Positions 1 to 64,000 of a DNA stretch of 64,000 nucleotides are shown here, in pieces. This DNA is from Bacillota bacterium (GTDB lineage: Bacteria; Bacillota_I; Bacilli_A; Erysipelotrichales; Erysipelotrichaceae): contig JAHFCO010000001.1 of assembly GCA_023249475.1 (NCBI GenBank), forward strand, positions 62,001-126,000. The letters run 5' to 3'. Every line of letters starts with the position of its first letter. The stretch's first letter is position 1. The notes under the pieces were generated by a model. That model did not search any database, was not told the DNA's origin, and was given only the letters and a program-made list of their open reading frames with translations. A program made the position numbers and the translations under genes.

Positions 1-900
1 ACTTTTGGAATCCTCAAATGTAGAATCAGTGGCCCCACAGTAAACTAGAATGTTTTTTTCATTTTGGTATTTTGATATTACTTCACGTAACTTATCAAGC
101 TTATTAAATGCTGCATAAATTATCTTTGCTCTCTTCTGCAACAAAATTTCCTTATATGCGATTTGACTATCATTTAGATTTTTTGAACCTATTTTTGCAA
201 TCTTTTCGGAGTAATCTCTATACTCAAAAAACTCCTCGTTTGTCATATAGACCTTCGCAGGATAATAATAATATGGAGTTAGGAAACCTCCTTCAATTGC
301 TTGACGAAGATCAAAAGTAAAGACTTCACCTTGAAAATATCTCAATATGAAACTTGTTCCAGAATCATCAAAGTATCTATTTGGAGTTGCAGTTAGCCCT
401 AGCCTAAATTTAAATCGTTGATCGAGGTACTTGGACAAACTTTCAGCCCCGGCGTAATGAGCCTCATCAACAATAATAAAAATATCCTTTTTACATCGAT
501 TTATAATGTCTTGAGTATCGTCAAGTACAAATGAACTATTTGACATAACAAATACGGGGCTGTTGTCTACATTCCTATTCAGTTGACTAACTTTATTTGA
601 AACTTTACCTTTCCATCCTGGATATTTTGAATAACATTGAATAGGTGCAAAAGAAAATTTCTCAAATTCCTTTACCCATTGATCAACTAAATTCACATAT
701 GGACATAATACTATTGTGAGAAATGAATTATTCGATTCTTTTAATTTGAGAATAGACAAAATCGCTGTAAGTGTTTTACCTGTTCCAGTAGCCATTGAGA
801 AAATACCACAGTGGTTATTTTCACACCACTTATTTATTGCATCAATTTGATATCCTCTCGGCACAAACCAATCAGGAATTTTCGGTTCTGTTTTCTCCAT
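1..900 (-). CDS. SF2 DEAD/DEAH helicase, partial (3' end outside window)
   Basis: The reverse strand is open from an ATG at 900 to the window edge (300 residues), so the C-terminus is missing. An N-terminal 'PRGYQIDAINKW' Q-motif-like stretch precedes a Walker A 'MATGTGKT', a DEAH box 'IIVDEAHYAGA' and motif III 'LGLTATP'; a second helicase lobe begins near the edge ('ILVYCG'). This is the architecture of SF2 ATPases found in restriction and other anti-phage systems, where they translocate on or unwind DNA. The exact system cannot be named without the rest of the gene. It is clearly more AT-rich than the sugar genes after 1.8 kb, which suggests separate ancestry. The following 150 bp hold divergent promoters for this gene and the one at 1052. 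Confidence 0.85.
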   Translation of the reverse strand, partial: MEKTEPKIPDWFVPRGYQIDAINKWCENNHCGIFSMATGTGKTLTAILSILKLKESNNSFLTIVLCPYVNLVDQWVKEFEKFSFAPIQCYSKYPGWKGKVSNKVSQLNRNVDNSPVFVMSNSSFVLDDTQDIINRCKKDIFIIVDEAHYAGAESLSKYLDQRFKFRLGLTATPNRYFDDSGTSFILRYFQGEVFTFDLRQAIEGGFLTPYYYYPAKVYMTNEEFFEYRDYSEKIAKIGSKNLNDSQIAYKEILLQKRAKIIYAAFNKLDKLREVISKYQNEKNILVYCGATDSTFEDSKS

Positions 901-1051
901 CGTCCCCCCCATTAAACATGTACTTATATACGTATATATTACATTGATTGTATATAGATTTGTAGACTATCTTTTAAGTAGTATTATGCTGTACAATAAA
1001 TTGTACGATTTTAGTTGTGAAGAAAGAACAATTACGTAAAGGGGGACGAGT

Positions 1052-1459
1052 ATGAGTAGGTGGGTGTTCACCAGAGATGAGGCTATATTGCTCATGTGTT
1101 TATATTTCGAATTTGATTTCCTAAACTTTGACGATAAAGATAGCGAACATCTAAATTTGAGAGTATCGAATTACAGCTCAATATTTAGAATTATGAACAC
1201 TCATAATGTAAACTTGGATTTACATCCAAATTATAGAAATTTCAATGGTATATTTCTTCAAATACAATCAATTCGGCATTATCACTTAACTATTGAGGGC
1301 TATGAACCTCATGGAATCAAAAATAGCTCTCAACAATTCAAGAACCTCCTTTTTGATGCATTGAATGGAAAAATCTCTTTACCAAATGAAAAATCAAGAA
1401 TACTCGAAAAGCTTGTTCTTGATAAATATTCAGAGTCACTGTCAGATATTGAGTTTTAG
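1052..1459 (+). CDS. hypothetical protein resembling the N-terminal domain of HNH restriction endonucleases
   Basis: A 135-residue AT-rich ORF preceded by a good ribosome site (GGGGGA, 7-8 bases before ATG). The N-terminal 'W-FTRDEAILLMCLYF' and the later 'YRNFNGIFLQIQSI' look like the conserved N-terminal region that precedes HNH nuclease domains in some restriction enzymes (family pattern: W-T-R/x-D-E-x-x-x-x-x-D/C-L-Y-F, then F/Y-R-N-x-N-G-I/V). No HNH nuclease domain follows, so the gene is either a stand-alone domain or a truncated nuclease. It diverges from the helicase at 1-900 and is followed by a helicase remnant, which supports a decayed defence locus. The family link comes from pattern recognition only; the reading frame itself is solid. 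Confidence 0.5.
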   Translation: MSRWVFTRDEAILLMCLYFEFDFLNFDDKDSEHLNLRVSNYSSIFRIMNTHNVNLDLHPNYRNFNGIFLQIQSIRHYHLTIEGYEPHGIKNSSQQFKNLLFDALNGKISLPNEKSRILEKLVLDKYSESLSDIEF

Positions 1460-1510
1460 TATTGGTTATACTTCTTTCTAGATCTATGATTTAGGTACGA
1501 ATCATATGAA

Positions 1511-1562
1511 TGTCAGGTGAGTTATGAAGTAATCACCTCAATTGATCACACCACTCCTGACA
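1511..1562. repeat. nested inverted repeats at the edge of the helicase remnant
   Basis: An outer pair TGTCAGG (1511-1517) / CCTGACA (1556-1562) encloses an inner pair AGGTGA (1515-1520) / TCACCT (1533-1538). The element lies between the end of the ORF at 1459 and the start of recognisable helicase coding sequence. It could be a terminator-like structure, an operator or a deletion junction. No T-tract follows, so an intrinsic terminator is unlikely. Confidence 0.4.
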
Positions 1563-1639
1563 ATGAATACAATTAACTTGCTCATCATCTATTTCGTTTA
1601 TAACTGGTTTACGATTAACTTCGTACGATGGGTTATAGA

Positions 1640-1787
1640 TATGGAATCCTCAGTCATCATCGTGACGGAGATGGACAATGAGAAAAGCATAAACGATCCC
1701 CTGTTATGGGATGACATGTGTTATGTTTCATATTCAAGAGCGAAGAATCACCTTGTGATTCTTCCTCCGGACAATGTAAAATTATAG
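1640..1787 (+). pseudogene. remnant: C-terminal end of a UvrD/Rep-type SF1 helicase
   Basis: The last about 48 codons before the stop at 1787 read 'DMESSVIIVTEMD...' and 'MCYVSYSRAKNHLVIL', matching motifs V and VI at the C-terminus of UvrD/Rep helicases (family pattern F-K-G-L/M-E-x-x-V-I-I-L/V-T-D, then L-Y-V-A/G-x-S/T-R-A-K-x-x-L). All preceding helicase motifs are absent; the sequence upstream in the same frame is unrelated hydrophobic coding. A 5'-truncated gene is therefore the best reading. With the SF2 helicase and the HNH-N-like ORF it suggests a defence locus that has suffered deletions. It might instead encode a short expressed peptide, but no convincing ribosome site for one is present. 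Confidence 0.6.
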
Positions 1788-1808
1788 AGAATGAAAGGTG
1801 GGATTTGT

Positions 1809-2351
1809 ATGATTACCACAGAACGGCTGACACTGCGTCCTCTTACCGAAGAGGATGCATCGGAATTCTTGGCGTTGGAGATACGGAATCGTGATTTCTT
1901 TGCGAAATATTCCATTTCCCGGTCCGAGAGTTTTTATACCCTTGATCGTCAAATCGAATCGATCAAACGGGCAAAGAAGGCGATGGAAGACGATGCCATG
2001 TATCGCTTTGGGATCTTCCTCAACGAAACCGGGAAACTGATCGGGACGGTCGCATTCAACGACATCATTCGAGGCGGGATTCAGAGTTGTTTTATCGGGT
2101 ATACCTTGGATCAGGAACTCAATGGTAAAGGATATGCCAGCGAGGCGGTAAGAGGGATGGTCGACTACGGGTTCAATGTCTTGAACCTGCATCGCATTGA
2201 AGCCGGGGTTATGCCCTCCAATCTACCTTCACAGAAGGTCTTAGAGAAGTGTGGATTCATCCGGGAAGGATTGGCGCGCAAGAACGTCAACATCAACGGG
2301 AAATGGGAAGACCATTATACCTATGGGATCGTGAATCCGAAGGATGAATGA
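1809..2351 (+). CDS. GNAT N-acetyltransferase, RimJ/RimL type
   Basis: This 180-residue protein is a single GNAT domain. It opens with 'ITTERLTLRPL' typical of RimJ/RimL/SpeG-like enzymes, has the acetyl-CoA pyrophosphate loop in 'LNGKGYASEAVRGMVDYGF', and the late 'NLPSQKVLEKCGFIREG' signature. It would transfer an acetyl group from acetyl-CoA to an amine or a ribosomal-protein N-terminus; the acceptor cannot be predicted. The ATG at 1809 is preferred because AAAGGTGG sits just upstream; the ATG at 1791 overlaps that ribosome site. It marks the return to the balanced base composition of the main chromosome and is followed directly by an intrinsic terminator. Confidence 0.9.
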   Translation: MITTERLTLRPLTEEDASEFLALEIRNRDFFAKYSISRSESFYTLDRQIESIKRAKKAMEDDAMYRFGIFLNETGKLIGTVAFNDIIRGGIQSCFIGYTLDQELNGKGYASEAVRGMVDYGFNVLNLHRIEAGVMPSNLPSQKVLEKCGFIREGLARKNVNINGKWEDHYTYGIVNPKDE

Positions 2352-2366
2352 TTAGTAAGAAATATG

Positions 2367-2405
2367 AAAACCGATACGTCACAGGGTTGCGTATCGGTTT
2401 TTTTT
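2367..2405 (+). terminator. intrinsic terminator after the GNAT gene
   Basis: A 12-bp stem (AAAACCGATACG / CGTATCGGTTTT) with an 11-nt loop is followed by a run of T to 2405. A-rich bases on the other arm may let it also serve the convergent gene at 2446. Confidence 0.9.
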
Positions 2406-2445
2406 GTGATGGATGGAAATGTTTTTGCTTTATGAAGAGTAGACG

Positions 2446-2816
2446 TTATCCCATGCAATCTTCATCTTCGCATTTCAAGGCAAACCAGGGTATCTTCTTG
2501 CCGCAAGCACAGGTGTGTCGACGCTCTTGATCATGTAACCATGAATCGACCCCGATCGTCCGAATTTTCAGCATATTTTGATAAGCAAGTTCATGATGTC
2601 TTATCCCGTCGGTATAGAACGCATGGAGGATCGTGCATGGAAACTCTTCGCATTCCCCGCAATGAAGCAAACCCTTCTGGATACAACAAGATCGGGTCGG
2701 ACAATCCGCCAAGAGTTCATTCTCGCTGCGACATCCCATGCAATCCGCGTTTTCCTTATAATTCTTGCATCCCCACAATACAGTCCGCAGAGCGATAGCG
2801 TCTCAAGCGTTTGCAT
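2446..2816 (-). pseudogene. DUF3795 cysteine-rich protein, single frameshift near the N-terminus
   Basis: Two overlapping frames together give one DUF3795 protein: 'MQTLETLSLCGLYCG' from an ATG at 2816 (ribosome site GAGGGG), then in another frame '...CKNYKENADCMGCRSENEL...HCGECEEFPC' down to the stop at 2446. DUF3795 proteins are small cysteine-rich, presumed metal-binding proteins of unknown function with 'CGLYCxxC' followed by 'CxGC' and 'CYECxxFPC' clusters, all seen here once the frames are joined. The frames meet in a GGGGA run near 2766-2772, where one missing base would explain the break. That may be a true mutation or a sequencing or assembly error. Confidence 0.75.
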
Positions 2817-2925
2817 GGTTACCCCTCGTTTCATCTTGAATTATAGACGAGTCTCAGTGTTGGGGCAAGGCTGAATCCATGATGATCGGTTCAGAGATTG
2901 TTTGGGGATGATGAAGGTCGAAGAT

Positions 2926-2957
2926 AAAGAAGTGCGATCCCCTCAAAGGGATCGCAC
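2926..2957 (-). terminator. intrinsic terminator of the TrpA-like/PTS operon
   Basis: A perfect 10-bp stem GTGCGATCCC (2932-2941) / GGGATCGCAC (2948-2957) with a 6-nt loop. On the minus strand it is followed by TTCTTTATC, and it lies 22 bp past the stop of the TrpA-like gene. Confidence 0.8.
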
Positions 2958-2978
2958 CTGATTCATTCGATTACGAAT

Positions 2979-3680
2979 CTATTCGACAATCCTTGATGCT
3001 TTATCAGGATGAATCACTTCATCGAGATAGGCGAGGAGTGTCTCCCGATCGATGATCTTCTTCGTCAACTCACTCCCGATGATGGCGCCAACCTGGTGCG
3101 AGTGCACTTCATCGATGTCGGTTTTGCTTCTGAGGCCGAACCCGACATTGATTTCAATCTCGCTGGATCTACGGATTCGGGCGATGGTCGACGGATATTC
3201 CCTTCCTCGGTCTACCGATCCGGTTTGACCAAGCGAACTCATGACATAGGCGAAGACGTCGCAGTGTTTCAAGCGATGTTCGATTTCATCGTCGTTCAGC
3301 TTCTCATGAAACAATTGGATCGTTTTCGGGTGATCCTCGATCACGAGATCCGGGAGGATGAGGCCCTCATATCTTGAGGGTTCTTCAAGCAATGCATACT
3401 CTTCGATGGCATCGCCATATGCCATGACAATGCGTCGTAGATACGGATATCTCACCTTTAGCTCATCCATCACTTGGATGTACCTTGCCTTACAAAACCC
3501 TTGGCTCAGAACGAATGCGTGGCTTTGGGCGATGGTCGGACCATCCAGGAAGGGATTTGGCGAGGGAATCCCGAACTCGATCGTATCGACCCCACGACGA
3601 ACCAATTCATCGACGGTTTCGAAGAATACCTTCGGGGTAGGATAATCGATCAAAAGATAGAAGACAAGATCTGAAGACAT
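2979..3680 (-). CDS. TrpA-family (tryptophan synthase alpha-like) TIM-barrel enzyme in a PTS operon
   Basis: A 233-residue TIM barrel of the tryptophan synthase alpha family. The TrpA active-site region is kept: 'IEFGIPSPNPFLDGPTI' carries the equivalents of the catalytic Glu (E35 here) and Asp (D46), and a phosphate-binding 'VGFGLRSKTDIDEV' follows near residue 180. True TrpA cleaves indole-3-glycerol phosphate and works with TrpB. No trpB or other trp gene is present, and this gene is translationally coupled (TAATG overlap) to a PTS permease. I infer a retro-aldol or isomerisation step on the phosphorylated sugar delivered by that PTS; this is not proven. At 233 residues it is slightly shorter than normal TrpA (about 260-270). 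Confidence 0.8.
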   Translation of the reverse strand: MSSDLVFYLLIDYPTPKVFFETVDELVRRGVDTIEFGIPSPNPFLDGPTIAQSHAFVLSQGFCKARYIQVMDELKVRYPYLRRIVMAYGDAIEEYALLEEPSRYEGLILPDLVIEDHPKTIQLFHEKLNDDEIEHRLKHCDVFAYVMSSLGQTGSVDRGREYPSTIARIRRSSEIEINVGFGLRSKTDIDEVHSHQVGAIIGSELTKKIIDRETLLAYLDEVIHPDKASRIVE

Positions 3681-4954
3681 TAACCGAAGTACCCGAACAA
3701 CAAGCCGAGGATCGGTCCATAGAACGCATAGTCGGTTTCACAAAGGACGCGCATGACCGGTTCGAACCCTCCGATGTATTGGATCAAGAACGCTTGGCCG
3801 AAGATGAGGATCAACCCGTTGACGAACGAACCGATGATGGCGCCTCTGCGCCCTCCGGTGGAGTTGCCATAGATCGCGGTAACCGCTCCGGTAAAGAAGA
3901 CGGGGATCAAGGCGGGGAAGACGACGACGGGGAACTTGACCAAACCGAGGATGACCATGCCCAGGATGTTTGCGGTTAGGCAAGAGAGGAATCCGACGAT
4001 GACGGAGGTCGGGTGGGCGGGGAATAAAATCGGAACGTCCAAGCCCGCTTTCGCATTGGGGACCAGTTTCTCCGAAATGCCATGGAAAGCCGGCACGATT
4101 TCCGCCAACATCATCCGGACACCGGTGACGATGATGGTGATCCAAACGCCAAACGTAATCCCGTTCAAGATCGAGAAAGAAAGCAAGTCGCGACCGCCGC
4201 TGACTTTTTCAAGGACGAAGGCGTTCCCCGCCAACAATGCGGCGACCAGGAACAGTAATCCCATGATGACGGTCAATGCGATGCTCATTTCACGAAGGAA
4301 GGATAGTTTCTTGGGAAGTTTGATTTCTTCCAGGTTGTTCTTGGGATTCCCGACGATCCCGCCGAGTTTCGAAGCGATCCAGCATCCGATGGAACTGGAA
4401 TGGGCGATCGTGAATCCTTCGCCTCCAGGGACTTTCTGCGTGATCGGCGCCATGTAGGCGCAGGTCAATGTCAGGTAAACACCCAGGATCACCGAGCCGA
4501 CGGAAACGACGACCGTGGTGTCCCAACTCGTCATCGTGGTCAAGACCGCGGCGATCATCCCGGCGTAGAAGAAGGAAACGTGGGCCGACAGGTGGATGTA
4601 TTTAAACGGGGTGAACCTGGCCATCAGAAGATTGATCGCGAAACCGCCGATGAAAATCAACGCCATCGGGAGACCGATGTTCGCGAGACTCGCACCGATC
4701 GCGCCGCCGATATCCATCGGAACGATCGGCATCCCGAAGATTTTCTGCAACATCAGTTGCAGGGGGGCAAGCGCCATCCCAAGGTTCTGCGCGGCGGTGT
4801 TGATGATGGTGAAGCCCAACATCGTTTTCACCGTGCCGCTGATGACTTTATCAAAACTCTTCTTTTGCAGAAGGAGTCCGATGCATACGAAGATACCGAT
4901 CAAGAACGTCGCTTCACTGAAAATGCGCGTAATCAAATACATTAAGATTTCCAT
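3680..4954 (-). CDS. PTS EIIC permease, SgaT/UlaA (ascorbate-galactitol) superfamily
   Basis: A 424-residue polytopic membrane protein (about 10-12 hydrophobic segments) with the SgaT/UlaA-type N-terminus 'GIFVCIGLLLQKKSFDKVISGTVKT', the internal 'EGFTIAHSSSIGCWIASKLGG', and a C-terminal 'ILFPAHPTSVIVGFLSCL'. It is the translocating subunit and phosphorylates its substrate during uptake together with the EIIB and EIIA encoded upstream. The substrate need not be ascorbate: no UlaG or UlaD gene is here, and the true ula genes lie at 30-32 and 49-53 kb. It overlaps the TrpA-like gene by one base (TAATG) and has a clear AGGAGGGG ribosome site. EIIA, EIIB, EIIC and the TrpA-like protein form one operon behind the PRD regulator. 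Confidence 0.9.
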   Translation of the reverse strand: MEILMYLITRIFSEATFLIGIFVCIGLLLQKKSFDKVISGTVKTMLGFTIINTAAQNLGMALAPLQLMLQKIFGMPIVPMDIGGAIGASLANIGLPMALIFIGGFAINLLMARFTPFKYIHLSAHVSFFYAGMIAAVLTTMTSWDTTVVVSVGSVILGVYLTLTCAYMAPITQKVPGGEGFTIAHSSSIGCWIASKLGGIVGNPKNNLEEIKLPKKLSFLREMSIALTVIMGLLFLVAALLAGNAFVLEKVSGGRDLLSFSILNGITFGVWITIIVTGVRMMLAEIVPAFHGISEKLVPNAKAGLDVPILFPAHPTSVIVGFLSCLTANILGMVILGLVKFPVVVFPALIPVFFTGAVTAIYGNSTGGRRGAIIGSFVNGLILIFGQAFLIQYIGGFEPVMRVLCETDYAFYGPILGLLFGYFG

Positions 4955-4963
4955 TTGCCCCTC

Positions 4964-5245
4964 CTATTGAGCTTTCTCTTGAATTTTCGCTAGTAATGCC
5001 AACCGTAAGCCGACTTTATCCGTTAAATTGTCGATTCGTATGATCTTCTCATCGGCGCCTCGAATCACATCCGCGATATCCGATGTCGTAATGATCCAAT
5101 CCGCACTCTTCGGGTCGACCGATGCGACATCCGCCGCTTCGATATTCGCTTCGATTCCTTCTTTATCAAGGATTTGTTGGGCGAAAAGCCGTAGCATCAT
5201 GCTTGTTCCGACCCCCGCTCCGCAAACCGTAAGGATTTTAACCAT
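4964..5245 (-). CDS. PTS EIIB, SgaB/UlaB family
   Basis: This 93-residue cytosolic PTS component has the phosphocysteine loop 'ILTVCGAGVGTSMM' at the N-terminus; C8 is the residue phosphorylated by EIIA. The pattern C-x-x-G-x-G-T/S-S is characteristic of galactitol/ascorbate-type IIB proteins. It passes the phosphoryl group to the sugar bound by the EIIC at 3680-4954. It lies 9 bp upstream of EIIC and 10 bp downstream of EIIA, so all three subunits should be made together. Confidence 0.92.
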   Translation of the reverse strand: MVKILTVCGAGVGTSMMLRLFAQQILDKEGIEANIEAADVASVDPKSADWIITTSDIADVIRGADEKIIRIDNLTDKVGLRLALLAKIQEKAQ

Positions 5246-5255
5246 GTTTCCTCCC

Positions 5256-5690
5256 TTAGAGCATGTCGTAGATCAACTTCGGATCACGCTCAGCCAGAAT
5301 GGACTCCAGCTTCGCTTCATCCCCGAAGATGTCCGCGATATCGCTCAATGCTTCAAGATGCTTCGTATTGTCTTTTGCGGCGAGACAGATGATGAGCCGT
5401 ACCGGATCGTTTTGACGATGTCCGAAGACGACCGGTTCTTTCAATGTCATCAATGCGATCGAAGTATGGATGACGCCTTCTTCGGGACGGGCGTGGGGCA
5501 TCGCGATGCCGGGGGCGATCACGATGTACTGACCGAACTCCAAGACTTTAGCGATCATCGCATCGATGTACGTTGCTTCGATGTCGCCATGTTCGAGTAA
5601 TATCTTCCCTGCGAGCCGAATGGATTCCTGCCATGTTTTCGCATCGACTTTCGTCCGGATCCGACTTTGACTTGTAATCTCTTGAATCAT
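5256..5690 (-). CDS. PTS EIIA, fructose/mannitol (PTS_EIIA type 2) family
   Basis: A 144-residue EIIA with the active-site segment 'IVIAPGIAMPHARPEEG'; H66 accepts phosphate from HPr and passes it to EIIB. I chose the ATG at 5690 because it forms an ATGA overlap with the stop of the regulator gene and lies 6 nt after GAGGG; the in-frame ATG at 5696 abuts that ribosome site. Its sequence is closer to the EIIA of SgaT-type systems (UlaC) than to glucose-type EIIA, which fits its partners. Confidence 0.92.
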   Translation of the reverse strand: MIQEITSQSRIRTKVDAKTWQESIRLAGKILLEHGDIEATYIDAMIAKVLEFGQYIVIAPGIAMPHARPEEGVIHTSIALMTLKEPVVFGHRQNDPVRLIICLAAKDNTKHLEALSDIADIFGDEAKLESILAERDPKLIYDML

Positions 5691-7780
5691 AACCATCCCT
5701 CTTTCATGATGACATCGTAGACTTCGGATGTCGTTAACTTGCGTAGACGATCCCTTGTTTTCTCAACCGACAGTAACTCGATCAGATGGGTTAGTGTGTT
5801 GACATGGGAAGTCTTGTCATATGGCGCCAACATGACCACGGTATCGATCGGACCGAACCGATGGTCGATTTCGAACCGTTGCTCCAGCAATGCGACAACG
5901 ATGGAAGCCTGCAGGACATTCCCGTCATTGTATGCATGCGGCATGGCGATTCCCGGCGCGATCATGATCCATCCTGGATGTTCATCATAATGGGCCTTCA
6001 ACTGGCGGATATATTCCGGACGGATCCGGTCTGACGCTAGAAGGGGTTGTGCGCACTCCTCGATGAGCCCTTCCAGATTCATACTTCTCTGAATCTTCAC
6101 GATCCCTTGGGGGAACAAGATCGACGGAACCGCTCCCCGTCCGTTCCCGGCTTTATGTTTGTTGGTTTGTTTTGAGAACCGAACACTCACTTCATTCATG
6201 ATGCGTGCGGCCGTCTCCTGATCCGTGACTTGGTTGACGATCGCCGCGAACTCTTCGAGAATCCCGTTATTTTCGTCGAACTCATCCGTCTTCCTGCGAG
6301 GCAGGACTTCACTCAGCTTCTTGATGTCGACATCGCTAAGCAACGGCGTGACTTCGCTCATTCTCATCCCGACGGACTTCAACGGCACGGTCGTAACGAT
6401 GTGGTCGAACTCCAGTTTCTGTAAACACTCGTTCACCCTTGATTTCGAAACGATATCCACGATTTCGTATCCTTCGAAGAAATAGGAGAGACGTGAAGCC
6501 AGCAACTGCGACGTCCCGACCCCGCTTGAACATACCAGCAGAATCCGAACGTTCCCGTGGGCCGAACTTGACTCCGACGGGAGGTTCGCCGCGAAATGCA
6601 TCGCGATATAACAGAGTTCGTCATCGTTGAACGTCAACGCATGGTTGACCTCGATTTCCGAAATCGCGATCCGGACCGCTTCGAAAACAGGACCATGACT
6701 TAACTGGAATTTCGTTAACAATGGGTTTTCGACGGGCCGATCGACGCGGATCCTCTCGATCGCCGGGATGATGTGGAGCAGGAGCCCCTTCTTGATTTTC
6801 AGATGGTCAGGGAAGTTCAGGTTCAAGTTTTTTTCGACCCGACCGATCATTCTTTCGAGTTCTTCATCCAGTTCCGGGTGGTTCTGAGTCGACTCGTCCT
6901 TTTCACGATACGCAACCGATGCGCCAAGGAGGTGATAGGTAAGGTAGGCGGTCTCGGATTCGGTGAACGTCACGTTGAATTTCTTTGAAAGCAAGCACGC
7001 GAGTTCGACGGCATCTTGATATTCGCCTTTAGCCTTGATTCTATATAGTTCCGTCTCGTTGATCTCGATCACTTTGTCTTCACGAATCCGCTGAATGGCC
7101 AATACGATATGGATCAGAATATTGATGTAGCTTTCGACGGAGAACTCGAAATGCTGCGTTTCTTGCAGACGATCGATTTGCCTTCTCGCTTCATCCACCA
7201 TCTCTTCGTCCATCATCGACTTCAACGATTCGATTCTTTCATCCAGATCGTCGTAATGCGTCAACGCTTGTTTCTTTGACGACTCGCGGATACAGTCGAG
7301 ATAGGCTCTGCGCTTAAAGTTCTCATCTCCAAGAACGGAGAGAAACGACTGATTCCGTTCGAGTTTCAATCCGTATTTCTCAAGCCGTTTGGATATCGGT
7401 TTGATGTTGGCGATGACGGTCGAGAAACTCACATTCAAGGTTTTTGCGAGTGTGTGGGCCGAGATCCTGCCTTTTTTTAGAATCAGACGCGTCATCGCGT
7501 CGGTTCGCGCGTCGGGGAACTCATCCATCGTTTTTTGATTCTCCCGTTTCAGTTCACCGACCAACCGATCTTTGTCGAGTCGCGGATGCATTCCGACGAT
7601 CGCATTCGATCGTTCCAGGGTGGGTAAACCCTTCTCTCCCAACCAAGCATCGATGATCGGCAAGTCGTTGCGAATCGTTCGCTGCGAACACGCCAGGTTC
7701 CTCGCCAAGGACGCGACACTGTGAAAAGAGTTGTCATGCATCAAAATCTTGATCAACTCGATTTTCCGACGGTCCAACAT
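5687..7780 (-). CDS. PRD-containing transcriptional regulator with EIIB- and EIIA-like domains (BglG/LicR/MtlR type)
   Basis: A 697-residue activator of the LicR/MtlR class. Order: two helix-turn-helix regions (about 1-70, with 'SVASLARNLACSQRTIRNDL', and about 95-150), two PTS regulatory domains (about 190-300 and 310-400; 'HIVLAIQRIRED' and 'LLLHIIPAIERIR'), an EIIB-like domain with 'ILLVCSSGVGTSQ', and a C-terminal EIIA-like domain with 'IAPGIAMPHAYNDG'. Phosphorylation of PRD histidines, the EIIB cysteine and the EIIA histidine by PTS proteins tunes activity in this family. It is the first gene of the PTS operon and overlaps EIIA (ATGA), so it most likely activates its own operon when the substrate is being transported. 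Confidence 0.93.
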   Translation of the reverse strand: MLDRRKIELIKILMHDNSFHSVASLARNLACSQRTIRNDLPIIDAWLGEKGLPTLERSNAIVGMHPRLDKDRLVGELKRENQKTMDEFPDARTDAMTRLILKKGRISAHTLAKTLNVSFSTVIANIKPISKRLEKYGLKLERNQSFLSVLGDENFKRRAYLDCIRESSKKQALTHYDDLDERIESLKSMMDEEMVDEARRQIDRLQETQHFEFSVESYINILIHIVLAIQRIREDKVIEINETELYRIKAKGEYQDAVELACLLSKKFNVTFTESETAYLTYHLLGASVAYREKDESTQNHPELDEELERMIGRVEKNLNLNFPDHLKIKKGLLLHIIPAIERIRVDRPVENPLLTKFQLSHGPVFEAVRIAISEIEVNHALTFNDDELCYIAMHFAANLPSESSSAHGNVRILLVCSSGVGTSQLLASRLSYFFEGYEIVDIVSKSRVNECLQKLEFDHIVTTVPLKSVGMRMSEVTPLLSDVDIKKLSEVLPRRKTDEFDENNGILEEFAAIVNQVTDQETAARIMNEVSVRFSKQTNKHKAGNGRGAVPSILFPQGIVKIQRSMNLEGLIEECAQPLLASDRIRPEYIRQLKAHYDEHPGWIMIAPGIAMPHAYNDGNVLQASIVVALLEQRFEIDHRFGPIDTVVMLAPYDKTSHVNTLTHLIELLSVEKTRDRLRKLTTSEVYDVIMKEGWL

Positions 7781-7892
7781 CCTTTCACCCGCTTTCTTCC
7801 TTTGTCCAAAATATACCTATTTTCGGGATGAATCACAAGAGAACTCCGTCAATCCGTTGATATTGTTTTTCCATCATCGTGTGAATTCGCAT

Positions 7893-7922
7893 AACAAAAG
7901 CAAGGGGCGACCCTTGCTTGAT
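7893..7922 (-). terminator. intrinsic terminator after the 7929 gene
   Basis: A 9-bp stem AAGCAAGGG (7898-7906) / CCCTTGCTT (7911-7919) lies just past the stop; the minus strand continues with TTTTG. The T-tract is short but the position is right. Confidence 0.7.
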
Positions 7923-7928
7923 TTCATA

Positions 7929-8627
7929 TTAGACTAGATTGAGGATGTGTTTCTCGATCTTTTTCACGAATGTGACCAACGGGTCTTTCTCGCTTACTTG
8001 TGCCTTCGCATCGATCTCACGGATCAGATCCAAGGGGGTACGGACCCAGACGGCGATGGAGAGGGAGACCAGGAATTCATGGGGGTCTTCGGAGTTCATG
8101 TAGGACTCGTCGAACTTCTTGATGAATTCTTGCACGTCGATGATCGACCGGTATTTCGTCAGTGAATCGATGAAGGCTTCGTTCTCGCGGCTGTAGTGTT
8201 TCCCTGCGAATTCATCGAACAGTTGGACCAAGGTGTCTTTGTCCGTACTGTGGACATGAAGGTCGAAGATATACTTGCCCCAGGGGTTGGAGATCTTCAA
8301 TGTCGGTAGGACCTGGACATAGAGCTTGTAGCCATCGATATTGATGGATTTGGTCCGCAGGATGTCCATCGCGTAATCTCCGCGATAGAGGTCGTTCCCC
8401 TGTTCTTTATTGTTGGCGAGGTAGAAACGCAAGTCCAGATTATAGTCGTAGTTGATGAACGCAAACTCGCGGGTGAAGGGTTTATCCACGATCCCGACCC
8501 AATAGACGGGGTCCCCTTTTTCCGTGCGTTTGTTGATGTGTTCGCCGTTGCCATGATAATTGAATGCGAAACGTTCAATCCGATGAATGATTTCTTCTTT
8601 CGTCGTCAGCGTTTGGCGAATGTCCAT
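7929..8627 (-). CDS. conserved-looking cytosolic protein of unknown function
   Basis: This 232-residue soluble protein has no signal peptide or membrane segment and no domain I recognise. It is rich in charged and aromatic residues ('REFAFINYDYNLDLRFYLANN', 'KYIFDLHVHSTDKDTLVQLF'). I start it at the ATG at 8627, 7 nt after GGAGG; the upstream in-frame ATG at 8660 has no ribosome site. It follows the PHP phosphatase gene in the same direction with a 51-bp gap and may be co-transcribed, but nothing ties the two functionally. Confidence 0.8.
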   Translation of the reverse strand: MDIRQTLTTKEEIIHRIERFAFNYHGNGEHINKRTEKGDPVYWVGIVDKPFTREFAFINYDYNLDLRFYLANNKEQGNDLYRGDYAMDILRTKSINIDGYKLYVQVLPTLKISNPWGKYIFDLHVHSTDKDTLVQLFDEFAGKHYSRENEAFIDSLTKYRSIIDVQEFIKKFDESYMNSEDPHEFLVSLSIAVWVRTPLDLIREIDAKAQVSEKDPLVTFVKKIEKHILNLV

Positions 8628-8678
8628 GATTCTTTCCTCCGTGTTGACTTCATTATACACAAGGAGAGAGCGAATTGC

Positions 8679-9518
8679 TTATTCCAGCACGATTTCCAAC
8701 GATTCCAGTCCCGATTCTTTTTCTCTGCGCATCAAGCGGTGGAAGGTCGGGATCATTTTGTCATAGGTGCAGAAAGAATCAAAGCCAAGATCCAGGAGGA
8801 TCTCCGTCACTTTATCGAAATGTTCGGCCAGATCGGATTTCTTGTGGCTGTCGGAACCCAGGGTCAGGATCTTCCCTCCCAATTCGCGATACCAGGTCAG
8901 GATTTGGCGCGAGGGGGTCAAATCCGGTAGATTGTAGCGGTAACTCGACGTGTTCACTTCGATCCCCTTACCGTCCGAAATGACTTGTCGCAGGACCTTC
9001 TTGATGATTTCTTCGAGTTCTTTATCGTCGAGGATCCCTTGCCGGTCATAGCGTTTGATGACATCCAGATGACCCAGGACGCTGTAGTCCTTGTATTCCG
9101 TGATGACATCCAGGATCGCTTGGTAATACCCGTGGTTGTACTCGAGTTGCGTCTTCCCTTCCTGATACTCGTTCATCCAGAATTCCCGGTCGTCGATCTG
9201 ATGGCTGGACAGAAGGATGAAATCGAAGGGGTAGGCGGCGAAATCCCGATGATAGTTCTCGATCGTATGACGTTGGAGGGCGAATTCCGCCCCGAACTTC
9301 AATCGGATTTGATGCTTATATTTTTCCTTGAAATCGGAAAGGGTTTGGTAGTAGCGTGGAAGATCGGTCAAATGCGACGGCTTCTTCACAAGGTAATCGT
9401 GATGTTCCGTGAAGCATACTTCGTCGATCCCTAATCGAATCGCTTCCAGGATGCTTTCTTCCATGTCTTGTCTGGAATCATCCGAGAAACTGGTATGGGT
9501 ATGATAATCTGCGAACAT
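8679..9518 (-). CDS. PHP-domain histidinol-phosphatase-like phosphoesterase (HisK/HisJ family)
   Basis: A 279-residue PHP-family metal-dependent phosphoesterase. The metal-binding motifs appear in order: 'DYHTHTSFSDDS' (I), 'FTEHHDY' (II), 'LLSSHQID' (III), 'LGHLDVIKRY', and 'TLGSDSHKK' (IV). The family dephosphorylates L-histidinol phosphate, and members outside his operons can act on other small phosphoesters. No other histidine-biosynthesis gene is in the window, so the physiological substrate is uncertain. The start has AGGAGG 8 nt upstream of ATG. Confidence 0.88.
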   Translation of the reverse strand: MFADYHTHTSFSDDSRQDMEESILEAIRLGIDEVCFTEHHDYLVKKPSHLTDLPRYYQTLSDFKEKYKHQIRLKFGAEFALQRHTIENYHRDFAAYPFDFILLSSHQIDDREFWMNEYQEGKTQLEYNHGYYQAILDVITEYKDYSVLGHLDVIKRYDRQGILDDKELEEIIKKVLRQVISDGKGIEVNTSSYRYNLPDLTPSRQILTWYRELGGKILTLGSDSHKKSDLAEHFDKVTEILLDLGFDSFCTYDKMIPTFHRLMRREKESGLESLEIVLE

Positions 9519-9618
9519 TTGAAATCCTCCTCATGTGAACAACCGACACTGCAATACAACGCTCTTATTCTACTACAGGAAAGCACGGGATAAAAGCGAA
9601 AGCCTTGGTAAAACCGAC

Positions 9619-9643
9619 CGAAAAAAAAGGGATTACTCCCTTT
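9619..9643 (-). terminator. intrinsic terminator ending the 9.6-18.2 kb sugar operon
   Basis: Stem AAAGGGA (9626-9632) / TCCCTTT (9637-9643) with a 4-nt loop containing the stop codon; eight T follow on the minus strand. Confidence 0.85.
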
Positions 9644-11006
9644 CGTTGGATGATAGGGTATACAGGATGAATGAATCGCCGATCATCGGTTGGATGATCC
9701 GGATCGTGGCATCGACGACGTCGACGGTCTCGCTCCGTGTCGCTTGAAGGGAGGTGGCGTTCGGGTCGGTGAGGATGTTATTCGTGTTCGCATCGACCAT
9801 GTACCCCGTCAAGGTATAGTTTCCGTCGAGGAGATTGCGGAAGGTGATTTCCATCGTTTCATCCGTTTTCCCCGGATTGGAGACCAGGAGACCGATGCGA
9901 TGGTCGTCGATCGTCGCGACCGCTTTGTTTTCCAGATCCTCTTCGATGTGTAATTCCTTCTCCCCCAACATCTTGAACATCGTCATCGTATGCCCGCTTG
10001 GCGTGGGCACATAAGTGTGCTTGTCGATTAGGAGGAACATCGTACGGCCGAGCTGTTGGTTGGGGTTGTGGAAGGTGCACCACGGGAACATGCGGAGGTT
10101 TTGACAATGCGAGCCGATGATCATGCCGGCGATTTCCCCGGCGGCGTTCTGGATGTTGGTCGGTCGTCCGGCATCGCCGACACCGACCCGCAGTCCGTAT
10201 TCCGTCATGAATAACGGAAGGTCGGAAAGCTTGAGTTCCTCAAGAAGTTCCTGATGGCGAAGATAGAACGCCGTGATCCGATTCGGGTCGGTATGATATT
10301 CGTGCATCGAGTAGAAATCGACCTTCAATTCAGGGTCTTGGCTGAGTTCGGTTAGGAAATCCACCCAATAGTCCCAGTGCGAAATGCCGAACGACATTCC
10401 GAACCCTCCGACCTTGATGGGGGTGGAGGAGGGATCGGTGGCGTTGATGCGCGCCACCGATCGGATCACCCGCTTCAACAAACGAACGTATTCGTTGATC
10501 TTCAGGTTTCCGAACTGTTCCAGTTCCACTTCGTTACAACACTCGATGTATGCAAGATTCGGGATCAATCGTTTGTAATAACGGATGACGTTCTCGACGA
10601 CTTCTTCGTATTTGTCCAACGAGATGACCCCGTCGATCGCTTCGCGCTCATACCGGCGTAGATTCAAAAGGACTTCATCCGCGCATGCCGCATGGCTGAG
10701 TAGGTATTCCTGGATATGGGCGTTCACCGGCGAGGGGACGGTGAGCGGCCAGTCATAGGCATAGTGCACAGGATCGCCGAGGTACTTGTTGACGCCGATC
10801 GCATAGTCCCAATCGTAGGTATCGAAGCGATAATCCCAGACTTCATCCAAGGTAATGAACAGACGGATGATTTTCGGCCGTCCCAACACCTTCTCCATGA
10901 CGCTCGGAAAATCCGGCGAAGGGGTATAGCGTAGGGTCGTGTTCTGATACTTTTCAACATGCGGCCAGTCGCGGACGACATGTTTCGTATCGACGGTGAT
11001 TTTCAT
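9633..11006 (-). CDS. intracellular glycoside hydrolase, clan GH-A fold (GH39-like)
   Basis: A 457-residue soluble protein with a (beta/alpha)8 glycosidase look. 'YIECCNEVELEQ' provides the acid/base of clan GH-A (N158-E159) and 'LPLFMTEYGLRVG' the likely nucleophile (E269); the 110-residue spacing is normal for the clan. The extra C-terminal beta-rich segment (about 370-457) resembles the sandwich domain of GH39/GH51-like enzymes. There is no signal peptide, so it acts on a substrate already inside the cell, presumably the product of the EIIBC PTS upstream. Start at 11006 has GGAGG 6 nt upstream; the earlier in-frame ATG at 11051 would overlap the previous gene. The family assignment is by motif only. 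Confidence 0.7.
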   Translation of the reverse strand: MKITVDTKHVVRDWPHVEKYQNTTLRYTPSPDFPSVMEKVLGRPKIIRLFITLDEVWDYRFDTYDWDYAIGVNKYLGDPVHYAYDWPLTVPSPVNAHIQEYLLSHAACADEVLLNLRRYEREAIDGVISLDKYEEVVENVIRYYKRLIPNLAYIECCNEVELEQFGNLKINEYVRLLKRVIRSVARINATDPSSTPIKVGGFGMSFGISHWDYWVDFLTELSQDPELKVDFYSMHEYHTDPNRITAFYLRHQELLEELKLSDLPLFMTEYGLRVGVGDAGRPTNIQNAAGEIAGMIIGSHCQNLRMFPWCTFHNPNQQLGRTMFLLIDKHTYVPTPSGHTMTMFKMLGEKELHIEEDLENKAVATIDDHRIGLLVSNPGKTDETMEITFRNLLDGNYTLTGYMVDANTNNILTDPNATSLQATRSETVDVVDATIRIIQPMIGDSFILYTLSSNERE

Positions 11007-11029
11007 GTTTCCTCCATGCACAGGGTGCT

Positions 11030-11968
11030 TCATTGTTTGTCTCGTAGGCATTCCATCTCGGTGAAGACGCGATCGACGACCATGCCTTGACGTTGATAGA
11101 AACGGCAGGCCTTCGCATCGGTCGATTTAAAGAACGCATGCGTCGATCCATGATCGCGCATGTAAAGCATGGTTTCGTGAAACAACACCTCGCCAAGCCC
11201 TTGGTTGCGATGCTCAGGATGGATCCCGAACGGACCGAAGCGATCGAGGTCGCCGTCGATCCCGCTACGGCTGGTGAACCCGACGACATCGTCATTAAAA
11301 ATCGCGATGTGGATCGTTCGATCGGCGTTCCCGTTTTCGATCAGTTTGCGGATTGTGCCGGCCCAACTGGGCTTGAACTGCGTTTCAAGCAGGTGGATAA
11401 GTCGTGAAGCGTATCCTTGCTCGAAGTTGGTGAATGCATAGCCGCGGACTAGAAGCCGGGATTTCGTCACCTGTACCGACGCAGGGTAGACGTAAGGAAC
11501 GAGGTTCATCAACATTCCGAAACTCTCTCCCGTACTTACGAATCCGAACTTTTGGAAGAAAGGCAAGGCGTCGGGATAGTGCGCTTCATCGATCCCGGGA
11601 AACAGATAGGTCGGCGAGTACTTCCCGGCGACGATCCGTCTCACGTTTCGCGCATCGAGCTCATTCAGTAATCCTTCCATCAAACGGGAAGCGACCCCTT
11701 GTCGACGATGTTTCGCATCGACGCAGAGGCACTGGATCCATGCGATATCGTTTCGATTGGAAGACTTCTTCTGAATGGCGTAGACAAACCCGATCAGTGT
11801 CAACTCATCGTGTGCAACAAGAAAGAGATTCGGATCGAAATTAGGGTCGCCAAGATGATTCCTGATGAAAGACGGTCTTGTGATCGGATCGAAACCCAAA
11901 GTTTGGTTCCATAGTGCGAGCACCTCGTCGATGCGTGATGGGTGAAAAGATTCGATTGTGGTTTCCAT
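11030..11968 (-). CDS. twin-domain GNAT acetyltransferase
   Basis: This 312-residue protein has two GNAT domains in tandem. The first (about 1-155) has the acetyl-CoA loop 'DAKHRRQGVASRLMEGLL'; the second (about 165-310) has 'HPEHRNQGLGEVLFHET' and ends 'FYQRQGMVVDRVF'. Twin GNATs include mycothiol synthase and several sugar- or antibiotic-modifying enzymes. Its place between EIIA(Glc) and a glycosidase inside a PTS operon suggests acetylation of a sugar, perhaps an amino sugar, but this is inference. It is preceded by a terminator-like hairpin (11983-12009), so it may be made at a lower level than the genes before it. Confidence 0.82.
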   Translation of the reverse strand: METTIESFHPSRIDEVLALWNQTLGFDPITRPSFIRNHLGDPNFDPNLFLVAHDELTLIGFVYAIQKKSSNRNDIAWIQCLCVDAKHRRQGVASRLMEGLLNELDARNVRRIVAGKYSPTYLFPGIDEAHYPDALPFFQKFGFVSTGESFGMLMNLVPYVYPASVQVTKSRLLVRGYAFTNFEQGYASRLIHLLETQFKPSWAGTIRKLIENGNADRTIHIAIFNDDVVGFTSRSGIDGDLDRFGPFGIHPEHRNQGLGEVLFHETMLYMRDHGSTHAFFKSTDAKACRFYQRQGMVVDRVFTEMECLRDKQ

Positions 11969-11982
11969 GGTACCCCTCGATG

Positions 11983-12009
11983 AAAAACTTGCATCCTTGG
12001 ACGCAAGTT
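11983..12009 (-). terminator. intercistronic hairpin / partial terminator between EIIA(Glc) and the twin-GNAT gene
   Basis: Arms AACTTGC..CC (from 11986) and GG..GCAAGTT (to 12009) enclose a short loop; TTTTTC follows on the minus strand. It sits in the only gap between these two genes, so read-through must be partial if both are in one transcript. Confidence 0.6.
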
Positions 12010-12475
12010 AGTTGTACTCGATTTCGATGATCCCGTTCTCGCCGGAACGGACCGACTGATTCAGTTTAAGGACCTTCACAGTCTCCTTGTTGAGGAAAAC
12101 GATGGGACATAAGTCCGATTTCGCCGATTTACGGATCAATTTATAGTCCGCAGTGACCAGCAATTGACCGGCTTTGACATCCTGTCCTTTTTCCACATGC
12201 ATTTCGAAGACTTTCTTCTTGATATGGTGCGTCTCAAGCCCGATGTGGATCAGGACTTGGATCCCGTTCTCACCTTCGATGCATACCGCATGCCCGGTCG
12301 GGAAAACCCCGGCCACTTTTCCGTCGATGGGGGACACGATGTCCTTCCCGTCGATCTGGATCGCGAAGCCATCCCCCATGATGCGGTCGCTGAACACGAC
12401 ATCGTCGACTTCTTCGATCGTCTTCAGTTTCCCGCTGATCGGACAGAGGAAATTGCGTGTAATCAAATGGATCAC
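12008..12475 (-). CDS. crr: PTS EIIA, glucose family (Crr-like)
   Basis: A 155-residue single-domain EIIA of the glucose/GlcNAc superfamily. It contains 'VVFSDRIMGDGFAIQ', H62 in 'PTGHAVCI' (accessory histidine) and H77 in 'VLIHIGLETH' (the phosphorylated histidine). The EIIBC at 16798-18186 has no EIIA domain, and this protein is the natural partner. GTG at 12475 overlaps the RpiR stop (GTGA). AAGGAG directly abuts it, so an in-frame TTG at 12466 with 8-nt spacing is a possible alternative start. As in other Gram-positive species it may also serve several EIIBC proteins. Confidence 0.9.
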   Translation of the reverse strand: MIHLITRNFLCPISGKLKTIEEVDDVVFSDRIMGDGFAIQIDGKDIVSPIDGKVAGVFPTGHAVCIEGENGIQVLIHIGLETHHIKKKVFEMHVEKGQDVKAGQLLVTADYKLIRKSAKSDLCPIVFLNKETVKVLKLNQSVRSGENGIIEIEYN

Positions 12476-13311
12476 TCCTTCATTTGTTTCAGTAGGCTAT
12501 GGTAGTTGTCGATGACGCGCTCCGGTGATTTCACCAGGCGTTTGCATAGTCCCAAGAAAAGGATGTCGACCATGTAGAGTTGTTCGTAACGGGAGAACAA
12601 GGCGGCGATCCGGGATTCCGGATGGTCGCGGTCCGGGACGAACAGGTTGACATCGCCCAGTTTCGACAACGGATTGGCGTTGCTGTTGGTGAACGTGACG
12701 ACCTTCGCCCCGTTTTCTTTGGAACGCCGTACAGGAAGAAGGATCTCGCGGGTCTTCCCGGTATAACTGATCGCGATGACGACATCGTTGGGCGTGGTCG
12801 TCGTGGCGTTGAGGACACCGAAGTTACTGTCATAGTGATAGATGCACTTCTTGCCGATCTTGATCAGTTTTTGCTGCAAGTCGACGGCAATCAAGCCCGA
12901 AGTCCCGACACCGAAGAAATAGACAACCTCGGCCTTTTCCAGCAGATCGATCGTCGCTTCGAACGACTTCTGCGAGTTGAGCCGGACCACGTCCTCGCAG
13001 GCGATGTTGATCTGTGTCAACAGCTTGCCGGGCAAGGCTTCCAAATCATCCGCCAAAGATATGACTTCGGAAGATTTGGTATAGATATCCTGCATATGGC
13101 TCTTCGCCATTTCGACTTTGGTTTGCGAGAACGAACTGCCGTTGATCTTGCGGACGAAGCGGCTGATCGACGAACTCGAGACACCGATCAACTGCGCCAG
13201 TTCATGGATCGACGATTTCAAAACCTCTTCTTCATGTTCGATGAAAAAATCGGCGATCTTCTTATCCGAATTCGATAATCTCGAATATAACAAGGGGTTT
13301 ACGTTAAACAT
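12472..13311 (-). CDS. RpiR-family transcriptional regulator (HTH + SIS domain)
   Basis: A 279-residue RpiR/MurR-type regulator. The N-terminal winged helix-turn-helix (about 1-75) has 'SSIHELAQLIGVSSSSISRFVRKI'; a SIS sugar-phosphate-binding domain (about 115-250) has 'YFFGVGTSGLIAVDLQQKL' and 'AISYTGKTREILLPV'. Such proteins sense a phosphorylated sugar, often in PTS operons. I start it at the ATG at 13311, which gives the normal RpiR N-terminus; the longer frame to 13356 adds an unlikely charged leader. It lies between the isomerase genes and EIIA(Glc) and overlaps the latter. Candidate operators are the palindromes at 18256-18296 upstream of EIIBC. Confidence 0.9.
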   Translation of the reverse strand: MFNVNPLLYSRLSNSDKKIADFFIEHEEEVLKSSIHELAQLIGVSSSSISRFVRKINGSSFSQTKVEMAKSHMQDIYTKSSEVISLADDLEALPGKLLTQINIACEDVVRLNSQKSFEATIDLLEKAEVVYFFGVGTSGLIAVDLQQKLIKIGKKCIYHYDSNFGVLNATTTTPNDVVIAISYTGKTREILLPVRRSKENGAKVVTFTNSNANPLSKLGDVNLFVPDRDHPESRIAALFSRYEQLYMVDILFLGLCKRLVKSPERVIDNYHSLLKQMKE

Positions 13312-13388
13312 GTTTCCGTTTCCTTTCGCCCGGGAATTCCATTCCTCGGACTCCATTCTTGGAATATTGTTGCATTTTTTCAGTCGGG

Positions 13389-14318
13389 TTACAACTGGTT
13401 CGGTGTTCGAAGGCTCAATAAAATTCGTGCGTTCCCGACGATTTTGATGTTTTTGCTGGAAGCGGGGAGAATCAGCGAGTCCAAATAGTCGATTTTCGTG
13501 CTTCCTTCGTCCGTTATGACGGTTGCTTCTCCGTCCACGCAGGAGAGGACGCGATAACGGTCGATTTCCGGCAAGGCCATTTCATCGGCGATGTCCAGGA
13601 CATACACGCTGAATTCCCGATGGATGACGGCCGTGAGTTTGGAATTTTGTTTCCGATTTTCAAGGGGGAAGCGGAGTTTCTCCGTTTTGAGTTCCGGTTG
13701 AAGAATCTCGAAACTGCGATCGAGATCCAAGGGCCTCGGACGTCCGTAATCATAGATCCGGTAGGTGATCCCGCCGAACGACCCGATTTCGATCACCAGC
13801 ATGTTTTTCCCGCAGGCATGAAGCATGTTGGCGGGAACCATGACGAAGTCCCCGGGTTCGACGTCGATCCGCTTGAGATAACGATCCATCTTCCCCGACG
13901 TCGCCGCTTCGCGCAATGCTTCTTTGTCTTCCGTCGTCGTCCCGGCGATCAAACTCGCCCCCGGGTCGCAATCGACCACATACCAGGATTCGTTCTTGGC
14001 GAAGTCGTTGTTTTGACGGGCATAGGCTTCATCCGGATGGACCTGGATCGACAAGTCTTCCTTCGTGTCCATCAAGGCGACGCGGATCATTTGGTCGTCC
14101 TTCAGGCTTCCCATCAGTTCTTGAGGATACGTGTCGATCAACTGACGCAGGGTCATCCCTTCGTACTCGGGATTGAGCACCGGGTTCTCGCTGTTGCGAT
14201 ACGCACAGACTTCGCGGCTGATCCCGATCCTGTCCGCCTCGAAACGGCGGATCTTCTTCAGTCGGTCGCCCGCCCAGATGCTTTCCAGATAGATCGGCTT
14301 AACGCGGATCGCTTGCAT
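13389..14318 (-). CDS. manA: class I mannose-6-phosphate isomerase
   Basis: A 309-residue zinc cupin of the ManA/Pmi class I family, which interconverts mannose-6-phosphate and fructose-6-phosphate. Visible marks: 'VKPIYLESIWAGDRL' at the N-terminus, metal-binding 'LSIQVHPDEAYA' (Q-x-H-P-D-E), and 'MLHACGKNMLVIEIG' followed by 'ITYRIYDYGRPR'. The ATG at 14318 follows GGAAAC and gives the canonical N-terminus; the longer frame overlaps the previous gene completely and is unlikely. It overlaps the cupin phosphoglucose isomerase gene by 20 nt, suggesting coupled translation. Confidence 0.92.
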   Translation of the reverse strand: MQAIRVKPIYLESIWAGDRLKKIRRFEADRIGISREVCAYRNSENPVLNPEYEGMTLRQLIDTYPQELMGSLKDDQMIRVALMDTKEDLSIQVHPDEAYARQNNDFAKNESWYVVDCDPGASLIAGTTTEDKEALREAATSGKMDRYLKRIDVEPGDFVMVPANMLHACGKNMLVIEIGSFGGITYRIYDYGRPRPLDLDRSFEILQPELKTEKLRFPLENRKQNSKLTAVIHREFSVYVLDIADEMALPEIDRYRVLSCVDGEATVITDEGSTKIDYLDSLILPASSKNIKIVGNARILLSLRTPNQL

Positions 14319-14886
14319 AGGTTTCCTTTTCCCATACCACGACACCGTCGCGCTTGAAGCAACGATAGGGGAAAGGGCGGACTTCGATTGCCTTGTGGTC
14401 CTGTTTGCTGGCCGGCAGCGAACACGCGGCGACCGCAAGCAAGGCATCCCCGGAATTGATGATGCGATGGGCATAGTGCCCGTTGATATAATGCAGGGAT
14501 CCCGGGAAGATCTTTTCGGCGTAGAACTCGTCTTTACCGTCCCAGAACAACAGGAACCCCTCGCCTTTCAACCCATAGTAGTATTCGTCGCAATCCGTAT
14601 CCCCATGGTAATGGCCCGCCGTCATCGCGCATTCCCCGTCGACCGTGAACGGGTTGATGTAGGTGATCCCCCATTGGAGGTTCCCTTTGACATAGTTCTC
14701 GCGGTTGAAGTTCTGGTTCGCCACCTTATAGGCCAATTGATCCCCGAAGGCCTTCACGGCTTCGTTATTGCGGTACACGTTGACGCATTCGCTGATCTTC
14801 TTCTGACGCCAGACCACGTTCTGTCCGGACAACTCACAATCGTTCAGAAATTCCTGGATTCCTTTGGGTTCTCTTACGAAATTCAT
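14299..14886 (-). CDS. cupin-type glucose-6-phosphate isomerase
   Basis: This 195-residue protein matches the archaeal/bacterial cupin phosphoglucose isomerase family, which is unrelated to the usual Pgi. It has the metal-binding cupin 'TAGHYHGDTDCDEYYYGLKGEG' (His, His, Glu) and the fourth ligand in 'YINGHYAHRIIN'. It converts glucose-6-phosphate to fructose-6-phosphate. The stop of the large PMI-like gene overlaps its start (ATGA) and the PMI gene overlaps its end. An operon with one phosphoglucose isomerase and two mannose-isomerase-family proteins implies that the imported sugar yields both glucose and mannose phosphates, or an epimer that needs both. Confidence 0.88.
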   Translation of the reverse strand: MNFVREPKGIQEFLNDCELSGQNVVWRQKKISECVNVYRNNEAVKAFGDQLAYKVANQNFNRENYVKGNLQWGITYINPFTVDGECAMTAGHYHGDTDCDEYYYGLKGEGFLLFWDGKDEFYAEKIFPGSLHYINGHYAHRIINSGDALLAVAACSLPASKQDHKAIEVRPFPYRCFKRDGVVVWEKETYASDPR

Positions 14887-16727
14887 TCGGCGACCTCCTT
14901 ATGGTTCTTATAGCGGGTGTAATTCTCTTTCAAGTATGTTTTGTGGACGACGCAGGGCTGATACCCGACGTTCTCGATCACGAAGTCCCCGATCGACGCC
15001 GGGACGACGACGATTTCCAGGAATTTCTGACGATAGCTGCGTTCAGGGTTCGCCTTGCTGCGAACAATGATCTCTTCCCCGTCGACCAAGGTCAATACGG
15101 TGAACTGATTCCGGTTCGAATCTTCCACGCTGGCTTTCTTTTGGATTTCGATCCGACTGGTTTCATAATACATCAAGTCGTTGCGACCGACAACTTCCTC
15201 CTGGAAGCCTTTGCCTTCCCGCTTCAAGATTGGGTCGATGACGGAATGTTTCTTCACCCATTCTTCCGTACGGTCGAAGCCAAGCACTTTCTCGGCGTTG
15301 ACGGTATGGATCGGACGAAGCGTCCCTTCCTTGTCCCGACGATTGTAGTCGTAGACTTTGTAGGTATAGGAACCGATGGTCAACGAACCCAACTCAAGGA
15401 TGAATTGGTTCTGCCCGGAGGAATGCACCGTCCCCGCCGGCAACATGACCTGGGTCCCGATTCTCGATTCGACCGAGTTGATGTATTTCTTGTAGTCGAT
15501 GTCCCTCCCGTCTTTCTCGGATTGCTTCGCAAGTTCCATGAATTCCCTTGCATCGGCGTCTTTCCTGAACCCGACATAGGTGCGTGCCTTGTGCCCCGTC
15601 GCGATCACATAGTACGCCTCGTCTTGACGGCCGAATTCGCGGTAGTTCTCGATGACGAAGTCCTCATCCGGATGGACCTGGATCGACATGTTTCCGTCGC
15701 TATGATAGGAATCGTCATAGTTGAAGCGGATCGGGAAATATCCTTCGAATTTACGATACGTCCGTTGACCCAGGATCGCTTCGCCGCTGACCTGCATGAA
15801 CGTGGAGAACGGAAAATCGATCTTTTGTTTGTCGACTTCGACGAGGATGGACACTTCCATCGGGATGAACTCGAAGATCCACGCGATGTTTTCCGACATG
15901 TCCTTGGGGAGGTTGCGGATCTTGCGGATGAATTCCCCGCCCCAAATCCCTTCCAGATAGACGGGTTTGGCGCGAAACGGATAGGCGCTCAGGGTGGTTA
16001 AGATCGATTTCATCGTTTCCCCGTCCATCAGCATCTTCGCTTCGTCGCTGTCGAGCATATAGACATCGATCAGGTTCTCCCTGACGAGTTCACGGCGTAG
16101 CTTGATGACGACTTCGAAATCGACGAAATAGTTTCGACGCATCAGCATCATGAAGGGTCTGGCCTTTTGATCCCCGATGTTCTTGAACTTCCCTTCACGG
16201 GCACGGACCGCCGTGTTCTTGGGGATCACGTCGATGAAGACGATCAGCGAGGTCGGCGTACGCAGCACCTTCGACGCGGCACCGTTCCCGACCACGACGA
16301 CGACACCGTCGTCCTGTTGATTGAAGTCGGCGACTTTCCCGAGATCCAGTAAATCTTCGATGCCGCCGTGGAAGAGTTTTCCGAAAAGGAGCACCGGATC
16401 TTCATCCAGATTCATCGGCAGACAATCTTTGGTCATCTCATCGATTTTATCTTGCGCCTTTACCAGCGATTCCATCTGGATAAAGCGTACTTTTCCATGT
16501 AGGTTTTCTTTCAGATACTTCTCTACGAAGGGGAAATCGGCACCGACGTAGCCGTCGATCAAGATCCGCTTCTTTCCATTCTTCATCCCATCCTCGATCT
16601 TACAAAGCAATTCCTTCATCGAAGATTCGGTCGTAAACCGGATTCCGTCAGTCGGTATGTGTTTCACGTCGGGCGTATTCACCGCCGTCCAATCGTCATA
16701 CTTCAAGGGTTTAAACATGAAGCTCAT
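14883..16727 (-). CDS. large class I mannose-6-phosphate-isomerase-like protein with an N-terminal kinase-like domain
   Basis: This 614-residue protein has two parts. Residues about 245-600 are a class I PMI-like cupin: 'AKPVYLEGIWGGEFIRKIRNLP', 'MSIQVHPDEDFVIENY', 'LPAGTVHSSGQNQFILELG' and 'YKVYDYNRRD'. Residues about 1-240 are not in ordinary PMIs; they contain a Rossmann-like 'KKRILIDGYVGADF', 'VVVVVGNGAASKVL', 'SLIVFIDVIPKN' and a basic 'MMLMRRNYFVDF', reminiscent of a degenerate nucleoside/uridine-kinase fold without a clear P-loop. Similar long PMI-like proteins exist in Bacteroidota and Bacillota with undefined substrates. It follows EIIBC in the operon and is preceded by a strong intercistronic hairpin. 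Confidence 0.82.
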   Translation of the reverse strand: MSFMFKPLKYDDWTAVNTPDVKHIPTDGIRFTTESSMKELLCKIEDGMKNGKKRILIDGYVGADFPFVEKYLKENLHGKVRFIQMESLVKAQDKIDEMTKDCLPMNLDEDPVLLFGKLFHGGIEDLLDLGKVADFNQQDDGVVVVVGNGAASKVLRTPTSLIVFIDVIPKNTAVRAREGKFKNIGDQKARPFMMLMRRNYFVDFEVVIKLRRELVRENLIDVYMLDSDEAKMLMDGETMKSILTTLSAYPFRAKPVYLEGIWGGEFIRKIRNLPKDMSENIAWIFEFIPMEVSILVEVDKQKIDFPFSTFMQVSGEAILGQRTYRKFEGYFPIRFNYDDSYHSDGNMSIQVHPDEDFVIENYREFGRQDEAYYVIATGHKARTYVGFRKDADAREFMELAKQSEKDGRDIDYKKYINSVESRIGTQVMLPAGTVHSSGQNQFILELGSLTIGSYTYKVYDYNRRDKEGTLRPIHTVNAEKVLGFDRTEEWVKKHSVIDPILKREGKGFQEEVVGRNDLMYYETSRIEIQKKASVEDSNRNQFTVLTLVDGEEIIVRSKANPERSYRQKFLEIVVVPASIGDFVIENVGYQPCVVHKTYLKENYTRYKNHKEVAE

Positions 16728-16746
16728 TTTCGTTCTCCTTTTAAAT

Positions 16747-16775
16747 GCGGATGTGCCTCAGTGAAGCACATCCGC
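16747..16775 (-). other. strong intercistronic hairpin after the EIIBC gene
   Basis: A perfect 10-bp stem GCGGATGTGC (16747-16756) / GCACATCCGC (16766-16775) fills the gap between EIIBC and the PMI-like gene. The minus strand then reads ATTTAAAAGG, without a proper T-tract and running into the next ribosome site. An mRNA 3'-end protector or processing element is more likely than a full terminator. Confidence 0.75.
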
Positions 16776-16797
16776 CGTTTCGATCCGCTATGAAAGA

Positions 16798-18186
16798 CTA
16801 GTCTTCGATATTGAATGCATCCAGATTGGACTTCTTGACACCGATCATCCAGGTCAAACCGAATCCGCCAAGGACGGCCGCGGTATAACCCAGCAAGTAG
16901 GCCAAAGGCTTCGTATTCACCAACATCCCCAGGATCCCGGAAACGTTGATGACCTGCGCTCCCATACCCGGGAACAATCCGCAAACGAATCCCCCGATGG
17001 CGGCGCCGAGACAGGCGGTGACGAACACTCTACCCAACGGCAACGAGACACCGAAGATCAACGGTTCGCCGATGCCCAACACCCCTGCGGGCAAGCCGCC
17101 GGCGACGGCTTTCTTGATTTTCTTATGCTGACGATATTTGAAGTACAACGCGATCGCGGCTCCGACTTGTCCGGCTCCCGCCATCGAGTTGAACGCATAC
17201 AGCGTGGTATATCCGAATTCGGTAATCAAGGCGGCATGGACCGGGGTCAAGCCATGGTGCAGACCCGTCATGACCAACGGCAGGAACAAGCCGGCGACGA
17301 CCGCCCCACCCAACGCACCGGCGTTGTTGAACAACCAAATCAAGGACTTCGCAACGACATCGGTGATGACGCCGGCGACAGGTTGTAGAACGTATAAGGT
17401 AACCAAACCGACGACGATGACGGAAACCATCGCGGGAAGATGCACTTTAAACGCATCGTTGCAATGTTTTCTTACCCACTTCTCAACAACCGCGATCAAG
17501 GCGCCGGCTGCCATCGCGGCCAAGGTGCCTCCGCGTCCGTTCGCGAAATTGAAGGGGACGACGCCCATCGCGACACCGTTGAGTCCGCCGACGTTGATGA
17601 TGATCCCACCGGCGATCAAACCGAGATACGGATTCCCACCCATGACTTTCGCCGCTTGAACCGCGACGGCGATGTTCAAATAGGTGAAGAAGGTACTGGA
17701 GAGAACGGCGAGGACGGTCATGAAGATCGAACCGCCATCCGCGATCGCGGCGGGGTTGAAAATCTGCATCTGCGTCAAGTTGAAGATCAAGGTGAAGATC
17801 TTCATGATCCCAAACAATAAACCGGTCCCTGCGAATACGGGGATGATCGGTGCGAAGACTTTCGAGAAGAACTCGAAGATCCCCTTGGCGGAACGCTTCT
17901 GCAAGATCGCTCCGTCCGGTTTGCCTTCCATGTAGTTCAATCCCGGAAGATTCTTCAATTCGGAAGACACTTCGTCCGCGACACCCGGACCCAAGATGAT
18001 TTGGGGTTCTTCGTCGCGACCGACGACTTTCAAGACACCTTTGATCGATTTAAACGCTTCTCTGTTGACTTTGGACGGATCCTTGACGGATACACGTAGA
18101 CGAGTCATGCAATTCTCGAACTCAAGAATGTTTTCAACACCACCCAGAGCTTCAAGAATCTGCAACGCTAATGATTTTCTCGACAT
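16798..18186 (-). CDS. PTS EIIBC permease, glucose/sucrose/N-acetylmuramate superfamily
   Basis: A 462-residue EIIB-EIIC fusion. The EIIB domain (1-85) has the phosphocysteine in 'EFENCMTRLRVSVKD' (C26). The EIIC domain has about ten membrane segments and family marks 'FAPIIPVFAGTGLLFGIMK', 'LPLVMTGLHHGLTPVHAAL' and 'LGIGEPLIFGVSLPLG'. It resembles MurP/TreB/ScrA-type IIBC proteins, which import disaccharides or N-acetylmuramate and use a separate EIIA; that EIIA is at 12008-12475. The substrate is unknown. An etherase (MurQ) is absent, arguing against N-acetylmuramate, while the isomerases argue for a hexose-containing disaccharide. It is the first gene of the operon. Confidence 0.92.
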   Translation of the reverse strand: MSRKSLALQILEALGGVENILEFENCMTRLRVSVKDPSKVNREAFKSIKGVLKVVGRDEEPQIILGPGVADEVSSELKNLPGLNYMEGKPDGAILQKRSAKGIFEFFSKVFAPIIPVFAGTGLLFGIMKIFTLIFNLTQMQIFNPAAIADGGSIFMTVLAVLSSTFFTYLNIAVAVQAAKVMGGNPYLGLIAGGIIINVGGLNGVAMGVVPFNFANGRGGTLAAMAAGALIAVVEKWVRKHCNDAFKVHLPAMVSVIVVGLVTLYVLQPVAGVITDVVAKSLIWLFNNAGALGGAVVAGLFLPLVMTGLHHGLTPVHAALITEFGYTTLYAFNSMAGAGQVGAAIALYFKYRQHKKIKKAVAGGLPAGVLGIGEPLIFGVSLPLGRVFVTACLGAAIGGFVCGLFPGMGAQVINVSGILGMLVNTKPLAYLLGYTAAVLGGFGLTWMIGVKKSNLDAFNIED

Positions 18187-18255
18187 GACTTTCCTCCTCT
18201 TTCTTTGGAAATGCCGTTTGAGGTTTCCCTCTCTTCACACACATTATATGCAACA

Positions 18256-18296
18256 TGAAATATAATTTCAATATATATTTTATCAAATTGCAATTT
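18256..18296. promoter_or_regulatory. two palindromes upstream of EIIBC, candidate RpiR operators
   Basis: TGAAAT-ATA-ATTTCA (18256-18270) and the perfect palindrome AAATTGCAATTT (18285-18296) lie 70-110 bp upstream of the EIIBC start in an AT-rich stretch that must hold the operon promoter. MurR/RpiR proteins bind GAAA/TTTC-type inverted repeats, so the first is the better candidate for the operon's RpiR regulator. Confidence 0.6.
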
Positions 18297-18331
18297 TATT
18301 TCATATTTGCGTCTCATTCTCATTTTCCAAC

Positions 18332-18353
18332 AAAAAAAGACCCGTAGGTCTTT
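18332..18353 (-). terminator. intrinsic terminator after the small protein gene
   Basis: AAAGACC-TACG-GGTCTTT, a 7-bp stem with a 4-nt loop followed by further T on the minus strand, begins at the stop codon of the 18352 gene. Confidence 0.85.
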
Positions 18354-18570
18354 ACTTCACATTCTCCACGGCATAATACAGCGCACCGTATTGCGGTACC
18401 GCCTTCAACACCTTCTTCACATAAGCCGCCGGATCTTTCTGGCTCTCATTCACCTCAAAGTAGAGTTTCAACCCCTTCTTCTCGATGAACTTCGCTTCCA
18501 AGCCTTCGACGGCCTCCACGGTTTTGATGATGTCGTCTTGCTTCATGGCGACGTTAACGATGATTTTCAT
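18352..18570 (-). CDS. small hypothetical protein
   Basis: A 72-residue protein, charged and probably alpha/beta ('MKIIVNVAMKQDDIIKTVEAVEGLEAKF', 'KLYFEVNESQKDPAAYVKKVLKAVPQ'). The start at 18570 has GGAGGT 6 nt upstream, and the gene has its own terminator, so it is probably real. I do not recognise the family. The beta-alpha-beta pattern with a short length is reminiscent of small ferredoxin-like domains. It lies just beyond the aldolase gene in the same direction with an 99-bp gap. Confidence 0.7.
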   Translation of the reverse strand: MKIIVNVAMKQDDIIKTVEAVEGLEAKFIEKKGLKLYFEVNESQKDPAAYVKKVLKAVPQYGALYYAVENVK

Positions 18571-18669
18571 GTTTACCTCCAAGGGTGCGGTTCGCTTGAA
18601 CCCGTCCTTATTTTATCACGAAGCCGCTTCGACGGACTTGAATTCCGTCGATTGGCACGGAGTTTCAGA

Positions 18670-19314
18670 CTAGAAGGTTTCTTTGCCGTGCGTATTGAAA
18701 ACACGGATGGCATCGATCGCCTGCGGTAGGTCGACCATCTTCACGAAGATGTCATAGGGCAGCGTGCACGTGTGCGCCCCGGCGCTCAGCGCCTTCACGA
18801 CGTGCTCGGGTTGCTTGAAACTCGCCGCGATGATCTGCGTCGACGCATCCCGCTCATCGATGAACTGGCGCATCGCCTCGATCTCGGCGTAGGCATCGAC
18901 CCCCGAAACAAGCATCCGGTTGACATAGGGGGCCAAGGTATCGCATCCGGCCAGCACACCCAGGATCCCCTGGGTCGCGGAATAGATCGCCGTCCCCAGC
19001 ACGGGCACCGCGGGATGTCTGCGTTTGAATTCATGGACGGTCTGAAGCCCGATTTGATCCAACGGGATCTTGATCCCGATGGAAGGATTGCCGATGGACA
19101 AAAGATGCTCCGCATCCTCTAACCGTTCTTGTGCGGTGTCGCCGACGACTTGGACATAAAGGATGGGGAAAGACAAGGCAAGGATCTCACCGACCCGTTC
19201 GTCGCGATTCACCTTCTCGCGATTCAGGATCGTCGGATTGGTCGTAATCCCGCGGAACACCCCGGATTTCGAAGCGCTGCGGATTTCATCAAGATTGGCC
19301 GTATCTAGAAACAT
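18670..19314 (-). CDS. fructose-6-phosphate aldolase / small transaldolase (FSA/TalC family)
   Basis: This 214-residue class I aldolase belongs to the small transaldolase family. 'MFLDTANLDEIR', 'GITTNPTIL', the Schiff-base lysine K82 in 'SIGIKIPLDQ', 'GTAIYSATQGILGVLAGCDTLAPYVNR' and 'IIAASFKQPEHV' align with E. coli FsaA/TalC. These enzymes cleave fructose-6-phosphate to dihydroxyacetone and glyceraldehyde-3-phosphate, or act as transaldolase; the sequence alone does not decide between the two. Next to an operon that feeds fructose-6-phosphate it makes metabolic sense. The ribosome site is AGGAGG, 8 nt before ATG. Confidence 0.88.
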   Translation of the reverse strand: MFLDTANLDEIRSASKSGVFRGITTNPTILNREKVNRDERVGEILALSFPILYVQVVGDTAQERLEDAEHLLSIGNPSIGIKIPLDQIGLQTVHEFKRRHPAVPVLGTAIYSATQGILGVLAGCDTLAPYVNRMLVSGVDAYAEIEAMRQFIDERDASTQIIAASFKQPEHVVKALSAGAHTCTLPYDIFVKMVDLPQAIDAIRVFNTHGKETF

Positions 19315-19515
19315 GGTTCAGTCCTCCTACGTTATTAGTGTACGACGAAAGCCGTCGGAAGTGTGCCCAATTTTCGAAAAATGCACAGCGCAAAACCAAT
19401 CGCGCCAAAACCGAACCGATAATCACCAAGGGTAGGCATCGTTCGTGAAATCAAGACGAGGGGGATGTACACTAAAGAAAACGGTAATGCGGTCTTTCGC
19501 ATCGAAAGGAGTCCA

Positions 19516-20409
19516 ATGTCCAACATCGTCCCCCATCTCTGGTTTGATACGCAAGCCGTCCAAGCCTCAGAGCTCTATCTCTCCCTCTTTCCGGGATCCA
19601 GGTTGATCAGCCATACCGTCATCAAAGACACGCCCTCGGGGGATTGCGACTTCCTGGACATCGAACTGGCGGGACAAGAGTTCATGTTGATTTCCGCCGG
19701 ACCGTATTTCACCCTCAATCCTTCCGTTTCCTTTTTGGTCGCCTGTGCAAGCAAGGAAGAAGTCGATTTCTTCCACACGACGCTGATCGAAGGCGGCAGC
19801 GAATTGATGCCGCTGCAGTCCTATGACTTCAGCGAACGCTATGCCTGGGTGGTCGACCGTTTCGGCGTCTCCTGGCAGTTGATGTACACCTTCCTGCCGG
19901 TCGCGCAGAAAATCACCCCGACCTTGATGTTTGTCGGTGAGAATTGCGGAAAAGCGGAAGAAGCCGTGAATTTCTATACCACCGTGTTCGACGGTTCCTC
20001 CGTCGACTCCGTGATGCATTACGGGGAAGACGCCTTCCCGGATCTCCCGAACTCCGCCCAGCACATCGGTTTCACCCTGAAGGGTCAACAATTCGCCGCC
20101 ATGGACAGCGCCTATGAACATCAGTTCGCCTTCAACGAAGGGATCTCGCTCTTCGTCTATACGGATACCCAGGAAGAAATCGACAAGTATTGGAACGCGT
20201 TGTCCGCCGTCACCGAAGCCGAACAATGCGGATGGTTGAAGGATAAGTACGGACTCTCATGGCAAATCAGTCCGCGCATCATGAACGAGATGATGATGGA
20301 TGAGAATGAGGAGAGATTAAACGCGGTGACCCAATGCATGCTTCAGATGAAGAAACTCGACATGAATGAATTAAAACGCGTCTACGATCAGTTTACGTCT
20401 GCGAGTTGA
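19516..20409 (+). CDS. PhnB-like VOC-fold protein with two glyoxalase domains
   Basis: A 297-residue protein made of two PhnB/'3-demethylubiquinone methyltransferase-like' VOC domains: residues about 1-125 ('NIVPHLWFDTQAVQASELYLSLFPGSRL', 'WQLMYTF') and about 130-265 ('ITPTLMFVGENCGKAEEAVNFYTTVFDGS', 'GLSWQISPRIM'). The family name is misleading; no methyltransferase activity is expected and the true substrate is unknown. The last 35 residues are helical. The gene starts with AAAGGAG 7 nt before the ATG at 19516 and is monocistronic with its own terminator. It diverges from the aldolase gene. Confidence 0.88.
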   Translation: MSNIVPHLWFDTQAVQASELYLSLFPGSRLISHTVIKDTPSGDCDFLDIELAGQEFMLISAGPYFTLNPSVSFLVACASKEEVDFFHTTLIEGGSELMPLQSYDFSERYAWVVDRFGVSWQLMYTFLPVAQKITPTLMFVGENCGKAEEAVNFYTTVFDGSSVDSVMHYGEDAFPDLPNSAQHIGFTLKGQQFAAMDSAYEHQFAFNEGISLFVYTDTQEEIDKYWNALSAVTEAEQCGWLKDKYGLSWQISPRIMNEMMMDENEERLNAVTQCMLQMKKLDMNELKRVYDQFTSAS

Positions 20410-20436
20410 TCTCCTGTAAAACCAAGAATTATAACC

Positions 20437-20463
20437 AAAAAGCGATGAACTCGCTTTTTCTTA
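20437..20463 (+). terminator. intrinsic terminator after the PhnB-like gene
   Basis: Stem AAAAAGCGA (20437-20445) / TCGCTTTTT (20451-20459) with a 5-nt loop, ending in a T-tract. Confidence 0.85.
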
Positions 20464-20505
20464 TTGTGGTTTTACGCTTTGATCCTGACGACCGGAACGA
20501 TCTTC

Positions 20506-20517
20506 AAAGCGCTTACA
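20506..20517. promoter_or_regulatory. cre-like half-palindrome upstream of the ribose/allose promoter
   Basis: AAAGCGCTTACA resembles the catabolite-responsive element core. It lies about 10 bp upstream of the -35 box of the LacI gene promoter, where CcpA could act. The same GCGCTTA core recurs upstream of other sugar operons in this window. Confidence 0.5.
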
Positions 20518-20525
20518 AATTCATG

Positions 20526-20553
20526 TTGACAAATCAGGATAGAATCATATAAT
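20526..20553 (+). promoter_or_regulatory. consensus sigma-A promoter of the ribose/allose operon
   Basis: TTGACA (20526-20531) and TATAAT (20548-20553) with a 16-bp spacer form a perfect-consensus promoter, placing the transcription start near 20560. Confidence 0.88.
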
Positions 20554-20560
20554 TACTTAT

Positions 20561-20585
20561 GAGAACGTTCCCAGGGAACGTTCCC
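20561..20585. promoter_or_regulatory. twin LacI-type operators overlapping the transcription start
   Basis: Two palindromes centred 12-13 bp apart: GAGAACGTTCCC (20561-20572, core GAACGTTC) and the perfect GGGAACGTTCCC (20574-20585). They begin at about +1, directly downstream of the consensus promoter and before the LacI-family gene, an arrangement typical of tight autorepression. LacI-family operators have a central CG and inverted arms as seen here. Confidence 0.85.
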
Positions 20586-20606
20586 ATAGGGGAGGAATCG
20601 CTCAAG

Positions 20607-21581
20607 ATGTCTAAACAAGTTACGATCCTTGATTTGGAAAAGAAATCGGGAATATCGAAAACGACCATCTCGCGCTATTTGCATGGCGTGAAAGTGAGCG
20701 AGGATAAATCGCGCAGGATCGAGGAAGCCATCGCGGAGTGCGGATACATCCGTAATAATTTCGCGCAGTTGTTGCGCTCCTCGCAGTCCAATCTCATTGC
20801 CGTGTTGATTCCCGATCTTGATAACCCGTTCTTCCTTAAAATCATCAAGCGACTTGAGGAACTGGCAGCCGAGCAGAATAAGACTCTGATCATAAAAACG
20901 ACGAAGCGATCCATGTTGACGGAACTAAAGACCATATCTTTCGTACGGGGTTTCATGGTCGAAGCCTTGTTCCTTTGCCGAAGCGAATTGGATGACGAAA
21001 CGCTGGAGTCGTTGAAAATCGAGATCCCGACGATTTCACTCGACCGGGAATTCAAATCCATCACATCCATCGTTTCAAACAACCATCAAAGCGGCTACGA
21101 CTTGTCGATGCATCTGCTTGGCCACATCAAGAACGGCGAAGTCATGTTTTTCTCCCGGATGCAGGAAAGCAGTTCCGTCCATGAACGGATCGAAGGATTT
21201 ACGGAAGCGTGCCAAAAACACGACAAGATCGCCTATCAATACAAATACGACGTCGATAAAGGAATCGATTTCGACGACCTGTTCACCTTTGTTAAGAAAT
21301 ACAATATCGAAGGCATCGTGTGTCGAAATGACAATGAAGCCGTAAAACTACTTGCGTTTCTTAGCGACAAGGCAAACCACAACGAAATCCCCAAGATCAA
21401 AATATGCGGCTTCGACAACATCGGTTTATCTCGGCATATGATCCCCAAACTAACGACCGTTGATCAAAAGATCGAGGATATGTGTGATATCGCGTTCGAG
21501 CACTTCATGAACAACACATGCACACCGGCTCGCATCATCGTTCAAGAAGCCGAGTTGATTATTCGAGAAAGTACACTTTAG
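20607..21581 (+). CDS. LacI-family transcriptional repressor of the ribose/allose operon
   Basis: A 324-residue LacI/GalR repressor: N-terminal helix-turn-helix 'VTILDLEKKSGISKTTISRYLHG' with hinge, then a periplasmic-binding-protein-like effector domain ('LIAVLIPDLDNPFFLKIIKRLEEL', 'KICGFDNIGLSRHMIPKLTTVDQ'). The start at 20607 follows GGGGAGGA; the longer in-frame start at 20559 would lie at the transcription start and run through the operators. It heads the operon that encodes ribokinase, the Rbs transporter and the AlsE-AlsK fusion, so its inducer is probably ribose, allose or a phosphate of one. A perfect promoter with two palindromes precedes it. Confidence 0.93.
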   Translation: MSKQVTILDLEKKSGISKTTISRYLHGVKVSEDKSRRIEEAIAECGYIRNNFAQLLRSSQSNLIAVLIPDLDNPFFLKIIKRLEELAAEQNKTLIIKTTKRSMLTELKTISFVRGFMVEALFLCRSELDDETLESLKIEIPTISLDREFKSITSIVSNNHQSGYDLSMHLLGHIKNGEVMFFSRMQESSSVHERIEGFTEACQKHDKIAYQYKYDVDKGIDFDDLFTFVKKYNIEGIVCRNDNEAVKLLAFLSDKANHNEIPKIKICGFDNIGLSRHMIPKLTTVDQKIEDMCDIAFEHFMNNTCTPARIIVQEAELIIRESTL

Positions 21582-21592
21582 GAGGTGTCCAC

Positions 21593-22480
21593 ATGAAAAT
21601 AGGCGTTGTCGGAAGCATTAACGTCGATATGGTTTACAAAATGCCCAGTTTTCTCAAGATGGGTGAAACAAAGTTCGGATTCGACTTCCAGATCCACATG
21701 GGGGGGAAAGGCGCCAACCAAGCCGTCATGCTGAGTGCGCTCAACGACGACGTCGTCTTCCTCGGTGCGGTCGGCGAAGACAGTTTCGCCGAAGATGCAT
21801 TGACACATCTTAAAAACAAAAACATCGATGTCCAACAGGTCTCCCGTAAAAAGGCGAACACGGGCTTGGCCATCATTCAACTGGTCGACGGGGACAACTC
21901 GATCGCCGTCATTCCCGGCGCGAACATCCTCATCGAAACCCGTGAAGTCGATGCTTTCCTAAACAACCACCCCGACCTGCGCCTCGTCGTGACGCAGCTC
22001 GAAACGAATTTGGATATCGTGGAATACCTGATCCGGCAATGCAAACTACGGAACATCCCCGTCATCCTGAATCCGGCACCCGCCGCCATGCTTTCCAGAA
22101 GCATCATCGACGATGTCGCCTATCTCATCCCGAATGAGTCGGAAACGGAACTACTCTTCAATTCGACGGACTTCGCCCGCTTGGTCGAAGATCATCAAGG
22201 CAAACTCATCATTACGATGGGAAGCCATGGCGTCATGTATTTCGATGGAACGAAGGCCGAAACCGCACCTTCGCAATCCTTGAAAGTCGTCGACACCACC
22301 GGCGCAGGCGATTCCTTCGTCGCAGGTTTCGCCACCGGGATCCTACATCAACGCAGCCTTCGTGAATCGGTTGAATTCGGGATTCAAATCGCAAGTCTGA
22401 CGTGCATGAACATGGGCGCACAAGGCGCATACGAACAAACAAGGAGCCTCTATCATGAAAAAACATGGAATCTTGAATAG
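21593..22480 (+). CDS. rbsK: ribokinase (PfkB family)
   Basis: A 295-residue PfkB-family kinase that makes D-ribose-5-phosphate from ribose and ATP. It has the N-terminal 'VGSINVDMVYKMP', sugar-binding 'MGGKGANQAVML', the dimer/lid region 'ANTGLAIIQLVDG' and the catalytic 'VVDTTGAGDSFVAGFATG' (Asp base and anion hole). The ATG at 21593 has GGAGGTG 7 nt upstream. The end overlaps rbsD by 26 nt. Within this operon it handles ribose, while the ROK domain at 26342-27895 handles the hexose. Confidence 0.93.
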   Translation: MKIGVVGSINVDMVYKMPSFLKMGETKFGFDFQIHMGGKGANQAVMLSALNDDVVFLGAVGEDSFAEDALTHLKNKNIDVQQVSRKKANTGLAIIQLVDGDNSIAVIPGANILIETREVDAFLNNHPDLRLVVTQLETNLDIVEYLIRQCKLRNIPVILNPAPAAMLSRSIIDDVAYLIPNESETELLFNSTDFARLVEDHQGKLIITMGSHGVMYFDGTKAETAPSQSLKVVDTTGAGDSFVAGFATGILHQRSLRESVEFGIQIASLTCMNMGAQGAYEQTRSLYHEKTWNLE

Positions 22481-22868
22481 TGAAATCACGAAAGTGTTAA
22501 CCGATCTAGGGCATACCGACCTCGTATGTATCGCGGACGCCGGATTACCGATCCCAAGCGATACAAAAAAAATCGACCTCGCCCTGTCGAAGGGATTCCC
22601 TTCCTTCGTCGATGTCTTGCGCTTGGTTTTGGATGACATGTGGATTGAAAAAATCTATCTTGCGGAAGAAATCAAGAGTCATAACCCTGCCGTGTTGGAA
22701 GAAATCAAACGACTTACCCCCGACATCTTAATCCAATGGGTAACCCATGAAGAATTCAAGAAAATGTCATCGAAATCCAAAGCGATCATCCGTACCGGAG
22801 AAATGACACCCTACGCGAACATCCTTCTGCAATCCAACGTCCACTTCAGCGAGGATAGTGAAAAATGA
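22455..22868 (+). CDS. rbsD: D-ribose pyranase
   Basis: This 137-residue protein matches RbsD, which interconverts beta-pyranose and furanose forms of ribose (and can act on allose), supplying the furanose used by ribokinase. Family signatures: 'ITKVLTDLGHTDLVCIADAGLPIP' with the catalytic His, 'FKKMSSKSKAIIRTGEMTPYANILL' at the C-terminus. It overlaps rbsK upstream and rbsA downstream (ATGA), so translation is coupled. Confidence 0.94.
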   Translation: MKKHGILNSEITKVLTDLGHTDLVCIADAGLPIPSDTKKIDLALSKGFPSFVDVLRLVLDDMWIEKIYLAEEIKSHNPAVLEEIKRLTPDILIQWVTHEEFKKMSSKSKAIIRTGEMTPYANILLQSNVHFSEDSEK

Positions 22869-24382
22869 AACTGGAAATGAGGGACATCAGCAAATCCTTC
22901 GGTCCGGTCCAAGTCCTTCAACATGTCGATTTTCATGTCGACCACAATGAAATCCACGCCTTGATCGGTGAAAACGGCGCCGGGAAATCGACGCTTATGA
23001 AAATCATGACCGGCATCTATACCCATGACGAAGGAGACATTCTCATCGATGGCGTCGTCACCCAGATCCGAAGCATCAAAGACAGCGTGGCGAAGCGGAT
23101 CGCGATCGTCAATCAGGAATTGAATGTGTTTGGCGACATGAGCGTTCTTGAGAACCTCTTCATCGGGAAAGAGATCACCCGTGGAGGCATCGTCGATACC
23201 GTGGCACAAAAGAAAATCGCCGATGGGATATTCACCCGGCTCGGGATCCACTTGGACTACGGTACAAAGGTAAAGGAACTGTCCGTCGGCATGCAGCAAA
23301 TGCTTGAAATCGGGAAATCGTTGGTCAACGACGCCGAACTCATCATCATGGATGAACCGACGTCGGCTCTGACGGACAAGGAAATCGACTTTCTTTTCGC
23401 AGTCATACGCCGCCTTAAACAAGATGGAAAATCGATCGTCTACATCTCGCATCGCATGAAAGAAATCTTCGACCTATGCGATTCGATTACGATCCTTCGT
23501 GACGGTAAACTTGTGAAGAGAGAATCGATCAAAAACATCACTTTCGACGATGTCGTAAAAAACATGGTCGGTTATGAACTGGGCGGATTGTTCCCCCAAC
23601 GGTTACAGATCGAACCGGGAAAAATGTTGCTTCGTGTAAACAACTTAACGCGCCACAAGAAATTCAGCGACATTTCGTTTGAACTCCACGAAAGCGAGAT
23701 CATCGGATTTGCAGGGTTGATGGGTTCGGGTCGGACGGAAATCATGAACGTACTCTTCGGAGTTGATTCGTACGATTCAGGTGAAATCTATGTTCGAGGC
23801 GAAAAGGTCGGAATCCATTCCGTTGTCAAAGCCAAACAGCTTGGCATCGGATATGTCACGGAAAACCGAAAAGAAGAAGGGCTATTTCTCGATTTCAGCA
23901 TCAATGACAATGTACTCTTCAACAATCTGAAACGCTTAAGCAGCAAATTCATCGTGAATGACAAAAAATCCCGAAGTACGACGACGGATTTCACGCAGCA
24001 GGTTCGGTTGAAATGTCGCGATATCCAGCAATATACCAGCGAACTAAGCGGTGGCAACCAACAGAAAGTCGTGCTTTCGAAGTGGTTGGCGAACCATCCT
24101 TCCATCTTGATCTTGGACGAACCGACGCGCGGTATCGATGTCAATGCAAAAAAGCAAATCTACGAAATGATTTTCGAGTTAAAGAAAGCCGGAATTGGAA
24201 TCATCGTCGTTTCCTCCGAGCTCGTCGAACTCCTGGGAATCACCGACACAATTTATGTCATGCATGAAGGGCGATTGATGAGCCGTTTGGTCAATCATGA
24301 ATTGAGTGATGAAATCGTAATGAATTACATGATGGGAGGTTCTCGACACGATGATGGCGAAACAGCAAAACCAATCTTCTAG
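22865..24382 (+). CDS. rbsA: ribose/allose ABC importer, ATP-binding protein
   Basis: A 505-residue double ABC ATPase of the carbohydrate-uptake-2 type (RbsA/AlsA/MglA). The first domain has Walker A 'IGENGAGKSTLMKIMTG', signature 'KELSVGMQQMLEIG' and Walker B 'LIIMDEPTSAL'. The second has a degenerate Walker A 'AGLMGSGRTEIMNVL', signature 'SELSGGNQQKVVLSKWL' and Walker B 'ILILDEPTRGIDV', as usual in this family. It energises uptake through RbsC with RbsB as binding protein. It overlaps rbsC by 32 nt. Confidence 0.95.
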   Translation: MKLEMRDISKSFGPVQVLQHVDFHVDHNEIHALIGENGAGKSTLMKIMTGIYTHDEGDILIDGVVTQIRSIKDSVAKRIAIVNQELNVFGDMSVLENLFIGKEITRGGIVDTVAQKKIADGIFTRLGIHLDYGTKVKELSVGMQQMLEIGKSLVNDAELIIMDEPTSALTDKEIDFLFAVIRRLKQDGKSIVYISHRMKEIFDLCDSITILRDGKLVKRESIKNITFDDVVKNMVGYELGGLFPQRLQIEPGKMLLRVNNLTRHKKFSDISFELHESEIIGFAGLMGSGRTEIMNVLFGVDSYDSGEIYVRGEKVGIHSVVKAKQLGIGYVTENRKEEGLFLDFSINDNVLFNNLKRLSSKFIVNDKKSRSTTTDFTQQVRLKCRDIQQYTSELSGGNQQKVVLSKWLANHPSILILDEPTRGIDVNAKKQIYEMIFELKKAGIGIIVVSSELVELLGITDTIYVMHEGRLMSRLVNHELSDEIVMNYMMGGSRHDDGETAKPIF

Positions 24383-25319
24383 CTCCAAGGCATTCTCGGT
24401 GGTTAAAAGGTTCTTAATCCGCAATATACCGTTTATCGGATTGATCATCTTGATGGTGGTTCTCGGCTTTAATTCCCGGGCTTTCTTAACCCCATACAAT
24501 CAATTAAGCATCCTTCGCCAGGCATCGATCAACGGGCTCATCGCTTTCGGCATGATGGCCGTCATCCTCTCTTCGGGCATCGACCTCTCGGTCGGTTCGA
24601 CCTTGGCGTTCACAAGCATGATCATGGCCCAGATGATTATTTCCGGTTTCCCCGCTTGGGTCGCGATCTTGGCCGCCCTCGTTCTTGGGGCGATCATCGG
24701 TGCGTTCAACGGATTACTGATTTCCAGAGGTAAACTCCAACCCATGATCGCGACCTTGAGTACGATGATGGTGTTCCGGGGCGTCACTCTCTATATCTCC
24801 AACGGCGTTCCCGTATCCAAACTCGGCGAAGGTCTGATCGGTTTTATCGGTCGTGGGAGTTTCATCGGTATTCCCACCCCAGTCTATATTCTCGTATTTG
24901 TCTTCCTCTTCTTCTACTTCATACTCAACCGTACCGTGTTCGGTAAACGGATCTATGCGATCGGAGGTAACGTCAAGGCCGCCAGACTCAGCGGCATCCA
25001 AGTCGAGCGTAATCAGATCTATGTCTACATGATTTCAGGGATTTTGGCCGCCTTGGCCGGGATCATCCTGACGTCGCGGATCGATTCGGCCGTCCCAACC
25101 GCCGGGCTCTCGTATGAGATGAACGCCATCGCAGCCTGTGTCATCGGAGGTGCAAGTCTTACCGGTGGACGCGGAAGGATTACCGGTACGTTCATCGGGA
25201 TCATGATCATCGCGGTGTTGATGAACGGACTCAATATGCTCGGTACTTCCGCCTATCTCCAACAAATCATTACGGGCGGCATCATCATCGCAGCGGTTAT
25301 CTTTGATCGGAAGAAGTAA
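24351..25319 (+). CDS. rbsC: ribose/allose ABC importer, permease
   Basis: This 322-residue membrane protein is an RbsC/AlsC-type permease with 8-10 membrane segments, including 'GLIAFGMMAVILSSGIDLSVGS', 'PMIATLSTMMVFRGVTLYIS' and 'AACVIGGASLTGGRGRITGTFIG', all strongly conserved in the family. It forms the homodimeric channel with RbsA. Two tandem ATG codons (24351 and 24354) both follow GGGAGG; I report the first. The N-terminus is inside the end of rbsA. Confidence 0.94.
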   Translation: MMAKQQNQSSSSKAFSVVKRFLIRNIPFIGLIILMVVLGFNSRAFLTPYNQLSILRQASINGLIAFGMMAVILSSGIDLSVGSTLAFTSMIMAQMIISGFPAWVAILAALVLGAIIGAFNGLLISRGKLQPMIATLSTMMVFRGVTLYISNGVPVSKLGEGLIGFIGRGSFIGIPTPVYILVFVFLFFYFILNRTVFGKRIYAIGGNVKAARLSGIQVERNQIYVYMISGILAALAGIILTSRIDSAVPTAGLSYEMNAIAACVIGGASLTGGRGRITGTFIGIMIIAVLMNGLNMLGTSAYLQQIITGGIIIAAVIFDRKK

Positions 25320-25384
25320 TTCGGTATGAAATCAGAAATGATTTTCAATACAAAGGTGGCGACCAAAAACGCAGGAGGAATGAG

Positions 25385-26284
25385 ATGTTGAAGAAATTAC
25401 TCGTAGTGCTTTTGTCTCTAGTCGTCGTGTTTGGTTTAACAGCATGCAAAGCGGAAGATAAACAGTCATATAAAATCGGCTTTGCTGCCTCGACCTTCAC
25501 GAACCCGTTCTTTAATGACATTAAAGATGGGATCGAAGGTGTTCTAGAAGGTACGGATTACACGTTGGTATCCTTGGGTGCCGACAACGACGCCGCCAAA
25601 CAAGCATCGCAAATCGAAGACTTGATCGCTCAAGGCGTCGACCTGATTCTGCTTAACCCCGTCGACAGCACGACCGTCGGCACAAGTATCGCAAAAGCCA
25701 ACGAAGCCGGTATCCCCGTCATCACCGTTGACCGCAGCGCCGCTTCCGGCGAAGTCATCTCCCATGTCGCTTCCGACAACGTCGCCGGCGGAAAGATGGC
25801 TGCCGAATACCTCAAAGATTTGTACACCTCCGATTTCAAAGTATTGGAACTCCTGGGACAAGCTGGCGCATCTGCCGCGACAGACCGTAGTGCCGGTTTC
25901 CAAGAAATCTTCGGAGCCGCCAACATCAACCAATCGATTACCGCCAACTGGAGCCGCGCTGAAGGACAATCCGTCACCGAAGCGTTCTTAACCGCCCAAG
26001 GCAACCCTGCCAAAGTATTGGTCTTCGCAGCCAACGACGAAATGGCGCTCGGCGCCGTCGAAGCCTTGAAAGCCAACGCTTCCGTCACCGAATACCACGT
26101 CGTCGGATTCGACGCCATCGAAGATGCCGTCAACGCTGTCAACGCCGGTGAAATGGATGCCACCGTCGCGCAACAACCGGTTGAAATCGGCGCCGTCGCC
26201 GCTCAACTCGCATTGGACTACCTCGATGGCAAGACCATCGCCGAAAGTTCACCGGTTGAATTAGCCTTAGTCACCAAACAATAA
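25385..26284 (+). CDS. rbsB: ribose/allose substrate-binding lipoprotein
   Basis: A 299-residue periplasmic-binding-protein-like sugar receptor. The signal peptide 'MLKKLLVVLLSLVVVFGLTAC' ends in a lipobox (L-T-A-C, C21), so it is anchored outside the membrane. The mature part has RbsB-type motifs 'IGFAASTFTNPFFNDIKDGIEG', 'IEDLIAQGVDLILLNPVD', 'VFAANDEMALGAVEAL' and 'VVGFDAIEDAVNAVNAGEMDATVAQQP'. It follows rbsC after 65 bp with a separate ribosome site (GGAGGAATGAG), allowing the higher dose usual for binding proteins. Confidence 0.93.
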   Translation: MLKKLLVVLLSLVVVFGLTACKAEDKQSYKIGFAASTFTNPFFNDIKDGIEGVLEGTDYTLVSLGADNDAAKQASQIEDLIAQGVDLILLNPVDSTTVGTSIAKANEAGIPVITVDRSAASGEVISHVASDNVAGGKMAAEYLKDLYTSDFKVLELLGQAGASAATDRSAGFQEIFGAANINQSITANWSRAEGQSVTEAFLTAQGNPAKVLVFAANDEMALGAVEALKANASVTEYHVVGFDAIEDAVNAVNAGEMDATVAQQPVEIGAVAAQLALDYLDGKTIAESSPVELALVTKQ

Positions 26285-26341
26285 TCATCCGTCGCTAACC
26301 TATGCCCATCCAGAGTGTATCGAAAAAGAAAGAGGTTCAAT

Positions 26342-27895
26342 ATGTATAAACTTAGTACTTCGATGATGTGTGCGGATTCATTTACGTTACAATCGACCCT
26401 GCCGATCATCGACAAACATACGGACTTTTACCATATCGACATTATGGATGGGCATTTCGTTCCTAATCTGGCCTTGTCTTTAGACTATGTCCGTTCATTG
26501 AAGCAACATTCCACCAAACCGATCGAAGTCCATCTTATGGTATCCCATCCACAGGAATACTTGGATGAATTGATTTCGATCAACGTTCAATGCATTAGTT
26601 TTCATTATGAGTCGATCCAAAAAGACGCGTTCAGGCTTTTCAAGAAAGTCAAGGATGCGGGGATTAATGTAGGGATTGTCATCAATCCCAGCGAACGCAT
26701 CGAGACGATTGAACTTCTCTTACCGAAATTGGATAAAGTGACCATGATGACGGTTGAACCGGGGTTTGCGGGTCAATCGATGATCGAGGAAGTATTGCCT
26801 AAGATCAAGAAAATCAAAGAACTGAAAATTGCGTTCGGCTATTCTTTCGTAATCGAGGTCGACGGGTCCAACAACTTTAAGACCTTTGATCCCTATCGCG
26901 AAAACGGGGCCGAACAGTTCATACTCGGAACCGGACTCTTCGCCTACCCCGATCTTGCGCAAGGATTCCGTGAGATTCGCCAACACATCACAAAAAAGAC
27001 TTCATCAGAGGAAGCCATCGTCGGAATGGATATCGGTGGAACGTACACACGGATCGGCATCGTCGATCGGCAGAGGAACCTCCATCATCCGCTGATTTTA
27101 AGCACGAATGAGTTGGTCGAGCATTTTAACGAAACCATTATTGCTTATGTTGAAGAACACAGGGCAAATTTCCCGATCATCGCGCTTTCAATGGGATTTC
27201 CCGGCATCGTGGACGCTAAAACTCTTGAAGTCATCGCCGTCCCCAATCAGCATAAACTCGTTGGAAAAGACTATTTACCTGAACTCGCAAAATCCTTAGG
27301 GTTGCCCATTTATCTCGATAAAGACACCAACTTCCTCTTCACCCACGATCTTTATGACCTCGGATTACAAGACACCCCTTCTGTCCTTGCGTTCTATTTG
27401 GGTACAGGCTATGGAAATGCGATTCGCCTTAACCATGAAATCTTTGTGGGCGATCATGGGATCGCCGGTGAGATCGGTCATATCCCGATGCGCGATGTCG
27501 AAGATCATTGTGGTTGCGGCGGGATTGGTTGTGTCGAAACCCGGGTTTCCGGGACGAAGTTGAGGAAAATCCAAACCGATTCATTTCCAGACTGTCCGAT
27601 CGGACAACTCTTCACCCAACACACCTCGTCTTCTGAGATTCAAGCCTTCATCCGCGACTTCGCGTTGTCAATCGCAACCGAAATCACGTTGTTGGATGTT
27701 TCCACGATCATCGTCGGCGGCGGTGTCGTCGCGATGGCGGATTTCCCGCGTAACGATCTAGAGAAGCACATTGCCGGCTACCTTCGCAGCGATTCATTGC
27801 GCGACACATTGAATGTCCACTATGCTCGCTCACATCCTGAAAACGGTGTCATCGGCGCGGCGCTTCATGCATTTGCGAAAGGATGGGATCAATGA
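26342..27895 (+). CDS. fused D-allulose-6-phosphate 3-epimerase / D-allose kinase (AlsE-AlsK)
   Basis: A 517-residue fusion. Residues 1 to about 220 are a ribulose-phosphate-3-epimerase-type barrel closest by eye to AlsE: 'HIDIMDGHFVPNLALS' (H31, D33), 'VHLMVSHPQEY', 'MTVEPGFAGQSMI', 'IEVDGSNN'. Residues about 226-517 are a ROK kinase closest to AlsK: 'VGMDIGGTYTRIGIVD', 'LSMGFPGIVD', 'YLGTGYGNAIRL', 'DHGIAGEIGHIPM', zinc motif 'HCGCGGIGCVE' and 'TIIVGGGVVAM'. The kinase makes allose-6-phosphate and the epimerase turns allulose-6-phosphate into fructose-6-phosphate; the isomerase between them is the next gene. The ATG at 26342 follows AAAGAGG. Frame is continuous across the joint, so the fusion is real in this sequence. 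Confidence 0.92.
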   Translation: MYKLSTSMMCADSFTLQSTLPIIDKHTDFYHIDIMDGHFVPNLALSLDYVRSLKQHSTKPIEVHLMVSHPQEYLDELISINVQCISFHYESIQKDAFRLFKKVKDAGINVGIVINPSERIETIELLLPKLDKVTMMTVEPGFAGQSMIEEVLPKIKKIKELKIAFGYSFVIEVDGSNNFKTFDPYRENGAEQFILGTGLFAYPDLAQGFREIRQHITKKTSSEEAIVGMDIGGTYTRIGIVDRQRNLHHPLILSTNELVEHFNETIIAYVEEHRANFPIIALSMGFPGIVDAKTLEVIAVPNQHKLVGKDYLPELAKSLGLPIYLDKDTNFLFTHDLYDLGLQDTPSVLAFYLGTGYGNAIRLNHEIFVGDHGIAGEIGHIPMRDVEDHCGCGGIGCVETRVSGTKLRKIQTDSFPDCPIGQLFTQHTSSSEIQAFIRDFALSIATEITLLDVSTIIVGGGVVAMADFPRNDLEKHIAGYLRSDSLRDTLNVHYARSHPENGVIGAALHAFAKGWDQ

Positions 27896-28371
27896 TGAAA
27901 ATCGCCATTGGAAACGACCATGTCGGTATCGAATTGAAACCGACGATCATCGATTTTCTTAAATCACGCAATATCGATATTCTGGATTGCGGGACCGAAA
28001 TTGCAGATCGGACGGACTATCCGATCTATGCCCAGAAGGTGGCTCATCTGGTTGCCCGCAGAGAAGTCGATCTAGGCATCGTCATCTGTGGTACAGGCAT
28101 CGGCATTTCGATCGCCGCCAATAAAGTGGACGGAATCCGTTGTGCCTGTTGTTCCGAGCCTTATTCAGCCAAACTCTCACGTGAGCATAATGATTCGAAT
28201 ATGTTGGCGCTAGGATCCAGGGTGGTTGGCAAAGAATTAGCGACCATGATCGTGAAGGAATGGATCGATGCAAGATATGAAGGCGGCCGCCATCAACGCC
28301 GTTTGGACCAATTGAAGGATCTCGAAGCCGGTCTTCTCCTCGATGAGGATAATCGCATAAACAAAAAGTAG
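27892..28371 (+). CDS. rpiB: RpiB/AlsI sugar-phosphate isomerase
   Basis: A 159-residue LacAB/RpiB-family isomerase: 'KIAIGNDHVGIELKPTIIDFL', the catalytic Cys in 'GIVICGTGIGISIAANKVDGIRCA', and 'HNDSNMLALGSRVVG'. RpiB converts ribose-5-phosphate to ribulose-5-phosphate, and in E. coli the same enzyme (AlsI) isomerises allose-6-phosphate to allulose-6-phosphate. Here it can serve both branches of the operon: ribose through RbsK and allose through the AlsE-AlsK fusion. It overlaps the fusion gene (ATGA; a second ATG at 27895) and carries the operon terminator at its stop codon. Confidence 0.92.
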   Translation: MMKIAIGNDHVGIELKPTIIDFLKSRNIDILDCGTEIADRTDYPIYAQKVAHLVARREVDLGIVICGTGIGISIAANKVDGIRCACCSEPYSAKLSREHNDSNMLALGSRVVGKELATMIVKEWIDARYEGGRHQRRLDQLKDLEAGLLLDEDNRINKK

Positions 28372-28406
28372 ATTCACGGCGGACTTCGCTTCGAATCTAC
28401 TTTTTT
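28364..28406. terminator. bidirectional terminator between the allose operon and the DeoR gene
   Basis: A perfect 13-bp stem AAAAAGTAGATTC (28364-28376) / GAATCTACTTTTT (28393-28405) with T-tracts in both directions, between convergent genes. The stop codon of rpiB lies inside the first arm. Confidence 0.9.
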
Positions 28407-28411
28407 GTCTT

Positions 28412-29197
28412 TTACTCGATGCTTTTTAAAGGTTCGACCAAGATGACGGTGACCCCGTGGGCTTTCAGTGCCGCGACGACTTGGGGATCCGCATGACTGT
28501 CGGTGATCAGGATCGTCACCTTGTCGATGGATCCGCTGACGAAACTATGGTCGCGACCGATCTTGGACGAATCGGCGACGATGATGCGCGGACCGACGCA
28601 ACGGTTCAGCATCATTTCGTTCACCGCGACTTCCTGCAACACCGCGGTCGTGATCCCCGTTTCCGGCGTCATCCCGCTGCATCCCAGAAACGACTTGGTC
28701 GCCGTGACGCGGGAAAGGTTGTTGATGGCGAATTCCCCGACCATCGCTTCCTTGGGTTCCCTGAGTTCCCCGCCGGTCAGTACGACCTGGATCATGGGGT
28801 CCTTGTCCGCGAAGATCGCCTTCCCGTTGTTGGTGATGATGACGACCCGCTTGTTGCGGATGTACTTCAGGACCAACAGCGCGGTCGAACTCGTATTCAC
28901 GAACAGCGTATCGCCGGTTTCGACGAACTCCGCCGCCTTCTTCGCGATCGCATGTTTCGCCAACGCGTTGTTCTGGCTCGTGTTGTCCTTGACGACGAAC
29001 TTGTTCACCAACATCGCCCCGCCATAGAAACGTTCGACCAGTTTCTTGGCTTCGAAATATTCAAGGTCGCGACGGATCGTGAGCGGCGACACCTCGAGGG
29101 TGGCGGCCAGTTCATCGACCTTGACGGTCCCGCTTTCCTGCAATGCCTGATAGATACGGTTGCGACGCGAGTCGACGATGGACTTATGACGTTTCAT
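28412..29197 (-). CDS. DeoR-family transcriptional regulator (possible UlaR)
   Basis: This 261-residue DeoR-type repressor has an N-terminal helix-turn-helix 'KVDELAATLEVSPLTIRRDLEYFEAKKLVERFYGG' cut here into its two helices, and a DeoR C-terminal sugar-phosphate sensor ('DTLFVNTSSTALLVLKYI', 'LTGGELREPKEAMVGEFA', 'IIVADSSKIGRDHSF'). DeoR proteins often control sugar-phosphate operons, and UlaR of the ascorbate regulon belongs to this family. It sits 1 kb from ulaA-ulaB, and the tandem repeats upstream of ulaG (53405-53492) are possible targets. The assignment to ula is inference from proximity. Confidence 0.88.
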   Translation of the reverse strand: MKRHKSIVDSRRNRIYQALQESGTVKVDELAATLEVSPLTIRRDLEYFEAKKLVERFYGGAMLVNKFVVKDNTSQNNALAKHAIAKKAAEFVETGDTLFVNTSSTALLVLKYIRNKRVVIITNNGKAIFADKDPMIQVVLTGGELREPKEAMVGEFAINNLSRVTATKSFLGCSGMTPETGITTAVLQEVAVNEMMLNRCVGPRIIVADSSKIGRDHSFVSGSIDKVTILITDSHADPQVVAALKAHGVTVILVEPLKSIE

Positions 29198-29215
29198 GAT
29201 GCTCTTCCCCCTTGG

Positions 29216-29983
29216 TTATTGGATCACGCGAAGCAATCCCGGTAACGGATAATCGTTCACCAACTCGTTGCGGGCTTGTTTCATCGCGGCGAAGTCGCCG
29301 ATGAGTTTGTTCGCCCGGTAGTTCCCGTAAGCGACATATGCCCGCTCACGCTTATTCATATACTTGATGTCGACGTTCTTCAGGCATGCCCGGGCTTTCT
29401 TCCCATCCCCGTTGAGCAGATGGAGTTCGGCTTCGACCACGTCCCAATTGTAGACGGCGGACAACGTATGACCTTTGACCTTCACACCCCGTAGGTCGGC
29501 GAACTTATCATAAAAGTGTCGCGCTTGTGTCTTATTGGGCAATAGAACGTTCATAATGAACATATTATAATAATAAACAAGCAAAGTATCAAGGTTCTTC
29601 TTCAGCATCTTCTCGCCCTGGGCGAGTAGTTCCTGCATCCGTTGCGCGTCTTGGTCATCCTGCGCTTCATGGAGGTTCTGTATCAGGAGTTGCAGTTTAT
29701 AGCTGTGGAAGAAGTCGTACTTCTCCACGAACCCTTTATGTTTCTTGAACTTTTCCATGTCCAAATCGAAGTTCATCGCGATGATCGCCTGGCGGTTGTG
29801 ATGGCGCAGGACATCGTAGAAGATCGCGATCGCCAGGCAAAGGAGCATGAATGCTCCGAAGAGGATCTGTAGCCACGCTTGGTCCCATTTCGTCAGCGTA
29901 TTCACGCCATAGACCGTAAACGCGATATAGATCAGGATGTTGGTTGCGTTGCGGAAGATCTCCCGCTTATCAGTTTGTTTCAT
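29216..29983 (-). CDS. membrane-anchored protein of unknown function
   Basis: A 255-residue protein with two N-terminal membrane segments (about 13-32 and 37-60) and a long cytosolic, mostly helical tail rich in charged residues ('MEKFKKHKGFVEKYDFFHSY', 'RMQELLAQGEKMLKKNLDTL', 'ARACLKNVDIKYMNKRERAY'). The tail looks like TPR-type helical repeats, but I do not recognise the family. It precedes the DeoR gene by 18 bp in the same direction, so the two are probably co-transcribed. Its promoter lies in the shared 281-bp region with ulaA. Confidence 0.75.
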   Translation of the reverse strand: MKQTDKREIFRNATNILIYIAFTVYGVNTLTKWDQAWLQILFGAFMLLCLAIAIFYDVLRHHNRQAIIAMNFDLDMEKFKKHKGFVEKYDFFHSYKLQLLIQNLHEAQDDQDAQRMQELLAQGEKMLKKNLDTLLVYYYNMFIMNVLLPNKTQARHFYDKFADLRGVKVKGHTLSAVYNWDVVEAELHLLNGDGKKARACLKNVDIKYMNKRERAYVAYGNYRANKLIGDFAAMKQARNELVNDYPLPGLLRVIQ

Positions 29984-30264
29984 GTTTCTACCTCTATGTC
30001 TCTATTTTATGAACATTATGAACGTATGTCAACATTTTTCTACGTTATTTCGTGATGTAAGCGCTAAATTTCACACAATATACACGTTTTTCGTTAAAAT
30101 AATTCATAAATGTGTTGCATTTTAGTTGACTTTTCGCTACTATGTACTTGGGAGTTGAGCGCTTACATCCATATAAGTGGTTATATGAACACTAATAATC
30201 GTATAGCGTCTTAACTGAAGTTCAAGAGGATACGGGGCCGTCCCCGGATCAAAAGGAGGCAAAG
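29984..30264. promoter_or_regulatory. divergent promoter region with two cre-like sites
   Basis: This 281-bp gene-free gap between the membrane protein and ulaA has TGTAAGCGCTAAAT (30056-30069) and TTGAGCGCTTACAT (30155-30168), both close to the catabolite-responsive element (consensus TGWAANCGNTNWCA) and each an imperfect palindrome. TTGACT at 30126 may be the -35 of ulaA. One or both sites would place ulaA-ulaB under catabolite control. Confidence 0.65.
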
Positions 30265-31728
30265 ATGGATATTCTTCTCAAGGCGTGGACGTATTTCGCC
30301 GCAAACGTCCTAACGCAACCCGCTTATTTCATCGGTTTGATCGTATTTATCGGTTATTCATTGCTGAGACGTCCTTTCCATGAATCGTTTGCTGGCTTCA
30401 TCAAGGCCACGGTCGGATACCTTGTATTGGGTGTCGGTTCCGGCGGCTTGGTCAACGGCTTCCGTCCGATCTTGGTCGGATTGAAAGACAAATTCAATTT
30501 GTCCGCCGTCGTCATCGACCCGTATTTCGGTCAAAACGCAGTCACCGCGGGTTTGCCTGAAACCTTCGGACGTACGTTCTCGCAAGTCATGGTCCTGCTT
30601 CTGATCGCCATGACGCTGAACATCTTGTTGGTCGCTTTCCGTAAAGTCACCAAGATCCGTTCGGTCTTCACCACCGGGCACGTACAGATCCAACAAGCGT
30701 CGATCGCGTTCTGGATCATTCTGTTCGCATTCCCCGAATTGGGTGATACCTCCATCCTTCTGTTGATGGGTGCATTGCTTGGCGCTTACTGGGCGGTCGG
30801 TTCCAACCTCACCGTCGAAATCACGCAAGATCTGACGGAAGGCGGCGGTTTCTGTATCGCTCACCAACAGATGTTCGGATTATTCATCTTCTCGAAACTC
30901 GCTGAAAGAATGAACAAGAAGGGTCAGTCGAAACGTTTGGAAGACATCCATCTTCCGGGCTTCCTCTCCATGTTCAATGAAAACGTCGTCGCAACTTCCG
31001 TCTTGATGTTATTGTTCTTCGGTACTATACTGGTTGTATTAGGACAAGACTTCTTGATCGCCAATAAATTCTTAGCCGAAGGCAAGAGCTTCCTGTTCTA
31101 TGTCTTGACGACTTCCTTGAATTTCGCCGTTTATCTGTCGATCCTGCAGCTGGGCGTCCGTATGTTCGTCACCGAACTCACCGCTTCGTTCCAAGGGATT
31201 TCGCAGAAGCTTCTTCCGGGCGCCGTTCCGGGCATCGACTGTGCAGCGGCTTACGGTTTCGGTTCGCCGAACGCAGTCACCATCGGCTTCTTGTTCGGTG
31301 CCTTGGGTCAATTCTTGGCGATCATCACCTTGATCGTTCTGAAATCCCCGGTTCTGATCATCGCCGGCTTCGTCCCTGTCTTCTTCGACAATGCGACCAT
31401 CGCGGTCTTCGCAAACAACAAGGGCGGCTTGAGAGCTGCGATGTTGTTCCCATTCATCGCCGGTTTGATCCAAGTCTTCGGATCGGCCTTCGTTGTTGAA
31501 TTCATCGGTTTGGCCAAATACGGCGGATACCTGGGCATGTTCGACTGGGCGACCGTATGGCCGGTCATCGCCGTAAGCGTCAAGTACCTTGGTTTCATCG
31601 GTGTCGGAATCTGCGTCGTCGCTTTGTTGGCGATCCCTCAGATCCAATACGCCGTGAACAAGGAAAACTACTTCCTGATCACGGATGACTACGAAGCATA
31701 CGCAGCAAAGAAAAACGCTAAAAAGTAA
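30265..31728 (+). CDS. ulaA: ascorbate-specific PTS EIIC permease
   Basis: A 487-residue UlaA/SgaT permease with about eleven membrane segments. Signatures: 'GLIVFIGYSLLRRPFHESFAG', 'GYLVLGVGSGGLV', 'FTTGHVQIQQASIAFWI', 'GGGFCIAHQQMFGLFIFS', 'LLPGAVPGIDCAAAYGF'. It imports L-ascorbate as L-ascorbate-6-phosphate. It differs in length and sequence from the other SgaT-type permease at 3680-4954. The partner EIIB follows at once, while EIIA (ulaC) and the catabolic genes are about 20 kb away at 49-53 kb. The ribosome site is AAAGGAGG. Confidence 0.93.
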   Translation: MDILLKAWTYFAANVLTQPAYFIGLIVFIGYSLLRRPFHESFAGFIKATVGYLVLGVGSGGLVNGFRPILVGLKDKFNLSAVVIDPYFGQNAVTAGLPETFGRTFSQVMVLLLIAMTLNILLVAFRKVTKIRSVFTTGHVQIQQASIAFWIILFAFPELGDTSILLLMGALLGAYWAVGSNLTVEITQDLTEGGGFCIAHQQMFGLFIFSKLAERMNKKGQSKRLEDIHLPGFLSMFNENVVATSVLMLLFFGTILVVLGQDFLIANKFLAEGKSFLFYVLTTSLNFAVYLSILQLGVRMFVTELTASFQGISQKLLPGAVPGIDCAAAYGFGSPNAVTIGFLFGALGQFLAIITLIVLKSPVLIIAGFVPVFFDNATIAVFANNKGGLRAAMLFPFIAGLIQVFGSAFVVEFIGLAKYGGYLGMFDWATVWPVIAVSVKYLGFIGVGICVVALLAIPQIQYAVNKENYFLITDDYEAYAAKKNAKK

Positions 31729-31749
31729 AAACACACTGGGAGGTTTAAC

Positions 31750-32046
31750 ATGTTGAAAGTTCTCGTAGCTTGCGCCAACGGTGCAGGATCCAGCTTGATG
31801 ATTAAAATGAAGGTGGAGAAAGTTCTCAAGGAACTGAATGTTCCGGTCGCGAAAATGCACCACTGTTCACTTTCCGAAGGAAAGAGTGCCGCCACTCAGT
31901 TCGATGTCGTCTTCTGCCCGCTGAACTTCGCCAGCATGTTCGACCGTGCCAAAGAAAGCGGCACGACCATCATCGGTCTGCGCAATATCCTGTCCGAAGC
32001 CGAAATCAAAGAGAAATTCCTTGAATCCGGCGTAAAAGACAAATAA
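31750..32046 (+). CDS. ulaB: ascorbate-specific PTS EIIB
   Basis: This 98-residue protein carries the phosphocysteine loop 'VLVACANGAGSSLMIKMKVEKVL' with C8, characteristic of UlaB. It is followed by a terminator, so ulaA-ulaB form a bicistronic unit. Phosphate must reach it from the EIIA encoded at 51819-52262. Confidence 0.93.
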   Translation: MLKVLVACANGAGSSLMIKMKVEKVLKELNVPVAKMHHCSLSEGKSAATQFDVVFCPLNFASMFDRAKESGTTIIGLRNILSEAEIKEKFLESGVKDK

Positions 32047-32057
32047 TCAAGATGAAG

Positions 32058-32089
32058 AAAAGCACTTCCCGCAAGGAGTGCTTTTTTTT
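32058..32089 (+). terminator. intrinsic terminator after ulaB
   Basis: Stem AAAAGCACT (32058-32066) / AGTGCTTTT (32077-32085) followed by further T. Confidence 0.9.
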
Positions 32090-32168
32090 GTCCGTATTTC
32101 CGGTCGATCGAAAGCGACGGCTTGTGAAGGGCGACCAGAACGGATACAATGAAACAGAGGTGGAAACA

Positions 32169-33500
32169 ATGGACGAAATCGTAATCATTCTTGGCATCGT
32201 CAACCTGATCGTGGTGATCGTGCTTTTCTTTCAGATCAGGAAACCGGATACGGCCTTATTGAAACAATTGGAGCGGGACCAACAGGCGCTGTTGGACCAG
32301 ATCGCGCAGAGCCAACGCAATACGGCGGAAGAAACCAACCGCAGCCTGCGCCTTTTCAACGACTTGTTGACACAGAACGCCAAGACGAATACGGAGACGA
32401 TGGACAAGCGTTTGTTTGAACTGACTTCCTTACTCGGCCAATCGCAGGACACGCTGCAGAAGAGCGTGTTGGCGTCCTTATCGCAGATCCAAACCGTGTT
32501 GCAGACCTCCAGCGTACAGAACGAACAGAAGCTGGAGAACATCCGGATCACCATCGAACAGCGCCTGGCGTCCTTGCAGGAAGAGAACGGGAAGAAGCTG
32601 GACGAGATGCGCAACACGGTCGACGAGAAGTTGCAGAAGACCTTGGAAGAGCGCATCAGCAAGTCGTTCCAGCAGGTGTCCGCCCAGTTGGAACAAGTCT
32701 ACAAAGGGCTTGGCGAAATGCAGAGCCTGGCGGTCGGCGTCGGCGATTTGAAGAAAGTGCTGTCGAACGTGAAGACCCGCGGGATCCTCGGGGAAATCCA
32801 ACTCGGGGCGATCCTGGAGCAGATCCTGTCCCCCGAACAATACGAAATGAACATCGTCACGAAATCCACGGGGAGAAACCCGGTCGAGTTCGCGATCAAA
32901 CTTCCCGGCGACGGGGAGACCCCGGTCTACCTGCCGATCGATTCGAAGTTCCCGGTTGAAGACTACTTGTTGCTCAACGAAGCGTACGACCGGATGGACA
33001 AGGTCGAGATCGAACAGCTGTCGACGGTTCTGGAGCGCAAGATCAAATTGTTCGCCAAGGACATCCACGATAAATATGTCGAACCCCCCCATACCACCGA
33101 TTTCGCCATCCTGTTCCTTCCGATCGAAGGTCTGTATGCGGAAGCGGTTCGCCGGGGCTTGGTCGAGACCTTGCAAAGAGAATACAAAGTCAACATCGCG
33201 GGGCCGACCACCATGGCCGCCCTGCTGAACAGTCTACAGATGGGCTTCAAGACCTTGGCGATCCAGAAGCGAAGTTCGGAAGTCTGGAACGTCCTGGCCG
33301 CGGTCAAGACCGAGTTCGAGACCTTCTCGAAAGTGCTGGCCACCGCCCAGGACCGCATCGCGAAGACCGGTGAAGACTTGGATAAGTTGGTCGGCGTTCG
33401 GACACGGACGATCCAGCGTAAACTCAAGGATGTCTCGGTCCTCGACCTCGGCGCAAGCGCCAAAGTCATCGAAACGAGCGAAAACGAAGAGGAAGCCTAA
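32169..33500 (+). CDS. rmuC: RmuC family DNA recombination protein
   Basis: A 443-residue RmuC protein. An N-terminal membrane segment (about 5-22, 'VIILGIVNLIVVIVLFFQI') is followed by a long coiled coil (about 35-170) and the RmuC nuclease-like domain ('NVKTRGILGEIQLGAILEQIL', 'DSKFPVEDYLLL', 'FLPIEGLYAEAVRRGLVETLQ', 'GPTTMAALLNSLQMGFKTLAIQ'). RmuC limits inversion at short repeats; its fold resembles restriction-type nucleases. I start at 32169, directly after AGAGGTGG; the frame upstream to 32052 runs through the ulaB terminator. It is the first of two apparently separate monocistronic genes here. Confidence 0.93.
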   Translation: MDEIVIILGIVNLIVVIVLFFQIRKPDTALLKQLERDQQALLDQIAQSQRNTAEETNRSLRLFNDLLTQNAKTNTETMDKRLFELTSLLGQSQDTLQKSVLASLSQIQTVLQTSSVQNEQKLENIRITIEQRLASLQEENGKKLDEMRNTVDEKLQKTLEERISKSFQQVSAQLEQVYKGLGEMQSLAVGVGDLKKVLSNVKTRGILGEIQLGAILEQILSPEQYEMNIVTKSTGRNPVEFAIKLPGDGETPVYLPIDSKFPVEDYLLLNEAYDRMDKVEIEQLSTVLERKIKLFAKDIHDKYVEPPHTTDFAILFLPIEGLYAEAVRRGLVETLQREYKVNIAGPTTMAALLNSLQMGFKTLAIQKRSSEVWNVLAAVKTEFETFSKVLATAQDRIAKTGEDLDKLVGVRTRTIQRKLKDVSVLDLGASAKVIETSENEEEA

Positions 33501-33515
33501 GGGCTTTCTTTTTTT
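33491..33515 (+). terminator. intrinsic terminator after rmuC
   Basis: A short stem AAGCC-TAAG-GGCTT (33493-33506) overlapping the stop codon, followed by TTCTTTTTTT. Confidence 0.7.
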
Positions 33516-33579
33516 GAATCCTGTCGGCTTGACTTCGAGCGGTGGATAGACTAAGATATCGAAAAACAGGAGGTACGCT

Positions 33580-34362
33580 ATGGACTTCGGAATGCCCACT
33601 TTGCTTGAATTGGATACCTTGGAAGAAAACGTCGCCCTCTGTCAAGAACTGGGTCTGCAGTTCGTGGAAATCAACTGTAACGTCCCGGAGTTCCAGGTCG
33701 AAGCCATGAGCGCCGACCGATTGAATGCGCTGCGAGAAGCCTCGGGCGTGTATTTCACCTTCCACCTCGACGAATTCCTCTCCGTCACCGACCCCAATCC
33801 GACGATCTCGAACGCCTACATCCAAAGCGTCGTGAATTCGGTCGAGTTCGCCAAGAAAGCGAAGATCCCCAACCTGACCATGCATTTCTTGACCGGGGTC
33901 GTCTTCACCCTTCCCCATAAAAAAACCTATGTCTATGAGAAATACAAAGACTACTACATCGAACGTCTGCGTTTCTTCCGTGACCGCGTGGAAAGCGCCG
34001 TCGGGGATTCGGATGTGAAAGTCTGCATCGAGAACACGTCGGGATTCGAACCCTTCATGCGTGAAGGCATCGACTTCCTGCTTGAAAGCAAGGTTTTCCG
34101 TCTGACCTATGATTGCGGTCATAACCATCGCTACAAGAAGGTCGACGACGACTTCATGGTCGCCCGTCGTTCCTTCATCAACCATATGCATTTCCACGAT
34201 TGCCTCGGGGTCAAAGATCATCTGGTGTTGGGTACGGGGGAACTTGATCTCCAAAAGGAATTGGATTTCGTTTCACCCTCCGCACGCCGTGTCACCATCG
34301 AAGTCAAGACGGTCGAGGGGTTACGAAAGTCCCTGGCCTACCTTCCCGATCTAACTCTCTAG
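33580..34362 (+). CDS. sugar phosphate isomerase/epimerase-like TIM barrel (xylose isomerase-like superfamily)
   Basis: This 260-residue TIM barrel belongs to the AP-endonuclease-2/xylose-isomerase-like superfamily ('LCQELGLQFVEINCNVPEF', 'FHLDEFLSV', 'KVCIENTSGFEPFMREGIDF', 'LTYDCGHNHRY', 'NHMHFHDCLGVKDHLVLGTGELD'). The Glu, Asp, His and His-x-His residues that bind the metal in this superfamily are present. Members isomerise or epimerise sugars or inositols, or act as nucleases; which one applies here is not clear. Monocistronic, with its own AGGAGG site and terminator. Confidence 0.83.
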   Translation: MDFGMPTLLELDTLEENVALCQELGLQFVEINCNVPEFQVEAMSADRLNALREASGVYFTFHLDEFLSVTDPNPTISNAYIQSVVNSVEFAKKAKIPNLTMHFLTGVVFTLPHKKTYVYEKYKDYYIERLRFFRDRVESAVGDSDVKVCIENTSGFEPFMREGIDFLLESKVFRLTYDCGHNHRYKKVDDDFMVARRSFINHMHFHDCLGVKDHLVLGTGELDLQKELDFVSPSARRVTIEVKTVEGLRKSLAYLPDLTL

Positions 34363-34385
34363 CCGGTTCACACCGGCTTTTTTAT
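34361..34385 (+). terminator. intrinsic terminator after the TIM-barrel gene
   Basis: AGCCGG-TTCACA-CCGGCT followed by TTTTTT; begins at the stop codon. Confidence 0.88.
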
Positions 34386-34389
34386 CGCA

Positions 34390-34414
34390 TAAAAAAGGCG
34401 CAACGAGTGCGCCT
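34390..34414 (-). terminator. intrinsic terminator after the 34413 gene
   Basis: Stem AGGCGC (34396-34401) / GCGCCT (34409-34414) with TTTTTT on the minus strand, directly at the stop codon of the small minus-strand gene and back-to-back with the preceding plus-strand terminator. Confidence 0.82.
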
Positions 34415-34652
34415 AACCTTCAAACATCGTGTAATAGGGTTGATATCCTTTGCGGAGGTATTTCTCCACCATCTGAAGCAAGGTATTGCGACTCTCGTAT
34501 TCCAGTCGTACCATTTCCGCCCTGCCCTCTTTCACCAATGCGAAGATCACATGTTTCGCATCGGCTTCGTGTTTGCTTTTCTGTCTCTCGCACATTTCTT
34601 CGAAATGGCTTTTGCTGATCAAAATCTGATGCCCGTCATCGAGTAAGATCAT
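34413..34652 (-). CDS. small hypothetical protein
   Basis: This 79-residue protein is helical and charged ('HFEEMCERQKSKHEADAKHVIFALVKEGRAEMVRLEY', read here as two helices) and ends 'GYQPYYTMFEG'. It has a good ribosome site (GGGGG 8 nt before ATG) and its own terminator, so I consider it real. The family is not recognised; the fold could be a small DNA- or RNA-associated helical bundle, but that is a guess. Confidence 0.65.
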   Translation of the reverse strand: MILLDDGHQILISKSHFEEMCERQKSKHEADAKHVIFALVKEGRAEMVRLEYESRNTLLQMVEKYLRKGYQPYYTMFEG

Positions 34653-35108
34653 TTCTAATGCCCCCTTCCATGATCTTAGAATAAAACCCGCAATGTGCGC
34701 GTTTCACTTCCCACTTGTTGGAATAACCAAGAATTATGGATATTATAACATAACTTTTTCACATGTAAAGACAAGTCGGATGGAAATCGAAGCGCTTACG
34801 GTGAATGTTCGGTGAGAATCGTACCGATTGACATCCGCATCGTCAGAAAACATCGCTGATCGCATTCCTTTGCGGGACGACCGGAGATCGGCCGATCGTG
34901 TCATGAATCCCTCTCTGATTTATGCCGGAACACCGATATTTCCCGGGAAAGTATGCCCTACTCATAAAATCGTCCATTCCCGGAATGTATGATTTTACAA
35001 GTAACCGCTATCATCCTGAAAGTGTTTGAAATCTTTCTGAAAAGTTTTCTAAACCATGGAGAAATGGAAAACGTTGGGGTACAATACAGATAGTCAAGGA
35101 GTACTGCC
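34653..35108. promoter_or_regulatory. 456-bp gene-free region with promoters and a cre-like site
   Basis: This stretch separates the small minus-strand gene from tdh-kbl. It contains AT-rich promoter-like sequence (34730-34760), a cre-like GAAGCGCTTACGG (34789-34801) and, just before tdh, AAGGAG. No open frame with a ribosome site and no stable RNA structure stands out. It may hold an undetected small RNA or leader. Confidence 0.5.
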
Positions 35109-36163
35109 ATGCACACACGAATGAAGACGATCAGTAAGCTTACCTCCGATGTCGGTGCGACGATGATCGAACGTGAGATCCCGGAAATCGGCGATGACGA
35201 TATTCTCGTCAAGACCCTGGCGGTATCGGTCTGCGGTACGGATGTCCATATCTACGAATTTAACCGTTGGGCGAAATCCAGGATCCGACTCCCGCAAATC
35301 ATGGGACATGAACTGGCCGGTCAGGTCGTCAGACTCGGAAGGAACGTTGCCTCGGTCAAACTCGGGGACATCGTAAGCGCCGAGACGCATATCGTCTGCG
35401 GCGAGTGCGAGTTCTGCAAATCCGGCAATGCGCACATCTGTATCAACACCTCCATCCTGGGCGTCGACCGGGACGGGGCGTTTAGCGAATACGTGGCGAT
35501 TCCGGCGAAGAACGCCTGGATCAACAATCCGGACATCGACCCGGCCTATCTTTGCGTCCAGGAACCGCTGGGCAACGCGATCCATACCGTGCTATCCGGC
35601 AAAACCCGGGGAAAAAGCTTCGCGGTCGTCGGCTGCGGTCCGATCGGGGTGATGGCGGTGGATGTGGCGAAAGCGGTCGGCGCATCGAAAGTCTTCGCGA
35701 TCGACCTCAACGACTATCGCCTGGACTTGGCGAAGAAACTCGGGGCGGACGTTTGTCTGAATCCGAAGACACAGGACGTGATTTCCGAAATCTTGAATCA
35801 AACCGACGGATTGGGCGTCGATGTGGTCTGCGAAATGAGCGGAAGCGGCATCGCGATGAACCAAGCCTTCAAATATCTGAAGAAAGGCGGACGGATGTCG
35901 ATCCTTGGATTGCCCGACCACCCTTTCACCATCGACGTGGCCAACGACATCGTCTTTAAAGGCGTGACGGTCAACGGCATCACCGGACGACGGATCATGG
36001 AGACCTGGCAACAGGGAAAAGAACTGATCGATGCGGGGAAGCTGCATCTGGAGACCGCCGTGACGCATATCCTGCCGTTTGAGGAATACAAGCAAGCGTT
36101 CGACCTGATGATCTCCGGAAACTGCGGAAAGATCGTGCTGCGTGTCGGCGAGAAGGAGGATGT

Positions 36164-36167
<4 letters not shown>
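35109..36167 (+). CDS. tdh: L-threonine 3-dehydrogenase
   Basis: A 352-residue zinc medium-chain dehydrogenase. It oxidises threonine to 2-amino-3-ketobutyrate with NAD+. Catalytic zinc ligands are in '[11 protein letters not shown]' and '[11 protein letters not shown]'; the structural zinc site is '[20 protein letters not shown]'; the NAD-binding loop is '[22 protein letters not shown]', ending in the Rossmann Asp 'FAIDLND'. The pairing with kbl immediately downstream (ATGA overlap) confirms the role. It starts at 35109, 7 nt after AAGGAG. Confidence 0.94.
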
Positions 36168-37349
<1,182 letters not shown>

Positions 37350-37351
<2 letters not shown>

Positions 37352-37371
37352 TCCGGGAAACCGGATTTTTT
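37350..37371 (+). terminator. intrinsic terminator after kbl
   Basis: AATCCGG-GAAA-CCGGATT with a GNRA-type loop and TTTTT, at the stop codon. Confidence 0.9.
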
Positions 37372-37375
37372 CATG

Positions 37376-37400
37376 AAAAAGCCTCCTAGCGGAGGCTTGC
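37376..37400 (-). terminator. intrinsic terminator after the first cyclophilin
   Basis: AAGCCTCC (37379-37386) / GGAGGCTT (37391-37398), loop of 4, followed by T on the minus strand; it overlaps the stop codon. Confidence 0.88.
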
Positions 37401-37928
37401 TTTTTTCGGTTCAAGATAGGTGCCGAGGAACGTGTCGATCGTCACGTTGCGGATGGTTTGCGGTTTTAGGGGACAGTCTTTCGCATCCCGGGGTTGTTTG
37501 GCGATTTCAAGCGCCGCATCCAAGCCGTGGATCACTTTCCCGAACGCCGCATATTGTCCGTCCAAACTCGGGGCGTCCGCCACCATGATGAAGAACTGGC
37601 TGCCGGCGCTGTCGGGATGCGAGGAGCGCGCCATGGAGACGACGCCTAAGGTATGCTTGAGACTGTTCTCAAAGCCGTTGAACTTGAATTCACCCGGGAT
37701 CGTGTATCCGGGCCCGCCGGTTCCCGTTCCACTCGGATCGCCGCCCTGGATCATGAAACCCGGGATGATCCGATGGAAAGTCAATCCGTTGTAGAAACCT
37801 TTCTTACTCAGATGGATGAAATTATTGACGGTGTTCGGGGCGATTTGCGGATACAGTTCGATTTTAATTTTTCTTCCGCTCATCATATGCAAGACGACAA
37901 TGGGGTTGATCGGTACGTTCGAGGTCAT
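37386..37928 (-). CDS. cyclophilin-type peptidyl-prolyl cis-trans isomerase
   Basis: A 180-residue bacterial cyclophilin without signal peptide, so cytosolic. It has the full catalytic core: '[18 protein letters not shown]', '[21 protein letters not shown]' with the catalytic Arg, 'GYTIPGEFK', '[22 protein letters not shown]' and '[18 protein letters not shown]'. It speeds proline isomerisation during folding. A closely related paralogue lies directly upstream at 38069-38605. Confidence 0.94.
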   Translation of the reverse strand: MTSNVPINPIVVLHMMSGRKIKIELYPQIAPNTVNNFIHLSKKGFYNGLTFHRIIPGFMIQGGDPSGTGTGGPGYTIPGEFKFNGFENSLKHTLGVVSMARSSHPDSAGSQFFIMVADAPSLDGQYAAFGKVIHGLDAALEIAKQPRDAKDCPLKPQTIRNVTIDTFLGTYLEPKKASLR

Positions 37929-38045
37929 TTTTTCTCCTGCCCCCCACCGCTTTCATTATACAGCCGAAGCATCGAGGTCGCAACTCATCGAGTGAAAATA
38001 CATGAATCGAATGGATGGTTTCGCGGTTTCACCTTCGCTTCGGAC

Positions 38046-38072
38046 GAAAAAAAACCTCCTTGCGGAGGTTAG
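38046..38072 (-). terminator. intrinsic terminator between the two cyclophilin genes
   Basis: AACCTCC (38053-38059) / GGAGGTT (38064-38070), loop of 4, then eight T on the minus strand. The two cyclophilins are therefore separate transcription units. Confidence 0.88.
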
Positions 38073-38605
38073 ATTTTCTCGGGTTCGGGATACACTTCAC
38101 GGAAAGTGTCGACGGTGACCGTACGCATGATCAAGGGCTTTTCAGGGCGGTCCTGACGGTTGCGCGGTTTCATTACGAGGTTCAATGCGACATCCATGCC
38201 TTCGATCACTTTTCCGAAGGCGGCATACTGACCATCCAGATGCGGCGCATCGGCGACCATGATGAAGAACTGGCTTCCGGCGCTGTCGGGATGCATGGCG
38301 CGGGCCATCGAAATGACCCCTTGGGTATGTTTCAGGTCGTTGGGGATGTGGTTGTAGCTGAATTCCCCTTTGATCGTATACCCCGGGCCGCCCGTCCCGG
38401 TTCCAAGCGGGCAACCGCCTTGGATCATGAAGCCTGGGATGATGCGGTGGAAGGTCAAATCGTTATAGTACCCTTGTTTCACCAACGAGATGAAATTATT
38501 GACGGTATTGGGTGCGATTTTCGGGAAGAGTTCGATTTTGATGATCTGTCCGTTATCCATGTTGATGGTGACGACGGGGTTTTGGAATTCTAGTTTTAAT
38601 GTCAT
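38069..38605 (-). CDS. cyclophilin-type peptidyl-prolyl cis-trans isomerase (paralogue)
   Basis: This 178-residue cyclophilin shares long blocks with the neighbour at 37386 ('[18 protein letters not shown]', '[15 protein letters not shown]', '[18 protein letters not shown]'), pointing to tandem duplication. Differences cluster at the termini and around '[26 protein letters not shown]'. Catalytic Arg, Phe, Met and Gln of the family are kept, so it should be active. Cytosolic, with its own terminator and promoter region. Confidence 0.94.
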
Positions 38606-38667
38606 GGTATTCTCCTTTTCACCGTCCCATTATACCGTCAGTGACGGTCAAAAGGCAAATCGTTTGT

Positions 38668-40248
38668 TTACTCGACCCGGATCGCCTGTAGGCTGATCAA
38701 GTCGATCTTACCTTGTTCCACACTCAGTTGGATCGGGTTCAAGCCTTCGTTCAAAAGAAACTTGCCGAGGGACTGGGAAACGCGGGACGACTTCGTAAGC
38801 GTGGTTTGCACGGACTGTAGTCCGATCTTCACCGTGATGATCGCCGATTCCTCGACCCTCAAGTCCAGCCCGAGCCAGATCGATTGTTTTATCGGTGAGT
38901 TGAGGTGGTAGCGGATCGTATCCCCGGATTGGACGCCGACATAAAGCCATTCCTCCGCTTTCCACGATTGGCCCTGGCCATGGCTGAAATTGGGGGAATC
39001 GAGGTCGCTCTCCACGAAACCGATCTCGCGATGGTCCTCGATCCGGAAGCCGATGTTTTTGCGATTGGATACGTTGCGTTTCGCGTCGTCGTCATGGGCG
39101 TAGAAAACCGCAGGGAGGAGGAGGTCGGGACGACTAAACAGCGCATCGGAAACTTCGGGATGCGGGACACAGTTCTCGATTTTGACATTCTCGAGATATT
39201 CCCACAAAATCTTCATCGCCTTGGCTTTCTCCGTCACGATCCCGGCTTCCATATCCTGTGCGAAATCGACCCAGCCTTTCGGCATCTTGATCGAGTAGGG
39301 CGAGTTGGTGGTCTCCATTTTCTTATAGGTCCAGAAATTCCAGGAGATGTTCAAGTCGTCCAACATCCCGAAGGTCCCCGTATACCATTCTTTGTTGTTT
39401 TCCCCGCCTTCCCCCATGAAGATCGGGACGTTCCAGATTTCCCGTTTATCCAAGAAACGCTGGATGCTCCGTTGGTCGGGATGGTTCCAGTACTTGTGGA
39501 AATGATAAAGGACGTTGTCGTCCCATTTCTGGGTGAAGATCGACCAATCGGTCGCCCAATGCGCCCCTTCCAGGGAAATCATGTGATAGGGGTCCAAGGC
39601 ACGGATCCTGTCGATCAATCGTCGATAGAGCGAAACAAGTTCGTCGTGGTATTGGCTGAACGGGTTGGGAAGCGGTTCGTTGAGCAGGTCGTAGCACGCG
39701 ATGATTTCCTTGTCTTTGTAGCGCCGGACCAACGCTTCCCAAAGTTGGATCGTCGATTCCTGATGCTCAGGATGCGTGAAGAGTTCCGGGAAGTCGTGTT
39801 CGCTGTCGTCGATGTTGGCGCCGGTTTGTCCACCCGGGGCGCCATGCAGATCCAGGATCACGTAGACTTTCTCTTTTTCGCACCACGCGATGACATCGTC
39901 CAGGATCGACCAGTGGTTCTCGTCGATCTGGTTTTCCTTGTCGAGCAGGAAACGCCAATGCAGGGGGATGCGGATCGAGTTGAAACCCAGCTTCGCGATC
40001 GCCTTGATGTCCGCGCGGGTGATGAAATTGCGATAAAACGCTTCCCAGAATCGGGAGGCGTCTTCTTCGCCGATGCATTTGATAAACCAACTTTCGATCT
40101 TGCGCGGCCGATCCCCGGCTTGGGGGAATTTCCACATGTATCCTTCCGGCAAGAGCCATCCGCCCAATCCGACCCCTCTTAACAAAACTTCGCGACCGTG
40201 CTTGTCGACGATCGTTTTTCCTTGTGCGTGAAGATAGGGGTTCTTCAT
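38668..40248 (-). CDS. intracellular glycoside hydrolase family 5 protein with C-terminal beta-sandwich
   Basis: A 526-residue protein. Residues about 10-350 are a GH5 (beta/alpha)8 barrel like exo-beta-1,3-glucanases and cellulases: 'LLRGVGLGGWLLPEGYMW', 'GFNSIRIPLHWRFLL', acid/base E191 in 'CYDLLNEPLPN', and nucleophile E280 in 'VPIFMGEGGENN'. Residues about 385-526 form a beta-rich carbohydrate-binding-like domain. No signal peptide, so it hydrolyses oligosaccharides after import by the ABC transporter whose genes lie upstream in the same operon. With the BglK-like kinase nearby, a beta-glucoside substrate is likely. Confidence 0.88.
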   Translation of the reverse strand: MKNPYLHAQGKTIVDKHGREVLLRGVGLGGWLLPEGYMWKFPQAGDRPRKIESWFIKCIGEEDASRFWEAFYRNFITRADIKAIAKLGFNSIRIPLHWRFLLDKENQIDENHWSILDDVIAWCEKEKVYVILDLHGAPGGQTGANIDDSEHDFPELFTHPEHQESTIQLWEALVRRYKDKEIIACYDLLNEPLPNPFSQYHDELVSLYRRLIDRIRALDPYHMISLEGAHWATDWSIFTQKWDDNVLYHFHKYWNHPDQRSIQRFLDKREIWNVPIFMGEGGENNKEWYTGTFGMLDDLNISWNFWTYKKMETTNSPYSIKMPKGWVDFAQDMEAGIVTEKAKAMKILWEYLENVKIENCVPHPEVSDALFSRPDLLLPAVFYAHDDDAKRNVSNRKNIGFRIEDHREIGFVESDLDSPNFSHGQGQSWKAEEWLYVGVQSGDTIRYHLNSPIKQSIWLGLDLRVEESAIITVKIGLQSVQTTLTKSSRVSQSLGKFLLNEGLNPIQLSVEQGKIDLISLQAIRVE

Positions 40249-41078
40249 TGTTTCAGCGCTCCTTCCGAGATGCCTTTGAGGATGTTTTTCTGCAGAATCA
40301 GATAGAAGACGATCGCCGGCAGCATCGCCATGATCAGCACGGAGAGAATCGCCGGCCAGTCGTTGTTGCCATATTGCCCGAACAACATGTTGGTGGACAA
40401 AAGGATCGTATAGGTTTTACTGTTGGGGAGAATCAAGAGCGGAAGCAGGAAGTCGTTCCACATCCAGAGGGCGTTGGTGATGATGATGGTCGCGGTGATC
40501 GGCTTCAACTGGGGGAAGATGATCTTGAAGAACAGACGGAGATCGCCGCATCCGTCGATGCGCGCCGCTTCGTCCAGTTCGGGTGGGATCGACTTGATGA
40601 ATCCGGTATAAAGGAAGATCGCCATCGGGACGCCCAATCCGATATAGATGATGCCTAATCCAAGTGTCTTTCCTTGCAGGTTGGTGACGTTGGCGATTTT
40701 CACCAAGGTGATCATGATCGAATGGAAAGGGATCAGCATCGAGAGTACGAATAAAGAGTAGTAGAAACCGCTCAGTTTCGATTTGACCCGGGCGAGCTTG
40801 TATCCGGCGATCGCCGAGAGAAGGACGATGCCGGTGCAACCGACGATGACGACGACCATGGTGTTGAGGAAACTGCGCAGGAAGTTGATTTTCTCAAACG
40901 CGATCAGGTAGTTGTCGAACTTGAAGTTCTGCGGGAACGCGAGGATGTTCGTCAGGATCTCACCCTGCGTCTTGCCTGAATTGAGGATCGCCAAGAGAAT
41001 CGGGGATAAACTGAAGATCGAATACAGGATCAACATCAAAAGCACCAAGAGATTCCAACCCGTCATTTTTCTTTTCAT
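40245..41078 (-). CDS. carbohydrate ABC importer permease (MalG-like)
   Basis: A 277-residue CUT1-type permease with six membrane segments and the EAA motif 'ELDEAARIDGCGDLRLFFKIIFP' cut by the ATP-binding subunit interface. It pairs with the MalF-like protein from the next gene. It overlaps the GH5 gene by 4 nt and the MalF-like gene by 4 nt. No ATP-binding subunit is encoded in the operon, so a shared MsmK-type ATPase encoded elsewhere must energise it, as is common in Bacillota. Confidence 0.93.
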   Translation of the reverse strand: MKRKMTGWNLLVLLMLILYSIFSLSPILLAILNSGKTQGEILTNILAFPQNFKFDNYLIAFEKINFLRSFLNTMVVVIVGCTGIVLLSAIAGYKLARVKSKLSGFYYSLFVLSMLIPFHSIMITLVKIANVTNLQGKTLGLGIIYIGLGVPMAIFLYTGFIKSIPPELDEAARIDGCGDLRLFFKIIFPQLKPITATIIITNALWMWNDFLLPLLILPNSKTYTILLSTNMLFGQYGNNDWPAILSVLIMAMLPAIVFYLILQKNILKGISEGALKQ

Positions 41079-41947
41079 CCGTCGATCTCCTTTTTCCGCA
41101 TCAGTTTCAACTGGACGATCGTAATCACGAAGATGATCGCGAAGAGGACCATCGACTTGGCGCTGGCATAGCCATAGCGGTTGTTGAGGCTATAGGCTTC
41201 GGCGAAGATGTTCATGGCGATGACCTGGGTGCTTCTTCCCGGCCCGCCGCCGGTCAGCGAATAGACGACGTCGAACACTTTGAACGAATTGTTCAGAGTG
41301 ACGAACACGCCGATCGTGATCGCCGGCATGATCGACGGGATGACGACGTTGCGGAACACTTGCCAGGCGTTGGCGCCATCGATGCTGGCGGCTTCCTTGA
41401 GCGTTTTGTCGACGCCTTGAAGCGCGGCGAGGTAGATGATCGTCAAGTAGCCGATCCCGCCCCAAAGACTGACGATGATGATGGCGATGAAGGAAAAGAA
41501 GGGGTCGCCGATCCAGGAAATGTCCATCAAGGCGGCATTGTTCAACTGTTGGGCGATGTAGGGAAGCGCTTTGGTGAAGATGAACATCCACATGAAACCG
41601 CCGATGATCATGCTGATCATGTTGGGCATGAAGACCAAGGTACGGAATAATGTTTTCGACCGGTTGCGCGATTCGATCGCGATGGCCAAGGCAAGGGAAA
41701 GGATGTTTTGAAGGACGACCATGATGAGGACGAACTTCAAGGTGAACGTGATCGAGTTGATGAAATCGGTGTCTTTCAAGATCGCGGCATAGTTCTTCAA
41801 TCCGATGAAATCATAGTTCTTATTGAGACCGTTCCAATTCGTCAAGCTATACCAAAACCCTCCGATGGCCGGGGCCAGGGTGAACACCGAGTAGAAGAGT
41901 AGTGCGGGTAATATGAACAACGTTAGTTTCTTGTTGTTTTTCTTCAT
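41075..41947 (-). CDS. carbohydrate ABC importer permease (MalF-like)
   Basis: This 290-residue CUT1-type permease begins 'KLTLFILPALLFYSVFTLAPAI', has about six membrane segments and the EAA motif 'GVDKTLKEAASIDGANAWQVF', and 'VVYSLTGGGPGRSTQVI' near the C-terminus. The ATG at 41947 has GAGG 5-6 nt upstream; the longer frame to 42001 would run through the strong intercistronic hairpin. It forms the channel with the MalG-like partner for substrates delivered by the lipoprotein at 42012-43262. Confidence 0.92.
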   Translation of the reverse strand: MKKNNKKLTLFILPALLFYSVFTLAPAIGGFWYSLTNWNGLNKNYDFIGLKNYAAILKDTDFINSITFTLKFVLIMVVLQNILSLALAIAIESRNRSKTLFRTLVFMPNMISMIIGGFMWMFIFTKALPYIAQQLNNAALMDISWIGDPFFSFIAIIIVSLWGGIGYLTIIYLAALQGVDKTLKEAASIDGANAWQVFRNVVIPSIMPAITIGVFVTLNNSFKVFDVVYSLTGGGPGRSTQVIAMNIFAEAYSLNNRYGYASAKSMVLFAIIFVITIVQLKLMRKKEIDG

Positions 41948-41971
41948 GGAAACCTCATTCCTTCGTAAAAC

Positions 41972-42000
41972 TGCGGGCTTATTTTTGAAATAAGCCCGCA
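41972..42000 (-). other. very strong intercistronic hairpin between the binding-protein and permease genes
   Basis: A perfect 13-bp stem TGCGGGCTTATTT (41972-41984) / AAATAAGCCCGCA (41988-42000) with a 3-nt loop. The minus strand continues with GTTTTACG, too short for an efficient terminator. In binding-protein-dependent transport operons such hairpins protect the 3' end of the abundant binding-protein mRNA; the position here fits. Confidence 0.85.
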
Positions 42001-42011
42001 TACTTCATTCG

Positions 42012-43262
42012 TTATTGACCGAGCGAGTTTTTCCAAACTTCATCGACTTTCGCGATGAACTGGGCTTTGGTGATCGTCTTTGCGTAATAGCTTTGCAACA
42101 GGGCGGCTTGTTCGGCCGTGACGGCTTGCGGTAAGCTCAGATCGCGGTAACCGCGGTTGAGCGCGACATAGGACATCGCTTCATCCGTCCACGGGAACAC
42201 TTCGTAGTCATGGAATTTCGCGACCGGGTTGAACTTCAATTCTTCAAACAGGGCGGTCGAAGCTTCTTTGTCGAGGATGTAGTTCAGCAAATCCATGGCG
42301 ACGTCTTTGTTCTTGCTGGTCGGGGAGACGGCCAAAGAAGTCGAGACGGAGAGGTTGATCAGCGCGCCGTCTTCGGAGTCGCTGGTCGGTAGCGGTGCGC
42401 AACCGATGTTCAGGTTCGGATTGATGTCGAGGATGGCTTGTGCCTGCCAGGTTCCTTGAACCCACATCGCAGCCTTGCCTTCCGCAAACGCAGCGGATGC
42501 CGCGGCGTTTCCGACTTCGAACGGTTTTTCCGTACCGTTTTCCATGATGATGTCGATGATATCGAAAATCTGGTCGATGTCGTTATAGGATGCGGTGCCG
42601 GCATTCATCTTCTCGACGAAATCCGGGTTTTCGCTGGTGACGACGCCACCGATGGCCAACGCGGTCATCAACTGCGGGATCCAAGATTCTTGGAAGGCCA
42701 ACAGGAACGGCGTTTCATTGTTTTCTTTCAATACTTTGACGACATTCAGCATTTCGGCGATCGTATCCGGCGCCGTAAGGTTGTATTTCGCGAAGATGTC
42801 TTTATTGTAGAGATAACCCCAGGCGAGACTTTCCATCGGCAACGCGACGACTTTTCCGTCATACGTGACGATGTCTTTGACGTTTTCAAGCAGATCGGAA
42901 ACAAACGGTTGACTCGATAAATCGCTCAGGTAACCCGCTTCGTAGAAGGAAGGGATATCCGCGATCGCATGCAAGGTAAACAAATCCGGGGCGTCGTTGG
43001 ACGAGAGTCTGGCTTTCAGAATCTGAGCCGCCTGGTCGGAATTGGGCATTTCCAATTCGATCGTCACATCGATGTTCTTTTCTTCCAATTCTTTGGCTTT
43101 GAAATCCTCGAAATACGCTTCGAATTGTTCCTGGAAGCGCGGGAAGGTCATGAACACCTTCAGGGTCACTTTCTTCGGTTCGCTGACCGGAGCCTTACCA
43201 CAACCGACGATGCCAAAGACAAGGAATAAAACCAATGCTGAGAGTAGTATAGATTTCTTCAT
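42012..43262 (-). CDS. extracellular sugar-binding lipoprotein (family 1 solute-binding protein)
   Basis: A 416-residue solute-binding protein. The signal peptide 'SILLSALVLFLVFGIVGC' ends in a lipobox with the lipidated Cys at about 21. The mature protein has the family-1 binding-protein fold: 'LKVFMTFPRFQEQFEAY', 'LFTLHAIADIPSFYEAGYLSDL', 'ALPMESLAWGYLYNKDIFAKY', 'FAEGKAAMWVQGTWQA'. It captures an oligosaccharide for the permeases downstream. It heads the transporter operon; a cre-like palindrome (43307-43320) overlaps its promoter region. Confidence 0.93.
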   Translation of the reverse strand: MKKSILLSALVLFLVFGIVGCGKAPVSEPKKVTLKVFMTFPRFQEQFEAYFEDFKAKELEEKNIDVTIELEMPNSDQAAQILKARLSSNDAPDLFTLHAIADIPSFYEAGYLSDLSSQPFVSDLLENVKDIVTYDGKVVALPMESLAWGYLYNKDIFAKYNLTAPDTIAEMLNVVKVLKENNETPFLLAFQESWIPQLMTALAIGGVVTSENPDFVEKMNAGTASYNDIDQIFDIIDIIMENGTEKPFEVGNAAASAAFAEGKAAMWVQGTWQAQAILDINPNLNIGCAPLPTSDSEDGALINLSVSTSLAVSPTSKNKDVAMDLLNYILDKEASTALFEELKFNPVAKFHDYEVFPWTDEAMSYVALNRGYRDLSLPQAVTAEQAALLQSYYAKTITKAQFIAKVDEVWKNSLGQ

Positions 43263-43306
43263 TCTGTCCTCCTTGTTTCATGATTGAACCTACAGTCACA
43301 TGATAC

Positions 43307-43320
43307 TGTAAGCGCTTAAC
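43307..43320. promoter_or_regulatory. cre-like palindrome upstream of the binding-protein gene
   Basis: TGTAAGCGCTTAAC is a near-perfect catabolite-responsive element, about 45 bp upstream of the binding-protein start and 33 bp beyond the response-regulator stop. Confidence 0.72.
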
Positions 43321-43352
43321 TTTGAAATTATCCGATACCGTCGTTTTGTCTT

Positions 43353-44435
43353 CTACTTTTTTGATATTTCCTTCTTTTCTAACGTATTCAACCATTCTTT
43401 GTATTCCCCCGGTGAACGATCGAACGTTTTCTTGAACATCTTATAGAAGTACGGGATGTTCTCAAACCCCATCAGTTCCCCGATTTCCTTCATCGAGTAA
43501 TCCGTGGATCGGATCAGATCCACCGCGCCTTCCATCTTCTTACGCAGGATGTATTGCGTCACCCCTTCGCCGGTATGTTTCTTGAAGGTCCGGCTCATGT
43601 GCTCCTTACTGAGATTGAACATTTCGGCGACGTCGTTGAGCGATATCTGGTACATGTAGTGTTGGTCGATGAAATCCAAAACGGACTGGACGTCGCCCGA
43701 ATATTTGAGACCGTGCACGGATTCGATCTGCATCATCACGTCGTGATAGACCTTTTTGACATCCTTCAGCATCCCGTCCAATGTTTCGCTTCGTACTTCC
43801 TCGACATCATAGGAAAAGTCGAAGCTTTGGGTCAAAAGGTACTGGGCGAGTTGGTTCAAGAGGCTTTGTTTCACCTTAGTCACCATTTCCGCCGTCTTGA
43901 TGACGTCTTCGTAGAATTTCACGCCGTTCAGCGTGTGTTCGATCTCATCGCTTTCTCGTTTCAAGATGACCAGGTTAAGTTGCTTGAGGTAACGGTTGTA
44001 GTCCCGTTGGATCGTTTCATCCTGAAAAACCCGGCTGGCGGACAGATTGACGCGCTTGCTCCGTTTGATCTCGTCGATGCAATGGAGGATCGCTAGGTTG
44101 ATGTCGTCTTCTTTGATCGGTTTGAGCAGGTACTCCACCGATTTGCTTCGGATCGCTTGTCGCAGGTAGGTGTAATCCTCGAATCCGCTCATGACGATCG
44201 TCTTGATCGAAGGATACTCGACGGAGACTTTCTTCAGCAATTCCACGCCGTTCAACCCCGGCATCTTCATGTCGGTGATCACAATGTCCGGTTGAAGAGA
44301 CCGTATCAGTTCATACCCGTTGAATCCGTTCTCGGCTTCCCCGACCAGCGTACATTTCAAGGCGTCGTAGCGAATCAGTTTCTTCACGACCTCGCGCGAC
44401 CATTTCTCATCGTCGATGATGATCAATTTATACAT
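43353..44435 (-). CDS. response regulator with AraC-type DNA-binding domain (YesN family)
   Basis: This 360-residue protein has an N-terminal receiver domain (about 1-120; 'LIIIDDEKWSREVV' acidic pocket, phospho-Asp in 'DIVITDMKMPGLNG', 'IVMSGFEDYTYLRQA', Lys in 'EYLLKPI') and a C-terminal AraC helix-turn-helix (about 260-355; 'ISLNDVAEMFNLSKEHMSRTF', 'ELMGFENIPYFYKMFKK'). It is encoded with the YesM-type kinase just upstream (8-nt overlap) and next to the sugar importer, which it most likely activates when the extracellular oligosaccharide is sensed. Confidence 0.93.
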   Translation of the reverse strand: MYKLIIIDDEKWSREVVKKLIRYDALKCTLVGEAENGFNGYELIRSLQPDIVITDMKMPGLNGVELLKKVSVEYPSIKTIVMSGFEDYTYLRQAIRSKSVEYLLKPIKEDDINLAILHCIDEIKRSKRVNLSASRVFQDETIQRDYNRYLKQLNLVILKRESDEIEHTLNGVKFYEDVIKTAEMVTKVKQSLLNQLAQYLLTQSFDFSYDVEEVRSETLDGMLKDVKKVYHDVMMQIESVHGLKYSGDVQSVLDFIDQHYMYQISLNDVAEMFNLSKEHMSRTFKKHTGEGVTQYILRKKMEGAVDLIRSTDYSMKEIGELMGFENIPYFYKMFKKTFDRSPGEYKEWLNTLEKKEISKK

Positions 44436-46137
44436 GCTTGCCCTCCGTTTTCCGCTTCGGTAAGGTTAAGACGATTTCCGTATACTTGTTCTCTTCGCTC
44501 AGGATCTCGAAATCGTACGCTTCCCCGAACAACAGGCGCAGACGAGCATCCACGTTCTTCATCCCGATCCCGAATTTCGTATCGTCGCTTAAAGGTTGGG
44601 CGTTCTTGAGGTTCCCCTTCAATGTTTCAAGCAGATCGAGAGGGATCCCTTCCCCGTTATCACGGACATGGATCTTGATCTGATGCTCCTCGTCCCGTAT
44701 CCAAATCTTCAGTTCGCCTTTCGCCAAGGTCTCGTGCAGACCGTGTTCAAACGCGTTCTCCACCAAGGGTTGGATCGTGAACTTGGGGATCATGACTTCC
44801 GTCGCCGCCTCGTCCACTTCCACACTCGTTTCGATGCGATCCCCGAACCGCAGGTTTTGAATGTACAGGTAGTTCTTGATGTGTTTGACTTCATCACCGA
44901 CGCTTACCAGATCGCTTCCCCCGCTGATACTGTAGCGGAACAGGTCGGCGATGATGTTGGTGATGTGGTAGATTTCATCGACATTGTGGGAAAGCGCGAT
45001 GCCGCCGACCATTTGCAGGATATTGTAGAGGAAATGCGGGTTGATTTGAGCCTGCAGTGCCTTCAACTGTGCGTTTTTCAATTCGATCTCGCGCTTATAC
45101 TCCTGGTCGATCAAATTCCTCGTCCGAAGCATCAAAACGTTGTATCCCGTCTCCAGTAAACCGATTTCATTCTGTTCATCGACTTCCCTCAACTTGAACG
45201 CCTCGATGTCGACGCTTTTCATCGTATTGGCCAAGGAGATGATCGGTTTGGTGATGCGTGTCGAGAAGACATAGGAAAGGACGATGGCCAAACCCACGAA
45301 GAGGATGGAGATCGCCAATCCGCCCAACAGGATCGAACTGGACCCGGTATCCACCACGGACATCGGGACGACCTTGATGACCTTCAATGCGCCGCTGCGC
45401 ACGGAGGTGGTGAAAACGAATCGTTGGTCGATCGTCTGCATTTCCTTTTCGAAACCGATTTTCGCGAAATCAAGTTCGACCGGGTTCCCTCTTTGTAGAA
45501 GGATCCGGTTTTGAGAATCCAACAGGATGATCGAACTCTTTTCATCGATCTGCAGGATGTTGAGGAGCTGCGACGTAACGCTCTCCCGCAGTCGGATCGA
45601 GAGGTAACCGACCGTCACCCGGTCCTCGAACCGCTTGACGGCACGGCGGATGACGATGGATCCATCCATCCCTTCGAAATACATGTTCGCATCTTCCCAC
45701 GGCAACGACTCGGCATTCAGCGCAGATACTCGCTGGATCGAGTTGTCGATGGAAAAGGTCTTAAGTCCCGCTTTCGTCCCGACGGAAAGGTTGTCGATGA
45801 ACAAGGCGTTGGAATAGTAAAACACGTTCAGCAGATCGCGCATGTAGTTATAGGATTCAAGTTGCGTTTCCACATCTTCGTCGCCGCTGATTTCCAAATT
45901 CTCCATCAGATCGGGGTAGATCTGGATCGTGTTGAAAATCGAATCGGCACGCAGGTACAGATCGTCGATGAACTGGTTGGTCCATTCCATCTGGAATCGG
46001 TTGGAATCGACGATCTCGTCCTTCAAGGTGTTTTGAAGCGTGAAAATGGTAAACGACACGATCGCCAAGGTCGGCAGGATCGTGAAGATACTGATCAATA
46101 TGGCTAACCGGACACGAATACTCAGGGTTCGTTTCAT
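44428..46137 (-). CDS. sensor histidine kinase, YesM (LytS-like) family
   Basis: A 569-residue membrane kinase. Two membrane segments (about 10-32 and 270-292) flank a large extracellular sensor; a HAMP domain follows ('YVFSTRITKPIISLANTMKSV'), then the His_kinase domain with 'LKALQAQINPHFLYNILQMV' (phospho-acceptor His) and an ATPase domain ('IQPLVENAFEHGL', 'DNGEGIP', 'GIGMKNVDARLRLLFGE'). This type senses sugars, sometimes through the binding protein, and phosphorylates the AraC-type regulator encoded next to it. Confidence 0.93.
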   Translation of the reverse strand: MKRTLSIRVRLAILISIFTILPTLAIVSFTIFTLQNTLKDEIVDSNRFQMEWTNQFIDDLYLRADSIFNTIQIYPDLMENLEISGDEDVETQLESYNYMRDLLNVFYYSNALFIDNLSVGTKAGLKTFSIDNSIQRVSALNAESLPWEDANMYFEGMDGSIVIRRAVKRFEDRVTVGYLSIRLRESVTSQLLNILQIDEKSSIILLDSQNRILLQRGNPVELDFAKIGFEKEMQTIDQRFVFTTSVRSGALKVIKVVPMSVVDTGSSSILLGGLAISILFVGLAIVLSYVFSTRITKPIISLANTMKSVDIEAFKLREVDEQNEIGLLETGYNVLMLRTRNLIDQEYKREIELKNAQLKALQAQINPHFLYNILQMVGGIALSHNVDEIYHITNIIADLFRYSISGGSDLVSVGDEVKHIKNYLYIQNLRFGDRIETSVEVDEAATEVMIPKFTIQPLVENAFEHGLHETLAKGELKIWIRDEEHQIKIHVRDNGEGIPLDLLETLKGNLKNAQPLSDDTKFGIGMKNVDARLRLLFGEAYDFEILSEENKYTEIVLTLPKRKTEGKHV

Positions 46138-46216
46138 GTCGACCTCGCTTTACTTCTTTGATTCAGATTATATCATGAACCGTTCCCGGGATGGATTCGA
46201 GTTCGGATCGATTCGA

Positions 46217-46245
46217 CGAAAAGACCTTCGGGAATCCGAAGGTCT
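46217..46245 (-). terminator. intrinsic terminator after the ROK kinase gene
   Basis: A 10-bp stem AGACCTTCGG / CCGAAGGTCT (46222-46245) followed by TTTTC on the minus strand, overlapping the stop codon. Confidence 0.85.
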
Positions 46246-47167
46246 AGAAGAATTCTTTGATCCCTTTGTTTAGTTCAAGGTGGTTGTACAGGGCGCCGAT
46301 CAAGTTGGAGTCATTGGCGAACGCACACCGTTCGATCCGGGGCCGGATGATGGGCATCTGTTCGAAGGCCGTGATGTCGAAGAGTCGGTTCACTTTGCGT
46401 CGGATGGTTTCGATCAGCACATCCTGGGCGCTGATCCCACCCCCGATACTGAACTTCTCCACATCCAGGATGCATTGGATCGAGAAGATTCCGTTCGCCA
46501 AGGTTTCGCAGAACCTCTCGACCGTATTGATCGCATCTTCGTCATGTGCGTGATACGCCTCGAACAACATCCTTCCGTTGACATCGTGGATGTCGAGGTG
46601 CTTCTTGTCCGCGAAGGGTTGGAGTAACCCTGTGTTTCCGTTGAGTTCCCACCAACTATGCGGTTTCTCATCGAACGTATACAGGTTGTTAAGCAGACTG
46701 GAGAATTCCCCGGCGGCGTAGTTCAACCCGCGATGGAGTTTGTGATCGATGATGACCCCCCCGCCGATCCCCGTCCCAAGCAGGATGATGACGCCGTTCT
46801 TCACATCTCTCATGCTTCCCATCCAAAGTTCGGCCAAGGTCGCGCATTTCCCGTCGTTCTCGAAACTCATCGGAATGGGAACCCGTTTCGAAAGCAGGTC
46901 GCGCATCGGACAATCGACGATGTATTTCAACGCACCGCCCGAATACATATGACCGCGTTCCACATCGATGACACCGGGGACGCTAAAGGCGATCCCGCTG
47001 ATTTTCTTCGCATACTTGTCATACAGGCGACCGATCGTTTCGATGAAATTCTCCAAGCTGTCACGGGGGACGGGAACTTCACCTTTTTCATGGATGACCG
47101 TTTTCTCATCCATCAATGCATACTTGATCATTGTACCGCCGACATCGACGGTTAAGTATTGTTTCAT
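46244..47167 (-). CDS. ROK-family sugar kinase, BglK (beta-glucoside kinase)-like
   Basis: This 307-residue ROK protein has the phosphate loops 'TVDVGGTMIKYALMD' and 'LLGTGIGGGVIID', and sugar-contact 'SFENDGKCATLAELW'. The usual ROK zinc cluster (C-x-C-G-x-x-G-C) and its preceding His are absent; instead 'YAAGEFSSLLNN' is followed by 'SWWELNGNTGLL', as in beta-glucoside kinase BglK of Klebsiella. BglK phosphorylates the terminal glucose of cellobiose-type sugars. With the ABC importer and intracellular GH5 this makes a coherent beta-glucoside pathway, though the substrate is inferred. No helix-turn-helix, so it is a kinase and not a repressor. Confidence 0.88.
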   Translation of the reverse strand: MKQYLTVDVGGTMIKYALMDEKTVIHEKGEVPVPRDSLENFIETIGRLYDKYAKKISGIAFSVPGVIDVERGHMYSGGALKYIVDCPMRDLLSKRVPIPMSFENDGKCATLAELWMGSMRDVKNGVIILLGTGIGGGVIIDHKLHRGLNYAAGEFSSLLNNLYTFDEKPHSWWELNGNTGLLQPFADKKHLDIHDVNGRMLFEAYHAHDEDAINTVERFCETLANGIFSIQCILDVEKFSIGGGISAQDVLIETIRRKVNRLFDITAFEQMPIIRPRIERCAFANDSNLIGALYNHLELNKGIKEFF

Positions 47168-47200
47168 ATAAGCCTCCCCTTACTCTTTTATTCTATCATA

Positions 47201-47212
47201 GAAAACGTTTTC
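47201..47212. promoter_or_regulatory. perfect palindrome upstream of the ROK kinase, cre/LacI-type
   Basis: GAAAACGTTTTC (47201-47212), flanked by A and A, lies 33 bp upstream of the ROK kinase start in the shared intergenic region with the peptidase gene. It fits the cre consensus WTGAAANCGNTTTCA except at the edge base. Confidence 0.65.
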
Positions 47213-47379
47213 ATAAAGTGTTTTCTTTCCGTCGGAAACCTTCCTTCAACGGTTCAACGATCCATGCTTCTTACCGATCATCGTCATCGCTTTTTGACTT
47301 CAGCCCCTTCCTGCCTTTTTCCCAAGACATTGCGTAGAGAGAATGGTAAAATGATGAAAGCGAAGAGAGGGGTTAAGGT

Positions 47380-48429
47380 ATGCGTATCCAAGCGATCCAA
47401 CAAAGCATGGCCGAACTGGGTGTCCGTCGATTTCTGATCAGCGACCCCAAGGCCATCGAGTATGTTTTAGGGAAACGGTTCCATGTTTCCGAACGTTTCC
47501 TGGCATGTCTGTTTCAAGACGACGAGGTCGTTCTGTTTCTGAACCAACTGTTCCCATATGTCGACGATCGGATCGAAATCGTCCGTTTCCATGACATCGA
47601 CGACCCGACCTTGCTTCTAACCAAGCGGTTGACCGGACACGATCTCTCAATCGATCGTCAGTTCGCTTCCGGGTTTTTACTCAAGTGTTTGAAACATCGC
47701 CCCGAGTTGGACGTTCGCGACGGTTCGTTCATCGTGGATCGGATCCGCGCCAAGAAATCGAAGGAAGAACAAGCCAAAATGCGTCTTGCCAGCCAAATCA
47801 ACGATACGGTGATGGGGGAAGTGGTCGATCGACTGAAGGTCGGCGTGAGCGAAGTCGAAATCGCGGCGTTCATCCGCCAACGTTTCCTCGAGGTCGCGGA
47901 CGGGGTGAGTTTCGATCCGATCGTCGCTTTCGGAAGCGCGACGGCCGATCCCCATGCCCAATGCGAAGACCGGAGACTGGAAGAAGGCATGCCGATCATC
48001 ATCGACATGGGGTGTGTCAAGGACGGGTATTGCAGCGACATGACCCGTAGTTTCTCCCTTGGTAAACCCTGGAATCAAGAAATCTACGATACGGTCAAAG
48101 AAGCCAACCTGGCGGGAATCAAGGCCGTAAAACCCGGGGTGAAACTCTCGGAGATCGATACCGCCGCACGCAAGGTCATCGAAGACAAGGGATATGGAGC
48201 CTATTTCATCCATCGTCTTGGCCACGGGATCGGAACGGATGTCCATGAACCCTTTGATGTCAGCGGTGTCAGCGATATCGTCGCCTTCGAAGGCATGGTC
48301 TTCTCCATCGAACCCGGCATCTATCTCGAAGGACAAGGCGGTGTCCGCATCGAAGACCTCGTGTTGGTCAGCGCAGACGGTTGTGAAGTTCTGAATGCCT
48401 ATCCTAAATCCAACGAGGTTCTCCCATGA
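47380..48429 (+). CDS. M24 family Xaa-Pro peptidase (aminopeptidase P / prolidase)
   Basis: A 349-residue peptidase with an N-terminal creatinase-type domain (about 1-120) and a C-terminal pita-bread domain. The dinuclear metal ligands are visible in order: Asp in 'MPIIIDMGCVKDG', Asp in 'YCSDMTRSFSLG', His in 'HRLGHGIGTDVHEPF', Glu in 'VFSIEPGIYL', Glu in 'GGVRIEDLVLV'. It releases residues N-terminal to proline from peptides, or cleaves Xaa-Pro dipeptides. It overlaps the DUF1294 gene by 4 nt. Confidence 0.93.
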   Translation: MRIQAIQQSMAELGVRRFLISDPKAIEYVLGKRFHVSERFLACLFQDDEVVLFLNQLFPYVDDRIEIVRFHDIDDPTLLLTKRLTGHDLSIDRQFASGFLLKCLKHRPELDVRDGSFIVDRIRAKKSKEEQAKMRLASQINDTVMGEVVDRLKVGVSEVEIAAFIRQRFLEVADGVSFDPIVAFGSATADPHAQCEDRRLEEGMPIIIDMGCVKDGYCSDMTRSFSLGKPWNQEIYDTVKEANLAGIKAVKPGVKLSEIDTAARKVIEDKGYGAYFIHRLGHGIGTDVHEPFDVSGVSDIVAFEGMVFSIEPGIYLEGQGGVRIEDLVLVSADGCEVLNAYPKSNEVLP

Positions 48430-48683
48430 TCGAAACCGTCTTGTCCGTCTATCTACTATTATCGATCATCGGGTTCATCTTGGTTTATGTGGACAAACGA
48501 AAAGCGATCCGCCATGATTGGCGGATCCCTGAAAAGACCTTCTTCCTTTTAGGTTTAATCGGCGGTGCGACCGGAATCTGGGCGGGAATGTTTCTTTTCC
48601 ATCACAAAACAAGAAAGACGAAGTTCGTCGCGATCTTGGTCGTCGACTTCATCTTCAACATCCTCTTCCTCTATTTTCTCTAA
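48426..48683 (+). CDS. DUF1294 small membrane protein
   Basis: This 85-residue protein has three hydrophobic segments and the DUF1294 pattern 'YVDKRKAIRHDWRIPEKTFFLLGLIGGATGIWAGMFLFHHKTRKTKF', of which the D-K-x-x-A, R-I-P-E and H-K-T-x-K elements are the family marks. Function unknown. It overlaps the peptidase gene start-to-stop (ATGA), so the two are co-translated, and a bidirectional terminator follows. Confidence 0.88.
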   Translation: MIETVLSVYLLLSIIGFILVYVDKRKAIRHDWRIPEKTFFLLGLIGGATGIWAGMFLFHHKTRKTKFVAILVVDFIFNILFLYFL

Positions 48684-48706
48684 AAATCCCCGTTGCGGGG
48701 ATTTTT
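48682..48706. terminator. bidirectional intrinsic terminator
   Basis: AAAAATCCCC-GTTGC-GGGGATTTTT, a perfect 10-bp stem between convergent genes with A/T runs on both sides. Confidence 0.9.
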
Positions 48707-49126
48707 CTATCTTCCGTTTTCAAACCGGGTTTGATACGCTTTGATTTCTTCCGGTTTCAAGGTCCGCAAGCGAAGCACATGGAAACTGGTCGCACTCCCG
48801 ACCATGGTTAATCCGACGATCGCCCATGGGTTTCTCAGCCATAACATCGTCGCGATCAACGATAACCAAAGTAAAAGGGTCGCACTGATTTTCATCCGTA
48901 TCGGGATCGCCTTGTAGTGGAGATAGTAGAAGATGTAGCTCCCTAAAATCCGATGTTCGACCAACCAGGTATACAGGCGCTTCGAGCTTCGCATATAGCA
49001 GTAGGCGCTAAGAAGCAGGAGCGGGGTGGTCGGAAGCAGGGGGATGAAGATCCCGATGATCCCCAGACCCAACGAGATCGTTCCGATCGATAGAAATAGA
49101 AATCGGATGAACGGGCTTTGTGTCAT
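48707..49126 (-). CDS. DUF454 (YbaN-like) membrane protein
   Basis: A 139-residue membrane protein of the DUF454/YbaN family: 'LGLGIIGIFIPLLPTTPLLLLSAYCYMRSSKRLYTWL' with the G-I-x-x-P-L-L-P-T-T-P signature, then two further membrane segments. The role is unknown; in Enterobacteria the gene is linked to iron or recombination genes, which does not apply here. Monocistronic. Confidence 0.9.
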   Translation of the reverse strand: MTQSPFIRFLFLSIGTISLGLGIIGIFIPLLPTTPLLLLSAYCYMRSSKRLYTWLVEHRILGSYIFYYLHYKAIPIRMKISATLLLWLSLIATMLWLRNPWAIVGLTMVGSATSFHVLRLRTLKPEEIKAYQTRFENGR

Positions 49127-49189
49127 ATCCTACCTCCTTGATTCGCCTATTCTACCATAAACCGGCGGAATCGTGTCTGCGGATGATAT

Positions 49190-49218
49190 GAAAATCCTCC
49201 ATCGTTGGATGGAGGATT
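49190..49218 (-). terminator. intrinsic terminator ending the second ula operon
   Basis: An 11-bp stem AATCCTCCATC (49193-49203) / GATGGAGGATT (49208-49218) with a 4-nt loop, followed by TTC on the minus strand, 4 bp past the ulaE stop. Confidence 0.82.
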
Positions 49219-49221
49219 GAC

Positions 49222-50061
49222 TCATTCATTAAAATAGGCAGCGATGAACTCGTGGTTCGACTTCAGGACGTCGTTGGCTTCCGTCGTGGGATCATACCAG
49301 AACTCGGCGACATACATCCGTACACCCAAGTCCATGCATGTCTTGAGGGCGGTCTTGAAATCCACGTGCCCTTTTCCAAACGGAATCTCGCGATACTTCC
49401 CGACGACCGTCTCTTTGATGTGGACGGCCACGATCCGGCCTTGACCCGAATGCAGGTCATCGACCAATTCGGTACGGTAGAGTTTCGCGGCGTTGGTGCA
49501 GTTCCCCAAGTCGGGATAGACGTTGAGGTAGGGCGAGTCGACCGCGCGGACGACCGCCATCGCTTTGGAGACCGTATCCATGAAGGGGGTTTCCATCGTT
49601 TCAAAGCCCAGCAGGACCCCGTGTCGCGCCGCGATCTCCACGCATTTCTTCAGGTTCTCCAAGAAACGCTTGCGTGTCACGGGACTGGAATCTTCATAAT
49701 AGACATCGTAGCCGGCCAATTGGATGATGCGGATGCCCAGGCATTCCGCCAGTTTCGCGGCTTTCGTGAAGATGTCCAACGAACGCATCACCGTTTCCGG
49801 ATGTTCGCTGCCCAATGGATACTTGCGATGTCCGCTCAGACACATCGTACGGATCGGCATCCCCGTCAGTTTGACGGCGTTGAGGACGGTCGAGGCGAAG
49901 TTGGCGTCATCCAAGCGCGCCAGTTTCTCGTCGGTCTCGTCGATGCTGATTTCGATGAAGTCATAGCCGGCATCCTTGGCGGCGACGCATTTATTTACCC
50001 ATGTCCAATTGGAGGGCATGGCTTTTTCATAACAACCCAGTCGGATATCACTTCTGGCCAT
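49222..50061 (-). CDS. ulaE: L-xylulose/L-ribulose-5-phosphate 3-epimerase (UlaE family)
   Basis: This 279-residue TIM barrel matches UlaE/SgaU, which epimerises L-xylulose-5-phosphate to L-ribulose-5-phosphate. Marks: '[44 protein letters not shown]', of which the Y-E-K-A-x-P and E-x-S-x-D-E elements are diagnostic, '[10 protein letters not shown]', '[14 protein letters not shown]', '[10 protein letters not shown]', 'VAVHIKET' and 'AEFWYD'. Start at 50061 overlaps the end of ulaF by 14 nt and has GGGGG 6 nt upstream. It is the last gene of the ula catabolic operon. Confidence 0.92.
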
Positions 50062-50743
50062 AGTACGCCCCCGGACCATGTTTACGGAGATAGTGTTTCT
50101 TCAACAATTCTTCCTGCATCGATCCGATGTTCGGGTTCAGCATCAAATCATGCCACGCCATCATCGCGACCTCTTCCAACACGACGGCGTTATGCACCGC
50201 TTCTTCCGGGCTTTTCCCCCAGGTGAAGGGTCCGTGCGACGCCACCAAGACGGCAGGTACGCTCATGAGGTCGATCTTGCGGTCGCGATATGTCTCAAGG
50301 ATGACCTTCCCGGTCTCCAATTCATAATCCGAAGCGATCTCTTCCGAAGTCAACACGCGTGTGCACGGGATGGACCCGAAGAAGTAATCCGCATGCGTGG
50401 TCCCCAAGGCGGGGACGTCGCGTTTCGCCTGGGCGAACAAGGTCGCCCAACGGGAATGGGTATGGACGATCCCGCGGACGCGGGGATCGTTACGGTAAAT
50501 CTCAAGATGGGTCGGAGTATCGCTGGACGGTTTGTATTTCCCCCCGACGATCTTCCCTTGAAGATCGACGACGACGATATCCTCCGCGGTCATGGAATCA
50601 TAGTCGACGCCGGAGGGTTTGATGGCGACGACGCCCAGTTCAGGGTCGTATTCGCTCACATTCCCCCAGGTGAAGGTGATCAAACCGTATTTGGGTAACT
50701 GGAGGTTGGCGTGGAGAACACGCTCTTTCAGTGCCGTGTACAT
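50048..50743 (-). CDS. ulaF: L-ribulose-5-phosphate 4-epimerase (UlaF/AraD family)
   Basis: A 231-residue class II aldolase-type epimerase converting L-ribulose-5-phosphate to D-xylulose-5-phosphate. Marks: '[23 protein letters not shown]' (GN and KPSG phosphate contacts), zinc-binding '[15 protein letters not shown]' (H-T-H), and '[23 protein letters not shown]' with the third His. It lies directly downstream of the beta-propeller gene (1-bp gap) and overlaps ulaE. Confidence 0.94.
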
Positions 50744-50744
50744 G

Positions 50745-51773
50745 TTAGCCCTTCGTGGTGAAGACGGCCGCTTCCCCTTGTTCCCGGTTGCATACCAAGA
50801 TATGGTCGCCGTCTTGACGATTCACAACGAAAATATTGGAAGGACCGAAGCCTGTTTCAAGGACCGTGGTGACGAAGCCTTTGGTTTCATCATAGCGGAT
50901 CATGAAGAGTTCTTTGTTTAGGCGACGCGCCGCACCCAGGAGGGTCGGAATGCCGTTGAGTTTCCCGCCCCATACGACGTGGGCGAAATCCAACTCACCG
51001 GGATAGCGATAGACTTCGACGTATTCTTTTCCGATGAGTTTATTGACGACATAGGCGTTGCCGTGGAAGGGTTCGATCGTGATGAGTTCATCCTTGCCGT
51101 CCCCGTCGATGTCGAAGACGCTGATGTCGCTGACGCGACGGTCCATCAGTTGGGTGACGTTCCAGTCGAGATCGCCTTCCCCCGGAGGAATCAAGGCGAA
51201 AACCCCTTCGTCGGCCGTGAAGAAACCGGCGAGTTTGCCTTCCCATTTCCCGCGTGAATACCCATGATGGCGGGTCAGTTTGTCTTTGACGGATTTGAGT
51301 TCCATCGGTTTCGTCCAATGGTCGGGTAAAACCCCGACCAGGATCTTCCCGGGATCGGACCAATCGTCGCGATCCTGTTTGCTGGTGCAGAGCGACCCGG
51401 CGACGAAATACGTCACGCCGTCCCGGTGAAGCAAGTCGAAGCGATGGACATAGGGAAGATCGATGAACGGATGGACCACCCAGGCTTCGTCGATATATTC
51501 TGCCCAAACGATTTTCGCATTGGGTGCGTTGAAAGTCGGGAAGAATTCCTGGACGGCAAGGAACTGGTTGGGTTTCCCCGGGATCGGTACGATGGACATC
51601 GTCCCCCCCGGTCCTTCCCACACGGTGCCGTTCAGTTTGAAATCGTCGCTAAAGTCCAAACAAACCCCTTTGTCTTCGGTCGCAAAGAGATAATGCCACT
51701 TCCCGTCGATCTGCATCGCGGAAGTGCTGTAACACTTGAAAATGTCGGCGCAATGGTGCTTCGTGTATTCCAT
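50745..51773 (-). CDS. predicted cytosolic beta-propeller protein of unknown function in the ula operon
   Basis: This 342-residue protein shows repeated beta-strand blocks of about 45-60 residues like a 6-7-bladed propeller, with an FG-GAP/calcium-type loop '[25 protein letters not shown]' (D-x-D-G-D-G-x-x-E) and other blade-like '[12 protein letters not shown]', '[11 protein letters not shown]', '[15 protein letters not shown]'. There is no signal peptide or lipobox, which is unusual for FG-GAP proteins. It lies between ulaC and ulaF in the ascorbate operon, behind a terminator-like hairpin. I know no standard Ula component of this type. It could act on the open or lactone form of a phosphorylated sugar acid, or sense it; both are guesses. 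Confidence 0.8.
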
Positions 51774-51790
51774 GGTTTTCCTCCTGTGAA

Positions 51791-51815
51791 AAACGGATCA
51801 AAAATTGATCCGTCG
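51791..51815 (-). terminator. intercistronic hairpin / attenuator inside the ula operon
   Basis: A perfect 9-bp stem ACGGATCAA (51793-51801) / TTGATCCGT (51805-51813) with a 3-nt loop and TTTTTC on the minus strand. It separates ulaG-ulaC from the propeller-ulaF-ulaE part and should lower expression of the latter. Confidence 0.8.
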
Positions 51816-51818
51816 GGT

Positions 51819-52262
51819 TTAGGCAAACGAGCTCTTCAAATCATCGATCGATTTCGCGGCGATGAGTTTCGCAACGTTCGCTTCATCCGAAAGCATATCG
51901 ACAAGCTTGACGAGATTGGCCAGGTGTTCATCCGGGTCTTTCGCCGCGAGGACGAAGAAGAGACGGGCGTCCTTCTCGGGATTCCCCGGTTCAAACGAAA
52001 CCGCTTGTTCGACCTTCATGAAACAAATCGCACTGCGGTTGACCCCCGGTCCTCCGGCTAAGGAGTGGGGGATCGCGATGTCGGGGGCGATGACGATGTA
52101 GGGTCCGTGCGTTTCGACGCACTTGATGACATCGGCCACATATTGTTCGGTGATCGATCCGTCCGCAACCAAAGGGGTGCAGGACTCGGCGACCGCACTG
52201 CGCCATTCCGGGAAAGACTCCCGGAAGATGACGCGATTCAGTTCAATCAGTTCATGGATCAT
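51819..52262 (-). CDS. ulaC: ascorbate-specific PTS EIIA
   Basis: A 147-residue EIIA of the fructose/mannitol superfamily with the phospho-histidine H66 in 'PYIVIAPDIAIPHSLAGGPG'. Its context with ulaG, ulaF and ulaE identifies it as UlaC, partner of the UlaA and UlaB encoded 20 kb away. It is distinct from the EIIA at 5256-5690. The gap to ulaG is 9 bp. Confidence 0.92.
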   Translation of the reverse strand: MIHELIELNRVIFRESFPEWRSAVAESCTPLVADGSITEQYVADVIKCVETHGPYIVIAPDIAIPHSLAGGPGVNRSAICFMKVEQAVSFEPGNPEKDARLFFVLAAKDPDEHLANLVKLVDMLSDEANVAKLIAAKSIDDLKSSFA

Positions 52263-52271
52263 GGTTGGATC

Positions 52272-53336
52272 CTAGAGGAACGAAACATACGGGATGTTCG
52301 GTTCGTTGGCGAACGCATCGGCGAAGCCGCGCGGATGGTGATAGGCACGTTTGGCCTTGTCATCGGGGAAGACGAATTTGCCGCCCACTTCCCAGATGAA
52401 GGGGAGGAACTTGTATTGAAGGCGATGTTTGCGCATTTCGAAAAGCACGTCGATTTCGCGCGGATCGGCCATCATATTCGTCCAAACGTCGTGGTGGAAC
52501 GGGATGATGACTTGCGTGTTGAGCGCTTCGCCCATACGCAGGATGTCGCTGGAGGTCATCTTGTCGGTCAAGCCGATCGGGTTTTCCCCGTAGGATCCCA
52601 GTGCGACGTCGATTTTGTTTTCTTTGCCGTGTTTGGCATAGTAGTTGGAATAATGGGAGTCGCCGCTATGATAGAGGTTGCCACCCGGTGTCTTGATCAG
52701 GTAGTTGACGGCGCGCAGATCCATGTCGCTCGGGCAGGTGCCCCAGAGATTGTCCACGGTCGGCGTCGTGATCAACACGGTACGGTCGAAGGAGTCCAAG
52801 ACAAGGATTTCCATGTCTTTGATTTTGACGACGTCGCCCGGTTTGACGACTTTGCAGCGATCGGCGGGAACGCCCCATTTCGTCCAGACATCGACGCAGA
52901 ATTGCGGACCGATGAAAGGGACGGAAGGATCGCAGTTTTTCAGCACGGCCGCGGCGAACGTGATGTCGATATGGTCGTTATGATAGTGGGTGGAGAGAAC
53001 GGCATCGATTTTCTTGACGCCAAACGGATCCAAAACGAACGGTGCGGCGCGCAGATTCGGTTGAAGATCGCGTCCTCCGGTCATTCTCGCCATCTGATGG
53101 GTCGGATCCATCTGTTTTACTTTTTTGGTGCGTTTTCCGTTTCCGGTCCAGAAGTCGATGGCGATGTTCGCATCGCCGGGGGTTTTGACCCAGATGCCGG
53201 TGCATCCAAGCCACCACATCGCAAACGTACCCGGTTGGACAACTTCTTCGTCGATTTCTTCGTTCAGCCATGTGCCCCATTCAGGGAATGTACTGAGCAC
53301 CCACGATTCGCGGGTGACTTCGTCGATTTTACTCAT
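52272..53336 (-). CDS. ulaG: L-ascorbate-6-phosphate lactonase
   Basis: This 354-residue metallo-beta-lactamase-fold hydrolase is UlaG, which opens L-ascorbate-6-phosphate to 3-keto-L-gulonate-6-phosphate. Diagnostic features: '[14 protein letters not shown]', the metal motif '[15 protein letters not shown]' (H-x-H-x-D-H), '[12 protein letters not shown]', '[13 protein letters not shown]'. It is the first gene of the operon and lies downstream of a complex repeat-rich promoter region (53400-53495). Confidence 0.95.
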
Positions 53337-53404
53337 GATCGTGTTCCTCCGTCTTGATCTACATCCATATCATAGAGCAAGAAAAAACGTAAATCAAGTA
53401 TTTA

Positions 53405-53439
53405 ATGATTTATTTGTATAATATTTATGATTTATTTGT
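53405..53439. repeat. two direct repeats upstream of ulaG, candidate regulator sites
   Basis: ATGATTTATTTGT occurs at 53405-53417 and 53427-53439, with a 22-bp period (two helical turns), just upstream of the ulaG operon. This is the spacing expected for a regulator binding the same face of DNA twice. Confidence 0.7.
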
Positions 53440-53467
53440 GAAGTTAACCCCTATCATTTACTATTCG

Positions 53468-53492
53468 TTCATTTAATTGTTCATTAAATGAA
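53468..53492. promoter_or_regulatory. 25-bp palindrome upstream of ulaG
   Basis: TTCATTTAA (53468-53476) and TTAAATGAA (53484-53492) are perfect inverted arms around 7 bp, and the nested TTCATT-A-AATGAA overlaps the right arm. Together with the direct repeats it makes a multi-site operator region, plausibly for the DeoR-family regulator of the ula genes. Confidence 0.68.
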
Positions 53493-53519
53493 TTTTGTGT
53501 AGATGGAGGGTGCAAGCAT

Positions 53520-53556
53520 AAAAAAAGAGCCGACTGGGTGGGGGATTTGTCGGCTC
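53520..53556 (-). terminator. intrinsic terminator of prfB
   Basis: Stem GAGCCGAC (53527-53534) / GTCGGCTC (53549-53556) with a long loop, followed by seven or more T on the minus strand. Confidence 0.9.
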
Positions 53557-53625
53557 CGAGGGGATTGCCCTCAATCAGATTATACACTCTCGAACGTGGG
53601 AAAGTGTAGAATAAAAACACAATTT

Positions 53626-54727
53626 TTATGCGATAAGCGAGCGTAAATAAGCATAAATCAGATCATCCAGATCGCCATCCATGACTTTCTGGACGTTGGA
53701 GTCCTTGTATTCCGTCCGATGGTCGTTGACCATGGTATAGGGGCAGAAGACGTAGGAGCGGATCTGCGATCCCCATTCGTTGGCTTTCTGCTCACCTTTG
53801 ATTTTCGCCAACTTCGCTTCGTTCTCTTCGACCATCCTCTGATAGAGTTTACTCTTCAGCATGTTCATGGCGTTCTCACGATTGTTGAGCTGGGAACGTT
53901 CGGTCTGGCAGTTGACCACGATGCCGGTCGGCTTATGGTAAAGACGGACGGCGGAGGAGACTTTATTGACGTTCTGACCGCCGGCGCCGGAGGCGTGGCG
54001 GGTTTCCAATACGATATCGTTGGGGTCGATGGTGATCTCGACTTGTTCATCGAACTGAGGCATGACATCCAGACTACAGAAGGAAGTATGGCGGCGCCCT
54101 GAAGAATCGAAGGGGGAGATGCGCACCAGACGGTGGACCCCTTTCTCCGCTTTCAGATACCCGTAGGCCATGTCGCCTTCGACCAAGAACGAAACGGACT
54201 TGATGCCGGCTTCGTCGCCTTCTTGATAGTCCAAGACCGAAACCTTCCAACCTTTACGGTCCGCCCAGCGCGTATACATGCGATAGAGCAGTTCCGCCCA
54301 ATCCTGCGATTCCGTCCCGCCGGCTCCCGGATGCAATTCCAGGATGGCGTTGTTCTTGTCATAGGGATGGCTCAGCAACAACTTGATCTCGAAATCTTCG
54401 AATTCCTTCTGTGCATCCATCACTTCGTCTTCCACCATCTTGGCCATGTCGTCGTCGAAATCCACTTTCAGCAGATCGACCGTTTCTTCCATGGAAGCAT
54501 AGCGGGTTTGGAGGCGGTGGTAACTCTCGACGATGTCCTTGTGGCCGTTCATCTCATCGATCAAGCCTTGGGCTTTCTTGCGATCATCCCAGAACCCTTC
54601 GGCCATCATCAACTCTTCAATTTCTTTTATTCTCTTTTCGCGCCCTGCCGAGTCAAAGTGAGTCACCCAACTGCTCGAGTTTATCCCTGACCTTCAGGAC
54701 GCCTTGTTTCATTTCATACAGTTCCAT
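53626..54727 (-). CDS. prfB: peptide chain release factor 2, with programmed +1 frameshift
   Basis: RF2 recognises UGA and UAA stops. Translation starts at ATG 54727 (overlapping the secA stop as TAATG), reads 24 codons to an in-frame TGA at 54655-54653, and must shift +1 at CTT-TGA-C (54658-54652) to continue in the long frame. GGGTGA, 4 nt before CTT, is a Shine-Dalgarno-like stimulator. Downstream are the anticodon-mimic '[15 protein letters not shown]' (S-P-F) and the catalytic '[19 protein letters not shown]' (GGQ). The total is about 366 residues, normal for RF2. The GTG at 54666 that opens the long frame is not a real start. Confidence 0.95.
54652..54668 (-). promoter_or_regulatory. 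RF2 programmed +1 frameshift element
   Basis: GGGTGA (54668-54663), 4-nt spacer, CTT TGA C (54658-54652). Low RF2 lets the ribosome pause at UGA, slip from CTT to TTT and resume with GAC. This is the classic autoregulatory element. Confidence 0.93.
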
Positions 54728-57072
54728 TACTTTTTCTCCTCGAATTTGATCTTCACATTCAAACAGAACGCGACGACTTCCTGCGAAATCCGCGCCAGCA
54801 TATCTTCAAACAGTTCGAACCCTTCCTGGACATACGCCTGCAACGGATTGCTTTGGGCGTAGGAGCGCAGATGGATCCCGTCACGCAGTTTACTCATGGT
54901 GTCGATGTGTTCGACCCAGGCACGGTCGACCAGCTTCAAGGTCATCGTTTTCTCGATTTCCTTCATCGGTTCTTTGATGCGTTCGATCTTCGTTTCATAA
55001 CTCGCCCATACTTTATCGATGGCCAGCGCTTCCACTTGGGGGATCGTCTTGTCGACGAGGTCTTCCTGTGAAATCCCGGCATCCTTGAATCCGATCTTTT
55101 CCAATCCGAGCAGGAAGCCTTCGATGTCGATCTTGGGTTCGCGTCCGCTCTTGTCGGTATGCGACTTCACGGTGTTGAGGACCACCCGGTCGAACATGTC
55201 TTTGACGACCGCATGCACGTCTTCGTGTTCCAGGATGAAATTGCGTTGTTGGTAGATGATTTCGCGTTGTTGCCTCAGCACGTCGTCATAATCCAAGAGC
55301 GTCTTCCGAATGTCGAAGTTGACCCCTTCGACCCGCTTCTGGGCGCTGGAGATGGACTTGGTGATCATCTTGGATTCGATGGGGACATCCCCCAATTGAT
55401 TGAATAACATGGAATAGCGCTCGCTGCCGAAACGAACCATCAGTTCATCTTCGACCGAAACATAGAAACGGGAATATCCGGGATCGCCTTGACGGCCGGA
55501 ACGTCCACGCAACTGATTGTCGATGCGGCGGCTTTCATGCCGTTCGCTTCCCAATACGGCCAATCCGCCCAATTCACGGACGCCCTGACCCAGTTTGATG
55601 TCGGTGCCGCGGCCCGCCATGTTGGTGGCGATGGTGACGGATCCGACATGACCGGCTTTCGCGATGATCTCGGCTTCACGGGCATGGTTCTTCGCATTCA
55701 AGACTTCATGACGCACCTTGCGCTGCGTCAGGAGTTTACTGACATATTCGCTGGTTTCGACCGCGATCGTACCGACCAACACGGGTTGGCCTTTCTCATG
55801 CAGTTCCATGATCTCGGTGATCAAGGCATCGAACTTCGCCTTGCGGCTCCCGAACACCGCATCCGGATAGTCCTCACGGACGACCGGCTTGTTGGTGGGG
55901 ATTTCCACGACGCGCATGTTGTAGATGGAACGGAATTCTTCTTCTTCGGTTTTCGCCGTCCCCGTCATCCCGCACAATTTCGCATAGAGACGGAAGAAGT
56001 TCTGGTAGGTGATGGTCGCCAAAGTCGACGTTTCCTGTTTGATGGGTACGTTTTCCTTCGCTTCGATCGCCTGATGCAAGCCGTCCGAATAGGCACGTCC
56101 CTGCATCAACCGTCCCGTGAATTGGTCTACGATGATGATTTCTTTGTCTTGGACGACATATTCCACATCCTTCAGCATGATGTAGTTGGCTTTCAGCGCC
56201 ATATACAGATGGTGGACGAGGTTGGTGTTGGACAAATCGTACAGGTTGTCGATGCGGAACGCTTTTTCCGCCGCATGGACACCCGATTCGGTCATCTGCA
56301 CGGTCTTCCCTTTGATGTCGATCTCATAGTCCTCGTTCTCGACCAGGTTCTTTACGAAACGGTCGGCTTGGATATAGAGGTTGGCGGTTTGTTTCTGCCC
56401 GCCCGAAATGATCAAGGGGGTTCTGGATTCATCGATCAAAATGGAGTCGACTTCGTCGATCAGCGCGACGTTGAGCGGACGTAGCACGCGGTCCTGGATC
56501 GTCGTGACCATGTTGTCGCGCAAATAGTCGAAGCCCGCTTCCGCATTGGTCGTATAGGTGATGTCGCACAAGTACGCTTCACGTTTCTGCTTCGGGGTCA
56601 TCGCCCGGACGTTCAATCCGACGCTCAAGCCAAGGAACTGGTGGATGGCACCCATCCACTTCGCATCGCGTCCGGCCAGGTATTCGTTGACCGTGACGAT
56701 ATGGACGCCCTTCCCGGTCAAGGCATTGAGGTAGACGGGCAAAACCGAAGTCAATGTTTTCCCTTCGCCGGTTTTCATTTCGGCGATGTCGCCTTGGTGA
56801 AGGACGATGCCGCCCATGACCTGGACAAAAAACGGGTACTCCCCGATCACTCTTCTTGCGGCTTCACGCGCCGTCGCGAACGCTTCCGGCAGCAACGCAT
56901 CCAGGCTCGCCCCGTCCAGGATTCTCTGTTTCAGTTCAGGGGTTTTCGCCTTCAATTGTTCATCGCTCATCGCAGCGTATGTTTGGGCCAAAGCATCGAC
57001 TTCCTTGGCTCTCTTTGTAATTTCGTCTAAGCGTTTTTTATCGACGCTAAACAACTTGTCGAGTAGGTTCAC
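54727..57072 (-). CDS. secA: preprotein translocase ATPase SecA
   Basis: A 781-residue SecA that drives proteins through SecYEG. Motifs: Walker A 'IAEMKTGEGKTLTSVLP', 'VTVNEYLAGRDAKWMG', Walker B 'VALIDEVDSILIDESRTPLIISG', 'FFRLYAKLCGMTGTAKTE', 'TIATNMAGRGTDIKLG' and 'QLRGRSGRQGDPG'. The C-terminal zinc finger of proteobacterial SecA is missing, as in several Gram-positive species. The start is GTG at 57072, 8 nt after GGAGGA; the ATG at 57126 lacks a ribosome site. Its stop overlaps the prfB start. Confidence 0.95.
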   Translation of the reverse strand: MNLLDKLFSVDKKRLDEITKRAKEVDALAQTYAAMSDEQLKAKTPELKQRILDGASLDALLPEAFATAREAARRVIGEYPFFVQVMGGIVLHQGDIAEMKTGEGKTLTSVLPVYLNALTGKGVHIVTVNEYLAGRDAKWMGAIHQFLGLSVGLNVRAMTPKQKREAYLCDITYTTNAEAGFDYLRDNMVTTIQDRVLRPLNVALIDEVDSILIDESRTPLIISGGQKQTANLYIQADRFVKNLVENEDYEIDIKGKTVQMTESGVHAAEKAFRIDNLYDLSNTNLVHHLYMALKANYIMLKDVEYVVQDKEIIIVDQFTGRLMQGRAYSDGLHQAIEAKENVPIKQETSTLATITYQNFFRLYAKLCGMTGTAKTEEEEFRSIYNMRVVEIPTNKPVVREDYPDAVFGSRKAKFDALITEIMELHEKGQPVLVGTIAVETSEYVSKLLTQRKVRHEVLNAKNHAREAEIIAKAGHVGSVTIATNMAGRGTDIKLGQGVRELGGLAVLGSERHESRRIDNQLRGRSGRQGDPGYSRFYVSVEDELMVRFGSERYSMLFNQLGDVPIESKMITKSISSAQKRVEGVNFDIRKTLLDYDDVLRQQREIIYQQRNFILEHEDVHAVVKDMFDRVVLNTVKSHTDKSGREPKIDIEGFLLGLEKIGFKDAGISQEDLVDKTIPQVEALAIDKVWASYETKIERIKEPMKEIEKTMTLKLVDRAWVEHIDTMSKLRDGIHLRSYAQSNPLQAYVQEGFELFEDMLARISQEVVAFCLNVKIKFEEKK

Positions 57073-57123
57073 TAGGATCTTCCTCCGATTCTTCTTTAGT
57101 ATTGTACCATGCCCCAAGGCAAA

Positions 57124-57152
57124 CAAAAAGGGTTGGAATCAACCAACCCTTC
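57124..57152 (-). terminator. intrinsic terminator after the cold-shock gene
   Basis: AAGGGTTGG (57128-57136) / CCAACCCTT (57143-57151) with T-tract on the minus strand. Confidence 0.88.
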
Positions 57153-57158
57153 TTGCAA

Positions 57159-57356
57159 CTAGATTTTGGTAATCTTGTGAGCTTGTAAGCCACGGTCGCC
57201 TTCGATCAGATCGAATTCGACTTCGGTGCCTTCTTCGATGGTCTTGAATCCATCCATTACCAATTGTGAGTAGTGGAAGAATACATCGCGATCGTCAGCC
57301 AACTTGATGAAGCCATAGCCTTTTTCTTTGTTAAACTTTTTTACTTTGCCTTGCAT
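57159..57356 (-). CDS. cold-shock protein (CspA family)
   Basis: This 65-residue OB-fold protein has both RNA-binding motifs, 'KGYGFIKL' (RNP1) and 'DVFFHYSQL' (RNP2), and ends 'GLQAHKITKI'. It binds single-stranded RNA/DNA and melts mRNA structure. The ATG at 57356 gives the canonical Csp length; the longer frame to 57401 adds a non-homologous leader and is the 5' untranslated region, typically regulatory in csp genes. Confidence 0.94.
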   Translation of the reverse strand: MQGKVKKFNKEKGYGFIKLADDRDVFFHYSQLVMDGFKTIEEGTEVEFDLIEGDRGLQAHKITKI

Positions 57357-57439
57357 TATAAACCTATACCTTTCTTCTGTAGTCTGTGCTACTGTGTTCA
57401 TTATACATTATGTTGGAAAAATTGCAATAATTTTACGAT

Positions 57440-58168
57440 TCAAAGGTTGAAAGCGCTTTTATCCTCCGCTTTTTTCGCCTTACCCCTCCCTTTTTCCTCA
57501 CGTTTTAGGAAATTTGGATGGATTGCGATGCATACATGTGTCAAAGAACGCGCGTTTTCACGCAATAATCCGCTACAGGCCCGCATCGAAGACCCCGTCG
57601 TGACGATGTCGTCGAAGAGAAGGATGTCTTTCCCTTCCACCAACATCGGATTCGCCAAATGCATCTCATGTTGGATTTCCCTTCGCATCGCGGCGGATCG
57701 CAGGCTCTGCTTCTCATCGGACAGTTTCTCGAGGACGTCGACCCGTACCAAGCGACTCTCCCCCAAGATCGTATGCAAGGTCATGAATCCCCGCTCTTCC
57801 CTTTTCTTCTTCGAGGAGGGGACGCAGACGATCGTCTTCCCCTTGAATTTCTTGTCGAAGGTTCTGTGGACGGGATGCAGGAAGAGTTTGCCCAAGACTT
57901 GGTCATGCGCTTCTTTGTAGCGGTGGAAAAGCGTCGACATCCTCTCGTCGAATTCATAGTAGGCGTACACCTTCATACCATCGACGTCGACCCATCGTTC
58001 GACTTTTTTCAGCGAGTTCCGACACGCTTTACAGAGCACGTCCTCCGTGAGGTAGACATCGATGAAGGTCATGCCGTGGGTCAAAGGCTTGAAGCAGAGA
58101 AGGCATCTTTGTTCGATCGAAGCAAGGTGTTCATACAATTGAGACAGCTTCGTGACGTGTATCCGCAA
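57440..58168 (-). CDS. comFC: ComF-family phosphoribosyltransferase-like competence protein
   Basis: A 242-residue ComFC protein. An N-terminal zinc finger ('QRCLLCFKPL' and 'DVLCKACRNSL', two C-x-x-C pairs) is followed by a PRTase domain ('TIVCVPSSKKKREERGF', phosphoribose loop 'ILLFDDIVTTGSSMRACSG'). The C-terminus is very basic ('KREEKGRGKAKKAEDK'). It works with the ComFA helicase in DNA uptake. The ATG at 58168 lies 88 nt inside comFA in another frame; the zinc finger at residues 22-25 shows that any alternative start cannot be much further in. Confidence 0.85.
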   Translation of the reverse strand: MRIHVTKLSQLYEHLASIEQRCLLCFKPLTHGMTFIDVYLTEDVLCKACRNSLKKVERWVDVDGMKVYAYYEFDERMSTLFHRYKEAHDQVLGKLFLHPVHRTFDKKFKGKTIVCVPSSKKKREERGFMTLHTILGESRLVRVDVLEKLSDEKQSLRSAAMRREIQHEMHLANPMLVEGKDILLFDDIVTTGSSMRACSGLLRENARSLTHVCIAIHPNFLKREEKGRGKAKKAEDKSAFNL

Positions 58169-59202
58169 AGAAACAACACCTCGCCTTTCGGGTATTTTGC
58201 ACTCCGGCCCGCCCTGCCGGCGATCTGAACTAACGACGCTTCGTTGAACACCGGATGGTGGGCCATCACCACGCAGACTTGGGCGTTCTCGAAAGTGACG
58301 CCCCGCTCAAGAACCGTCGTGCAGAGGAGAACGCCGTTCTCGTTGTTCGCGAATTCATCGATCCTTTCCTGCAGGTCTTTGCTTTTCGCGCTCACCTGCT
58401 TCCACCCGAAAAGACGTGCGATGAACTCGGCCTGACGGATCGTCGGGGCGAAAACCAGTTTCCTCCCTTTCGTCCGCATCGCCCACCGTTTCAACAGAAT
58501 GAGTTGGATAGCATACGGGGCGCAACGAATCGACGGGACGGGAAGAGGATGTCCATGGGGGCGTGCATTCACCTTCACTTCGACCATCTCTTGCTTCTTG
58601 ACCCGTCGCAACATTTTCCGATCCGGAGTGGCGGTAAGATAGATCATCCGCCCGCGGCACACCATTTTCGCAAACCCCTCCAACAACTCATCCCCGACAT
58701 AAGGGAAAGCATCGGGTTCATCGAGAATCAAAAAATCAAACTTTTGAGGAAAACGATAGAGCTGATGGGTCGTGACGACGAAGAGTTGGGCGTCGAGGAT
58801 GTTCGTGTGCCCTTCGCAGATCGCCTGGACCTTGATTCCGGGGAAGGCTTCGGCCAAGCGTTTGGCGAGTTGAAGGACGACTTGTTTACGGGCGATCGCC
58901 AATCCGATCGTTTTCGACGCTTCCAGCGTCTTCGCGATCGTTTCATAGACCAACTCCGTTTTCCCGGCTCCGCAAACGGCATTCACCAAGACATCTTTCG
59001 ATAACGATGCCTGATAGATTTCCCGTGACGCTTTCCTCTGCGTTTCGCTCAAGCGAAACGGAAGATGGATCGACACTTCCCCGGTATTCGGTTCAATATC
59101 GGCGATGTCCCCGGTGAATCCGATACATCGACGGCAAACCGTCTTTCCTTGGTAGACCGCGAAGTATCGTTTCGATCGATTCCCGCATCGCATGCATTCC
59201 AT
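58081..59202 (-). CDS. comFA: ComFA ATP-dependent DNA-uptake helicase
   Basis: This 373-residue SF2 ATPase pulls single-stranded DNA into the cell during transformation. An N-terminal four-Cys zinc finger ('MECMRCGNRSKRYF', 'GKTVCRRCIGF') precedes Walker A 'VNAVCGAGKTELVYE', the box 'FLILDEPDAFPYV' (DEPD in place of DEAD), 'MIYLTATPDRKML', and motif VI 'LVQIAGRAGRSAKYP'. The pairing with comFC is the standard late-competence operon. GGAGGGG precedes the ATG by 6-7 nt. Confidence 0.93.
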   Translation of the reverse strand: MECMRCGNRSKRYFAVYQGKTVCRRCIGFTGDIADIEPNTGEVSIHLPFRLSETQRKASREIYQASLSKDVLVNAVCGAGKTELVYETIAKTLEASKTIGLAIARKQVVLQLAKRLAEAFPGIKVQAICEGHTNILDAQLFVVTTHQLYRFPQKFDFLILDEPDAFPYVGDELLEGFAKMVCRGRMIYLTATPDRKMLRRVKKQEMVEVKVNARPHGHPLPVPSIRCAPYAIQLILLKRWAMRTKGRKLVFAPTIRQAEFIARLFGWKQVSAKSKDLQERIDEFANNENGVLLCTTVLERGVTFENAQVCVVMAHHPVFNEASLVQIAGRAGRSAKYPKGEVLFLCGYTSRSCLNCMNTLLRSNKDAFSASSL

Positions 59203-59282
59203 TTCCCCACCCCTCCCTTTTAGGGATGAATGTGGACATTCCCTGAATCTTCGCTACAATGAAGTCAGAAGAGGTGAACGAC

Positions 59283-59759
59283 ATGATTCAATTGAAGAAA
59301 GCAAGCGTGAAGGATGCGGCGGTCTTGGTCAACTTGATCCAAGAGTTGGCGGAATACGAGAAATTGGCGGAGCAGTGCGTCATCACGGAAGAGTTGATGA
59401 AGAAAGCTCTGCGAAGTCAAACCGCCCGCGGACTCATCGCATGGCAGAAAGACGTCGCGGTCGGCTATGCCATCTACTACATCACTTTTTCCACTTTCAC
59501 CGGTCTGCCGAGCCTGTACCTTGAAGATCTCTACGTGAAACCCGAGTACCGCTCCCAAGGCATCGGCACCCTGTTTTTCGTCGAACTGGCCAAGATCGCC
59601 AAGAAACGAAACTGTCAACGCATGGACTTTGTCTGTCTGACATGGAACACCCCTTCCCTAGATTACTATCGATCCTTGGGTGCCGTCGTGCTCGAGGACT
59701 GGCATTTGGTCCGGATGGAGAAAGAGGCGATTTCATCGCTTCACGAGACCATTCTTTAG
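59283..59759 (+). CDS. GNAT acetyltransferase, SSAT (diamine acetyltransferase)-like
   Basis: A 158-residue single-domain GNAT. 'LIQELAEYEKLAEQCVITEELM', 'SLYLEDLYVKPEYRSQGIGTLFFVELA' and 'FVCLTWNTPSLDYYRSLGAVVLEDW' match the spermidine/spermine N1-acetyltransferase-like subfamily. Eukaryote-type SSAT-like enzymes in bacteria acetylate polyamines, lysine-type or small amines; the substrate is not certain. The ATG at 59283 follows AAGAGGTGA; the upstream in-frame ATG at 59259 is too close to the previous transcript start. Monocistronic. Confidence 0.9.
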   Translation: MIQLKKASVKDAAVLVNLIQELAEYEKLAEQCVITEELMKKALRSQTARGLIAWQKDVAVGYAIYYITFSTFTGLPSLYLEDLYVKPEYRSQGIGTLFFVELAKIAKKRNCQRMDFVCLTWNTPSLDYYRSLGAVVLEDWHLVRMEKEAISSLHETIL

Positions 59760-59850
59760 GGTTAAACGCTAAGTTAAGGGGTATGGGTTGTAATGGGGAC
59801 GAAAAAGGACTACGATTCAAGAAGATAGACAATCAAGAAAGGAGATTCAC

Positions 59851-60390
59851 ATGGGAAAAGCCATCCAGGATCTACGGAATGAACATACGTCGATCCATCA
59901 TGTACTGAATCTCATGGATCGGATGTTGATGGATTATACGAGCCAACCTTCCGTTAAGCTACGTTACTATAATGAATTGACGACTTTCTATAAGGTGTTC
60001 GCCGATGCTTGCCACCACGGTAAGGAAGAGCGGTATCTCTTTCGTTATCTTCACTCGCTCAACGACGAGAAAATCGATGGGATTTTGGAAGAACTGAAGG
60101 GTGAACATACACAGGCGAGACTTTGGGTCGCCCAGATGGATGACGCCCTCACCGTCGAGGATCTCAACGAGTTCGCACGGTGCGCCCGGGAGTATCGCAA
60201 CCTATTGACCCTACACATCGAAAGGGAAGATCGGTTCTTCGCGCTGATCGACGGGATGATGACGGACGAAGTTCAGCGGGTGATTTTCTCCGAGTTCGAA
60301 CTTCATGAGGAAGACGTGATCGGATACGGGGTCCATGAAGAGTTGCATAAGATGATCGACCAATGGGGGGAAATCTTCAGCAGGAAGTAA
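59851..60390 (+). CDS. hemerythrin HHE cation-binding domain protein
   Basis: This 179-residue helical protein matches the hemerythrin HHE family: 'LRNEHTSIHHVLNLM', 'ADACHHGKEERYLF' (H-H-x-x-E), 'LKGEHTQARLW', 'LLTLHIEREDRFF' (H-x-x-x-E-D). The four helices with these His and Glu residues bind a di-iron centre that handles O2, NO or iron. It is often linked to protection from nitrosative or oxygen stress in anaerobes. The ribosome site is AAAGGAG, and a terminator follows the stop. Confidence 0.92.
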   Translation: MGKAIQDLRNEHTSIHHVLNLMDRMLMDYTSQPSVKLRYYNELTTFYKVFADACHHGKEERYLFRYLHSLNDEKIDGILEELKGEHTQARLWVAQMDDALTVEDLNEFARCAREYRNLLTLHIEREDRFFALIDGMMTDEVQRVIFSEFELHEEDVIGYGVHEELHKMIDQWGEIFSRK

Positions 60391-60413
60391 GAAGGGTGAT
60401 GTCCTTCTTTTTT
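60389..60413 (+). terminator. intrinsic terminator after the hemerythrin gene
   Basis: AAGAAGG / CCTTCTT (60389-60409) with TTTTT. Confidence 0.82.
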
Positions 60414-60553
60414 CAGTCAGATCATACATAAAACGGATTGTGTACACTAAAATTATATGATAGTGTTTCAATATGATATGGTTCAGGTATAGATAGTTAA
60501 ATTACGATTTGTGATTTGATGAATTCGTACTTGAAGGCAATTAAGGGGAAAAC

Positions 60554-61069
60554 ATGCGAAGAAAGTACTTAACACTATTATCATTCGTTCTAGTATTGGT
60601 TTTGGGTGGTTGTTCAAGTTCAAGTCAGATGAAGGCGTTAGAAGAAAGGGTTGCTTCGCTTGAAGCAGCGATTGAAATTTTAACGACAAAAGCTGACGAA
60701 GTGAATGTATATGGATCAGGCATCTATTATTGCCAGCCTCCCTATTATGGGATCTATAGCATTCAGTTTGTGAAGTCGGATGTAATTCGAGTTTTTGGAT
60801 ATGATGATGATGAAATATCTGTCAATCGAAACAACTATTTTGAAGTTAAATCGACTTCAAAAGGTGTATTTGAATTAACTAGAGATATTGTTTTACCTGA
60901 TACTTATGGAATATATGATTTAGCGTTTGTAGCATCAATATTTAACACTAATGATAATCTACTGAAAACTATAAAAATTTCTGATGATCATGAAAAACTT
61001 ATCTATGGCGATGATCCAGCACAGCACTTTTGTTTATTAAATACAAAATATGTTGAAACCTATGAATAA
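60554..61069 (+). CDS. small AT-rich lipoprotein with coiled coil
   Basis: A 171-residue lipoprotein. The signal peptide 'YLTLLSFVLVLVLGGC' ends in a lipobox (L-G-G-C, C20), followed by a serine linker and a short coiled coil ('QMKALEERVASLEAAIEIL'), then a beta-rich domain ('GIYSIQFVKSDVIRVFGYDDDEISV', 'GVFELTRDIVLPDTYGIYDLAFVAS'). The family is not recognised. The gene and flanks (60430-61130) are much more AT-rich than neighbours, which suggests recent acquisition. It has a weak terminator-like hairpin downstream. Confidence 0.8.
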   Translation: MRRKYLTLLSFVLVLVLGGCSSSSQMKALEERVASLEAAIEILTTKADEVNVYGSGIYYCQPPYYGIYSIQFVKSDVIRVFGYDDDEISVNRNNYFEVKSTSKGVFELTRDIVLPDTYGIYDLAFVASIFNTNDNLLKTIKISDDHEKLIYGDDPAQHFCLLNTKYVETYE

Positions 61070-61094
61070 TCGATAAAACGGATTACTATACTCG

Positions 61095-61117
61095 ACGAAG
61101 CAAATGCTGCGTTTTTA
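61095..61117 (+). terminator. probable terminator after the lipoprotein gene
   Basis: ACGAAGC / GCTGCGT with one mismatch, followed by TTTTT. Confidence 0.5.
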
Positions 61118-61127
61118 GTTGAATAAT

Positions 61128-61155
61128 AAAAAAGAAGAGTCAGTTCTCTTCTTTG
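61128..61155 (-). terminator. intrinsic terminator after the HAD phosphatase gene
   Basis: AAGAAGAG (61132-61139) / CTCTTCTT (61146-61153), loop of 6, followed by TTTTTTA on the minus strand; the right arm is inside the last codons. Confidence 0.82.
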
Positions 61156-61706
61156 GGCCACGGATTCAATTGTTCACCGATGACGAAGACCGCTTCGTTG
61201 GCGATGCTGGCCATCGGGCTATCCGAAAGCGAATCGGAATAGAAGACCTCGATGACCGCATCGGGGTAAAGTTTACGGAAACGTTTGACTTTCTCTTCGC
61301 CGAAGCAGTTCTTGCCGGTATAGACTCCGTTGCGTTTGTCGACACGGGAGGCGATCAGTCGTACCCCCAATTCCCTGCAGATCGGTTCTAGCATGAACTC
61401 GGGGGAAGCGGAGACGATGATGTCGTCTTCTTTTTTCGTGGTCGCATAGAACGCTTTGATCTTCGACTGGTTGACTTTCCAAAACCCGTCAAGTCGCTTA
61501 TCGATGTCGGGGATGAAACGGAAATAGGCATAGAAGACCTGCTTCATCAAGGTCTTGTCGATGAGTTTGAGCTTATACAACACCCCGGCCATCAGTTGGG
61601 ATGGCCAAAGGAGGGCGATGACCCAGGATTTCGATAGGTTGTAGGCATAGAAATCGATCGAGGAATCCCCGTCATAGATGGTTTTATCGAAGTCGTAGAC
61701 GTTCAT
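61140..61706 (-). CDS. HAD-superfamily phosphatase, subfamily IB
   Basis: This 188-residue HAD protein has motif I 'VYDFDKTIYDGDSSIDFY' (D-x-D-x-T, the phosphoenzyme Asp), motif II Ser in 'IIVSASPEFML', motif III Lys near 'KNCFGEEKVKRF', and motif IV 'FYSDSLSDSPMASI'. It hydrolyses a phosphomonoester; IB members include phosphoserine phosphatase and lipid phosphatases. The ATG at 61706 overlaps the membrane-protein stop (ATGA), so the two are coupled and may share a membrane-linked substrate. Confidence 0.88.
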   Translation of the reverse strand: MNVYDFDKTIYDGDSSIDFYAYNLSKSWVIALLWPSQLMAGVLYKLKLIDKTLMKQVFYAYFRFIPDIDKRLDGFWKVNQSKIKAFYATTKKEDDIIVSASPEFMLEPICRELGVRLIASRVDKRNGVYTGKNCFGEEKVKRFRKLYPDAVIEVFYSDSLSDSPMASIANEAVFVIGEQLNPWPKEEN

Positions 61707-62170
61707 TTGTATTTCCCTTTCGACCAATCGGGTGCGTCGGGGTTCTTGGCGAAGGTCTGGTAGCTCGTATAGAGATAATAGAGAATGATGAAATGGATCG
61801 CGATCGTCAACAGGACCGGAAGCTGGGTGAGGATGTTCTGGTACCAATAGACCAAAAACAAGGTGTCGACGAGGAAGAGGATGAAGGCGATCATGAACCA
61901 CTTCGCACTGGTCTTCGTTTTTACCCAGGCGAGGGCGTAGATCGCGATCAACCCGACGCCAAGCAAAACGACGAAGAGGACGCTGACGCTGAATCCATAC
62001 TCGACCATCATCGCATGGGCGACGACGGCGAGGAATTGGGGAAGGAAGGCGGAATACGGGGAATCCATCTGGATTCCGAATAAGAGAAGAACGAAGTAGA
62101 TGCCTGTCAATATCGTCATCAGCAGGAGGGTCATGCGGCCCATCTGTAGTTTACGGACTACTTTTTCCAT
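61703..62170 (-). CDS. integral membrane protein of unknown function
   Basis: A 155-residue protein with four or five membrane helices ('LLLMTILTGIYFVLLLFGI', 'VSVLFVVLLGVGLIAIYALAW', 'WFMIAFILFLVDTLFLVYW', 'LPVLLTIAIHFIILYYLY') and a short charged C-terminal tail. It is co-translated with the downstream HAD phosphatase. A role in delivering or anchoring that enzyme's substrate is possible, but no family is recognised. Confidence 0.8.
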   Translation of the reverse strand: MEKVVRKLQMGRMTLLLMTILTGIYFVLLLFGIQMDSPYSAFLPQFLAVVAHAMMVEYGFSVSVLFVVLLGVGLIAIYALAWVKTKTSAKWFMIAFILFLVDTLFLVYWYQNILTQLPVLLTIAIHFIILYYLYTSYQTFAKNPDAPDWSKGKYK

Positions 62171-62264
62171 CGGTTGTTACTCCTTGAGTGTCGTCATCAT
62201 TCTATCATGATTCGAGTTTGGACTCAAAGCGGGATGTCTTCAAGTTTTACATTAAGGGATAGAC

Positions 62265-62295
62265 GCAAAAGAAAAGACGTGTCGCACGTCTTCTC
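62265..62295 (-). terminator. intrinsic terminator of the two-component operon
   Basis: AAGACGTG (62274-62281) / CACGTCTT (62285-62292), loop of 3, then TTCTTTT on the minus strand. Confidence 0.85.
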
Positions 62296-62303
62296 TGGTC
62301 ATA

Positions 62304-63458
62304 TCATTTGGGGAAGTTGAGGATGAATTCGCTGCCTTTGCCGGGTTCGCTTTCGATCGTGATGGTCGCCCCGTGCATTTTCAGGAAAGACTTCGCCATC
62401 GCCAACCCCAAACCGAACCCTTCCGTCTTTTCTTGTCCTTTGACGCGATAGAACGGTTCGAAGATGAGGTCCAGGTTTTCCTTGGCGATCCCGATCCCCG
62501 TATCCTTGATGGACACGACGAGTCCGTTCTTGTCTTGGGAGAGGGTTAGGTCGACGCTTCCGCCTTCGCGGTTGTATTTGACGGCGTTTTCCACGATGTT
62601 GTAGAGGGCGCGGTAGACCAACACTTCGTTGCCCGGGATCTTGTCGACCGACGGGATGTCCCCGTTCAGGTTGACGTGATGGTTCTTGGCATAGAGCGCC
62701 AGGTCTTCCATCACATCGGAGAGGACCATGTCGAGCGAGACTTGGTCGTCCATGCCTGCGCTTTCGACGCTGATCGAATCCAACAAGGTTTCGATCAAGG
62801 CGTTCATCTTCCGAACCGAGTTCTCGATGACGCTCAAGGTCTGCTTATAATCATCCACGTTCTTACGTTCTTGGTCGTTGAGGACGTCGATATGCGTCTT
62901 GATGACGGCCAAGGGGGTTTTCAATTCATGGGCGACCGCCGCGTTGAAGCGTTTTTGCGTCGCCGCCGCGTTTTCCAGTTTCGCCAACATCGTGTTGAAC
63001 GAGTGGGTCAGATCCTGCACTTCGCGGGTGGAATCGCTCAATACGATGGTGTCCCCGATTTCGGCGTTCGCGAACTTGACTTGTTCGTTGAGGTTGCGGA
63101 AAGGTTTCAAGGTCCGTCCGCTGGAGACATAGGCCCCCACCCCACCCAACGCCGCGATCAGCAACAAGACCCCGGCGCTCATCCACATCAAGCGGTCGAA
63201 CGAGGCGTCGATTTGTTCCTGGATGGCGGTCGCCTGCGCGATCGCCGCATCGTATTGTGCTTTATCGATGGTGGTGTTGGCTTCGATCTCTTCGGAAGTA
63301 TCCATGAAATTATAGTACTTGGCGGACCGTCCGAGTTCCGACGCCATCGAGGGGAAGGTGGCTTTCAGCGACATGAACATCGTGAACCCGCCTAAAACCA
63401 ACAAGGACAACATCGTCGTGAGTCCGTTGCGTACACGTACGTCGAGTTTGCGTTTCAT
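62304..63458 (-). CDS. sensor histidine kinase (EnvZ/OmpR-type)
   Basis: A 384-residue kinase. Membrane segments (about 12-30 and 91-112) flank a short extracellular loop; a HAMP linker (about 113-165, 'GRTLKPFRNLNEQVKFA') follows, then the H-box 'RFNAAVAHELKTPLAVIKTHI', N-box 'IVENAVKYNREGG', G1 'VSIKDTGIGIAKENL', F-box 'IFEPFYR' and G2 'GFGLGLAMAKSFL'. It is coupled to the response regulator (ATGA overlap). The signal is unknown; the small extracellular loop suggests envelope or membrane sensing. Confidence 0.93.
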   Translation of the reverse strand: MKRKLDVRVRNGLTTMLSLLVLGGFTMFMSLKATFPSMASELGRSAKYYNFMDTSEEIEANTTIDKAQYDAAIAQATAIQEQIDASFDRLMWMSAGVLLLIAALGGVGAYVSSGRTLKPFRNLNEQVKFANAEIGDTIVLSDSTREVQDLTHSFNTMLAKLENAAATQKRFNAAVAHELKTPLAVIKTHIDVLNDQERKNVDDYKQTLSVIENSVRKMNALIETLLDSISVESAGMDDQVSLDMVLSDVMEDLALYAKNHHVNLNGDIPSVDKIPGNEVLVYRALYNIVENAVKYNREGGSVDLTLSQDKNGLVVSIKDTGIGIAKENLDLIFEPFYRVKGQEKTEGFGLGLAMAKSFLKMHGATITIESEPGKGSEFILNFPK

Positions 63459-64000
63459 GGGTTCCCTCCTTTCGCGTCGAACCGATACCCGGATCCTTTG
63501 ACGGTCTGGATGACCGTCATGCCTCCCGTCGCGGACGACAACTTCTTGCGAAGCGAATAGATATGCACCCGCATCACATCGCTGAACGGATCGGCTTCTT
63601 CGTTCCAGATGTGTTCAAGCAACTCTTCGCTGCTGATGATGCGGTCGCTGTTGCGGACAAGATAACTGAAAATGGCATATTCCTTGAGGGTCAACGGGAC
63701 GTCTTTGTCTTGGTATTGGACCCGGTGTAAGGCAAGGTCCACCGCGAAGTCCCCTTGTTTGAGGATGGTGGGTTTGGAGTTGAAGTCGCGGCGAAGCAGG
63801 GCGCGGATCCGCGCCTTCAGTTCCTGAAAGTCAAACGGCTTCGTCAAATAATCGTTCGCCCCAAGATCCAAGCCTTGGATGCGATCGTCGATCGAACGGT
63901 TCGCGGAAAGGATGATGACGCGAACCTCGGTGTCTTTCTCACGAAGTTGCTTCAACAGGTTCAAGCCGCTCTCATCGGGCAGGTTGATGTCCAAAACGAC
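63455..64000 (-). CDS. OmpR-family response regulator, partial (5' end outside window)
   Basis: The C-terminal 182 residues of a winged-helix response regulator. The phospho-Asp is at the window edge ('VVLDINLPDESGL'), followed by 'VIILSANRSIDDRIQGLDLGANDYLTKPF' (switch Ser and Lys) and the OmpR wHTH ('YAIFSYLVRNSDRIISSEELLEHIWN', 'VMRVHIYSLRKKL', 'TVKGSGYRF'). The ATG at 63994 is internal to the receiver domain; the true start lies beyond 64000. Confidence 0.93.
   Translation of the reverse strand, partial: VVLDINLPDESGLNLLKQLREKDTEVRVIILSANRSIDDRIQGLDLGANDYLTKPFDFQELKARIRALLRRDFNSKPTILKQGDFAVDLALHRVQYQDKDVPLTLKEYAIFSYLVRNSDRIISSEELLEHIWNEEADPFSDVMRVHIYSLRKKLSSATGGMTVIQTVKGSGYRFDAKGGNP

Follow-up and report, generated by a model that had tools for sequence, protein, structure and literature searches.

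Organization of the operon

The window analyzed here is a stretch of 64,000 nucleotides from the genome of an uncultured, gut-type member of the Erysipelotrichaceae (contig JAHFCO010000001.1). Its minus strand carries, between positions 7780 and 2979, five genes arranged head to tail that encode a PRD regulator, the PTS components EIIA and EIIB, an SgaT-type EIIC and a homologue of TrpA (Table 1). TrpA is a textbook biosynthetic enzyme that is normally paired with TrpB, and the TrpA-like protein is the sole enzyme of this operon besides the PTS parts and the regulator. Trp_syntA (PF00290) is its only Pfam match, with 92.8 bits (E 2e-26). Its ATG shares one base with the stop codon of the EIIC gene (TAATG), which agrees with the coupling to EIIC described in the initial annotation. 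Promoter-like sites of the operon region were not more frequent than in shuffled sequence.

Table 1. Features of the operon, residues of the TrpA-like protein and loci of the second orphan clade (positions refer to the window or, for the second clade, to the respective locus).
Feature	Position	Strand	Basis
PTS-controlled transcription regulator, 697 aa	5687..7780	-	Pfam: HTH, two PRD, EIIB-like and EIIA domains
EIIA, 146 aa	5256..5696	-	PF00359 (PTS_EIIA_2)
EIIB, 93 aa	4964..5245	-	PF02302 (PTS_IIB)
SgaT/UlaA-type EIIC permease (EIIC-GAT), 424 aa	3680..4954	-	PF03611, 354 bits
TrpA-like protein of 233 aa, a (beta/alpha)8 barrel encoded at the end of the operon	2979..3680	-	PF00290
Codon of E35, equivalent of catalytic Glu49 of TrpA	3576..3578	-	Alignments
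Codon of D46, equivalent of catalytic Asp60 of TrpA	3543..3545	-	Alignments
Short loop replacing TrpA helix a4, residues 109-119	3324..3356	-	Alignment gap of 11 residues and structure models
Codons of T153-G154, equivalent of T183-G184, loop 6/phosphate side	3219..3224	-	Alignment
Codons of G180-F181-G182, equivalent of G211-F212-G213, phosphate site and pocket	3135..3143	-	Alignment
Codons of G202-S203, equivalent of G234-S235, phosphate site	3072..3077	-	Alignment
Putative terminator-like hairpin, 13 pairs, directly after the TrpA-like gene	2930..2959	-	Consensus match
Second-clade protein, L122	8886-9617		
Second-clade protein, L124	8601-9317		
Second-clade protein, L125	8677-9423		
Second-clade protein, L127	3743-4474		
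Second-clade proteins, L156, L157, L159-L162, L074			

Recurrence of the gene order

The five-gene order was found at three places: in the window, in the Erysipelotrichia MAG CROMO_A_155 (G079) and in Jeotgalibaca sp. MA1X17-3 from Antarctic sediment, where it lies on a plasmid. In all three loci the TrpA-like gene is the last one, overlaps the EIIC gene and encodes the only enzyme of the operon. Because the order recurs in G079 and Jeotgalibaca, the combination of a TrpA-like gene with these PTS genes is not due to chance. Between the window and G079, which represent two genera, the EIICs (3680-4954 in the window, 1754-3031 in L034) are 90% identical, the TrpA-like proteins 54% and the operon genes other than EIIC altogether 47-74%. 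As the four-fold synonymous sites of this pair are saturated in every gene, the high identity of the EIICs reflects strong constraint and not recent transfer. Relative to the other operon genes, this constraint on the transporter is unusually strong. Beyond the operon, the G079 locus also carries the C-terminal part of a phosphopentomutase-like metalloenzyme (L034 472-963), for which the listed ORF lacks the N-terminal part.

In the plasmid copy the TrpA-like protein is 33% and the EIIC 57% identical; the remaining plasmid-borne EIICs reach at most 40% identity to the EIIC of the window among the matches listed. The frames of the Jeotgalibaca regulator (L083 5397-7432) and EIIC (7748-8998) are broken near homopolymer runs and look frameshifted, which could stem from errors in sequencing or from genuine decay, and the frame of the TrpA-like gene is intact. 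The SgaT-linked family is rare within the genomes searched. Window and profile searches of about 780 genomes of the class matched only the genome of the window (G000) and G079, and a contig search of 84,980 species returned only G079, though its patterns were too narrow to catch the Jeotgalibaca type. No family members were found in the viral contigs searched, and among plasmids only Jeotgalibaca scored above the level of true TrpA.

Missing trp pathway and phylogenetic position

The initial annotation had noted that no other trp gene is present, and this holds for the whole genome (2.09 Mb in 60 contigs, 96% complete). The 233-aa protein is its one PF00290 match, and no TrpB was detected, with both PF00291 matches being CysK (cysteine synthase) and threonine synthase. 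Likewise, no TrpC (indole-glycerol phosphate synthase) was found; the best match in this genome is weak (20.7 bits, under the cut-off) and belongs to a tRNA-dihydrouridine synthase. Given the completeness of 96%, the evidence for the absence of TrpB and TrpC is strong but not absolute. In G079, a genome of the same family with 99% completeness, TrpC was not found and neither was TrpB, as the sole PF00291 match falls over a cysteine-synthase-like (CysK-like) gene. At a locus of G000 unlinked to the operon (L186 921-2909), we observed an HPS-like barrel (PF00215) and a SIS protein together with a DeoR-type regulator and a uroporphyrinogen-decarboxylase-like gene.

To place the protein, a tree was calculated from the three SgaT-linked proteins, 23 biosynthetic TrpAs from five phyla and ten other orphan TrpA-like proteins. 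The SgaT-linked proteins form one clade with a support of 99/98, and the 23 TrpAs lie on the other side of a branch supported by 94/90, or by 100/100 without the second orphan clade; the tree is unrooted with long branches, and it does not fix how the two orphan clades are related. The initial annotation had proposed to check whether such proteins group separately from biosynthetic TrpA, and had named an orphan trpB combined with clustering inside true TrpA as the result that would speak against its interpretation; we found no trpB and a separate clade. Among the gathered loci, TrpAs with more than 130 bits against E. coli TrpA adjoin TrpB, with the single exception of L015, which starts at a contig end.

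The PF00290 match with both acids might also be explained by a misplaced biosynthetic TrpA, or by one in decay since a trp operon was lost, and degenerate TrpAs do occur in relatives. However, the separate clade, the lack of TrpB and TrpC, the identical linkage at three loci and a score of 76.9 bits against the trpA equivalog TIGR00262, below its cut-off of 102.35, already contradict such an origin. In addition, the active site is kept and the TrpB surface is changed, which is the reverse of decayed TrpAs that adjoin TrpB and have lost the site. We therefore regard a misplaced or decaying TrpA as very improbable.

Active site, pocket and lost elements of the TrpA-like protein

All three members have both active-site acids, as the initial annotation stated for the protein of the window, with E35 and D46 corresponding to E49 and D60 (E. 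coli TrpA numbering is used for residue comparisons). In recent work on TrpA and BX1, the exchanges E49D and D60N/A/Y are reported to abolish activity, and both acids are essential in TrpA (PMC12930369). In detail, E49, D60, Y102, Y175, S178, T183, G184, G211, F212, G213 and G234 are kept in all three SgaT-linked proteins, and S235 in two of them (S/S/T). All three proteins share the consensus residue of TrpA at 13 of the 19 functional positions and at 19 of the 197 others (p 2e-8, to be taken as a guide only, as the sequences are related). If the protein bound the sugar phosphate as a non-catalytic sensor or regulator, it would retain the ligand-site residues too, and nothing speaks directly for such a role. 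We consider this role highly unlikely, since both catalytic acids are present in all three proteins and the operon already has a full PTS regulator.

The pocket is as hydrophobic as that of TrpA, and at positions 22, 100, 102, 127, 129, 153, 175, 212 and 232 it holds residues that are also seen in biosynthetic TrpA. Phe22 was discarded as an invariant TrpA residue, because 8 of the 23 TrpAs have Tyr. The loss of indole-binding residues predicted in the initial annotation was thus not borne out, as all positions of the first shell but one are occupied by residues known from TrpA; what has been lost instead is the TrpB-contact surface and two helices. On the TrpB-contact side F54 is replaced by S/V, S55 by P/K/Q, D56 by N, N104 by D/E and P132 by V/L. 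Furthermore, the N-terminal helix a0 is absent from the SgaT-linked proteins, a3 is shortened and a4 is missing.

An AlphaFold2 model of the 233-aa protein (mean pLDDT 87.6, pTM 0.86) has a loop at residues 109-119. In a control model calculated without TrpA rows, the elements follow one another as before except for strand b4, which was unassigned, and the loop at 109-119 is seen as well, both at low confidence (pLDDT 63.7). The model matches the TrpA structure 3cep with a Z of 25.6 over 225 of the 233 residues and maize BX1, a solved stand-alone relative of TrpA, with a Z of 24.8. It is conceivable that the protein works alone as a lyase of the BX1/IGL type, with an aromatic or indole-like glycerol compound phosphorylated by the PTS as its substrate, and such an activity on an aromatic substrate suits the TrpA-like pocket better. 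It suits the transporter worse, as the PTS permeases of the EIIC-GAT family have sugars and polyols as their known substrates and are not known to import aromatics. Neither an indole-using gene in the operon nor a TrpC in the genome to supply indole-3-glycerol phosphate was found, and we rate this function as improbable.

The transporter and the slot after EIIC

The EIIC of the window exceeds the cut-off of NCBIfam NF006919 (409.5 bits over 380), but the label “ascorbate” of this family should not be read as its substrate. A comparison with the ascorbate contacts reported for UlaA (PMC6048161) revealed that the three EIICs keep H135, H194 and D314, plus R288. In place of T86, Y87, Q139 and Q195 they carry I, G, F and S, respectively, and in place of M410 an E. 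This pattern is the same in all three except for position 59 and unlike that of seven other EIICs compared. Ascorbate was rejected as the PTS substrate, as the EIIC lacks these specific contacts and the operon lacks the ula enzymes; judged by its sequence, the system probably imports another compound.

In other SgaT-type operons, the slot directly after EIIC is occupied by various enzymes. In Klebsiella, alsE follows EIIA-EIIB-EIIC, in Listeria a phosphotriesterase gene is followed by creatininase, KDGP aldolase and SIS isomerase genes, and in Niallia transketolase halves were found. In Erysipelotrichales and relatives we observed transketolase halves and, named by sequence look without a domain scan, apparent SIS isomerases, a phosphotriesterase and aldolase/epimerase barrels. 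The slot takes various sugar-phosphate enzymes, and the TrpA-like protein would be one among them. The initial annotation described the TrpA-like enzyme as replacing a sugar lyase; no such replacement emerged from these comparisons.

The layout with one enzyme after EIIC, which is the same in Klebsiella, fits an isomerase or epimerase as well as a lyase. E35 and D46 would then move a proton back and forth on a ketose phosphate, yielding a normal intermediate of glycolysis or the pentose-phosphate pathway, as AlsE does in Klebsiella, and proton transfer on sugar phosphates is common among phosphate-binding barrels. The retained TrpA active site with its hydrophobic pocket argues against this reaction, which we consider unlikely, if still the most plausible of the alternatives.

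Proposed function

At present we tentatively favor, at slightly less than even chances, a PTS catabolic operon in which a stand-alone enzyme of the TrpA line works on the phosphorylated product, most likely by a retro-aldol cleavage of the TrpA type. EIIA, EIIB and EIIC would import and phosphorylate a carbohydrate-like compound, with the phosphate placed on a terminal hydroxyl. This phosphate could sit in the conserved site formed by G180-F-G182, G202-S203 and T153-G154, where E35 would serve as general acid-base and D46 would stabilize the leaving half. The reaction would convert R-CHOH-CHOH-CH2-OPO3 to R-H and glyceraldehyde-3-phosphate, and as the latter is a glycolytic intermediate, one enzyme would suffice. 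The regulator might turn the operon on according to the phosphorylation state of its own PTS domains. The order of the genes, the kept active-site residues, the lack of TrpB and TrpC, the clade of its own and the loss of the TrpB surface are observed, and the action on the PTS product, the retro-aldol reaction, its products and the regulation are what we infer.

Several lines of evidence speak for the lyase: the constant position of the TrpA-like gene as the only enzyme gene at the end of three operons, overlapping EIIC; the conservation of active-site and pocket positions well beyond background, including the two essential acids; the lack of TrpB and TrpC in its own genome, with none found in G079, together with the changed TrpB side; and the frequent occurrence of sugar-phosphate enzymes after SgaT-type EIICs (alsE, transketolase, SIS isomerase, aldolase). 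On the other hand, TrpA relies on the indole ring as electron sink, for which a plain ketose phosphate offers no counterpart. A metal or a lysine as in usual aldolases was not identified in the protein, and the hydrophobic TrpA-like pocket suits a polar sugar poorly. The family is also known from no more than three loci, one of them with two frameshifted genes, and its TrpA-like protein evolves much faster than EIIC (54% against 90% between G000 and G079).

In sum, the interpretation given in the initial annotation gains from the separate clade and the missing trp pathway and loses its predicted change of the indole pocket. It is further supported by the slot after SgaT-type EIICs, which is often taken by a sugar-phosphate enzyme and once by a ribulose-phosphate-type epimerase (alsE), and retro-aldol cleavage of a sugar phosphate by the TrpA-like protein is possible. 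Our data suggest that a biosynthetic enzyme has been recruited for the degradation of a compound that is imported and phosphorylated. If true, this group, which lost TrpB, kept the active site and is tied to one transporter, would clearly exemplify a barrel that moved from biosynthesis to catabolism, and it might represent a novel type of phosphate-dependent lyase. An open-access literature search found no paper on a link between TrpA-like proteins and SgaT-type PTS.

A second clade of orphan TrpA-like proteins

Profile searches revealed 11 further orphan TrpA-like proteins of 238-249 aa at loci without TrpB (Table 1). Their neighbours, several of which were named by sequence, encode a mannose-type PTS, DeoR/GntR regulators, BtpA, an iron alcohol dehydrogenase, an ADP-ribosylglycohydrolase, or a nucleoside ABC transporter with a PfkB kinase and a nucleoside phosphorylase. 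This second clade is supported by 100/99, and its members have kept Glu49 and lost the T183-G184 motif. Taken together, the two groups suggest that catabolic TrpA-like barrels are more than an isolated oddity, and “trpA” annotations without trpB, further ones of which were seen here, may be catabolic enzymes. It is possible, if rather doubtful, that the TrpA barrel passed from the synthesis of amino acids to a catabolic use on two or more occasions, among them once for each of the two clades, giving sugar-phosphate lyases or isomerases that use the Glu/Asp pair of TrpA and neither a metal nor a Schiff base.

A different kind of TrpA was observed next to TrpB at four loci (L166 4889-5623, L167 4745-5554, L158 5370-6077, L168 5542-6234). 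These proteins lack most active-site motifs, E49 is replaced by I, M or V in three of the four, and they are possibly reduced to a non-catalytic partner of TrpB.

Comparison with known systems

With TrpA (PF00290) the TrpA-like protein shares the fold, both catalytic acids, the phosphate site and the pocket residues. It differs in its separate clade, the missing TrpB and TrpC, the loss of helices a0 and a4 with a shortened a3, the altered TrpB-contact residues and a score below the TIGR00262 cut-off. Maize BX1 and the indole-3-glycerol phosphate lyases are also TrpA relatives that work without TrpB, but they are plant defence enzymes acting on indole-3-glycerol phosphate, whereas the protein described here belongs to a bacterial PTS operon without indole-glycerol phosphate synthesis. 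The second orphan clade has PF00290 (in the two members scanned), the Glu49 equivalent and TrpB-less catabolic loci in common with the SgaT clade; in contrast to the latter, Asp60 is often E or G, T183-G184 is lost, Q177 and A178 are present and helix a4 is largely kept.

The ula operon of E. coli, which encodes the L-ascorbate PTS UlaABC and UlaD, has the same EIIC family, EIIA, EIIB and a barrel enzyme. However, the EIIC of the window is 27% identical and lacks the T86, Y87, Q139 and Q195 contacts, ulaG, ulaE and ulaF are missing from the operon, and the barrel is TrpA-like rather than UlaD. Similar in layout is the SgaT-type PTS of Klebsiella, where likewise one barrel enzyme stands directly after EIIC; there the enzyme is AlsE of the ribulose-phosphate-epimerase type, and the EIICs are 38% identical to that of the window.
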